From Capitulum mitella (Eukaryota; Arthropoda; Thecostraca; Pollicipedomorpha; Pollicipedidae): a stretch of DNA of 64,000 bases. Of this stretch, positions 1-64,000 are shown in pieces. The translations under genes and the position numbers were made by a program. Location of the stretch: NCBI GenBank assembly GCA_030062745.1, contig CP099848.1, positions 4,226,685-4,290,684 of the forward strand. Direction: 5' to 3'. Under the pieces are notes generated by a model. The model saw only the letters and a program-made list of their open reading frames with translations, had not been told where the DNA came from and searched no databases. Numbering within the stretch: position 1 is the first letter of the stretch; every line of letters begins with the position of its first letter.

Positions 1-1000
1 AACATTGTGTTACAACGGCATGCCCTGTTTTGGTCGTCTGACCTTGGACATTCATCCTTGTGTGACGTGAAAAAAACATCGGAAAGGAAGGGAGGAGAGG
101 GAGGCCTCAGAGCCTGGAGGGAGGATGTTAAGGGGAGGGAAGGTGCAGTATGACAGTGACTGAGTTGTCACGCACGATAGATTCGGTTTGCTACGTTTTG
201 TATGTCCGTGGTAGTCGTCATTCACATAGCAATGACCATTAAAGCCTTTGTAATAGGATTTTAAGTAGCGGGTTCTTCGAATCAGATAAGTTTGAGGAAG
301 TTTATGATTGTTACACACAGCGTTAGTGTATAATGCTGTGTATTTAGCAATATGATAAGATTGTTATACGCAGCATTAGTGGTACAGTTTGTTGGAAGGT
401 TGGGGTGATGGGGCTTACTCACTGGCGGATCCAGGGGTCAAATGGGGCCATGCCCCCCAAGATGGCCAAAATCGAGCAAAAGTTGGCACAGTTCTGGAAT
501 GTGGCAAAAATTTAAGCAGCTTTTAGAACGAAAAGTCTGAAAATCATTTCATCTTTTTTGGAATTTGCCCCCCCCCCTCTTTCCAAACCGGCGTAAACAG
601 CGTTCCGGATTCGTCCTTACGCTTACTTCATAGGGTTCCACGTTAAATTCGCAAGTCTTGGGGTGCCCAGCCAGCATTGGAGTGTTGATCAAATATCTTC
701 GAGAAAAGAAGTCTGCATCCGTATTCACAGGAAAGGAATCAGGATGTTGTCTTGGGCGCGCACAGTGTATTTTCTGTTACGGAGTTCATGGAAGTCAACT
801 TGCTGAATTTAAACCAATTCTGACTACGCAACAAATCAACAAGACCATCAGACTAACATGAAAACGTCTGGCCTTTGTTGCTGACAGACCACGTTCATAC
901 GTTATCTGTGTCTTTGCTGATTTTCTCCAATACGCATTTTATAAACAGAGGCAATAAGATAAACTCCTATTACACTCCTATTTACCTGTTGCGTGCAGGC
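1..1000. other. Upstream region, no gene recognised
   Basis: I see no supported gene here. Open frames on both strands are short and resemble no family I know. Around 424-620 there is a stretch with a GGCGGATCCAGG start, C- and G-rich blocks and a C-run near 570. It resembles the end of a small dispersed repeat, but no second copy lies in the window, so I do not name it. Confidence 0.4.
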
Positions 1001-1164
1001 ATGCCTTCTACTTTCACTGCCGCGCGGGAGACATTTGTGACGACTTTTCTGACGGTGTTGTGCGCGCTCGTGCAATCATCATTTCACGTGCGAACCCGGC
1101 TTCTGTGTCATAAGTTGGGCGTGACGGAAGATTGCTGTCAGCCTGTTGTTCAGTGTTCGCCGGT

Positions 1165-12346
<11,182 letters not shown>

Positions 12347-12460
12347 GGCCGGCCGGGGCTTAGGCGCGGCTGCGGCCGCCCGCCGACCTGTGGCGGTTTA
12401 TTTATGGTCCTGCGTGTTCCGGTGTCGGCCCCGGCCGCCACTGCCCTGTTGCCGTTCTCG

Positions 12461-12466
12461 AATAAA
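12461..12466 (+). promoter_or_regulatory. KARS1: Polyadenylation signal of lysyl-tRNA synthetase
   Basis: AATAAA lies 115 bp after the stop codon, following a GC-rich short 3' UTR. A GT-rich stretch follows (GGTGAAGGTGAAGGTGGTGG), suitable as the downstream element. Confidence 0.8.
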
Positions 12467-12469
12467 GTC

Positions 12470-13640
12470 GTGGCCGGGAATCGGAGCTTTGGTGAAGGTG
12501 AAGGTGGTGGAGGGAGACTGGAGCGCCGACACCAACGCTGCTGCAGTGGGACGGTGCACGTTGCTGTTGAACGAGTGGAAGTGCGTTACAGGTTCGAGAT
12601 AGCTGGTGCACTTTTCTTGAGGATGATACTGGTAAGGAACGAACATAGCAGGAATGAAATGTTTTTTTCGGGGAATATGCTACAAAGTTCGGGAGTGCAA
12701 CTCGGTTGAACGTGTTGGGTCATCGTTGGGGCGGGTAAGACACGGGTTAATCGTGATCGTAAGCTTCAAGAACCGCTGGTACCAGAGGTGGGTTCAGAAA
12801 AAGTAAAGAAGAGCTGACGCAGTGGGATGAGTTGTGTCCTGCATCTTCGCAGTTTTTTTTCTTACCTGTTTTCGCGAGAATTGGAAACTGGAAACTGCAA
12901 GGACCCGTTTAAGAATACAGGACCCCGCTTTCGATCCGTTCCCGATCTACCACTGCTCAAGGCATTCGTTACTCTCTGTGGACATCTGATATGATCCTAG
13001 CAGCAGTACTAAAGCAACAATAATATTGTAAAAGGAACATGAATTTGGGGATGGGATTTCTCTAACCGTTGATATGGAAGCGCCGCTGTGATATGGAAAC
13101 AACTCTGTGTCGCGCATAAACAAAAGAAATCGGGGCGCGGTGGCACTGCGGCAGTGGGTTGTCTTCACGTGTAAGATAAGGTGATTTTTCGTACTTTTTA
13201 CGCTGCATATTTATGCTGGTATATTCTTTTGCGCTGGGCTAATGCGTCTTGTCACTTGTATGGACAGCGCTCGCTCGACAGGTTTTTTTTCTGTGTAAAG
13301 TGCGTTGCTTCCATGGGAAACGTGGGATGATTTCTCCTTTACCTGTTTAACCGGTGTGTAATTTACAAATGTTGAAAATGCGATTTGGTGATCTTAAGTT
13401 TAGGCACCAAGTAAACAGCCTTCTGACCTGACAGGATATGAACTGTTATTGTTTTAAGGCAGGCAGAAATTATGGTTTTGATGAACATCCATAAAATGAT
13501 GAATTTACATTGTGTAATTAGAACTCTAGAAATGTTTTTTTTTCCTAAAAAAACGTACTGTGACATTTTTTGCCAGCTAAATCCATTGATAGATAAGCTT
13601 TTGTATGAATTAGAAGTTTGCAAAGTAAGCATTCACCAAG
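12470..13640. other. Intergenic region between KARS1 and TFIIF beta
   Basis: No coding region is recognised. If TFIIF beta has a non-coding first exon it should lie in this stretch or just after it. A CACGTGTAAGAT donor-like site sits near 13166 but cannot be confirmed. Confidence 0.35.
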
Positions 13641-13643
13641 GCA

Positions 13644-14121
13644 GAGATGTGCCTGGATCCTGATAGATTGCAGATTATCCCCATTTAGTGGGCAATTCTT
13701 TAGAAGCGCACACCATAAACCAAGCACACTGGATGACACATATACGGCGTGCGTGGCAAAAGGAGATGCCAGCTGTTGCAAGAAACAACAACATTATGCA
13801 CTGGAGCTCCAGGGTCGTAGATCACCTACTATTCGCTCTTGATTTACACAGCAGGTTAGGTTAGGTTAGGCTAGGTTAGGTTAGGTTAGGTTAGGTTAGG
13901 TAAGGTTAAGTTAGGTTAGGTTAGCGAATAGTAGGTAATCCACGACCCTGGAGCTCCAGTGCATAATGTTGTTGTTTCTCGCAACAGCTGACGTCTCCTT
14001 TTGCCACGTGCGCCGTATATGTGTCATCCAGTGTGCTTGGTTTATGGCGCACACTTCTAAAGGATTACCGAGATATGCCTGGATCCTGATAGAATGCAGA
14101 TTATCCCCATTTAATGTGCAA
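13644..14121. mobile_element. Inverted repeat with TTAGG centre, flanked by 52-bp direct repeats
   Basis: Order is A-B-(TTAGG)n-B'-A. A is a 52-bp direct repeat (13644-13695 and 14070-14121; about four mismatches). B (about 13692-13837) and B' (about 13923-14068) are inverted copies of about 145 bp with scattered mismatches. They share ACTGGAGCTCCAG and a CAACAACATTATG block. The telomere-type repeat lies between them. The arms contain CpGs while A and the surroundings do not, suggesting a later insertion into a CpG-poor region with duplication of A. It could be a foldback element, or telomeric DNA captured at a break. No open frame. Confidence 0.8.
13854..13924 (+). repeat. Interstitial telomeric repeat (TTAGG)n
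   Basis: About 14 units of GGTTA with a few variants (CTAGG, TAAGG, TTAAG). TTAGG is the ancestral arthropod telomere repeat, so this supports an arthropod source. The block is at the exact centre of the inverted repeat described in the enclosing entry. Confidence 0.93.
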
Positions 14122-14234
14122 CCCATCTTTGATCTGGGCAGGTCACTGCATCATCTGAAAAAAGTCCTGTCTCTCTGGAAAAAAGCCATGCCCAAATGAT
14201 GCAGCACTTATCCTGATCAACTTAGAATCTGACG

Positions 14235-16450
14235 CAAAATGAGGATAACCTGGTGCCCATTGGGATGCCATCCAATGTATCTGTGGTGGGCATTGCCAAA
14301 AACCCTTGACAGTTTTGATAACTTCTTGTTTTGTGTGTCACTCAAATTGTGGGAAGCCTATGCTGGTGACATTCTGGGTAGCAATGGAAGCATTTTGCTG
14401 CTGTAGATGCCCTTCTATCAGCAGAGCCCCACTCATAAACTGACCTACCAGGCCCACCAGGCTACCTTTATTGGTGCATTCTGTCAAACTGGTATTCTTA
14501 AATTAACTTGTGACACCACACAAATTACCTTGGTAGGCTTATCAAGTTACCTCAAAGTTAGTCCTTGGGTGCATGTAGGTACATCTAATAAGTATTGTGG
14601 CCTCCATCAAATTGTAAACAATCAATCCCCAACACATGTGCATGTGCTTCCAGCAGAGGTTGCAATTTGTTGACAGTGCAAAGCAATCCAGGTTCAGAAT
14701 GTTGGATGCCTTTGTGGACAAGAAATGCACAAAGCTGTGCTCTGATAGGGTCAGTGTGGCCAAATTCAGTCAGTTGGGTGCCAGGACTGGATCCCTCTGT
14801 TGCTAAGTTTGCTTGCAGCTGTATTGTTCCTCCCCTTATCTGAGACCAACCAATCAGCACTGAGCAGAGGATGTCACCAAGCTGGTGTCTAACTGCCCCA
14901 GGCAATACAAATTTGACAGGCAGGTATGGATGCAAAGGGTGCAAAGGTCAATGGAGAGGTAGCCAGTAACTAGAGGTGGTGATTCACAACCATGGCAGGA
15001 ACAAGTCTGACAGGATGAATTTTAATCTACATCCTTGACACCTGACTGGACTGAATTTGGCCATGCTGCAGAGGGGTTCATTGACCATTTCATTTAGTTT
15101 CTTTTGTTGTTAAATTTCCCATTGTTATGCATGCCCTTGGTGTTATTTATCACAACAGTGTAGATTAGGCTTTTGTAGGTTGGAACATCTTAGCAGTGCA
15201 GGCCTGTTATGATGTTCACATGAACTGTTGGTTGTCAAACCAAGGCCTTTAAGCATGAAACAAAAAAGGACCATTAAAATATGTGTAACACTACTGTGGT
15301 ATATCCTCTGCTCCCTGAAGAGTGAAATTTGGAAATAATTTTTTTACCTCATCAGATTTTGCACAAGCCTCACCACTGTTAGTTTTACCAAGGTCAGCAA
15401 TTTCTGCTTGTGGTCATTACCTCACCATTTCTGCTTATCAATCTCATCTATTCTGGTTCAGTACTAACTATTTTTTTGCAGCTTGTATTCTTTGAACCAC
15501 AAATTTCAGCCCTTTTTAGTGTTATTGCATCATCAACAACACCAGCTCTGTGATGCAGCCTATATTTTATTTGTTGGCATGAACTGTACAATGCCATGTA
15601 TTTTCCCTAGTGAGTGGTAAGTTATCTACTCATGTGTTGGCATGAAGCCTGCCAGAGCATATGCCAGCCTTGCAACCATTAGTGCAGAATGACTGGGGTA
15701 TGGGGAGTGGAGGCAGTGAGGGCATTTTTCCCCAACTTGAGAAGATTCAGGATTGTCCCATTGATGATGTGGGAAAAGAGGGGCCTTGGAAATGTTGCTT
15801 TCCTGTGCTGGCCTGTATACCTGATGCTGCTACTGCTGGCAGTAACCTCTAGTTTCAATGTGATGTGAGAAGAACTTAATCCAGATGCTACAAGTAGCAA
15901 ATGGGGGTTATCAGACTTTTCTCTGCTAGGAATCAGCTTCCATTCTGCATCCTCTCAATCCAGCAGTGTTGTCAGTGCTGCACACAGGAGGCAACTAGTT
16001 GTTGGAACATTAACTTTAATACATATCAGCATTTGAAGTTACCTTAAAACTCCATACAGTGTCTTTATATACCCTTGTTTGCATCAGAAAGCCTTCAGGA
16101 ACAGTCAAAAACAGTGTTGTGGCATAAATAAACACAGCATTTATAAAATTGCAGGTGTGTAATAAATGGAATGTAAAATGGTGTGTGAGGTCAAGAATAG
16201 TCTTCATTAATCTCTCATTGCATTACAACAAACTGCATAGCATCAACACCTGCACACATGCCCACACCTACATGGCATACTAATGCCATCTCACAGCACC
16301 AAGTTGTCACTGAAGAGGAAGTGAATCAAAATAATCCTGGAACATAATCAAATATTGTCCTTGTGGCAGCATCATTTTCACATGTGGACCTGGGACAACC
16401 ATCATAATATTTAGCACCAAAATGTGCACAAGTTATGTACTAAAGACTAC
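14235..16450. other. CpG-free desert, 2216 bp
   Basis: I read every line from 14235 to 16450 and found no CpG dinucleotide, including across line breaks. Flanking sequence on the left (13383-13705 and 14122-14232) is also almost CpG-free. TG and CA are frequent. It holds no recognisable coding sequence or RNA gene. It ends about 200 bp before the TFIIF beta ATG and may be its 5' UTR intron. Confidence 0.9.
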
Positions 16451-16589
16451 CGAAAATTTAAGAATTTGACTCCTTTGTTACAATGTAATAAGTCAGGGAA
16501 AAAGTGGTTACGTAGGATGCGCTTCAGTAAATCGCTAGCCCGCATGTTGCATTTTAACCATTAGTTGGTCATTGGCACATTTCATATTG

Positions 16590-16604
16590 CCCCTTTTGTT
16601 ACAG
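16590..16604 (+). promoter_or_regulatory. GTF2F2: Candidate splice acceptor in the TFIIF beta 5' UTR
   Basis: CCCCTTTTGTTACAG lies 62 bp before the ATG and is a good pyrimidine tract plus AG. The sequence TTTTAACCATTAG upstream could hold a branch point. If used, an untranslated first exon lies upstream, with the CpG desert as intron. Not provable from this sequence. Confidence 0.4.
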
Positions 16605-16666
16605 GTTGCAGGGAAATCCTGCAATGTGCATCGGCTACTGCTCCTAACATCCCAGCAGCCGCAGTC

Positions 16667-17434
16667 ATGTCAACCCAAGCGCAGGAGCACTCGGTGGACT
16701 GCTCGAACGCGGCGCGCGGCGTCTGGCTGGTGAAGGTGCCCAAGTACATCTCGGAGCGGTGGCAGGCGGCGCCGGGCAACATCGAGGCCGGCCGGCTCAA
16801 GATCGTCAAGGCGCCCGGCCAGAAGCCGAGCGTGACCTTCACGCTGAGCGAGGCCATCATGGCCATGGAGCGCGAGCCGATCCCGAAGGAGCACCAGTTC
16901 TCGATCAGCAACGTGGGTGGCCAGACGCTGGGCGTGTTCTCGCTGACGGCGCCGCGCAACAGCGACGCCGTGGTGCCCGAGCGGGAGACGCTCGCCATCG
17001 AGGGCAAGGTGATCCAGCGCGCCGAGTGTCGGCCGCTTGGCGACGCCAGCTACATGCGCCTGAAGCGCGAGAAGATCCGGCGCGCGGTGCAGCCCGGCCG
17101 CAAGCTGAAGACCATCTCTGACGTGGTGCACATCAAGCCCGTGTCCGACCACCGGCACAACATCGAGTTCGACCGCCGCAAGAAGGAGCAGGGCAAGAAG
17201 ATGCGCGACGACCGCGAGAAGGTGCTCGCCATGCTGTTCGCCGCGTTCGAGAAGCACCAGTTCTACAACATCAAGGACCTGGTGCGCCTCACGCTGCAGC
17301 CGGTCATGTACCTGAAGGAGATCCTGAACGAGGTGTGCAACTACAACATGAAGAACCCGCACCGCAACATGTACGAGCTGAAGCCGGAGTACCGGCACTA
17401 CTCGGACGAGAAGCAGGCCGACGGTGACGACTAA
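16667..17434 (+). CDS. GTF2F2: Transcription initiation factor TFIIF subunit beta (RAP30), single exon
   Basis: The small subunit of TFIIF binds RNA polymerase II with RAP74 and helps bring it to the promoter. 255 aa, against 249 in human. The N-terminal dimerisation domain starts with GVWLVKVPKYISERW (18-32). The middle has the conserved AECRP and YMRLKREKIRRA stretch. The C-terminal winged-helix DNA-binding domain spans about 180-244 (REKVLAMLFAAFEKHQFYNI, LKEILNEVCNYNMKNPH). The ATG at 16667 is chosen over an in-frame ATG at 16565 because the extra 34 residues are unlike the family and cross a likely splice acceptor. The coding region is uninterrupted, although the human gene is multi-exon. 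Intact frame, no poly(A) tract and normal GC-rich codon use argue for a functional gene with lost introns rather than a dead retrocopy. No AATAAA found nearby. Confidence 0.95.
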   Translation: MSTQAQEHSVDCSNAARGVWLVKVPKYISERWQAAPGNIEAGRLKIVKAPGQKPSVTFTLSEAIMAMEREPIPKEHQFSISNVGGQTLGVFSLTAPRNSDAVVPERETLAIEGKVIQRAECRPLGDASYMRLKREKIRRAVQPGRKLKTISDVVHIKPVSDHRHNIEFDRRKKEQGKKMRDDREKVLAMLFAAFEKHQFYNIKDLVRLTLQPVMYLKEILNEVCNYNMKNPHRNMYELKPEYRHYSDEKQADGDD

Positions 17435-18771
17435 CGAGCTCCCTCGACTCGTCCGGGGCGGCAGGCTTTTACACTGGCGTTCCGCCGACCTTCGCTTGCG
17501 CTGGAAAATAGTTGTCGGCCTCCTTCCGCGCATCCAGTGCGGTTGTTTTGACGCAATACTCTCACCTCGGGCAGGAGGGGCCACCTCGACCAGTGGAGAC
17601 GTTTGAGTTTCCCGCTCGATGAATTTTAGTACAAACTTACCCAATAATTGTACCCTTTGCGTTATTGTGTTTAGGTAATGTCATTTAGCATTATCCCACC
17701 GGACTAATGTACTAAGTACCTGTTTCCATATTCACCTCACAACTCAACATGCATGCGACATTTTACTTCATTATTGTGTGATCGTTTGTACAACCACTGA
17801 TCTCTTTTGGCGTACAAATACACTGCTACTTTGCTGTTCTGAAGACTTTTCAACCCCAGAGGTTTTGGAAGACTTTAGAGGTGTAGGCAGACCTCAGAGG
17901 TGTAGGCACTGAATGTATCTGGCCACTAAATGACAAATGGCGGGCCGGATTAATTCAAAATGTGCATTGGTTCAGTTGCTTTAGAACGTGGGGAATGTAT
18001 ATAACGGTTATCGGTTATCATCGCGCTGTGTATCATGTGTTGCCGCCTCAAAAGGAATCGGTCGCGAAGAAAAGTCCAGTAACGATGACATCCAAAAGCT
18101 TCTTTGGGACAGTTTGCCGCTTCTTGCGTACCGGCGATTTTGCTGTTCCCGTCTCAGCGTCTCGTTAATGGCGTCCAAGCGCAGCCGTTAAATGACATGG
18201 TCATCGCGACTCAAAACCGCAAAGAAAACTAAGAGCCGGGGAATTCTGCCGCCGGCGGTACTATTGGCAGCGGTCGCTGTTGACGTTTCTCGGTTCTGGT
18301 TACGTTTCCCTGTTGCATCTGGCCAGGCCCGGGAGCAGTTAGTCAGCGTCTGTCAGTGAACGATCCGACCAGCTCCGGCCGGAGCGGCTCCCCCACGACG
18401 GCTGTCAAACCGGATATTCGGAAGTTCGCTGGAGGGGGGGGGAGCAGGGAGACACCAGCTCGGGACTTTAGCAGAGTCGGGTCGCCGCGGAGGCTGACCA
18501 CAGGACTGATCTTTATCTGCCCCGCAGACTGATGGGAGTGTGACTGGCCACTGCGTTCTTGTGACTCGCGTGCTGACACGGGGTAACCTATGAGCTGACC
18601 CGCCGACTGACCCCGTCCGACCCCTGGCCGGACCTGGGCGCTGGGCCCAGGCTGACCGGCGGCCGTCGCCGCCGTCCGGGCCGGCGCGGCTGGACGCCGC
18701 CGTCGCCGTGAGTCACTTCAGCCCGACCCCGGGCGACACTGGTCGACCAACGTCCTCCGGCGCCGGCGCGC
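17435..18771. other. Intergenic region between TFIIF beta and paramyosin
   Basis: Contains the TFIIF beta 3' UTR (end not determined) and, from about 18230, a GC-rich, CpG-rich segment leading into the paramyosin promoter. I see no additional gene. Confidence 0.5.
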
Positions 18772-18804
18772 TATAAAAGGCTCGCGCCCGAGCTTTCTTT
18801 AGTA
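18772..18804 (+). promoter_or_regulatory. Prm: Paramyosin core promoter: TATA box and initiator
   Basis: TATAAAAG at 18772-18779 is followed by TTTAGTAAC, whose A at 18801 is 29 nt from the first T of the TATA box. This is the usual spacing for an arthropod initiator (consensus TCAGT). The predicted 5' UTR is about 169 nt, GC-rich, and leads directly to the ATG at 18970. A TATA-type focused promoter fits a tissue-specific muscle gene. Confidence 0.75.
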
Positions 18805-18969
18805 ACCTGAGCGTGGTGGGGCGCATGCGCGCTGCCCCGCGCCGGGCCGGGCCGTCGCCGCGGGCGGCCGCGCTCGGAGACGCGTTCGCGGGTGCCGAGC
18901 GAGGGTGCCTGACGGCAGACGGAGCGCGCAGGCCGGCCGAACCCCGTCCGACGACCCGCCGCCGCAGCC

Positions 18970-21900
18970 ATGTCCAGCTCCAAGACCACCACCCGCAAGT
19001 ACACGTACACGTCGTCCGGCGGTGGCGCGACCACCTCGGACGTCCAGGTCGAGTTCCACTCCGACCAGATGGCGCTGGCGCGCATGGAGGTTAGTGGATG
19101 GCCGGGTCCGCGGTCTGGCCCGGCTGGCGCTGCCGCGACGGCAAACCACCGGCTGTAACGGTCGGTTCTGCCGGGAGACGCATCGTGCACTTTTGACGCA
19201 GGAATTTTGTAATGTTTTTTCGCATTTCACGCGCCTTTACGTTTTACTCTGGAAATGTTGCGCAGCCAGCGCGCGTAAGGTTTTAACCAGTGGATATAAA
19301 GACGTTTTCGTGCAAAACCACAAATGCCGGATGATCATTGCAAAAAAGAGCAGACACCTTTGGCTGCCAACAAACTGAACAGCGAAGCGGAACAGTTTCA
19401 CGGAACTGTAATCACGAACAACAGTTCGTCCGAAAAACCGAAACACAGCTAGTGTGTTCGAGCAAAATTATTAGAAAGCAAATGTGCAGAGTTTCGGTTT
19501 TGACCAAAACTAGCTCCCCACCAACTCGAAAACTCCCCTGTTCAAATGCAGTATACAGAGTTGCAACAGTACCAGGCGTGGAAGTATTACGCCAGCTGTA
19601 AACGAAAGCGACTTCACGCGATCGTTCACTCGATCCGGTGCCGTAACTTCGGCCGCTGTAGTATGCAGCGTTCCAGAATGCATATGTCTTAGAAATGCGC
19701 GGATGGGAGAGATAACGGTGTAGATGTCTCAAAATTTTGTGGAACTGGGTTCTTACATACGTAGTTTTACCAGTCAATACTCACAGCACCCTCATCATGA
19801 TATCCGGACGTTATGAGGTACTGATCAGTCCCCCTACCGATGGAGCCAGAAATTATTTCCTCGGTGTATTGCTGCAAAACACACAAGGGCAAGCCTTTGT
19901 CCGACATTAATCGTGATGAGAACAGTCGGCAGCCATACTACCTGCGACTGTTTCAACGCAGCCTAGGCAGTTGTGGTCTTTCACGACGGAATCCCGAATA
20001 TACGCAGACGAAATCTTTTTCCTACTTCAAGGATTCTGAAATCGGCCGACATTTCCTGGTGTCGTTTAAGTGATTTTCCAAACCAGCGTTTGCAGCGATA
20101 GTCACGAGACTCCACTGGGGACCATAACGACACGGGACTGCATTCCAAATGATGCCGATATCTCCTTCCCCAAGCCTCTGCCTACTCTTCCGACCCGGTC
20201 ACGACTGAAGACCTCTTGTTCCGGTGCGGGTCACGTGACTATCGGCCCAAGATCGGCTCCGGCGCGAGTAACGTGACACGCCAGCGGCGTCAGCCGAGCA
20301 GATCAGCGCGAGTCGAGAGGGCTATCAGGACGGGCGGCGCCGGCGCGTGCCAAGGAATGCGGCGGCGCTCGCCGGGTGTCCTTTGGCACTGTCCAGGCGT
20401 CTGGCCTTCCGCGGCACCGGCCGCCGGGCGCCGCCCCCGGCCGGCCGGTCCGGCACTCGAGGCCCCGCCCACGCGGCCGACTCCCGCCCCGTCCCCGGCG
20501 GCCCGTGCGTGATTCCGGCCGACTCCGGCCGACTCCGGGAGTCCCTGCGGCGCCCGGGCAGATCGGCGTCGGACTCGGCTCCGCTTCGCCGCCGACGCGT
20601 GACGGCCGACGCTTCCCGTCGGCTCATTCGGAGACGGCCTCCGGTGACCCCTGTTCAGGCGGTCGGGCACTCCTGGAGGCATTCTCATGATTGGTGATGA
20701 AAGGCAGCAGTCTGCCAGCCCTGCAGCGGAGATCAATCCTTTCGTGTTTTTATCTTTTCCGCTGCGAAAAACGACCCAGCCTTTCACCGCTGTCTCTCGG
20801 TTGTTTTCGCAGCAATATCTTCCCATGAATTACGCTAATTATGTCGAATATCCTACATCCGCTACACCAGTCATACGGCAAAGCCGAGGTTTCATACTGG
20901 CGGGGTGGTGCTCGGCCTACGCAGCGCTGTCGGGGTCCCCACCTCCCCTGGCCGGTCCCTTGACGCCGCCCCTGCATAGTTGGCCGGGCGCTGGCAGGCG
21001 CTGACGCCATGACGCCGGCGGACGTCCCGATCTGTCCCCGGCCTGGCCCACCGCCCGGCGACCGAGGCCCAACTGCGGGCCCTCCAGCCGTCCCCTGACC
21101 TCCTGCTGTCCCGGCACCCCCAGCTGTCTCTGAATCTCCAGCTGTCCCGGCAGCTCCAGCTGTCACGACACCTCCAGCTGTTTCTGAACCTCCAGCTGTC
21201 CCGACACCTCTAGCTGTCCCGGCACCTCCATTCGCCCGGCACCCTTAGCTGTCCCGGCGCCTCCCGCTGTCCCGGCACCTCCAGCTGTCCGGGCACCTCC
21301 GGCTGTTCGGTGATCTTCCGGCTGTCTCAGTGCCCTACTGTGGTCAGGCACCTCCAGCTGTTCGTGGACTTCCAGGTGTCCCAGTAACTCCAGCTGCCGA
21401 GATATTCCACTGCTTTGATACCATGGAGTGGGGTGGTGCCTCTAACTGTTGCCACACCTCCTGCTGTTGCGACAGCTTCACCTGTTCCGGCACCGGCCGC
21501 TGCTGCCGGACCTTGACGACAGCTTTTAATATCGACAGGGACCTATTGCCGAAAGCGACACCAACTGTCACAAAGATGTCCTCACGAATTGACACGTTAA
21601 TGGAGACAGACGTTCAGGCGATAACATGCCAGTCAGACTTTGCATGCCCTTGATCGAATCGCCATCCCAATCGAGTACCCATGTGCTTCAATGCTGATAA
21701 CGACCTCCGACTGTGGTTCAAAGGCCTTCTGGCGGGCCTGTTGACGTACCGCGGTTTGCAGCCGCCAGTTGTCTGTCGGGAATGCTGTTGCCTGTCCGAG
21801 CCCTCCTACCACTCTCGCCACGAGTATTGGGGCAGGACGAGATTGGTGTTTCTGCGCCATTGCCAGCTGCGGCTGGCAGCGCTCGTGGAAATTACAGCCG

Positions 21901-22327
21901 ACTGGATTCCGGACGGCTCGTCAGCCTCGATGGGAGATGAGTCAGTTTGAAAACAGTTGGTGAGGCCCAGTTCTGATCATATTCCCTAGACCGATGGCGT
22001 TCGGGGAGAGAGCATCCTGTTTGTGTTGCGTCAGAGTTCGTGCCACATCGGGAGACTGCTTGACTTTTGGAATCAGTGTTAAGACTTCTTGCGCAACGTT
22101 TGCGTTGGGTAATAGCAGTAATGCTAATAAAATTGCAAAAGGAAGGCCGAAGATGCGTGTAACACATGCCATCTTCCTTCAGATTCCTCTTCACAGTCTC
22201 CCGAGACCTTAGCACATAATAAAGAAACAACATGGAACATGAATGCAACCATGGAAGCATTGTTCCAGCACCATACGCGATTAGTGTTCCTCAACGGATG
22301 CAGGTAGACAGATCTTTTTTAGATGAA

Positions 22328-22358
<31 letters not shown>

Positions 22359-25300
22359 GCGAAAATAACAACAATATGACTAAACATGTGATGACTGTGT
22401 GTATAGAAACATGCCTTTCGCACCTCATTGACTTCCTGTCAACAAAAGCTCGCTAACTTCCCATCTTGATGCTTGCTATCGAATTCACCCGTCACTCACT
22501 TCATTTCTCTGCAACTAAAACGTTAAAACAAAGCTCATCGTTAACTCCTGTGCAGTTCTGCGTATAACGGCTTTTCCTCGATAGCTTTTTGGTCTTTTCT
22601 GTACTGTTTTGCGGCTGTTCTGGCTTTTGGTGACGCATACAGTATCGTCGTCTGTGGAATGACGCATCCTTTTCTCACAGGCACACGAAGAGCAGCTGGT
22701 CGTGAAGCGGTTCAATGTTAGTAACATCAACATTTGACCCGCATGCGTTTCATCAACCTAGTTGTTGTCAACCCATACCTTGGTGTTGTAGTCTGATGTT
22801 TAGTTGAGACCTGTCTTAATAACGTTAATTGTTTAGAAGCTTAGAAAGCATTGAATTAATTCGGAAGACAGGACGTTGCCGGATAAAGATCACGTGTGCA
22901 GAATTCATTGATGAGTTGGAAGAAGGTTTGTTGTATTTCACCTAGACCTTCGCTTAGGTGCCTGTTTTCATCCAAGTTCGGAGTTGTCAATGGGTCTGGG
23001 GTGTTCTTATCACTTATCGATGTGGGAGGTTTTGGCTGAACCGATGGGCTGCCCTCAAATAATTTCGATCCTAAACTGCTATGGGATATTCCCGAAACGT
23101 ACCCTGAATGACATTCACCAAGAACAAACATTTTGGCCGTGTGAGTTTGTTCAGGTACAGTGCTGCCTCGTCGTCCGTCTTCAGAGGCTTACGGATAGTT
23201 TAGATCTGTCACGTGCCAGCAACGCACGTACGATGAAAAAAAATCTGATGAAATGCGACAGAGCATCAAAACTAACGTTGAGTGACCATCAAACAATCAG
23301 TAATGCAATTGATTTGGTAATAGTTCATGAGCGACTATCTCGACCTCACGCGACAGGCACTACCAAACGTCTTTTGTCAGTCCTAGACCTCCCTTACCTG
23401 TTCTGAAAAACGAGAGTTGATCTGACATGCGTGAACTCAGGGTTTATCAATTAAACGATGTAATTTACACAACCTCCATTTCCAATCGTGCAGCACTTCA
23501 GAGCTGTTTACCAACGATGCTTACAAAGAAACCGCTTGTATTTATTTTGGAAACATGCTTTGGCAAAGACCACCCCGTGCAGACCAACTGCCAGAATCCT
23601 GCCGTCATGCAAATGCCAAATACCGAAACTGCTTACTAGCCATTAAGCAGCACCAGCGTCCCTGCAAAATCACGTTCATTCTTAAAACTGACGACTTGGC
23701 GTTTGCACATATGCCCACGGACAGCTACGGCACGGCATGACGGATTCCAGTTGCCATGCATCGGAAATATTCTTTTAGGCATCCATGCCGTATTAACTGT
23801 TGCGATCGCATGACTTATTCCCGGTCGACCGATGTCCTCAGAAAACGCTGACTCTACTCAATGGTACGCCGGCAGTGGCGACACAGTTAGCCCTGTCGGT
23901 GGTGACTCGGTGCAGCTGGCAGCCTGCAAATCCCGCTGTGAGCCGGCCATGGTGACACACTCCCGTGCCGCAGCCGCCGCCGTCGCCGCCTCTGGCCCGG
24001 TGACGCGGGCTGCTATTAATACACGTCCGCCTTGGCAGCCGCCTGGGCAGCTGCCGGTACGCTGCCCGGGCTGCATTGTTCCTCCAACGCTACGCTGAAC
24101 GTGCCACACTGCGCGGACCACATCGTTCCTCCAACGCTACAATGAACGTGCCACACTACCCGGGCTGCATTGCTCCTCCACCGATACACTGACCGTGTCG
24201 CATCGGTTCTCAACGATACGCTGCCCGGGCTACATTATTTCTCCACAGGTGAACCGCCTCGACCACATTGTTCTTCCACCGGTACACTGCCTGGGCTTCA
24301 TTGTCCCCCCCCCCGGCATTGATTCACTGTCCCGGCTACTTTGTTCCTGCCCGCACTCAATTGCCCAGGGCAAAGTGTTCCTGCACGACCACACTGCCCC
24401 AGGTCACGTTGTTTCTTCACTTGGACATATTGTGGACATAACATATTGCGCATTTTAAATGTAGAATGTGGCCCCAACATTCTAGCTTGCAAGTCGCTTT
24501 AAGTATCGCTGATATGGCGCTTGCGTCCCCGTGGTTTTCCTCTTCCCAGCTTCTCATTTCGTGACTGCGGTCGGAACAGCAGAGTGTTATGAAACAGCTG
24601 TGCCGTTCACGGGCGAAATAATTAGCCTCAGCAGCAACTTTCCTTTATTTCATTGTTTTGTCCTCAAAGTGCTCATTTTGAAAACATAACCCTGCCATTT
24701 TCAAATCAGGATGAATGCAAATGGCACTTTTGATTTTAACCATTTTCCAATGGTCAGGCAGGATCCAACTTTCCAGTCATCATTGCTTGAGGTATCAGTG
24801 CTTGGAAAACGAGCGAATGCAAGGAAATGTTTGAAAAGGTGTTTGGAGATGTCTGTGCAAAAGGTGTAGGTGTTCATACGCTGTCTTTAAGAGAGTTAAA
24901 ATTATTAACTCTTCAACTCGACGTAAAGACAGGTTCACACAACTGCCTTGGACGTTCGTTAATTGTCTTAAAGTTTGTTTCGAAATGGGAGCCAGCGCTC
25001 AGCGCGTTTTGATTATGCTATTGATTTGCAATGTAATAATGATAATTATTCTGATAAGGCAGCGTGCTAGTAAATCAACAAAGGATTCTGTTTCCTGATG
25101 GAAAAGCAAAGGTTCTGCGTGAAATGCAGTTTTATGATATGTGCAATGGAGATCACAATTTTTTGGTGAAAATAAGTATCGAATTGATAGTTGTGTTGCT
25201 ATATTTTCGCGAGAAGCGCTCACAGTTCTTGTAGCGATAATAAGCTATCCTTCTAGCTTATCGTGCAAAGGTATGTCTTGCAATAACACTGTCATATAAA

Positions 25301-28300
25301 TATAATGGTGTTCACATTCTAAGAAGTGCCCTTTGTTTATTACAAATTATATAAACAACATCGTTTGTTTATTACAAACGATGTTGTCTTGATATTGCGG
25401 TGAAAGCAATCCGCAGTATCAGAATCTAGGAAATGCTTTGCTCGCGGCTCAGGGACATCACCTCTGCGTCGGATATAGTGTTCAGATGGAACGAAAAGGA
25501 GAGCCTCACCTGTCTGAGATGCCGACGCGCTTCCAGCGTCCGCCAAACACCTGCCTCTCATTCCCGTCTCGCTCTCATGTTTAGTAAACAAGCCGGCTGA
25601 GAGCTTTGCCAGGGCAGGCCGGCATTACGGAGCGATGCTGCCTACCGTCCCAGCCACCGTCAGCTCCACCGATAGGTTTGCCGGCCGCCACCAGCTCCAC
25701 TAATGGCCCTGCCGGCTGCTGCCAGCTTCATTGAACGTTCTGGAAGATACTGTCAGCTTCACTGAGGGTCTTGTCAGCAACCGTCAGTTCCAGTGAGAGC
25801 CACGCTTCTGTGATATTTCACTGACAGCTCCGACATTGTTCATCAGTTCCACTGACAGTAACGGAGGCCCCCGCCAATTTATCTGCTGACTCCAGTAGCT
25901 TTTCCGTCGTCTGAGTCTGTCCACTGATTCCCAAACCTTTGCATCGTTCGGTAGTTCCCATGGTATATTCTAATCTCCGGGTATATTGCAATATATCTAA
26001 TATACAATACAATATGATATATAATATATCGTCTTGGTATACTGTAATATATCTAATATATAACAAAGCGTCGTATATATAATGTATGATCCGGACATAT
26101 CCTGATCTCTGCCGCTAGGTAGACGCCTTGTGTGGGCCAGTTCTTTACGTTTTTGTTTATGGCTTTGTATATGTAATATTTTTGTTAATGGCTTCCCTGT
26201 CCTGGTCATTGGTTTATCTGGTGACCCCCCTCCCTCCTCACTGTCCACTCACTCTGTCAATGGCGGGTCCCGCGCCTGCTCGAACACCTGGAGGACCCAG
26301 TGTCCTTACACCAATGGTGAATCCCGCCCACGGACCAACAGCTCCTCTGGGAAGCCCTGTGCTTCTCTTCTGAGGGTCATCGCGGGCCCTGCCCTGGGGC
26401 GTTGTCGTGGCCGGGTCAGCTGCGCCGACGCGGCCGGACAAGCCGTGACAGCCGCCGGCTCTTGGCCGCCGCGCCCGTCGCATAGCTGCGCGAGCCAAAA
26501 TTACCGCTGCGCCCGCTGGTCGGCGGCGGTGACCGGCGACGGCGCGCCCGGCCGGCACGCCCGCCGGCCGAGTCACCGCCAAGGCCATGGCGGAACGAGC
26601 CGTGAACAGGGGAGGCGGGCACGGACGGGAGCCGCCGAGGGGGGAGGCGGGCACGGACGGGAGCCGCCGAGGGGGGAGGCGGGCAGGCGCCGGGAGGGGG
26701 CAGGAGGCGGGAGGGAGGCGGGCACGGACGGGAGCCGCCGGAGGGGGACGGGGGAGTCGTCGAGAGGAGACGGACACGGACGCGAGACCGCCGAGGAAGC
26801 GTCGATAGAGAGAGACGAACACGGCTCCATAGACGCTTGACGGCGGCAGGTGGGGGAGGGGGGGGGGGCTCGTAATGTCTTAGATCGATACAGGCCTGCT
26901 TCTGGAGGAGACGTTTGGGTGTTTTCATAACATATGCTGGGAAGCGGTGTTAATTTGGAATGTGTTATTTCCTCGCATTAAAAATGCTAATCGGAAATCA
27001 TCCGGAGATCGGCGCCAACTGATTGTTCTAGCGCAGACAGGAAGAGGTGAGCTGCTGTTTAGTTTACTCAATGGTATGATCTTCGCTTGAGCCGACTTGG
27101 AACGAATGCCTGAATTAAGGTACTTAAGCGATGGGCTTCATTTGCCTGGAAGAATTAAACGATGTCTCCGTTATCTCGCATGCACAGAAACCAATTCAAA
27201 AGTAGTCTCAGCCCCGTCGCAGCACATTTTCAGAGTTTGCGGTCAGACTCCGTTTATAGTTATTTTGTTCCCCACCAGCGTACTGCTAGTTTAGCCTGCT
27301 GCCCAGATTCCGTCTATTGCAGTCCTGCATGATACCGGTATCCATTACAGGGTAAACAGCTGAACATGTGGGATATGTGCTGATCCTCGAAGGAAGCTTC
27401 AGACGTGCCCTAGTGGTTGCAATATGAACTCAAACACGGATTTATTCCCGTAGAAGGAGGCTTTTAGTTCCAAGTTATGCCGAATATCGTCATTTTTCGA
27501 ATCATGCTGTCATTTCTTTTTGCATATTTGACTTCTTGTAAGCCATCCCGATACAAAGGAACGTGACCATTTGTGCCCTGCAATGTAAGCCTGTAGGATA
27601 TTCTTTGTGGACAAACAGAAAGTTACCGTTTAGCCAAGAAATCAGGTCACTGGGACAATCACGCTAGCGATGGCTTTTCAAATGAACTATTTATTGGACA
27701 TCTGGCACAAATAAAAGTTATCATATGGAGATCATTTCCAGTCGTTGTGCCAAAAATCAGGTCATTGGAGCAGTCACGCTAGCGATAGTTTTCAGGTGTA
27801 CTATTTATTGGACATTTGCCACCAGTGAGAGATATATGGATATCATTTTAACTTGTATACGGGAACATCAGAATTCAGCGAGGAATCAAATTCAAATCGG
27901 TCAAACCAAGTGACAGACAATGCCAGATTAAATAAGATCCTGATGATATAGCGCTGTACAAAGACCCACTGTGAAGATAGCACGTGACGTGATTCACAGA
28001 ACGTTTTGGCCGTGCATCACGTCTGACGCGTTTGTGGACAGACATCTCCATGATCGCGAGTCGATCGGGTACACTATGGAAAGCTGGCACTGTCCGTGAC
28101 CCCTGATTTGAATCTGCCCGTGCTCCCGATCAGACTGCCCGTGCCCTCGATCAGGCCGTGCGTGCTCCCAATCTGATCCTCTCCGTGCTCCCGATGTGAC
28201 TCTGTCCGTGCTTCCGATTTGACTGCCCTTGCTCCCGACCTGACTCTGTCCGTGCTCCCAATCTGACTGCCCGTGCTCCCGATCTGACTCTGTCCGTGCC

Positions 28301-31300
28301 CTGGATCTGACTCTGTCTGTGCTCTCGATCTGACTCTGCCCGTGCTCCCCAGGACAGGATTCGCCAGCTGCACGACGACCTGGAATCGGAGCGCGAGCTG
28401 CGCCAGAGGGTGAGTACCAGCCCGGCGGACAGTCACAAACATGGCCGATCGTCGACTGGGGCGCTCAGTTTCAATCATCTTTCGCCACGGGAGCACCGTC
28501 GGGGTCCGCAGCCTCACGGTATAACCAACCTCTGTGGGACAAACGAGTACTTCACGCGGCACAGCATGCCCAATTGCCGGCCACACGGGCAGTGCCGTGC
28601 GGCACAGCATACCCAGCCGTCTATGTAACGAGCGAATCCTGTCATGCGGCACAGTATGCCAGCCGTTCGGGAAGGGAGATGCGTGTCCGACGGCACTTTG
28701 TACCCAGCCTTCGGGGAAAAAACGGGAGTGCTGTCATGCGGTGCAGCATAACCATCCTCCCAGCAGGCGGCGGAAATGCCATGCGGCACAGCATACGTCG
28801 CCATACTTTCGCAAGCTTCGCTTTCTGACAGCAATGATTCTTTTTTGCGTATTGAGGCATGCCGTGCTTTCCTGTACGCAGATTCCGAGTAGATATCGAA
28901 GAAAAGTTCTGTTGGCGAGAGCTCGAGGCATGGAGGTTCCGAAAATTATTTGAAAAGCCGTTTCCTTCCGCGTTTGCCATAAGCCTAATCTTAAAATCCC
29001 TGAATATTGGCGGGGGGAGGAGGGGGTACGGACCTCCATCCCCACGATCGCTAGCCATGGCCCGAGGCAATCATTTCCAGCGAGCTCGATTGTCCGCGAA
29101 ACAGAATTTATCGCCAAAATGGCCCCGACGACTGAGCGGCCTACTTAAAATCTCACCATCTAGAGAGCTTTATTCGATTTACCTAAATCAATTCCGTTGG
29201 ACATGCTGTTTATCGAATGATCATTTCTGAAGATTAATTGGCGAGCATGAGGTTTTCGCTAGATTGAGCCGACACATTGTTTTCTTTCCAAACAAACCAG
29301 CTTTTCAAAGCACGCCTGTCGTGTTGAAGAGCTCCGTTCGAGACAGCTCTCAGCACCTGCTTTGTAAAAAGTATCGACACTTACAAAGAAACTCGTTGAT
29401 CTCGTAGGAATGTAAAAGGTAGACCTGTAAAAGTACTGCGCAGAATATCTACCCATACTATGGATGTAACATAGTTCTGACCTGAATTAAAAATCACGCA
29501 CAAACGTTTATCTTGAGATACATGTCATCACACTTTGTTGTCAAATCCAACGATAGTCCGAAAAGGTTCGCGGGTTTTCTTTGACAAACCCAGCCCACTC
29601 GAGCGTCACGCCGCCAGAGGAGATTCTGTTGGATCTCTGGCGATTTATGTGGAGCTGCGAATTCAGCACGCTCTATACCGATCACCGTATCCGGCCATCA
29701 GCCGCACCTGACAATGGTAACGTGGCCGCACCGTGGCAGCGGATACCGTCGATGGCGGAAAAACATTGCGCATCAATCAACAGACAGTTCTCAACGGGTA
29801 AGCTTTGGTCTCAGCTTGGACTGGCGTGGGATAGCCGTCGGGTCTTTGGTGACTCATTTGGGTACGGTCAATTGTTGGCCCGTTTTTAATGCAGTCTGGT
29901 CCCGACGTAGGCGATACTGCAAGCAAGCAAGGCAACCAAGCCTGTTGCAGCTCCAGTATATCTCCGTGCATCCGTCCGTTCGTCCACTAGTCTGCTAGTC
30001 GGAGCCCGGTGCGGGGCCTTGGCCGATGTGGTGATCACATCTCAGCTTGCCCTAGTGGGTAGCCGGCCGGTAACCGGCGCACCGGGTTGCCGTCTGGAGC
30101 TGCCGGTCCGGCCGGGTCCCGTGCGGGTCGGCCGGATCCGAGACCGCCGGCCGGCCTGCAGCGGGCCGCTGCAGCGTGTTGGCACCTGTCTCTGCCGGTG
30201 CCGGGTGACACTCGAGTGCGGCCGCCGCCGCCGCCGTCGCCGCTGCCGGCCGTCCAACTATTCCTGGCGCGAATCTGGAACGCGGGCCGGTCGGCGGACT
30301 TTCCAACACAAATGCTGGCCGGGCGGCGCGACGGCCGCCAAGTCACAGCTGGGACTGCAGGGAGACACCGCGACTGGAGACGCGGACGCCGCCAATTGTA
30401 ACGGAGCTGCATGCGGAGGACGCAGCGCAGCTGCAAACGCAGACAACGCCGCTTACACTGGGCACCGTCCGAAAAGAGGGCAATCCAGCTGCAGAGGTAG
30501 ACACCGCCAGTTATACTGGAGACTGCCTGCGAAGGGGACGGCCTTCCAGTTACGCTGGACACTGTCTGCAAAGGAGATACTAATAGTGCTGTAAACGAAT
30601 ACCTAGCCGCAGACTCGGACATTGGCAGTTGCCAGTTGTTCTCCACTGTCTGCAAAGGAGAGCACTCAGCTGCGAACGCAGGCGCATACAGTGACAATAG
30701 ACGAGACCAGAATAATTGCCATGAATCATTGTCGTAGATGATATGAGTGCACAAGAACTTGAGAGTCAAACTGTATTTGCGTATCTCCGTCCTTTCATCT
30801 TTGTAATGCGGGAAACTCTCCTGTCTTGGTCCTGTTGCAAATCATACCCACTGATTTCGGCGCAGATGAGGACACAGCCTCTCGCGCCACTGAGCACAGG
30901 AATGCGTGCTCCTGCTCAGTGCGGCACGCCCAGACGGTTCGTTCGTTTTCCAGATTGAGCGCGACAAGGCCGACCTGAGCGTCAATCTGATCCAGATGAG
31001 GGAGCGTCTCGAGGAGGCCGAGGCTGGTGTGGACGGTCAGGTAGGAGGCCGCCACGGACGAGATTCACCTTGCTTTACCGCAGGACGTCTTACTTAGGCC
31101 CTTTCCGCTGTGAAACCTCCTTAACTATGGTGATAACTGCGTTGCCCATGTCGCCAATGATTCTCGACAACGGTCATACAAAGCTAAGAAAAATCGTGGT
31201 TCTCGACTGAATTCATTGTCAAGGCAATTCCTTACCCACGGTTTTTCGCTTTCAATGACAACCTTCGTTGCTAGTTCGCAGCATGTTTTTTTTTTGTAGT

Positions 31301-34300
31301 CAGGGCATCCCTTACTCGAGTTTAAACATGTAAAGTCTGATAGAGGAGCATGCGAGCAAGCGTTTGAAATGTCGAGTACATTTTTCAGATCGAGATCAAC
31401 AAGAAGCGCGACAGCGAGCTGCTGAAGCTCCGGAAGCTGCTGGAGGATGTCCACCTGGAGAGCGAGGACAGCATACATATCCTGAAGAAGAAGCATCAGG
31501 AGGCCATCCAAGACTACATAGATCAGCTCGATGCGATGTCCAAGACCAGATCGAGGTAACAGACCTGCAGAAGCTGTTACGAAGTCGCCACCGCCAAAGA
31601 TAATTCATCGCGAGCTTTTGCCAAGAAAACCGCGAAGAACGTAAGGTTGCGGGCCACACCAGCTTTTTGATTGAGTTCTGAGATCCTCCATCGGTGAAAT
31701 ATCTAGCAGATAATTAGATAATCCGCTGCAGAGCAAGCAGACTGCCTGCAGCATACGCATTCATCAAGAAGAGACACCCAAAAGAACACACTCAGCCACG
31801 ATAAAAAAATGATGCGCAAATGATATACCAATTGTTCCCATAAAATGCCCATAAAATGCACATTGGCTGGCCTGGACTGCAGGCACTTTGTGTAATGGCT
31901 AATTAAATATCGTGGAATTTTTCCTGCCCGTTCGCATGACATCCCAAAAATCTAGGGTTACGCAGCTTGGTGACGTGTGTTATGATGCGGTAATGTCGAC
32001 GTATTTAATGCCACGTTATTTTTGTTAGGCTAGAGAAGGAAAAGAACAAACTCCAGAATGAGATGTACGAGCTCATCAGTCAGATGGAGGGGGCTACCAA
32101 GGAAAAGGTGAGGACAATTTCCCTTTTAGCGGGAAAATATTGTGGACCTCCACTATTCGCGACTTTGCCGTTCGTGGGTCAGCGTATTCACGTTTTTTTG
32201 GGGGGCAGAATATTTTAAAAAAATCACAGGAGCATATCTCTTACATCTTTCGCAGCGAAAGTTGTCCTTGCGGTTCACAGTGTTTTTATTGCATGTATAC
32301 GGTGAAAAATACTGTTGTATATCGCTATGATGTGTAGTTACTATACGTATTGGTATGTCCCGTAGCGCACAGGAAACATACAAACATTCTACGGTATACA
32401 CAAATCTCCAGCTCTGTCCTCAGAATGAGAGCTTGCCCGTGATTGCTTCAAAGGGCAGCGTTCCTTTACCCATACTCGTGTCGTTTCTTCTAGTTGTTTT
32501 GGCCGGGAAAAGGTCGGGCCCAATCATAGGCTTACGATAATTTTTCTGCGCCTGTGATTGGCTCGCTTTAGGTAAGAGTAGGGATGACTCAAGACTGTTT
32601 TGCACGAGCCATGTTTCCGGCCGTGCGCCCTAACTCAACAAGAATAAGAACGGGCCGTATTCAGACAAAATGGCGCTGATCCGGCCGCTGGTCGCTCGTC
32701 ATCACACCGCAGGCACACAGAATCAGCCACTATTTATCACAGGCGGGGGCAGAGCCAGATGCTGGACGCCAAATGTGTATATGTATCTGTGCGGATCTAT
32801 AGGAAGTATTACGGCATATACGAGTATGTGCCTTGAAATGCACTTACTGGTCCGGTAGTCGGTCTGTAGACAATGAGAATAACTTAACCCTATTCCCGGA
32901 GAGCCATGGCATGGCCGATTCCCGGCAGGGGGGATTTGCCCCCCCCCCTGAGATCTCGAGAACTACACATCTGATTTCATCGCAACGAACGGCAATCGAT
33001 TTGCCATGGCGTAAAGTACACTTCGAAACAAACTCAAAATTTCGAAAAGAGTGGATACAGAGGGACAAAAGTAAAAAAAATGGGGAGCACTTTTGGACTT
33101 CTTATAACTCCATTTTTAATAGACCGATTTCGATGAAATTGGCATGAATCGGTAGATTATTGATGGGGCGTTTAAAATGGTACACACATGTGAAATTTTG
33201 AGAAAATTCATTGGCGTTCACAGGGTTTTAAAAATGAGTGGATTAGTTTTTTAACAACTGAGTGAACAAAAAAGGCAAAACACTTTTTTGGGCTTCTTCT
33301 AGTCATATTATGCTAGAAAAGTACAAATCGTATTGCGGTGTTCGTAAAATGTTAGCATAAGCGGTGCCAGGGACATGAAAAGGGGAACTGTCATGGTCAT
33401 ATGCTCATCAGATTAGCTTGTGACCTTTGACCTTAAATGACCTCCAGTGACCTTGGAATTACTCGGAATGATCTCATGTGCATTTAATGTTATCTGTAAA
33501 CGTTTTCAATTATTTGGATTCACTCAATTTAGAAAATTTCGTTTTATGCCTATTGTGATACAGGTTAAGCACACTGACATTTTAGACCTGATATCAAGCT
33601 GAAACTTGATACACAAGAAGAGGGCTCCATTCTACGTCATACATGCTCTGGGTTTGGCATTTCAAAAAATAGCGCCGAAATTATTACTATGAAACCGAAT
33701 TTCGTTTTTTGACCTTGAGCTGACCTTATAAAGTGACCTCAGATGAACAAAATTGTATTTGCATGTTGAACCAACTATTAAGTTATACATTCATATGAAG
33801 TTTCAAGTTTTATCTTAAAAACGCTATTTTTGGCAGTCATTTTCCTTTTACCCTCAACAGGGCTAAAAATGGCCTGAGGTGCCTCCCAAAAACGTTGCCT
33901 AGCTCCGCCCCTGAACAGAACAGAATATCCAAATTTTGTCACAGTACGTAGAAAGAATAGCTAGGAAAGGTAACCAAGTTCTGTGAAGCTGCGCCAAAAA
34001 CCCTGGAATTGGCAAGCAGAAAGCCCGAGGGGGGGGGGCGGATTCAGCCCCCCGTTGGGAATAGGGTTAAACAGAAAAAACAATGGTTTTTGGGTTAGGT
34101 GCAGTTTATTCGCGGATTCACCTTATCCGCAAGGGTTCAGCGCATGGCCCCACGAAAAGTGGTGTCCACTGTATACGTCAAAGATGCTTTGGAGAAATTC
34201 CCATTTTGCGATTTGACTGCACCATCTGTTCATATCAAATCTTGCTCAATTTTGTTTCATGGGGCATTTCGCCAGAAAGTTACCTGCAGCTGCTTTGAAG

Positions 34301-37300
34301 ATGCAACATGTCATTACAACGGCTTCTAGCCGTAGCAGCTAAATAAATCCGGGCAGTACGACAGCAAAATTCCGAACCACAAATGCAGTCTCTGCCAGTG
34401 TCTGGCATTACAAGCTGCTGTCTGGACAGCACCGGAGATGGCGTCCGCTGGTCATTCGTGACCGTGACCTGCGCCGTGACCCTCGCTCGTAACGGCAGGT
34501 CGTCATCTCGAAACACTGCGAGAAGCTGGAGATCCAGGTGCACGAGCTGAACGTCAAGATTGAGGAGATCAACAGGACGGTGATCGACCTGACCAGTATC
34601 AAGACCAGGATCTCGCAGGTGCGACGCTGCCGTCTTCTTCGCGAAACACGGAGTCTTGAGGACAAGTCATGGCTGAAGATTTTTAGGGTCTACACCTCCC
34701 AGTTTTCGGAAATTTTAGCACTAGGCCTGCGACAATGTCATGAAGGAAATGGTCTAGAATTCTAGCCAGAAGCCCGGATAATTTCCGGAAATCTCCACCT
34801 GTGCAACGGATCATTGAATGGTGTTGTTGATAGGCCTCACCAGAATCAGTTGAAAGGGTCAGAAAGGAAAACCAGGATCTTACGGTCAAATGTTAACCAA
34901 ATGTTCACTGGGCATCAATTACGCGTAGCACATATGAATTTCCAAACGATGTGAGCATGCGCAGTCGTTTTCGAACTGTTCCACCGTCTCCTCCCAGGAA
35001 AACATCGCTCTCACCAAGGAGGTGCAGGACCTGAAAGTCAGCATGGAGAACGTGCAGTACACCAAGCACCAGCTGCAGACGGCCCTGAACGACTCCAAGC
35101 GTCGTCTGGAGGAGGAGGACAGGGTAAGCGCTGGGTGCTATGTCAGGTGTACACAGCCCTAGCATGCTATGGACATTTGCCAAATCATGTGACCTCTTTT
35201 GTTGCTCTTAACCGAATGATATGGTTGAACGGAAACCGTTGTCGGCCCGTTCATCGTCAGATAATCGGTTCTGGTTGAAGGAGCACGTCTTGATTTCCTT
35301 CAAGGGGCTAAGTCATGATTGTTTCATAGCTGCTCGTAATATGTTCCCGACAACGAACTAACATTACTGTATTCAACGGAAATGAACGTGACATATCGAT
35401 CTTCGCCGTCAATATTGCCCTTATTTCAACAATACGCATGCTGACCTGAGGTAATTACGGTCGATTTCACGCCATCTTCTCCCACGGCATCCAGAAAACT
35501 TCACTGACTCCGTCGAAGGGCCTCGTGACTCACAGCCCGAATTTTCGCTGAAGCGTGCATCAGTCTGAAGCGGTGGACCGCGAGCTGTTCGGGTTGAACC
35601 TGGACCCGCCACTGTCCACCGCAGAACCTGGTGACATGTCGACACCGTGACGTGATACTCCGACCTGATGCTCCAATGACCTCCTCGTGGCTCTAGGAGA
35701 CCTGACGTAGGCGGAATGATGATTCAGTGATCTGACTAACTGACAATCTTATGACTCGATGACCTGGTGCCCTTGAGCCTCTCCTGTCTTATGGTCTCAC
35801 GACCTGAGGTTATTATGACCCGTGATCTGACGACCTGATTATCCGACGACCTCAGAACCGAACGACCTGACGACCCGGTTGCCCGACGACCTGTGACCCG
35901 GCGACCTGACGACCCGGTGACCTGGTGACCCGGCCCGCAGCGCCGCAGTACGCTGGAGTCGCAGCTGCACACGGTGGAGCTGGAGCTGGAGTCGGTACGT
36001 CACCAACTGGAGGAGGAGTCCGAGGTGCGCCTCGAGCTTGAGCGCCAGCTGGTCAAGGCCAAGGCCGACGTCGACAGCTGGCGCGTCAAATACGAGACCG
36101 AGGCCCAGGCGCGCGCCGAAGAGATCGAGGAGCTCAGGTTGGTCTGGGCACGCCGCCAGGAAATCCCGGATTGGTGCGAAAATCGAGCTCGGCTGAGCCA
36201 TCGTTCAGCAGAGGCATAATGTCTAAGTCTCTGATGTTGAAGGTACTAGTTCATCAAAACACGCCTGCGCGCACAAACGACTTCCCTCCGTGGAGCTATG
36301 CAAGGGTTGAAAACGAAATCGCAACACTTTGACAGTAAAAAAAAACTACGCATCTCATCACGAAATTGTTAATCACTCCAAAATTACCAGGACAGTACTG
36401 AATATCGCAGCATTTAACCCACTCTGTCGTGGGGGAATCGGTTTTACCGCTCTTCAGTTATTTTTTCTTGAATATCTCTTGAAAGATTTGAGTTACGTAT
36501 CTGAAACTCACAGTACCTTTTCAAGGATGATAAGCGATTCTTAACCCTATTCCCGGCAGGGGGGGCGGAATCGGCCCCCCCCCTCGGGTTTTTTGCTTGC
36601 CAATTCCAGGCTTTTTAACACAGCTTCACGAAACTTGGTGACTTTTCCTAGCTATTCTTTCTACGTGCTGTGACAAAATTTCAAAATTCTATTTTGCTCA
36701 GGGGCGGAGCCAGGCAACGTTTTTGGGAGGCACCTCATGCCATTTTTGGCCATGTTAAGGGTAAAAGGAAAATGTCTGCCAAAAACAGAGTTTTAGAGCT
36801 AGAACTTAAAACGTTATATGGATGTATAGCTAAATAGTTGGGCAATGTGCAGATATAATTTTGTTTATCTGAGGTCATTTTACAAGGTCAGGTCAAGGTC
36901 AAAAATCAAAATTTGTTTTTTTTGCTATAATTTCGGCGCCATTTTTTCAAATGCAAAACCCAGAGTATATATAACGTAAAAGGGTGCCCTCTACTTTTGT
37001 ATCAAGTTTCAGCTTGATATCGGGTCGGGTCACGGAAATATGACCTAAAATGTCAGTGCGCGTACCCTATATCGCAATAGCCAAAAAATGAAATTTTTGA
37101 AATAGAGTGAATTCAAATGATTGAAAACGTTTACAGATAATATTAAATGCACACGAGATCATTACAAGTGACCCCAAGGTCACTGGAGGTCATTTAAGGT
37201 CAAAGGTCACAAGATGATCTGAGAAACGTGTAACCGTGACAGTTCCCCTTTTTCATATCCCTGGCACCGCCTATGCTAACATTATACAAACATTGTAATG

Positions 37301-40300
37301 CGATTTGTACTTCTTTAGTATAACATGACCAGCAGAGGCCAGAAAAGGGTGTTTGCCTCTTTTGTTCATTCAGTTGTTAGAAAACTAATCCTCCTATTTT
37401 TGAAACCCTGTGAACGCCCATGAATTTTCTCAAACTTTCGAGATTTGCGGACCCATGGTAAAAGCCCTATCCATAATCTCTCGATTCATGCCAGTTTCAT
37501 CGAAATCGGTCCATAAACAACGGAGTTATAAGAAGTCCAAAAGTACCCCCCATTTTGACCTTTTTTCCCCCCTGTATCCAGAAATTTCAAAATTTTTAAA
37601 ATTTCTTTTTATAAAAATGTAGTTCACGTGACGGCAAATTGATTGCCATTTGTTGTGATGAAATCGGACAAGTAGTTCTCGAGATCTCAGGGGGGGCCGA
37701 ATCCGCCCCCCCTGCCGGGAATCGACCATACCGTCTAGCCCTCCGGGAATAGGGTTAAGCCGTTTAAATCGGACCGTGACTTCCTGAGATACTAAGTTTT
37801 AAATCCGGTGGTGCACCGCCTTGCCGCGCATGGAAAGGCGGATGACCAGCAGTTAGAATCGTGACCTGACATGACCTCGGATGGTTTTTAAGTGTATTTG
37901 ACTGCACATCGTATCACATACTTATGGAGCGAATATCTGGGCCGTATTCGAGTTTCTAAAACACGCGAATCCACCAGACAGACAAAAAAGTGACGGTGGC
38001 CAAAACTTTAATATAAGCAATAACATGACTCTGTTTGGCCTGACCTGACCGAAGATGTAACGCGCAGAGCAGGCCAAATATGGTGATTTCAGAAAGACTA
38101 AGAGTGAGGCCATTCAGCAGTATCACTTTCAGTCCTCAAACACCACTAGTTTAGATTTTAGTGTGGGGGTCAAATTAGCCCCCATGACGGGGCGAGCAAG
38201 AGTGTGGCGGATTAAGACGTAGGCAAACATGACGGGCCGGGTTGTGAGATACTTCTTTGGGATAAGATTATGCGGTAGACAAGGTAACAGTAGGCAGTAG
38301 ACGCGCGGCGAACTGAACTTTGGCCTCGGCAACGCTTATCAGCTATTATGAAACAGGCCAATGCAGTGAGTCAAAGTCTATCCGCCGGGGTCTCAATACG
38401 GACAAGATTTAAAACGAACTTTACCAGTGCTTGTTATGAAAAGGTCATTGTAATCAATCGAAGCTGAGCTACTGTGGTTTCAACAAATTCTCGGATTATT
38501 CAGACTAGCTAACAGCTAAACACAACCATCCTGAATATCTGCTTCAAAATAACTTACTTGAAATAAAATGCGTGTCTTGTGCTGCAGGCGCAAGTTCGCG
38601 CTGAAGATCCAGGAGCAGGAGGAGCACATCGAGACCCTGATGGCCAAGCTGTCCCAGGTGGAGAAGCAGAAGTCGCGGCTGCAGTCCGAGGTCGAGGTGC
38701 TCATCATCGACCTCGAGAAGGCCAACGGCAACTGTCGCGAGCTGCAGAAGCGCGCCGAAACTGTGGAGCGCATGAACGCCGACCTCAAGAGCAAGGTGAG
38801 CACACAGCTAAGATATTGCGGTCCTCCGTGGTCATTGGCCGTCTAGTAGCTGAACAGGTTTCAGAACCGGGTGCCGCGTCATCATGGAGCCCAGCACTAG
38901 CCGTCAAGTCTAAGTAATGCTAAATGGAAACCATGAGACCCGGCTTCAAGTTAGAATAGAAAAGAGTGCAAAATAGAGAACTAACATCAAACAATTACAA
39001 GCGGCTGATTCTCCAAATGCAGGGTGTGTGATTGGCACGGGTTATGCCTTTCTCTGTGCTAAACATTACACAGTCGTTGTGACTTAGGCGCATGTACATT
39101 ATATTGTTGAAGACACTTTTTTCTGGAAAATTGGAGGAATTGGAAGAAAATTGCAACGACATTCCATTGGCGTTAGGTGGGGAAAAATCACGGAGCTTTG
39201 ATTATTTGACCTTGAATGTGACCACTTTATAACCCACTTGATCTCTTCTAACATGCTCTGACGATTTAAATGCGACCTTAATTACTCGTGAGGAGTGTGA
39301 TGTCAGTCGATCTTTTTCGTCTCTGTGACCTCGCCTGACCGTTCGTGACCCCTGTGACCTGCAGCTGGACGAACTGGCAGCTCTGTACGAGCAGAGCCAG
39401 CGCGATAATCGCGCCAAGGCCGCCGAAATTCAGCGGCTCAACGCCGAAAACGACAAGCTGAAGGAGCAGAACGGCAACCTGGGCCGTGAGAACAAGAAAC
39501 TCGAAGGTTTGTCGTTGCCCTATTTAAGTGCGCTTTGATTTTCATCACTTGGATCATGTTCTCAGCCAGAGCTTAGTTCCGTGCATACAGGAATCGGACC
39601 AGATTGTTCATTACTGACCGAGGGGGTAGGAGCATTCCAAAAAAGCGTGTGTGTTTGTGTCGAGGGGAGCAAAGACGTTTTTCCCACAGAGCTTATGCCA
39701 AATTTGCAAAAAAAGTGTGCGGGACAGGCATGGACCCGTTCCTCCCGTCCTACATCTATGATACTGACTTCAGCGAAAACGATATTTTAAAGAGTTGCGT
39801 TGTGGAGCGTTGCTGTCGAGCACAGCAGCTTACCTAAAAATGTTTACATCCGAAACCTATCACAGGTGAAAACCACGACCTGAAGAACGCGCTGGCGGAG
39901 CTGACTCGCCGCTACCACGAGCTGGAGCTGGAGAACCGTCGCCTGGAGAACGAGCGCCAGGAGCTGGCGACCGCCTACAAGGAGGCCGAGTCTGTGAGTG
40001 TTCGCAGCGTCAGAAACGAAGCGCATGGTCGATTTGCATCGCAAAGAGCTGGGCCTGATAACGTTCCAGCATGACCAACAGTATTCCGTAAACCACGGGT
40101 ACGCATAGGCTATGAAAGTACCTTTGTCTCGAGGGAAAAACCAAAGGCCATCCTTTTCAAGGATGCGGTTGGGACACTTTGGTTATCGAAAATAAACCCG
40201 TGCGGAGGTACGAGCCTGAGACTGAGCTTGAATAAAATTCAAGATGCTCATCAACTTCAATATTTTTTCCGCGGAAAAGCCTTCATTTTTTTCGGCGAGT

Positions 40301-43300
40301 CTTAGGAAGCAAAAGATAATTGGGCTCATCCACATGGTTGAAAATTTCCGAAAAATATGTGTCCACATAGGACTTTAAACCATTTTTCCAACCATTGCCA
40401 AAGCCCTTATGTTCATACCCCGAATATTTTTTGGGAACAGACTCCCTCATCCTTCTAGGATTGCTAGTCATGCTCATTCATGCCGTCCGGTATTTGTCGA
40501 TTGCCATCTAGCGTTGACTAGTTGAACCATTACCCGTCAGGGCCGCCGCGCCGAGGAGTCCCGTGCTCAGATGCTGACCGGTGAGCTGGGTCAAGTGCGT
40601 CACGAAATGGAAAAACGCCTCTCAGCCAAGGACGAGGAGATCGAATCCATCAGGTAAGCCACACGAACTGAAATGCCGAAAGAACTACCAAAATCTGCCC
40701 AGTAACTTTGACGACCTCTGACGACAATGACTTTTGACGCAACGAATATATTGACGCCGGATATACGTTAAGCGCTGCTACGGCGAATGACAAATTTACC
40801 CATCGATTAATCTGCTAATTTTGGGAAGTGCCGGTCGGTAGTAGTCCGTTTACAGAGCACAGTTAACTCAGATTATGGGCCGCGTCTCACCAAGGTTCTC
40901 TGTATTGCCGCTCAGGAAGACGCTGACGATTGAGATTGAGCAACTGAACGGCCGCCTGGCTGACGCCGAGGCTCGCCTCAAGGCCGAGGTCATCCGCATC
41001 AAGAAGAAGATGCAGGTCACCATCACCGAGCTGGAGATGTCCCTGGACGTTGCCAACAAGAGCAACATCGACCTGCAGAAGAATGTCAAGAAGCTGTCAC
41101 TGCAGGTCTGGATTTGACCAAGCGTCCGATGACTTTCCTTATAAATTAATTTGTTTCACTTCTGACGAAGCACACTTTCGGAAACATCCGTCCTCAAGCC
41201 CACAAAATTGACGGACGCATACCGGTTGCTTTTGCTCGAAAGCAAACGACTTTTTTCCCACCAGCAGCGGTTGAACCTCACTGCACTTGTTTTCAGCTAA
41301 TACGTGGTCTTGATTTGGTTCTTGCGTCATATCTGTAGAACGGATGCTGTGCCCACTTTAAACACCAAGTACCATTCCCAGACGTCATGTGTGAAACATG
41401 CCATGTAAGAATTTGTCATCCACTACAACTTTCAGAAAACCTCCCCATTGCTACATTTACCATAACTTTTTCTTTAAACTAACACATCGTTTGCGAAAAT
41501 TTATCAACTAAAGATTTACAACATTCTACTCGTGTGTCCAGGAACGTGCACTATTCATCCGTTGTGGTGTGCTCTGATTGGTTATTCGCCCCTCCCACCA
41601 GCTGACGGAGCTGCAGGCCCACTATGACGACGTCCAGCGCCAGCTGCAGGCCACCCTGGACCAGTACGGCATCGCCCAGCGGCGCATCCAGGCACTCTCT
41701 GCCGAGGCGGAGGAGATCCGCGGCAACCTGGACCAGGTGGGCCTCCGGTAGCCGGCCCGCCAGCCGTCTGAGCTGCCTCCAGCCAGTGGGCCGGCCGTCC
41801 AGCCACCGGAAACCTCCAGCCGTCAGACGGCCTCAGCCACTGGGGCCGGGCGTTCAGTCACTGGAATGCCTCAGTCGCTGGAAGGCACCCAGTCGCTAGA
41901 ATGTCAGTTGCCGTACGACGGTTATGGCGGTGTCAAAGATGACACGCAGCAGGGTAACTGGTGGAGGCATGTTCGAAATTTGCTGAATTTGCGTAGAGCG
42001 TTAGTGTTTGCCAAATCGTGGATGTCCGACTTTTGGGCTAATATTTCGGGCCTTGGCTAAATTTCTATGCACCTCAATAATCACTATGCAGTCTTTACGA
42101 GAAACCTTTTCACCTTGCTTACGTTACACAGAATGTTCGATTATTTTGCAACAATGCTCTGTTCGTTTGAGTTAGGCTGATTAGGAGTCTAAAGTCAGGG
42201 TGAGTTATTTTAAAGTCATGTTGAGTCCGTCTTGTTGCATACTGCTTGTCGACAAAAGCGTTCCCTGGATCTTTTGAAACAATGTCGTCCTTGATTTGTT
42301 CCCATTCAAAACCGTTGTCTGTGCTGCGGACTCCCTCTGTTTTCACCTTTCCGGGGTCGCGGCCGGTGTGCCGGTGTTTTCGACTCTGCCGTCCCCGCCC
42401 CGTCTGACGGCATCCGCGTCCGTCCCCAGGCCCAGCGTCTGAAGCGCGCCGCCGAGGAGACCTGCGAGGAGTTCCGCGTCCGCATCAACGAGCTGCAGAC
42501 CGTCAACGTCAACCTGACCAGCATCAAGAGCAAGCTGGAGCAGGAGCTAGCCAACCTCACCTCCGACTACGACGAAGTCACCAAGGAACTCAGGGTCAGT
42601 CACCAGCAAAGGGTTGCTAGGTCTGAGGGCGAGAGCTATGACTTCAATAAAATCTGGTGCAATGTCGTAGTGTGTGCACGGCGTCCCTGAAGACAGGTTT
42701 TTAAAGTCAGTCGTGTGGGCAAGGTTTACCGTTCATGAGTGACCTTGACCTGCCTATTTTCCGTAAGTGTAAACATTGTTATTACAAGCACGTGTCCGAT
42801 TGGTTATCATAATGGCAACATGGTAAGCGGATGTTTTTCTAACGCCATTATTGGCCCTCAGGTGGTGGACGAGAGGTACATGAAGGTGCAGAGCGAGCTG
42901 AAGCACACGGTGGAAATGCTGACGGAGGAGCAGACTCGCATTGTCAAGATCGAGACCATCAAGAAGTCGCTAGAGGTTGAGGTCAAGAACCTGACCATCC
43001 GGCTGGAGGAGGTGGAGGCCAGCGCTATCGCTGGCGGCAAGCGCGTCATCAGCAAGCTGGAGGCCCGCGTGAGTGTTCGAACTTACTCTACTGCACTGCG
43101 GAAGCAGCGGAAAGGGGATGCCAAGTCATCTGAATTGCACTCTGGTCGACCAGTCTCGAACTTCAAGGAATTCAGCTCAATTTTTTATCTTGTGCTTGTT
43201 CTTCATAGAATGAGTTAGAACGTGGGCATTCAATATGCATATGTTCCCACCATTCTACCATTTCTAAGCATCGGTGCCAGGAGCGAAGCTGCTGAGCGGA

Positions 43301-43977
43301 GCTGGCTGCGTCCTTCGACACGTTGACGCGACGTCTGCCCCCAGCTGCGCGACCTGGAGCTCGAGTTCGACAACGAGAAGAGGCGCCACGCCGAGACCCA
43401 GAGCCTGCTCCGCAAGAAGGAGCGCAACGTCAAGGAGCTGATGATTCAAATGGAGGAGGACCAGCAGAACATCCTGATGCTCCAGGAGACCTTGGACAAG
43501 CAGTCTCAGAAGGTCTGTATGTAGATGATGAAGAGTCATTTGCACGTCTGTTCTAGGGTTTGGTCGCGGAAGATTCGAGCGAGAAATCAGTTCGGAAAGT
43601 CTTGCCTTGTGACGCCGGGAGGAATCATGTGATTGGTAGACACGAGATTTTTCACTGATCCGCCAAGAAAAAGTAAAACCCAGTGGGGAGTCGATGAACG
43701 TCCCTTGCATCCCCTGTCCTGCACCTGACGCCGCCGCCGCCCGCTGCAGGTGAACCTGTACAAGCGCCAGCTGCAGGACCAGGAGCAGATGTCGTCGCAG
43801 AACATCACGCGCGTGCGCCACTTCCAGCGCGAGCTCGAGGCGGCCGAGGCGCGCGCCGAGAGCGCCGAGACCAACATGCACATGATCCGCAGCAAGCACC
43901 GCAGCTTCGTCACGCAGTCGGCCGTGCCGGGCGGCTCCATCACGGTCGTCCAGCAGACGCGGACCGTGGAGGAGTGA
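18970..43977 (+). CDS. Prm: Paramyosin, 18 coding exons
   Basis: Coiled-coil core protein of invertebrate muscle thick filaments. Exons: 18970-19089, 28353-28409, 30954-31040, 31389-31555, 32029-32107, 34499-34618, 34998-35123, 35941-36137, 38588-38795, 39365-39506, 39866-39993, 40541-40653, 40916-41105, 41602-41736, 42430-42594, 42862-43068, 43345-43512, 43750-43977. The join is 2637 nt, 878 aa plus stop; Drosophila paramyosin is 879 aa. Residues 1 to about 35 are a Ser/Thr/Gly-rich non-helical head. About 36-850 is continuous heptad coiled coil ([53 protein letters not shown]). The tail, about 851-878, is non-helical ([11 protein letters not shown]...TRTVEE). All donors are GT and all acceptors AG, and phases agree at every junction. 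Intron 1 is 9263 bp; introns 5 and 8 each carry a MITE. No separate miniparamyosin first exon was recognised. Confidence 0.97.
21094..21400. repeat. 18-bp degenerate tandem repeat in paramyosin intron 1
   Basis: About 16 copies of AGCTGTCCCGGCACCTCC with drift. The period is a multiple of 3, so the - strand reads as a spurious hexapeptide repeat (EVPGQL-like). Confidence 0.85.
22327..22352. repeat. (AT)13 microsatellite
   Basis: Thirteen uninterrupted AT units in paramyosin intron 1. Confidence 0.95.
24050..24440. repeat. Degenerate tandem repeat of about 48 bp in paramyosin intron 1
   Basis: Repeated phrases CTGCCCGGGCTGCATTGTTC, CTCCACCGNTACACTG and ACCGTGNCAC recur about every 45-50 bp with heavy drift, roughly eight units. 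Confidence 0.7.
25630..25870. repeat. Degenerate tandem repeat of about 40 bp in paramyosin intron 1
   Basis: Phrases of the type CGTCAGCTCCACTGA and CTGTCAGCTTCACTGAG recur about every 35-45 bp. Strongly diverged. Confidence 0.6.
26611..26800. repeat. 32-bp G-rich minisatellite in paramyosin intron 1
   Basis: Two near-perfect units built on GGAGGCGGGCACGGACGGGA plus GCCGCCGAGGGG, followed by truncated and expanded variants. The + strand is purine-rich with many G-runs. Confidence 0.85.
28092..28350. repeat. 20-23-bp tandem repeat ending at the acceptor of paramyosin exon 2
   Basis: About 11-12 units of CCGTGCTCCCGATCTGACT with a variable CTGT or GC linker. The last unit, CCGTGCTCCCCAG, supplies the pyrimidine tract and AG for exon 2 (28353). 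So this splice site is itself a repeat variant. Confidence 0.88.
28550..28800. repeat. Degenerate 45-bp tandem repeat in paramyosin intron 2
   Basis: Six copies of a phrase like ATGCGGCACAGCATACCCAG start near 28556, 28599, 28646, 28691, 28738 and 28783, spaced 43-47 bp. The sequence between is diverged. Confidence 0.8.
30360..30680. repeat. Degenerate tandem repeat in paramyosin intron 2
   Basis: Phrases such as GTCTGCAAAGGAGA, AGCTGCAAACGCAGAC and TTATACTGGAGACTG recur irregularly. I read this as a worn minisatellite; it has no coding support. Confidence 0.55.
32888..34066 (-). mobile_element. TTAA-flanked MITE, family 1 copy B, in paramyosin intron 5
   Basis: 1179 bp, opposite orientation to copy A. 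TTAA flanks at 32884-32887 and 34067-34070, with CCCTATTCCCGG at one end and GGGAATAGGG at the other. It carries the same internal order, the same G/C hairpins and the same DR1 (reverse strand, 33421-33433). It makes up half of intron 5. Non-coding. Confidence 0.87.
35640..35940. repeat. GACCTGA-rich array running into the acceptor of paramyosin exon 8
   Basis: Degenerate short repeats of CGACCTGA and CGACCCGGTGACC fill the end of intron 7 and continue to CCCGGCCCGCAG at the exon 8 junction (35941). Order increases toward the acceptor. Confidence 0.8.
36545..37754 (+). mobile_element. TTAA-flanked MITE, family 1 copy C, in paramyosin intron 8
   Basis: 1210 bp, same orientation as copy A and visibly very similar throughout. 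TTAA flanks at 36541-36544 and 37755-37758. DR1 at 37197-37209. Ends CCCTATTCCCGG and CCGGGAATAGGG. Non-coding, no transposase. Confidence 0.88.
41740..41910. repeat. Degenerate CCAGCCACTGGA-type repeat at the start of paramyosin intron 14
   Basis: Phrases CCAGCCAGTGG, CCAGCCACCGGAA, CAGCCACTGGGG, CAGTCACTGGAA and CAGTCGCTGGAA follow the exon 14 donor closely. Confidence 0.65.
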
Positions 43978-44450
43978 GCGGCCCCGGCGGCCGGCCGGGC
44001 GCCGCCCCCGGCCGGCGGCGGTCGCGGCTGGGCAGCGCCGCCGCCCGGGAGCCGCCGCCCGCCACAGGCCGGCCAGCCGCCGGCCCCGTCACGCGTGCCC
44101 TCCGTTTGCCCGCAGGTAGAGGCCCCGCCCCGCCCCTAGCGCCCCAGTCCACCCCCGACAACGCAACCTCGTACCGAGTCGACTGAGTGCCTGTCTGCGT
44201 CCTGTTGTGATGTGAGCCGGCGGTAGCGGCGCCGCGGAGCGAGCCCGACCGCCGCCGCCCGGTCGGACACCCCTGCAGCCGGGCCGGCGCGGGTCGGACG
44301 CCCCTGCAGCCGGCGCCGGGGCAGGTCGCGGCGGCCGCCCGCCGCCGGATGAAGCGACGGCCGCCACACGACTGTCAAATACATGTAAACTTTGTGGAAC
44401 GCGCGCGGCCTCCCTGGAAGCTGTTGTGGCGAGCTGCGATAACATCATCG

Positions 44451-44456
44451 AATAAA
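44451..44456 (+). promoter_or_regulatory. Prm: Polyadenylation signal of paramyosin
   Basis: AATAAA lies about 475 bp after the stop, at the end of a GC-rich 3' UTR that includes a duplicated CCCCTGCAGCCGG phrase near 44270 and 44310. Confidence 0.8.
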
Positions 44457-44469
44457 ACGACACCGAACA

Positions 44470-46300
44470 GCAGGAGTTTTGCCGAAGCCGTCCACAGGTT
44501 AGATGTCCAGTGTCGGCGGTCGTGATCAGGACCGTTTATGGCTTCACCGAGAGCAAGAAGCTTTCACAGAACGGCGCCTACCGGAAAACAGAACAGGAAG
44601 CGCAGAACAATCGAAAATGCAGGGTTATGAAACATTCGTATGATGTTCACACTTCACGAAATGCATATACTCACAGGAGTGTTGATTTTTGGCAATGTTT
44701 GAGGGAAGGACAGAAGTCATGGCGTTGCCTGCAAAGACCTACATAGGGTTTTGCAAGGGATGAGCCCGACCAGCCCTTAGTCCCTCAAAACCGAAATATC
44801 CTCTGGTTAGGCTTATTTATTACGAAGTGCTGCAAAGTCGAGATTATTGTTAATGTTAGACCTTTAGAAGCGTGAGAATGACCTGACAGAAGAGGAGCCC
44901 GGGCCCACGCCGTCCCAGATGGATGCGCCCGTGGGAGCCGGGATTTTGCAAAACAATGAACCAGGACAAACCTAATCTCTATCATGCAAAGTTCCTCGGA
45001 TTTTCGGCAATCCGATTACACGAGACCGAAAGAGTCGTTCGTTTAATTTCATTGCTTTAGGCACAAATTTCCACAGCTGTTCTGCAATGTCCAATGCGCC
45101 AACCACGGCGTTCAGCTCCGACTGAGTCCTCTGCAGCCCGCTCGCGAAGGGTTAAGTCTTAGATCTCCGAAATAAGATGACGCCTTGCCGGGCACTGCCG
45201 CGACGCGACGACCATTGTCATAGTCCGCTACCGGTCAGCAAAACGATGTCTGACGTCTGAGATACCACTAGCAGTGCCTTTCACTGCCCGGCCGGCAGCG
45301 AGCCGCCAGTCTAAACTCAGCAACAGTCTACCCTCTGTTTGACTGCACTCCGGGCATCGGCAATGGGCAACCCCCCCCCCACAAAAAAACTCTGCAAGTC
45401 TTCTATAATCCTCAGATTACGTAGGATATGAGTCGATCTGCACACGATCTGATCTACAAGAGGTCATCTCTCGGAGGTGGGGGAGGGGAAAGTTTCCTCG
45501 CTCCCCCCGTGACGAAGCCATTTTGTACAGTCTTTCTATTAATGCACAACTAGGTCTCCAGCGCTTTCCAGTTTCACGGCATAGATTCTACAGGCCCGAA
45601 CAACACCGATGTTATAGCGCTGGGGCACCCACTAAGGCCGTTCAGCCAATTTTTTTGGTGGCCTTACAGAACACACGGCTTTAGCGAGCGCTGCTAGCGC
45701 TAAGGCCAGTGTTATTCGGACCTGTATAATCCAGGCTCTCAAACACTCCTCCACAAGGACTCTTTGCACTAAAAACCGAGCAGAATCAAACAAATACTCG
45801 TGGACAAAGACGATCCTACTGAAGTAAAAACGCAGACTCACAAGGCCCTGACAAAACACTTCAGCCCACAAATCTCGACTCAGCTAGGCAACACCTTTAG
45901 CCTGCACTACCGTCAGATACCAACGCATTATGTCACGGTACTACGTCAGGCAACAGGTGTTACGTCAGCTACTACCAAAACACCATGCGCATATACGGCT
46001 GATAAAAAGCCCTTCACCACATCAATGCAACGTAACTGTAGGGCTCAGAATGTCATGGACAGTAGGATGTATCGTCAGACAAAGTTTTCTTGGCGAGAGT
46101 GATAAGGACTCCTGAAAGTGGCCTGAAAGTTGTGAAATATCGAAAAATCCCCGAGAAAACAGCGTTTATTGGTACCACCAGGCCACGGACGGGGTTTCCG
46201 ATCATACCTCACTGCGTTGAAGTCTCCTAGCGCCAAGCGGCGGCGACCTAGTAAGTTAACACCAGGCTGCGGCTGGCGGCCAGGCGGAGGCGGCCGTGCA
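44470..46300. other. Intergenic, no gene recognised
   Basis: Only short frames without family resemblance. No RNA gene seen. Confidence 0.5.
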
Positions 46301-46304
46301 TCGG

Positions 46305-47605
46305 CCGATAAAAGCTGTGAGCGTTTGTTCAGTCATTCCATATGTGACTAGGGAAGTCTTGAGTATAAACTGCACGCGTGCAGTTTTCAGGGAGTTCGTC
46401 TGATTCCATCAAAAGCTACGGCGCCACGAACGTTCAAGACTGACGTTTCCGTTGATGTCTGCGTCGGGCCATTCACAAAGATGTGCTTCTCATTTTCTTG
46501 CATTGTCGGGCGGAAGAGATCCGATCAACCCCAACTGACCCCGGACAAAGACTGCCCACGCTTGTGCGCGAGGCCGCACTCAGATAACAGACTGCTGCTG
46601 CCCTCTATCATCGCTCCTATAACATATGGTTCTACATAGGAGCAGCCTAGCGTAGAGGGCAGCGCCCGCAACCACACAGAGACTACGGCATGAGGTAAAT
46701 AGAGAGAAAAGCTGGGAATCAAGAACGGTCATGGTGCTGCAGCCTCAGACTATTGATACGGCCATTTTGAAATTTCGGCTTTAGACAAAGCACGTACATT
46801 TCCAACGGATGGACTGACCTTTAGACGAAAATCCCTCTTGCTACAGAATGACGGTATAGCTTTTGATGCTGAGGGCGGGCGCCGATAAAGCTACTGAGAT
46901 TTTTGTGTCCGATGACGGCTGCTGAGGCTTCATGGACTACATGCCCAACTCGCTCCACGGCCTGCGTGTGCACCGGATAGTTCTGGGACTCAACCAGAGA
47001 GTGAAGGATGCCCTAAATGTCGTCGTTGGAGACGCTTGCCAGCAGAGGCGGCTACGTCACGAGCTCAGACTCTCAGTCGATCAAACTTCCAGCGAGCCGT
47101 GCATGTGATAATTGAAGCCTCAGCAACCGCCGTCGGACAGAAGACAGTCAGGTTTTATCTGCACCAGTTTTCTGCATCACAAAGTCATGTCATCGTTCTC
47201 TTACAAGCAGGATGCTCGTCTTTGAAGGTCGGTCCGTCTGCCAAAAATGTACGTGCTTTGTTTAAAGCCCAATGTCTGGTGTACCCTCTGCAACACCTGG
47301 AAATCATTCCCGACGTTACTCAGGAAGTACATCGCTTCAAAGTTCGTAAATTCCACTGCCTACAAAGTTCGTAAATTCCACAGGACAGCATTTCAGCGTG
47401 ATTGTTTGGAAGAAGAAACAAGTTACAGCACCATGACCGTTTCCGATTTCCAGCTTTTCTACTCACCTCATGCCGTAGTCGAGACCGTTCGTGGCACCAT
47501 CGCTTTTGCTGGGTTCAGATGAACTCCCTGAAAACTGCACACATGCAGTCTACACTTCCTGACTACTCTAGCTGCGTGTAGAATGACTGAATAAAACGTT
47601 CACAA
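46305..47605. mobile_element. Foldback or TIR element of about 1.3 kb
   Basis: The left arm (about 46305-46405) and the right arm (about 47505-47605) are inverted copies of roughly 95 bp. They share TTCAGTCATTC, CTGCA-CGTGCAGTTTTCAGG and GGAGTTC-TCTGA. The interior, about 1.1 kb, has no transposase frame; it has a small tandem duplication (CAAAGTTCGTAAATTCCAC) near 47340-47380. Likely a non-autonomous DNA transposon of unknown superfamily; exact ends and target duplication not resolved. Confidence 0.7.
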
Positions 47606-47618
47606 GTATTACTTGCCA

Positions 47619-47802
47619 ACAGGGGCGCAGCCAGGATTTTCTTAACGGGGGAGGGGGGCAGAGCTCAGCGTGATCTGAAATCATACGAAAACCATCTGTT
47701 GGGAAGACGATTCGCATTGTGTTGTACAAAAACAAATGTGGGCCTAAGGGGGAAGGGCCCGGGACCCCCAGACCCCCTCTTTGGCTGCGCCGGTGGTTGA
47801 GG
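47619..47802 (-). mobile_element. Short MITE of about 180 bp, copy 1
   Basis: The ends are inverted (GGCGCAGCCA at the left, TGGCTGCGCC at the right). Reverse-complemented, it matches 55084-55247 along its length: a G-run then GGGCCC, GGCCCACATTT, a TATGATTTCAG/TGCATGATTTCAG phrase, and CCTGGCTGCGC/CCTAGCTGCGC. Non-coding. Confidence 0.8.
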
Positions 47803-48763
47803 ATGCACGGCCACCTCCAACCGGCCGCTGACCTCAGTCTGGTGTTAGCTCACGGGACCGCCGTCGCGTAGCGCTGGGAGACTGCAGCGCTGGGAGACAT
47901 GATCGGGAACCTCTTCCGACCCTGAAGGCACCAATAAACGTTACTTTTTTGCCGTTCTTTCACCATTTTAATAACATTTAGGCACGTATGCCACTTTTCA
48001 TTGCTCTCCATTTAACATCCGCGAAAACAGTTATTATCACGATGCATCCTGGTGGACAGCTTCAAAATAAACATTTGCGAATACTACAAAAACTGCAGCA
48101 CATCACCTCTCGCCTTCAAAAACAGGGCCAGTAGCTACCAGAAAGCAGCGAAACAACGTAACATCATAGACTAATCCAAATTTAATACCGGAGGCTGCGC
48201 TTCTCTCGAATAATGGCTAAAAAGATATTACCATTACAATACTCTCTAGACGCCTCGCAATGCATCTACAGAGCTGTGGGCCACTAAAATACACCGAGAA
48301 ACAACATAGCATTAGACTAACAAGACAGACAGTTGTTCAAAACACGACGATCACCGTCAAAACATCTGGAAAACGACGTCTGAAAGCTCTTGAGGCACCC
48401 CACATTCGCGAAAGGGACCCAACCATTAACCGTCACTGTTGTATGAGGACCCGTCTCCGCGCGGGAAATAAAATGGAAGCAAAACGATATAAAAATGTAA
48501 AATGCTAGCTTATTAGGGAAGTCTGGAATGCACTGTGCTGAACTGCGCGTACTACGCTCGTACTGGTTGCATATTTACGTATAAGTAACACTGATTTAAA
48601 CCATTCTTGAAAAGGTCACAAGTACGGTGAAACATCTAATACAAGGTTATGAAACATGCCATTCTTCATTTCTTATTGTCAGCTGAGGCTATATACCAGG
48701 AAAGAGAGGACAGAGTTCCCTCCCCCCATGATAGGAGGTCCCAAAAACTGGTTGATGGGATAA

Positions 48764-48810
<47 letters not shown>

Positions 48811-49265
48811 AGGACATATAGGATATATATAAAGGATATATAAATAGCAGGCCCAAAAACCCCTATTGTCACAACTGTTTTGTTGGGAAAAAATCTTTGA
48901 AAATAAATAGTTAATCTATTTTTACTTTCGAAATCTCCAGCTGTGTGCTTTTGGGTATGATAATTCCTGCACGTTCGAATAAAACGGCAGGAGTACTACT
49001 CAGCCCTTTTATTTAGTCTTGAGCCCCCTTATGGGGATCCTGGCTGCGGCACTCAATGCTGATTACGTTGCCGGCCGGCGGCCGTTCGCAGCTGAGCCCC
49101 CGCAGCGGCAGAACGTACCTGATCTGCAGGGGTCTGTCAAGGAGAGGGGGAAGTCCGATCTACTGCAGGTGGACTGCTGAAGCGAGAAGGCGCTCGCGAT
49201 TGGCTGCTGATGACCGGGCCCTCATGATCGGGTGGCTGCTGTCCTCGTCGGCGCTGGAATGAAAT
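47803..49265. other. Intergenic, no gene recognised
   Basis: AT-rich in the middle, with the TA microsatellite listed separately. No coding or RNA gene is supported. Confidence 0.5.
48769..48808. repeat. (TA)20 microsatellite
   Basis: Forty uninterrupted bases of TA, followed by imperfect ATATAGGA-type units to about 48845. Confidence 0.95.
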
Positions 49266-49269
49266 GAAA

Positions 49270-50666
49270 TCCAGCGCTATCGGCGCTGGATTCCGTACTG
49301 GACTGGCTGTTCTCGCCGGTGCCGCTGGCCGTCCTGGCCGTGACCTTCCTACTTCTGGCTGACGAAAAACTTCGACTTCTGGACGTCCCGAGCGGTGCGC
49401 GGCCCGTTCGCCAAGTTCCCCTGGGGCAATGAGGTTCGGCCCGCCGTTCTTGGCGTCCCTGGTGGACTACGGAGAGTGGGTTTACTACAAGCAAGGAGGT
49501 AAGAAGTTCTGCGACTTTTGTTTCACGCACTGGCGAGAGCTGGCGCTGTGGGAGGAATTTAAAGAAATGCTGCAAGTGCTAAACGGCAAGAAGCGGAAAG
49601 ATACCGGGTCGGTTATGTTCCCAACTTTCTCATCCACCAAGCTGAGAATGATACACCAATTGTGCTAGGATAGCGCCTGTAACCTGAGCAAATACGTACG
49701 AGAAGAGATACAGAAGCACGATGAAACGGACCTGAAAGACTGCTTCGGCCGTTTTACCATGGATGACATCGCCTCGTCTGCGTTTGGCGTCAAATGCAGC
49801 TCCTTCAAAGATCCCAATTTGGAATTTGCCAAAAACGCTGCGCAGCTCTTCAAGCCACCTTCTGGCTTGGACGGTCTTCGGCTGTTGCTGATCATGCTGT
49901 ATGGCATGAGCTTCGGCAGCTATCTGCCCGATCCGATGCAGTGCATCAACGGCTTCTTGGCAACGTGTTCGAAAGCACAATCGAGCAACGTGAGAATACG
50001 AACATGTAGCGCAAAGATTTCTTCCAACATCATCAGCCAGTCGGTGTTGTTCTTCATCGTCGACTACGACACGACGGCCACGCTGCTGACGTTCGCTGCC
50101 TGCTGCCTGGCCACATCGCCGGACTGCCAGCGCGAAGTCCACCGCGAGATCGACGAGGTTCCGGAGAAACACGGCAGCCGGCCGACCCACGAGGCCGTCG
50201 CCGAGATGACGTACCTGGACCGCGTGATGTCGGAGACGCTGCATCCCGCGTCCCCCACTCTGCATACCCGCCCGTCCCGCAATGGAGCGACAGTACTCCA
50301 AGGGTTACAGCTGCACGGCACGGCATGACGATCCCGCGCGGCACCGTCTTCCAGATGCCGATCCTGACCGTCCACCGCGACCCGCACCTACCCGGACAAC
50401 CGCGCTTCGACCCGGGCCGCTTCCTACCCGAGCAGAAGCAGCAGCGCCATACGCGCGCCTTCATCCCGTCCGGCAGCGGGCCGCGCAACCGCATGGCCGC
50501 GCGGTTCGCGCTGTCCGAGACGAAGGTGGCGCTGATCACGAACCTGCGGGAGAACAGGCTGGAGCAGGGGCCGCGCGCGCCAGCGCCGCCTACGCCGCTC
50601 GACGAACACGGGTTCCTGCTGACGCCCGGTGGTGGCACGTGCTACCTCTGGGCCGTGTCGCGATAA
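49270..50666 (+). pseudogene. Cytochrome P450 pseudogene (CYP3-clan-like)
   Basis: Decayed microsomal monooxygenase. An N-terminal hydrophobic segment (LFSPVPLAVLAVTFLLL, near 49300) is followed, after a frameshift, by LTKNFDFW...RGPF. From 49429 to about 50250 one frame holds the P450 body, with a TAG at 49666-49668. The I-helix reads VDYDTTATLLTFAA, against the usual AGxDTT. The K-helix ExxR has SETLHP, so the Arg is missing. After another frameshift, the heme loop reads FIPSGSGPRNRMAARFAL: the heme-ligand Cys is Arg (codon CGC). Loss of the ligand, the ExxR Arg, the frame and a stop mean it cannot make an active enzyme. The lack of introns suggests an intron-poor parent or a retrocopy. Confidence 0.9.
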
Positions 50667-50862
50667 CGTCTCCGGCCTTTGGACCGGGTCGATCTGTCGG
50701 CGGACGTGGCGGGGGGCCTCGTCCGACTGCTGAACGGTACCGATGAGGATGGCCTGCCCCCGGGATGTATATCGATTATACCAATACCTATAAAGCAATG
50801 CACTAGGCCAACCCTGCTGCTGTTTTTATTACGAGCCAAGCCGAATTACGAGCGACTCTTAA

Positions 50863-52155
50863 CACGCGCAATGGAAGGGGGTGTCGCTTTGTGCCCCCAA
50901 CCTGCATTTCTGAATATCTCGAGAACGGATCGGAGCTGGTTGCTGCTACTTTGTTACATTTATGGCAAATGAATAGCCCGTTCATTGACGACTGAAAAAC
51001 CTAAAATCGGATGGAAATTTTTGAAGTTCCATGCATTTGAAGTCAGACAAACATAACGAAAACGACGGCTGTCGCTGACAAATGGGAACTTTGTGAAAGA
51101 ACCAGCGTTCTATCTAAGGTTACCGTTTGAACACAATTACGCGACGTCATTCGGGCATAAGTGATGGATGTACCAAGACCAAAGCCAGGGTCATTAAGAG
51201 TCAAGGTCATCAAAGGTCAAGGCCAAACAGCTTGCGACCTGATCCAAATTTGCTTTGCGACATGTCGGTTTGAATGAAATATGTATTCAAAGACCCTAAT
51301 AAAAACACGTGTGTGCACACTGATACGCTTACATATACGACGGCCAGTGAAGGTCAAAGTCATTAAATGTCAAGGTCAAATATCTTGCGACCTGGTCCAG
51401 ATTTGTTTTACAACATGTCGATTTGTATGAAATATGCATTGGAAGACGGTAATAAAAACACGTGTGCGGACACGGATACGCTTATATATACCTGGGTCAT
51501 TTCAGGTCAAGGTCATGAAAGGTCAAGAGCAGCTTTTTGTGACTTGGTCCAGATTTGTTTTGTAATATGCTGATTTGTCTGAAATATGCATTTAAAGACC
51601 CTACTAAAAGCACGTTTGGCACACTGATACTCAATTGTATATACATATATACATATGCATACATACATAAATATAAACGCTGGAAGCGACCAAATTTACC
51701 AATGTTGGCTACCTTCACTGAAAATGCGCCAAAAGATACGTGCAGCGCCCCTATTCACACTCAAGCTATTCTGAGCTCCTCGAAATCTGATCTGCAAAAG
51801 ATTGAAAATGACGTCATAGGTCAATGACCTGACATGACCTCGACCCGAAATCTTCAGTCAAGACGTCAAATGAATGGAAATTGTCGTATTCCGCGTTTTA
51901 ACGGCCAAATAAGCACCCTTTTCCCGTTTCGTTCGAAAAGTCGTACGGAATGACCTATATGGACCGAGAGTGTCCAAAGTGGACCTTTCCGACCCAATTT
52001 GACCTTAAAGATATTGACCTAGGGTCATGAAAATTGGACACAATGTAAATCGATATGGCCCCACCTCGTCCATAAAAATGTCATATCTCTAGCTTTTTCC
52101 GTTTCCGAGATCGGGGAAGTGCGCGTTAGCATGAAGCCCCCTTCCACTGCGCGGG
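50863..52155. mobile_element. TTAA-flanked MITE, family 2
   Basis: 1293 bp bounded by TTAA at 50859-50862 and 52156-52159. Inverted ends CACGCGCAATGGAAGGGGG and CCCCCTTCCACTGCGCGGG. It contains AGGTCA-rich tracts and shares the subterminal ATCTCGAGAAC phrase with family 1, so the two families look related. An internal tandem array is listed separately. No transposase. It begins about 200 bp after the P450 pseudogene. Confidence 0.82.
51236..51650. repeat. 152-bp tandem repeat inside the family 2 MITE
   Basis: Three units start at 51236, 51389 and 51541 (GACCTGATCC, GACCTGGTCC, GACTTGGTCC). Each has CAGATTTG or CAAATTTG, a TGAAATATG phrase and AAA-CACGT. The first two end with an AGGTCA cluster; the third is truncated. 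A partial unit end precedes the first (51191-51235). Confidence 0.88.
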
Positions 52156-52159
52156 TTAA

Positions 52160-53125
52160 GGCCTGAACACACTTTGTCGGCGCTTCTGCATGCATTTTAG
52201 AAAATGTGACATTTCTCGCACTTTTTCCGATCCGATTTCAAAGTCATGGCATCACTAGGAGAGGTTTGGTAGAGCAAATAGAAGCTGCACTGGCTCTATC
52301 GCGAGGCAGGGAATGCAAGGATGTCACACTGGCTTAGGAATAAAAACTGCTATAAAACGGCCAGAAATTACTCCCAGTTCATGAACCAGAGCCAAATGCC
52401 CCAGCAGTGAACTCGCATGCATGTTTTCGCCTGGCGTTCGCACAGGAAGTGTAAATGTTTACCGTGACGCTAGGTGTCTCTACTGAGCTGGGGGCAGAGC
52501 GGCCCGTCAACCGCGCCTTGCTGCCAGCTCATGTAGGACGACGCCTGTCGTTCATGATAAATTGATTATACAGGAGAACTACACAAACTGCAGGTAGAAA
52601 ACGGCAACAAAGTTGGAGCATAACACGGAAAACGGCGGCGACACCAGGACATTCTGAGACCCAACAGGTATTTTCCCAACGCCTTGAAAAAGCAGTCCTG
52701 AGCGGGCAAGTTACCAGGATTCGGTGATCTCGAAAAAAATCGTGGACACAAGGGCATGATTTTACGCATTGCACATCGTGTATATAATGCCTCATTTACT
52801 TCTTCCTCCACAATGCCATATTTTGTCCCTCCCAATTTTCGCAGCTTACATGGAACAAGGAAAACCCTAGAATAGGAGAATGAGCACATAAGCGGAAGCC
52901 TGGAACATCTGATACGATAATTAGTGTGTGTTTTAAGCATGCCTTAAGCAAAACGCAATCAAATAACAATGACCAAAACGGTTTCACGCAGGAACGCGGG
53001 TATCACTCGGTCAACCTGTTTCAATTGGGGCAAGAGTTAGTAGGTCTTGAGGTAACTTCAGTAACCACTTTTCAAGGACTGTATGATTGGTGGTGATTGT
53101 GTACCTTGTAATGATTGTATTCAAT
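52160..53125. other. Intergenic, no gene recognised
   Basis: Short frames only, none resembling a known family. Confidence 0.45.
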
Positions 53126-53129
53126 GACT

Positions 53130-53620
53130 GACTGGCGAACTGCAACCAGCAAGACGCCTTGTGCGGCGCATGATGATCGACGCCTGCTTCGCTGCTGTTT
53201 TCATCATTTCTTTCTCTTTATGCATTTGAAAACACAAAAAGTTATCGATCTATTTCAGTATTTTCGTTACTACCGAAGTAGTTACGTGGAAGAAAGGGCT
53301 TCCAGTCTGGAAGACTGCAAACGCAAACACATACAGTGAAAGAACTGAGCAGCCTGCTAGTGAAAATTTCATGATTCGATGCCGATAGGTCGAAAAGTTA
53401 TTAGCCTCCAGAAAGCGTTATGGCCGGGCCGGCCCGGGCTGGACGCTCGTCAGTTAGACTTTGTCTGCTAGTTGAGATAAGACTCACTCAGCCTTCAAAC
53501 TCGCTCGTAAAAAAACATACGTCTGACGTTAGTCTTTGTCAGAATGTAAAAGGAAAACAATGCCATGCACCGACACACAATGCTTTGCAGCTCTGTTTAT
53601 GCGCCCTCACGCGAGGTTGA
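53130..53620. repeat. Diverged dispersed repeat, copy 1
   Basis: Matches 59890-60600 in order and orientation: a GACGCC(T)TGTG(C)GGCG-ATGA block, CATCATTTCTTTC, TTATTAGCCTCCAGAAA-CG followed by TTATGGCCGGGCCGG, then CTCGTAAAAA. No coding potential; the class is unknown. Confidence 0.72.
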
Positions 53621-53639
53621 AACTGAGTATGTTGTTTAT

Positions 53640-55080
53640 CTAGTTTGCCATGGCATTGAAAGCGCTATCTATCTAACCTGGCGTGAAAGTGAATGTGTTG
53701 TGTACCTGTTTTGGCATCTAATGTCCAATTCTATGTGAAACACTAAACAAACTGAGTAGAATTTCGGCCGGCCTAGGATTTCGGCCATATCATCAGCGTT
53801 ATCATGTCAACCTACGGTCCCGACAAAGCTGACATGTTCTCTTGCGCTTGTCACCCAGATCAGCTCTTAACCTAGGGGAAAAGGAGGAGGGTTTGGGGAG
53901 GGGAGACGGGTTCGTTCATGTATGGAACAGTTACTTTTTCAAAAGTTACGTATAATTAAGGCTCTGTTCAGGCAACGGGAGTCAAGCTTTATCTCAGAAA
54001 ATACTAGCTTTGTGCTTTATACCCTCTCCAGTTGACTTACATCGTCGCCTGTTTCCCACCATTTGTTTTGCGCAGAACACCACAGTGGCAAGTCTTGATC
54101 GAGAGCGCGCCTGCATTGAAGATCATACGATTCTGCCGGTCTAGGGGCCGCCTGGACTTTCCAGCAGTGGCGCTCGTGAAGAGCGTAACACGTAGCAATG
54201 CAGTTGTAGTGTGGAACCCGACGAAGGCGAAAATTTGTGAAGGATGGCTGAAACACGGAAAATAGGCACCCACTAAAAACTTTTTGTTTTGTTTTGTTCT
54301 TGACGTTTTGTTGTTGGAAGGGGTGGAAGGGGGTATAAACTGCACACCACTGTCTGACTTTGCTCCATCCCCATGGCATATTCCTGTCCCCGAACATTCA
54401 TGGATAAAAAGTCCATGCGTGGAAGAGCTGGACGTAGTTCCCTTGCCGTCTTTGGGTCCGATATTTATTTGTAAAATGCAAAAAGGAAGAAAATAGATCC
54501 GGACGTTAAAATAAAAAGACCATAATCGAAGAGTTTTTCCGTCCAGTTTTGACTTTGCCACCCCTCCTAATAAAAAGAAAAAGTTTTACCCCAGTGAAGT
54601 GCCGGACGACCGAATGATCACTGCGAAGTTTCCACGTCCTCTGAGAGGTCTTTTAAAAGCACCAGACAAATGACGTTTGGTGCAGTGGACGCGCTAACAT
54701 GCACCACGGCACTCATCCACAAGTTACCCACCTGACACTTTTATTTGCGAGGCTACAGCATGGTCATATTCCCGCATTCAACGTCAGAGCTTTCTGATGC
54801 TGAACCCGGCGTCCATTGGAACTCAGACTGAAGGCCTCAGACGCGATAACCGTTTTCTGCGAAACTGCCATCAGGCGACAGACGATCAAAGGCACAGGCG
54901 AATGATCTTACTCACAAGGTATGGCGGCTGCCGATGGGCCTTTTGCGTGACGTCATGTCCCGTCGATCAGTCAGCGACAAAGATCAGACAGTGACGTCAC
55001 TGACCGGCACGTGGGAATGTTGTTCGGTTGATCGCGTGGGGCCGGAGGGACATCCGGAACGTCTGGAATGCACTAGAAAC
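53640..55080. other. Intergenic, no gene recognised
   Basis: A 174-codon open frame on the - strand (54037-54561) has no recognisable domain and I do not call it a gene. Confidence 0.4.
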
Positions 55081-55083
55081 GGC

Positions 55084-55247
55084 GTTTCCACCGGCGCAGC
55101 CCAAGGGGGGGGGGGTCGGGGTCCGGGCCCTGTTCAGCCCACATTTTCGTGAAAACCATTGCATAGAGCCTTCCAAGCAGGCGGTTTTTGCATGATTTCA
55201 GTTCACACTGAGCACCGCCTCTCCCTTTTAAAAAATTCCTAGCTGCG
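55084..55247 (+). mobile_element. Short MITE, copy 2
   Basis: Starts CACCGGCGCAGCC, then a long G-run, GGGCCC, GCCCACATTTTCG, GCATGATTTCAG and CTAGCTGCGC. It is collinear with the reverse complement of 47619-47802, with moderate divergence and short gaps. Confidence 0.78.
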
Positions 55248-55249
55248 CT

Positions 55250-57380
55250 AATGCATGTTTCTAAGTAGGGTGCGGACAAACGGGTGGAGGAACCCAGCCC
55301 ACCCCAGCCTAGATTAGTCACTCGCAGTACAAATAGACTCAGTCACAGTCTCGATCGCGGAGGCGAGCGAACAGCGATGCATGTGTACCCATGGCAGGAG
55401 GCGACTCAAAGAGTGTTCACTGCGTAGCGAGAAGACGGCGGGGCGCATTGCTGGCGAGAGTTGCGTCGCAGTGGACAGATATCTGCGTTATGTGGAAGAC
55501 CTGTCTTGACTTACATTTAAACACAGTTTGCAGCTGGAAGAACGGATGCAAGTTAAAGAATTGGATTCAGAACGGTACTTTCGCAAGAGCGCAAACCAGC
55601 GCACCGTCGCGAGGCAGCACGAGATAGTCTTAGCCCTGCCCGCTCTTGTCATTTCGCCATCCTAGAACACACCTGGGGGTGGGAGAGGGTGGCAGCACCC
55701 CAAGCCATTCACCTCCTAATTAAGGTGGAGCCTCGCGACAAAGACCAGCGAATTGCTTGGAACGTACTAAATCTAACGGTACCCTATTTGGCCTCCTTAG
55801 GACAAATCCTGACCTTCCAGGTCATCTAAAAAAAAAAAATCTGCAAATGGCATGTCTCGTGCGTTACTCCCCATCTAGCAACGGCACAGCCATTAGTGGT
55901 GTAAATCAGGTGGAGTAGCTTCTGGTGGTTCTTATGACATGCAGTTTTTCTACTTGAGGTCAGTTGGTCGCATTCCAGGACAGGTCAGCGTATGTCCTTT
56001 TCAGCAGAATCCTCTCCTTAGGTCACTTTGAAGGCAGTTTGTGACGTATCGATGTCTGTTTGTAAATCCAAACAGCTGGAAGTCATTTATCGAACGAGAT
56101 TCACGTGCAGAGCAGAAAAATAACTGAACGTCAGTCGAGATTATCCGAAGTGAAATACTTCATTTTGCCCTGAACGGTACGAATTCGTCATTCATTGCCA
56201 ATTTCCAACAAAAATGAAAAAAAAAGATAAATGATAACGGACTGCGTCTCTAGCGTCGGAACGCATGGAAAGTCAGGCCATGACCTAACATGATCCAATA
56301 ACATGCCATATTAAGTTATAACCTAACATCAGCATAGTTAATGATAGCACTACGAAAGATAATGCTGAATTGCTACTTCTGAACGGGTTCAGAAAAAGTC
56401 CAGGAGGAAAGGAATATTTTACTTCGCATTTGTAACATTGTAATTGTGTGTGTGTGTGCTTGTGTGTGCCTGCTGGTGTGTTTTTGTTTGTTTATGTGTT
56501 TGGTTGTGTGTGTTTGACAGCATCAAATTATGTATTCAAAGAAACATGTTCCAGACGTCTACCAAATCAGCTTCCTGAAAACGCGTTAGATTTTCCATAA
56601 GATATTATTCGTGATTTAATTTGACCTTGATCCTGACCTGATTTTCATAGCTTCTAAGTGCACATTACAGACATATGCGGGGATGCAGCTTGCAAAGAAA
56701 TCAGGAAAATGTCATCTGCGGTGCACTTGACGCGTTGCTCTCACATTTCACAGTACACCGCGCTTTCGGGTCGTGACATGCCCTCGAGAACAAGGTCAAA
56801 TCTTACAAACCAAAGGCCAACCTGAAGTTCTCAGAGGATCTGCGGAAAGAATAAAGAGCGGCTACTAAAAAAATCAGACCTCTGTCTTTAATAGCTTGGC
56901 GTTTATCGAAAAAAATTGGAGACGGCATTAACCGCCTATGTGTGGGCAGCGACGGGATTAAGCGCCGCTGCCTCGTAATTACAGTCAATAGCAAATGTCT
57001 TCGGCAAACAGGGTCCGTGAGCGGTGGCAAGTCGGATGATGACTGACCATGGGATGGACACATGAACTGCGAGCTACCTTCATACACATTCGTACAGAGC
57101 TCTACATTGGTACACAATTCTAATCTTCGTCCGAGGAGGGCTGGCGGCAATATAAATGAATTTCGACCATCATAAAACGATTGCATGTACTTCGCAGTGT
57201 CCTTGAGACGTATCACTAGGCAACGTTTTTGCTGGAACCTGGCGTTATTTTGAGGAACCACAAGTTCCGTATTTATAAACCTACGTGGCCGCCTGACGCA
57301 GCCCGCCAAATTGCGTGCTGAGGAAACAAGCAAGAGGAAAAAGCAGTCGGCTGCCTTTTGCGGAGCCACGAGACAATGGA
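55250..57380. other. Intergenic, no gene recognised
   Basis: Contains the GT-rich tract listed below and a 188-codon open frame on the - strand (56803-57369) with no family resemblance. No gene is supported. Confidence 0.4.
56445..56516. repeat. Imperfect (GT)n tract
   Basis: GT repeats with C, TT and GC interruptions over about 70 bp. Confidence 0.85.
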
Positions 57381-57388
57381 AATCTTAA

Positions 57389-58329
57389 CGCTCACCGGGC
57401 CGGTCTCCGGATCCATCTTCGCCAGGCCGGGGGTCATGAGAACTTTCCAAGATCTCGAAAACTGTAAGTCACGCAGAAAAAGTAAAAACGTCGTGGGGAA
57501 GGCCTTCGAGAAACTAGAAAAAGCATCTAGACTTAGTCCAATCAGATCAGCATTGAGGCCACCAGAGGTCATCTTAGGTCAAATCATCTGTTGATGTTTT
57601 TGGCAGAAAACTATGATAGTGGAGTCGTTCACGTGGCTTCAAAGACTTGAAACGTACAAAGAAGGCCCCATTTACCTGTTTGATGCAGTAAAAGAACACC
57701 TGAGGTCATAGTTGGTCATTTCACGCGAAATCGAAAGTGAGAGAAAAAGTCGCCTTTTTGTAAATTCACGAGCCACTTTTTTCTCAATGCAAAAGGCTGT
57801 GTTTGGGTCAAATCACGCCGCAAATGTGTTCAGGATGCTATTAGGTCTAAAACTATCATATTAAGGTCAAACAAGGTCAGCTTGGTCAAACGTTTGACGC
57901 TTAGAAGTCGGGGGTATCTGGTGTCTATCGTATCATCTGCCGCATTGTCATTGATCAGACACGACACATCAAAAGATCATACAACGTCGGTTCATGCATT
58001 GTCCCTTTTACATCATGAAACCCATGTCCCAAATCACTTCCTTACACAGATCACATAGACACCAGGCGGCTAGCGTGGCTGCAGTATAAAAAACAGTATT
58101 GGACAGGAAGCTATTTTAGCGTTGGGCAGGATATTTATTTCTGGCGACCAAAAATAAGAGGACTGGAACGGTAAAAACTTCGTAGAAAGTTAACATGGGT
58201 GTGGGTCTAACCATCTGTGGCCATGCAAATCATTAAGGTTCGTGAAACAATTCCTTAAAACCCGCGAATGACGAGCGAAAAACCGTAAGGGGGGCGGAAT
58301 CTGCCCCCTTCCCCCAGCACGGAATAGGA
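57389..58329 (-). mobile_element. Decayed TTAA-flanked MITE related to family 1
   Basis: TTAA at 57385-57388 and 58330-58333. The right end (GGGGCGGAATCTGCCCCC ... GGAATAGGA) is clearly the family 1 hairpin and terminus. The left end is degraded, but AAGATCTCGAAAACT at 57449 matches the family's GAGATCTCGAGAACT at the expected place. AGGTCA-type motifs recur inside (57570, 57700, 57865). Length 941 bp, so internally deleted. Confidence 0.6.
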
Positions 58330-59089
58330 TTAACAGCTGCAGCCATTAGAGTCTTCAGGTATGACCTCCCTTCTACGCTTCTGCGGTTTTATTTCTTAAA
58401 GCATGGTTTCGCAATGCTAAAGCATAACTTTGCAGGACCTACCATTCACTTTATGCATTGCGTATGGGTCTGGAACTGCATAATGTTGTACGACCCAACA
58501 CTATGGCGTATGGTCCGACAAACATTTGATCGCCGATATCCATACTTGAGGGTACGGATGAAGGCTATTCTGGTCATGCCAGATTCCTGATCCTCATTTC
58601 CCATTCGGATCGGGGGCCTCGCTGCCGTCAGGCGCTGACAGGCGACGTCGAGTCCGTTGGATTCCAGCGTCGCCCGGACGCGGACGCCCGTCGCTTTGTA
58701 GCGACAGGAGGCACGCGCATCGGCGTCGGCTCCGGCGGACAAACTCACTACGGCGCGGGTTCATCCCACGGCCCGGCAGTGGTCAGCGAGTGTCAAACGA
58801 ACCGGACGAACTGAAGGTGGGCTAACGATCCAGCTGGGGCATCAGTCAGGGGTTGTGCAGTACGGTGCGGACTGACGGCGCCCCTGCCCCACCCCTGGAG
58901 GTCATGGGACGGCATCGGCCGGCTGTTTAACATCTCCTGAATCCATTTATCATCGGCGGCTATGCATGCTGTTTCGCTAGTTATTTATGCAGCAGGTCGC
59001 CAAATCGAGGCCGAGCCGGAGCCGGAACGTGGCCGATCGTCCCTCGGCGGCCGCGGGCGGAGGCAATCTGTCAGCGCGTCCGCGGACGT

Positions 59090-59310
59090 CCCTGACGCCG
59101 GCCAGGGCCCGTCCCTGGGTTCGGTCAGGGACCAATCGGGGCCGTCCTGGTGGCGGCCAGGGACCAATCAGAGCCCTGGAGGCAATCAGGGCCCATCCCT
59201 GGGGCCGGTCAAGGACCAAAAGGGGCCGTCCTGGTGGAAGCCAGACCAATTAAAGCCGTCCCTGGAGGCAATCCGAGCCGTCCTGGTGCCGGTAACGATG
59301 GCGGATCGGC
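59090..59310. repeat. Degenerate tandem repeat (GGGGCCGTCCTGGTGG type)
   Basis: Phrases GGGACCAATC, GGGGCCGTCCTGGTGG and CCCTGGAGGCAATC recur at irregular spacing. A worn minisatellite without coding support. Confidence 0.7.
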
Positions 59311-59333
59311 TTGTCGGCCACCGCACACTGACC

Positions 59334-59362
59334 AGAGAGAAAGAGAGAGAGAGAGAGAGAGA
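59334..59362. repeat. (GA)n microsatellite
   Basis: About 14 GA units with one interruption. Confidence 0.92.
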
Positions 59363-59889
59363 ACATACCTGGATGCATTTTAGTTTCAAAGCTATGCACA
59401 GTGGATGACGGGAAACAAAACAAAACGAACGTGTAGGACCTAATGTAGTACACTCCTTCCGCATTTTCTGGCAGTGATTCAGATAATCGCAAACATCATA
59501 CGACAAAACAAAGAGTAGTCGAGGTTTGCTCTTTTCCTTTACGCTCAGAAAACACTGGAAAAATTCAGATTCTGTGAAAATGATATTCCAAAGAACACAA
59601 CGACAACTATACCAATATGCGGAGAACAATCCCCCCCCCCCCAAAAAAAAATTCTGGTGTAAAGTTTTATGAAAATTTAGTCACTTCTATGCATTTGTTA
59701 GTCTGAACATCCTGCGTGCGATAATACCTCTTTCTGAAATTAAATGTTTGGGAAACAATTATGCCGTATTTCTGGTTTTGTAAACTGTTGTACCGTGTTT
59801 CACCTATGGAATTTTATTTCGCACGATTGTCTTATCTTCTAGCAGAATTTTTGTTGTAAAAGATGAAGTTTGCCAGAAACTATGGTTTG

Positions 59890-60600
59890 CAATCGAATAA
59901 CCAGAAAGACACCCTGTGTGGCGAATGACGACCGATGCCTAAGTAGGTCTCGATACCTTGTTACTTTGTTACTTTGTTGTTCTCGAAACTTTGTTACTTC
60001 GTTACTTTTTTCACTTAGTACTTTGTGTTGCATCATTTCTTTCCCTAATTCAGCTTTTTGCATCCAAAGAACTGCGAGCTTAAACAAAAGCGCGCCGTTG
60101 ATACTGTTTGTTTTCATTACCGAGCTATTCATATAATGTTTCTGCCCGGGGCCAGGAAAATGAATAAATCTGACCGAGCTCTTTTAAACTTATGTGCCGA
60201 GAACCGTAAGGCTCAAGGTCTTTCAGTAAGATAAGTAGAATCGAGTCAAATTTATTGGGTTTTCTGGCCAAGGAACAAAAAGAGGTTTCCTGCACATGTA
60301 TTTGCAACAGTCCAATAATATCAGTGGATCACTTAGGCTCACTTGCCTTAGTAATGTCATAGTTTCATGATTTATTCCCCAATGTTGTCAAAAGTATTAG
60401 CCTCCAGAAATCGTTATGGCCGGGCCGGGCGGGGCAGGATCGCTCAGTTTCATTTTTTCTGCTCTCTGACGTTTGTGTCACTTACCCTTCGGCCTCTCTC
60501 GTAAAAATGAAATTTTATTGCTCTGCACGTTTGCTGCTCAGCTTCATCCATTGCGCATTTTCCATTACACACCGGCTAATGAATTTCCACTTTTCCCCCC
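59890..60600. repeat. Diverged dispersed repeat, copy 2
   Basis: Partner of 53130-53620, with the same ordered blocks and extra inserted bases (including a run of GTTACTTTGTTACTT-type units near 59960-60010). Confidence 0.72.
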
Positions 60601-60619
60601 ATCACAATGCGTTTTAGCG

Positions 60620-61410
60620 AACAAATGCGTCTGTGAGAACTACAAATTTATGATGCTTGCAAAACGTTCTCCGTTTTTCTGATCGGGTTATCGGCCGGCT
60701 CAGAAGAATGTGGAGTGCGTGGCGGGCAGACGGCGTCACGTATTTCTGACGATGAAGTGTCACAGCGAATGGATGCCTTTTGTATACAGATACCTGCGTG
60801 ACTGACCGGAAAACGCGGCCGGTATTTGCTGAAGAATGCCTTGCAATAAAGACCGAAGGACCGGATATAAAACGGCATTTTGAAAATAATCAATGCCGGC
60901 AATAGTTTTCCAAGAGCCAATTGCCGCAGTAGTGAATTATTTTCGTTTGTTTTTTGGTGAACCAGTTCTAAAATAGACTCATATATGATCTTCACCAAAT
61001 ATTGATGGTGACACTGCAAAGCATATCAGGGAAAATAAGATCTCGAACATACATTTTCCTATTTTTTATTTTTATTTCATTTTGATTATTTTGTATTAAT
61101 TTCACTTCTTTTTATACTATATATATTCAGCATATATAAAGCACATATATTTACTATATACACTTATACTAACATTGTACTATTTTTACTTTTTTATTCT
61201 GCTTCATGTGATTCTCCCCAAGACATGACTGAAGTCAATGAGGCTTTTCTGAGTCCCCGGTCAAAGCGGCGCAAAAACAAGGCGGAGACAGACGCACATC
61301 CCCATACTTTACACGTGCGTGAGGTCAGAATAGCAACGGTCACATGCCTTCAAAACACACTGGGTGATCACTGGTCGTCACCGTGAAACAACTTTAACAG
61401 AGGTGCCAGC
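60620..61410. other. AT-rich intergenic sequence
   Basis: Low-complexity AT-rich stretch at about 61050-61200. No gene seen. Confidence 0.5.
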
Positions 61411-61419
61411 CAGGCGTCT

Positions 61420-63155
61420 CTTTAAAGAGCGGCGGAAGACGGAAACCGACACGTCACGATATACTGGGCGTTGACCATCATAAACGAAGCTTCACGGTAG
61501 ACAAACCGCCTCTTGCCGGAGGCGGAGCCATGGATGTAAGGCAGGCTTAGCATTTCATCCCGCCCGTTGCTCCCCAGATGGTCAGCGTGATCCCGGTTTT
61601 TACAAACACACGAGGCCAGCGACTTTAGCGCGCCATGGCGACGAATCTTGTCCGGCAGCGTCAGGGTATGAAAATGTACCATGTTCGCTCTGTATCAAGC
61701 CGACCCAATGTTTCTTTCACGCCAAGAATGTGTTGGAATTTCTTCTTTCCAGAAATAACCCGGGCGGCGAAATTCAAAATTTTCTGGAGAACAGACAGGT
61801 TTTTAGCCGGTACCATCGTCGGTCAGACAATACTGGCGATGAGGGAAAATCAGAGGTAGGTGATAAGATATGACAATATGAATGGTGATAGGAAGAGTAC
61901 CGGAGGGAAGTTAATGGCTTAGGTGAGATATGCTGGTGAGAATCCCGAAGCACGTATGAAAAAATTGAGTCATTTGAGTGCCCTAAAACAGAAATTGGTC
62001 CGAAGTAAGTCTGAAATTTTTGACTGTAGTGCAAAGAATGATAGAAGAACCACGGAATTTCACGGAGAAGAAAGAAAGGTTATTTAGGTTTAAGCCAGTA
62101 CCCAGGGTGAGAAGCTCGAATTTAGTTTCTTTTGCTTTCAGTACACAAGAGCGGAAGTATGCATCTAGTGAGGCTAGGGACATTTCCGTCTCGGCGATGA
62201 TAGCCGGCAAGACAGATTTTGGTACAGGCACCAGCACCTGCGTTTCGCGGGCCGAAATCTGGCAGTCAGGTGACGAGGAGGAGAAACTGATTCTGGGTAT
62301 GGCCAGACAGGTAGTTTCTAAATCACGCCGTATCGATGCAGTGAAACTGAAACTTTGTAAGTAGTTTTGAGTGATCAGTGACGTCAAAACATTTACCGAG
62401 GTCAGTTAGGCAAAGCAAAGAAATTTCTCCCTCGTTCATGGAAGCCAGAATCCGGTCCGAGATGCATAAGAGAGCGGTTTTAGTGGAATGCCGCGGTATG
62501 AAACTCCACTGAGTAGGAACAGATAGGTAATTTCTGAATACACAGGAATGGAACTGGCGTTGAACGACCTTCTCCACGATCTCAGCAATGACGGAAAGGG
62601 TGAAAATAGGACGATGATGGGCAGGGTTGCCTGAATCACCGGACTTGAACACGGGGTGAACCACTGCGTATTTCCACGCACGTGTTATGCTGCGGAGACT
62701 GAGACAGGCATTCACAATGTGCGGCAGGACCGCGCCGATGCCATCAGAAGACATCCATCAAGACCAAGAGTGGACGAGTTCCTCATGCTAAAAACAGTGT
62801 CACGAAGGAACTCAAGACTGATGGGTTCAGCAGGTTCAACGGAAAAAGCGCAGGCGCCGACCCGAGGCAACCAAACAGGCAGCTCAGGCGCGTCGCCGCA
62901 GCCAGCCACCTCAGCAGCCACGCTCGATGCGACGCTTACAAAAAAACTCGTTTAGGGCATCAGGGCTGACAGTTGGAGCGACGTTACGGTTTGCCTTTTT
63001 GACGCCAATGACGTGCCGCGTGTGGCGCCAAACAGAGCACGGTCCATGTGAACCGGTCCCGTCCGCGATGTCGTGCCTCGTGCCTGACTGGATTTTAGAT
63101 TGCTCAGCCCTATTCGCATCACAATATTCATCGAAGCCTGTGGCCGTGAGTACAC
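61420..63155 (-). mobile_element. Non-LTR retrotransposon remnant (jockey/CR1-like reverse transcriptase)
   Basis: Broken pieces of one LINE second open frame on the - strand. Near 62830-62740 is ISLEFLRDTVFSM...GLDG. Then 62700-62390 has WKYAVVHPVFKSGD, HHRPIFTLSVIAEIVEKVVQ and LTDLGKCFDVTDHSKLL, the RT fingers/palm region, in which the usual LSKAFDTVDH is altered. Later pieces include LDAYFRSCVLKAKETKFELL with VKFRGSSIILCTTVKN (62160-62020), and a C-terminal tail with HTLTLPDKIRRHG...SLASCVC (61680-61600). Frameshifts and a missing YADD block show it is dead. No 5' part is seen. Confidence 0.85.
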
Positions 63156-63159
63156 GGGA

Positions 63160-64000
63160 CCCCGTCTCTGCGGGCGATGAGGTTATGAGTGGAATCCGAT
63201 ATGGGCGATGCTGTCGAGGTTTTGGTGTTCGACGTTCCGTGGTGATCTAGGATGCGTTACAATGTCTTAACAAACATTTTCCACTTTTCAGTCACGGTTT
63301 CGACGGGAAGCACTGGACCAGAATACACCGGAAAGCCATGAATGACGTAAGAAGTCCATCCGAGCTTTCTTAACATTGTAATCAAATGCAACAAATTATA
63401 TGTCAAGATAATAAAATTAACATCACTGTGAAATGAGTTACCATACATGGGAAGCAACTGCGTAAATTAATTGCGAAAATCACTTGCAATTACATAGTAA
63501 ACCAAATACCAATCAGACTGCATCTTTACTTGTATCAAAATAGACGTGGAGACGAACATGTTGTAACTTTCCTTATAAAGAACGCAATTAAAAACTGTGT
63601 TGCGTCTTGACATACCTGCTGTTGCAGTTATCCTGGTGCTAAGATATTAAAATAAGCGTAACATTTGCGTGGGCTTCACTCAGCGGTAGAAAAATTGGCA
63701 GGTTTAGCGCAATGTGATCAATAGGCGAGGGAAATGGGAGTGACAGCTTTCACCAGTGTGGACATTTCAACTGGATGCAGTGGAAACGAAATTTCAACTC
63801 GTGAAACAAACACTGTTCCATCCAACTCTACTCTCCCCTACAAATTTCACAGGTGAAGTGTAAAAACCTAAATCTAACGTTACCAGGTTGACACCGAATA
63901 TACTTGCAGGTAATTAACTGAACTGAACTGAACGGCCATGGAGCACTGATCAAGTGCTCATCACAGTTTTACCGAAGTTACGGCGTTTTCAAGGGCTCCT
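63160..64000. other. Right edge, no gene recognised
   Basis: AT-rich, short frames only. Confidence 0.45.

What the first reader, a model, noticed from the sequence alone, without database searches (positions are those of the whole stretch)
14235..16450. A 2.2-kb stretch with zero CpG
Seen directly: no CpG in 2216 consecutive bases, while nearby exons and the paramyosin locus are CpG-rich. Known: methylated C in CpG mutates to T, and arthropod methylation is concentrated in expressed gene bodies, often near the 5' end. Inference: this block has been heavily germline-methylated for a long time and is probably transcribed as a 5' UTR intron of TFIIF beta. Total absence of CpG over this length is extreme for an invertebrate.
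Basis: partly seen in the sequence, partly recalled or inferred. Interest (0 to 1): 0.78.

Follow-up and report, generated by a model that had tools for sequence, protein, structure and literature searches.

The report
Methylation-eroded starts of housekeeping genes
A stretch of animal DNA just before the coding part of a basic transcription gene has lost every CpG letter pair, very probably because it has long been methylated in the germ line, and similar scars mark the front of other housekeeping genes sampled in this genome.

Summary
Confirmed. Window 14235-16450 has 0 CpG where composition predicts 98; whole-window CpG o/e is 0.97. A second block (1347-3900, 6 CpG, 91.5 expected) lies inside intron 1 of lysyl-tRNA synthetase. 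Beyond each block the coding exons are CpG-rich. In the same genome 6 of 7 sampled proteasome loci have a depleted domain (33% of 42 kb), against 2.1% of 200 kb random DNA and 0 of 3 cuticle-gene upstreams. A repeat copy inside the block lost every CpG of the family majority, 9 of 12 changes there being C>T or G>A; 5 of 7 fetched relatives, in CpG-normal DNA, keep 9-12. The genome encodes DNMT1, a DNMT3-type ADD domain and a TET match. Methylation and the TFIIF beta UTR exon were not measured. New variant of gene-body methylation: short, 5'-located, near-complete CpG loss.

The parts
14235..16450 (.). CpG-free run (the finding); HMM domain 14076-16437
13383..13690 (.). 5' edge of the same depleted stretch, before the younger inverted-repeat insertion (runs 13383-13553 and 13556-13706 CpG-free)
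13171..16604 (+). putative 5'UTR intron of TFIIF beta (candidate donor GTAAGA at 13171, candidate acceptor TTACAG ending 16604); read from sequence only
   Evidence: no RNA data
16667..17434 (+). TFIIF beta (GTF2F2/RAP30) coding region in one exon, CpG o/e 1.15, GC3 0.97
14786..15069 (.). old dispersed-repeat copy inside the block; 39 other places listed at 78-86% identity (40 of 343 candidates were scored); no CpG left here
13691..14069 (.). inverted-repeat element (arms 13691-13837 and 13923-14069, 91% complementary, TTAGG-type array between them), partly decayed CpGs
1165..1211 (+). KARS (lysyl-tRNA synthetase) exon 1
1347..3900 (.). second CpG-depleted domain, 6 CpG against 91.5 expected, inside KARS intron 1 (1212-4616)
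4617..4767 (+). KARS exon 2, in a CpG-rich stretch (4501-5000 o/e 0.98)

Best explanation
The block is the mutational scar of long-standing germline CpG methylation over a short domain just downstream of the transcription start of a constitutive gene. Transcription of TFIIF beta probably starts near 13.1 kb. The first 200-300 bases stay unmethylated (CpG-normal up to 13382). From there to about 16.4 kb the DNA has been methylated in the germ line, and each methylated CpG has decayed to TpG or CpA. The last 150 bases of the putative 5'UTR intron and the coding exon lie beyond the domain and keep their CpGs. The same arrangement occurs in KARS and at most proteasome loci sampled. Shown: complete CpG loss, its C>T/G>A route, dependence on location, position inside KARS intron 1 and in the PSMA4 coding exon, enrichment at proteasome loci, presence of DNMT1, a DNMT3-type ADD domain and TET. 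Inferred: methylation itself, the TFIIF beta UTR exon and start, and recruitment by early-elongation chromatin.
For: 0 CpG of 98 expected with TG/CA excess. Repeat copy in the block: no CpG left; C>T or G>A at 9 of 21 majority-CpG cytosine positions (both strands) against 10 of 143 other C/G positions, Fisher p 7e-5. Across 8 copies CpG density follows flank o/e (Spearman 0.83, p 0.01); in L007 a CpG-free run ends inside the copy. Inverted-repeat arms: 8 of 13 mismatched columns are CpG-type transitions, at 6 of 11 ancestral CpG sites. Depleted state covers 33.1% of 42 kb at 7 proteasome loci (6 of 7 with a domain), 2.1% of 200 kb random, 0% of 9 kb upstream of 3 cuticle genes. CpG-free runs of 500 or more: 6 of 7 proteasome 6-kb loci against 2 of 32 non-overlapping random 6-kb windows, p 6e-5. 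The KARS block lies between two coding exons. PSMA4 coding region depleted: o/e 0.23, GC3 0.54, Arg as 7 AGR and 4 CGN. Methylation enzymes encoded.
Against: No methylation or RNA data. One of 7 proteasome loci (L036) has no domain within -4 to +2 kb. Published arthropod methylation is mostly exon-enriched, and Daphnia introns are near zero (PMC7343188, PMC6097596, passages), the reverse of KARS here. The block has fewer CpGs than a human-like CpG mutability predicts (12.6-16.6 at a 15- to 10-fold excess), while the inverted-repeat arms do not ask for an unusual rate. The tissue-specific control is small: 3 of 7 planned cuticle loci, 3 kb each, and starts of control genes were not mapped. In one search two further proteasome exons outside PSMA4 are slightly low (0.82, 0.89). 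GA and TC dips in the block are not explained.
Confidence: 0.85

Rival explanations
1. Selection against CpG (for example in abundant intronic RNA or near the start) rather than mutational decay keeps the block CpG-free.
For: Zero of 98 is lower than a vertebrate-like mutability alone would leave; the KARS block is transcribed near the 5' end.
Against: An old non-coding repeat lost its CpGs mainly by C>T and G>A, in step with its location; decay is partial in the inverted repeat; the PSMA4 coding exon shows the same loss.
Confidence: 0.06
2. Assembly or base-calling artefact: methylated C read as T/A in long reads, or a foreign or misjoined segment.
For: Methylated CpG can cause long-read errors (recalled, no call).
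Against: The KARS block lies between two exons of one reading frame. PSMA4 in a depleted domain reads as a full-length protein (E 2e-133) with 7 of 11 arginines as AGR, which miscalls would not give. The block holds a repeat family found across this genome. The inverted repeat in the same stretch keeps 5 CpGs shared by both arms.
Confidence: 0.03
3. Silenced repeats or heterochromatin: the block is methylated because it carries transposable elements, not because it is the front of an active gene.
For: The block holds an old repeat copy, and an inverted-repeat element lies beside it.
Against: 5 of 7 fetched relatives of that repeat lie in CpG-normal DNA and keep 9-12 CpGs; depleted DNA is 2.1% of random chunks but 33% of proteasome loci.
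Confidence: 0.04

Closest known systems
[quoted passage not shown]
   Same: Housekeeping genes are the targets; CpG-poor conserved genes; repeats relatively hypomethylated.
   Different: There exons, introns and 3'UTRs are all raised; here loss is confined to a few kb with CpG-rich exons beyond. There methylation was measured, here inferred.
Daphnia and insect methylation at exons 2-4 (PMC6097596, passages seen)
   Same: 5'-biased, associated with highly expressed genes.
   Different: Daphnia introns are flat and near zero; here the depleted DNA in KARS (and putatively TFIIF beta) is intronic and the exon after it is CpG-rich.
Arthropod-wide exon-enriched methylation (PMC7343188, passages seen)
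   Same: Methylated genes vary less across tissues.
   Different: Exon enrichment in most species; [quoted passage not shown]
Spider Stegodyphus dumicola methylome (PMC6409797, passages seen)
   Same: Introns methylated about as much as exons; repeats inside genes share the state of the gene.
   Different: Whole gene bodies; no short 5' domain described in the passages seen.
CpG depletion in the copepod Eurytemora carolleeae (PMC11706791, passages seen)
   Same: CpG o/e read as a record of past methylation in a crustacean.
   Different: Whole coding regions (mean 0.5), lowest in ion-transport genes, highest in housekeeping genes; here most coding exons measured are near 1 and the loss lies at the front of housekeeping genes.
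5'-first remethylation in Nematostella, predicted best by H3K79me2/3 (PMC13345969, passages seen)
   Same: Geometry: recovery fastest at the 5' end, where H3K79me2/3 peaks.
   Different: The passages seen describe gene bodies, not a limit to the first kilobases; no chromatin data exist here.

Membership tests
germline gene-body methylation (mosaic invertebrate type) | CpG lost with matching TG/CA gain | tested here: met
   CG 0.00, TG 1.58, CA 1.65; repeat copy
germline gene-body methylation (mosaic invertebrate type) | lies within transcribed genes | tested here: met
   KARS block between coding exons; PSMA4 coding exon. For TFIIF beta itself only inferred
germline gene-body methylation (mosaic invertebrate type) | enriched at constitutive genes over random DNA | tested here: met
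   6 of 7 proteasome loci against 2 of 32 random 6-kb windows; 33.1% against 2.1% of bases
germline gene-body methylation (mosaic invertebrate type) | spares tissue-specific genes | tested here: inconclusive
   0 of 3 cuticle upstreams, no block near the P450 match of the window; few genes, starts not mapped
germline gene-body methylation (mosaic invertebrate type) | DNMT1 and DNMT3 encoded | tested here: met
   DNMT1 exon; ADD_DNMT3 match E 2e-9 over cut-off; a DNMT3 catalytic domain was not among the 4 PF00145 matches
germline gene-body methylation (mosaic invertebrate type) | 5mC present on the remaining CpGs in germ cells | not testable with these tools
   no methylation data
exon-enriched arthropod methylation (exons 2-4) | exons more depleted than introns | tested here: not met
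   KARS intron 1 block o/e 0.07 against 0.98 for 4501-5000 with exon 2. Of 8 exons measured (7 proteasome, TFIIF beta) 5 have o/e 1.0 or more, two 0.82 and 0.89, PSMA4 0.22-0.23

The most novel reading that the evidence does not exclude
In this genome (probably a barnacle) germline methylation is a short positional domain, about 0.2-0.3 kb to about 3 kb after the start of constitutive genes, laid down by early-elongation chromatin irrespective of exons. Inside it CpG mutability is several times the vertebrate value (about 30- to 60-fold over other transitions), so CpGs are erased almost completely, and the erased domain itself marks housekeeping promoters in raw sequence.
Probability: 0.4. Interest if true: 0.65.

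Novelty: new variant of a known kind. Interest (0 to 1): 0.5.

Why it matters
If methylation is confirmed, raw sequence alone would show where germline methylation begins and ends in constitutive genes. The on/off contrast next to CpG-normal exons, and a repeat that straddles an edge, make the question of what limits gene-body methylation to the 5' end directly testable. It also offers a place to measure CpG mutability where CpGs approach zero.

Tried and rejected
A two-state HMM separated GC-rich from ordinary DNA rather than depleted domains and was replaced by three states. One search printed a wrong flank value for the block copy (count divided by 1) and so a wrong Spearman value (0.33); corrected. 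Idea that depletion is intron-specific: rejected because the PSMA4 coding exon is depleted. Idea that domains end at exon 2: not general (KARS ends 0.7 kb before exon 2, TFIIF beta 0.15 kb before the candidate acceptor, L039 at 4007 just past the start of its matched exon at 4001). Loss of thymine glycosylase as the reason for completeness: two TDG-like loci are present, exon matches below the whole-family cut-off; the HhH-GPD search for MBD4 did not complete. Genes near the three randC3 domains not settled: one ORF has only a weak AP-4 beta match, E 0.046, two have weak TPR matches. Rfam (gathering threshold) and tRNA scans of the window gave nothing. The equilibrium simulation uses simple assumed rates and is a guide only.

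Full report
Observation. Window 14235-16450 holds no CpG in 2216 bases; its own base composition predicts 98. The window as a whole has CpG o/e 0.97. The next runs are 1212 and 1000 bases, both between 1347 and 3901, then nothing above 302. TG and CA are at 1.58 and 1.65; three control stretches of the window have 0.90-1.15. No other dinucleotide is missing, though GA (0.74) and TC (0.82) are lower than in the controls (0.92-1.06), which I do not explain. TG and CA counts are nearly equal (223 and 213), as decay on both strands would give.

Gene anatomy. The coding region at 16667-17431 is TFIIF beta (Pfam E 1.5e-19 and 2.9e-15; General transcription factor IIF subunit 2 chain E 7e-67), read in one exon. 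A splice acceptor candidate ends at 16604 and a donor candidate lies at 13171 (sequence), so the block would be a 5'UTR intron; this is inferred. The second block is firmer. KARS exon 1 (1165-1211) joins exon 2 (4617-4767) in frame to read KLSKNELKRR (the likeness to the human protein is recalled), and a later exon matches lysine-tRNA ligase chains (E 6e-31), so 1347-3900 lies inside intron 1. In KARS depletion starts 135 bases after the donor; in TFIIF beta 212 bases after the candidate donor. The CpG-normal stretches before both hold the string TTCACGTG (1083, 13164); it or its reverse complement occurs at 5 places in the window, so this may be chance.

The genome. The window is C10:4226685-4290684 of a 477-Mb genome in 16 contigs. 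A figure legend gives 16 chromosomes for the barnacles C. mitella and P. pollicipes (PMC11331182, passages). Barnacle is therefore my inference, not a test.

How CpGs were lost. The block contains an old copy of a dispersed repeat (window 14786-15069); one search lists 39 other places at 78-86% identity (40 of 343 candidates scored). Against the majority of the 7 fetched copies the block copy has no CpG left: of 21 CpG cytosine positions counted on both strands 9 show C>T or G>A and 3 other changes, against 10 such transitions at 143 other C/G positions (Fisher p 7e-5). Five of the 7 other copies (L003-L006, L008) sit in DNA with flank o/e 0.81-1.02 and keep 9-12 CpGs in the matched part; L002 sits in another depleted domain and keeps 1; in L007 a CpG-free run of 1627 bases ends inside the copy, whose 6 CpGs all lie beyond that point (the HMM sets the edge of that domain about 0.3 kb further on). 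Copy density follows flank o/e (Spearman 0.83, p 0.01, n = 8). The inverted repeat at 13691-14069 shows decay in progress: 8 of 13 mismatched columns between its arms are CpG-type transitions, at 6 of 11 ancestral sites, and 5 sites are still CpG in both arms.

Genome-wide. Proteasome genes were found with Pfam PF00227 (25 matches, 14 loci by my count). Seven loci were taken before their composition was seen, all with an exon matching the N-terminal part of the domain; two more loci of that kind were not taken. Six of 7 have a CpG-free run of 525-1407 bases; L036 has none above 120. A three-state HMM over the window and 39 of 44 loci (left out: L001, which repeats the window, and the methyltransferase loci L031-L034) gives 17 depleted domains, 28,051 bases, 90 CpG against 1073 expected (o/e 0.084). 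The TFIIF beta domain (0.009) is the lowest among domains over 500 bases. The depleted state covers 33.1% of the proteasome loci, 2.1% of the random chunks and none of 9 kb upstream of 3 cuticle genes. L002 and L007, which add two domains, came in by likeness to the repeat in the block and are not random. The cuticle control was meant to be 7 loci of 6 kb; 3 of 3 kb were obtained. Random chunks are not matched for genes, so part of the contrast is genic against intergenic. Chunk C8 has one 448-base domain at its very edge.

Position, not intron. PSMA4 (L035, E 2e-133) has its coding region in one exon. CpGs are normal to about 290 bases after the ATG, then nearly absent for 1.6 kb, so the coding exon itself is depleted: o/e 0.23, GC3 0.54, arginine as 7 AGR and 4 CGN. 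The other six proteasome exons have o/e 1.04, 1.01, 1.33, 0.82, 0.89 and 1.20 and TFIIF beta 1.15. L002 adds another likely first-intron case: an ORF with a SAP domain (Pfam E 8e-9), probably a first exon, followed by a domain at 1157-3297. At the other proteasome loci the domains lie upstream of the first matched exon, where a first intron may be, but first exons were not mapped. So the domain is best described by distance from the start, on the strength of few genes.

Machinery. DNMT1, DNMT2, a DNMT3-type ADD domain, a TET match and two TDG-like loci are encoded. A catalytic domain of DNMT3 was not among the four PF00145 matches.

How complete. A simple simulation returns o/e 0.21 at a CpG transition excess of 10, 0.08 at 30 and 0.04 at 60. 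All 17 domains together (0.084) suit about 30; the two window blocks (6 CpG in 4771 bases) about 60. These are rough, since the runs were partly chosen for being long and the rates are assumed, and the inverted repeat does not itself demand an unusual rate.

Mechanism. Most likely, start-site chromatin of the H3K4me3 type keeps the first 200-300 bases free of DNMT3 (general knowledge, recalled); downstream, early-elongation chromatin recruits it for about 3 kb; methylated CpGs then decay. In Nematostella remethylation is fastest at the 5' end and best predicted by H3K79me2/3 (PMC13345969, passages), which fits this geometry. That step is inference.

Comparison. Housekeeping-gene methylation is known in crayfish (PMC6172769) and 5' bias in Daphnia, but there in exons 2-4 with near-zero introns (PMC6097596). 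[quoted passage not shown] in a spider introns equal exons (PMC6409797), so intron methylation as such is not new. In the copepod Eurytemora housekeeping genes have the highest coding CpG o/e (PMC11706791); coding regions here are mostly high too, but DNA near the front is erased. All these papers were seen as passages. Of 7 papers holding barnacle, DNA methylation and CpG none is a barnacle methylome by its title; one search lists only 10 of 3,554 and shows none, so absence from print is not established. Verdict: real, strongly non-random, explained much as first proposed with two refinements; a new variant of gene-body methylation, moderately interesting.

Noticed in passing
window 5053-6278, 32883-34070, 36538-37758: A dispersed repeat of about 1.2 kb present three times in the window at 81-91% identity.
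   Followed up: no
window 8416-9069: 31-base tandem array of 21 copies in the KARS gene region.
   Followed up: no
window 13644-13695 and 14070-14121: A 52-base direct repeat (92%) flanks the inverted-repeat element, between whose arms lies a TTAGG-type array (13853-13924).
   Followed up: partly
L002 653-790: An ORF whose translation reads like one arm of the same inverted-repeat element lies just before another depleted domain.
   Followed up: no
G000 C4:9304101-9309667 and C5:22887715-22889603: Two thymine-DNA-glycosylase-like loci with similar exon matches, perhaps paralogues.
   Followed up: no
G000 C2, C9, C10, C11, C13: Clusters of chitin-binding cuticle genes (150 matches scored of 627 candidates).
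   Followed up: no
L030 joined to L007, 2501-3000 then 3029-5954: A GC-rich CpG-normal stretch immediately before a 2.9-kb depleted domain, looking like a gene start with no gene identified.
   Followed up: partly
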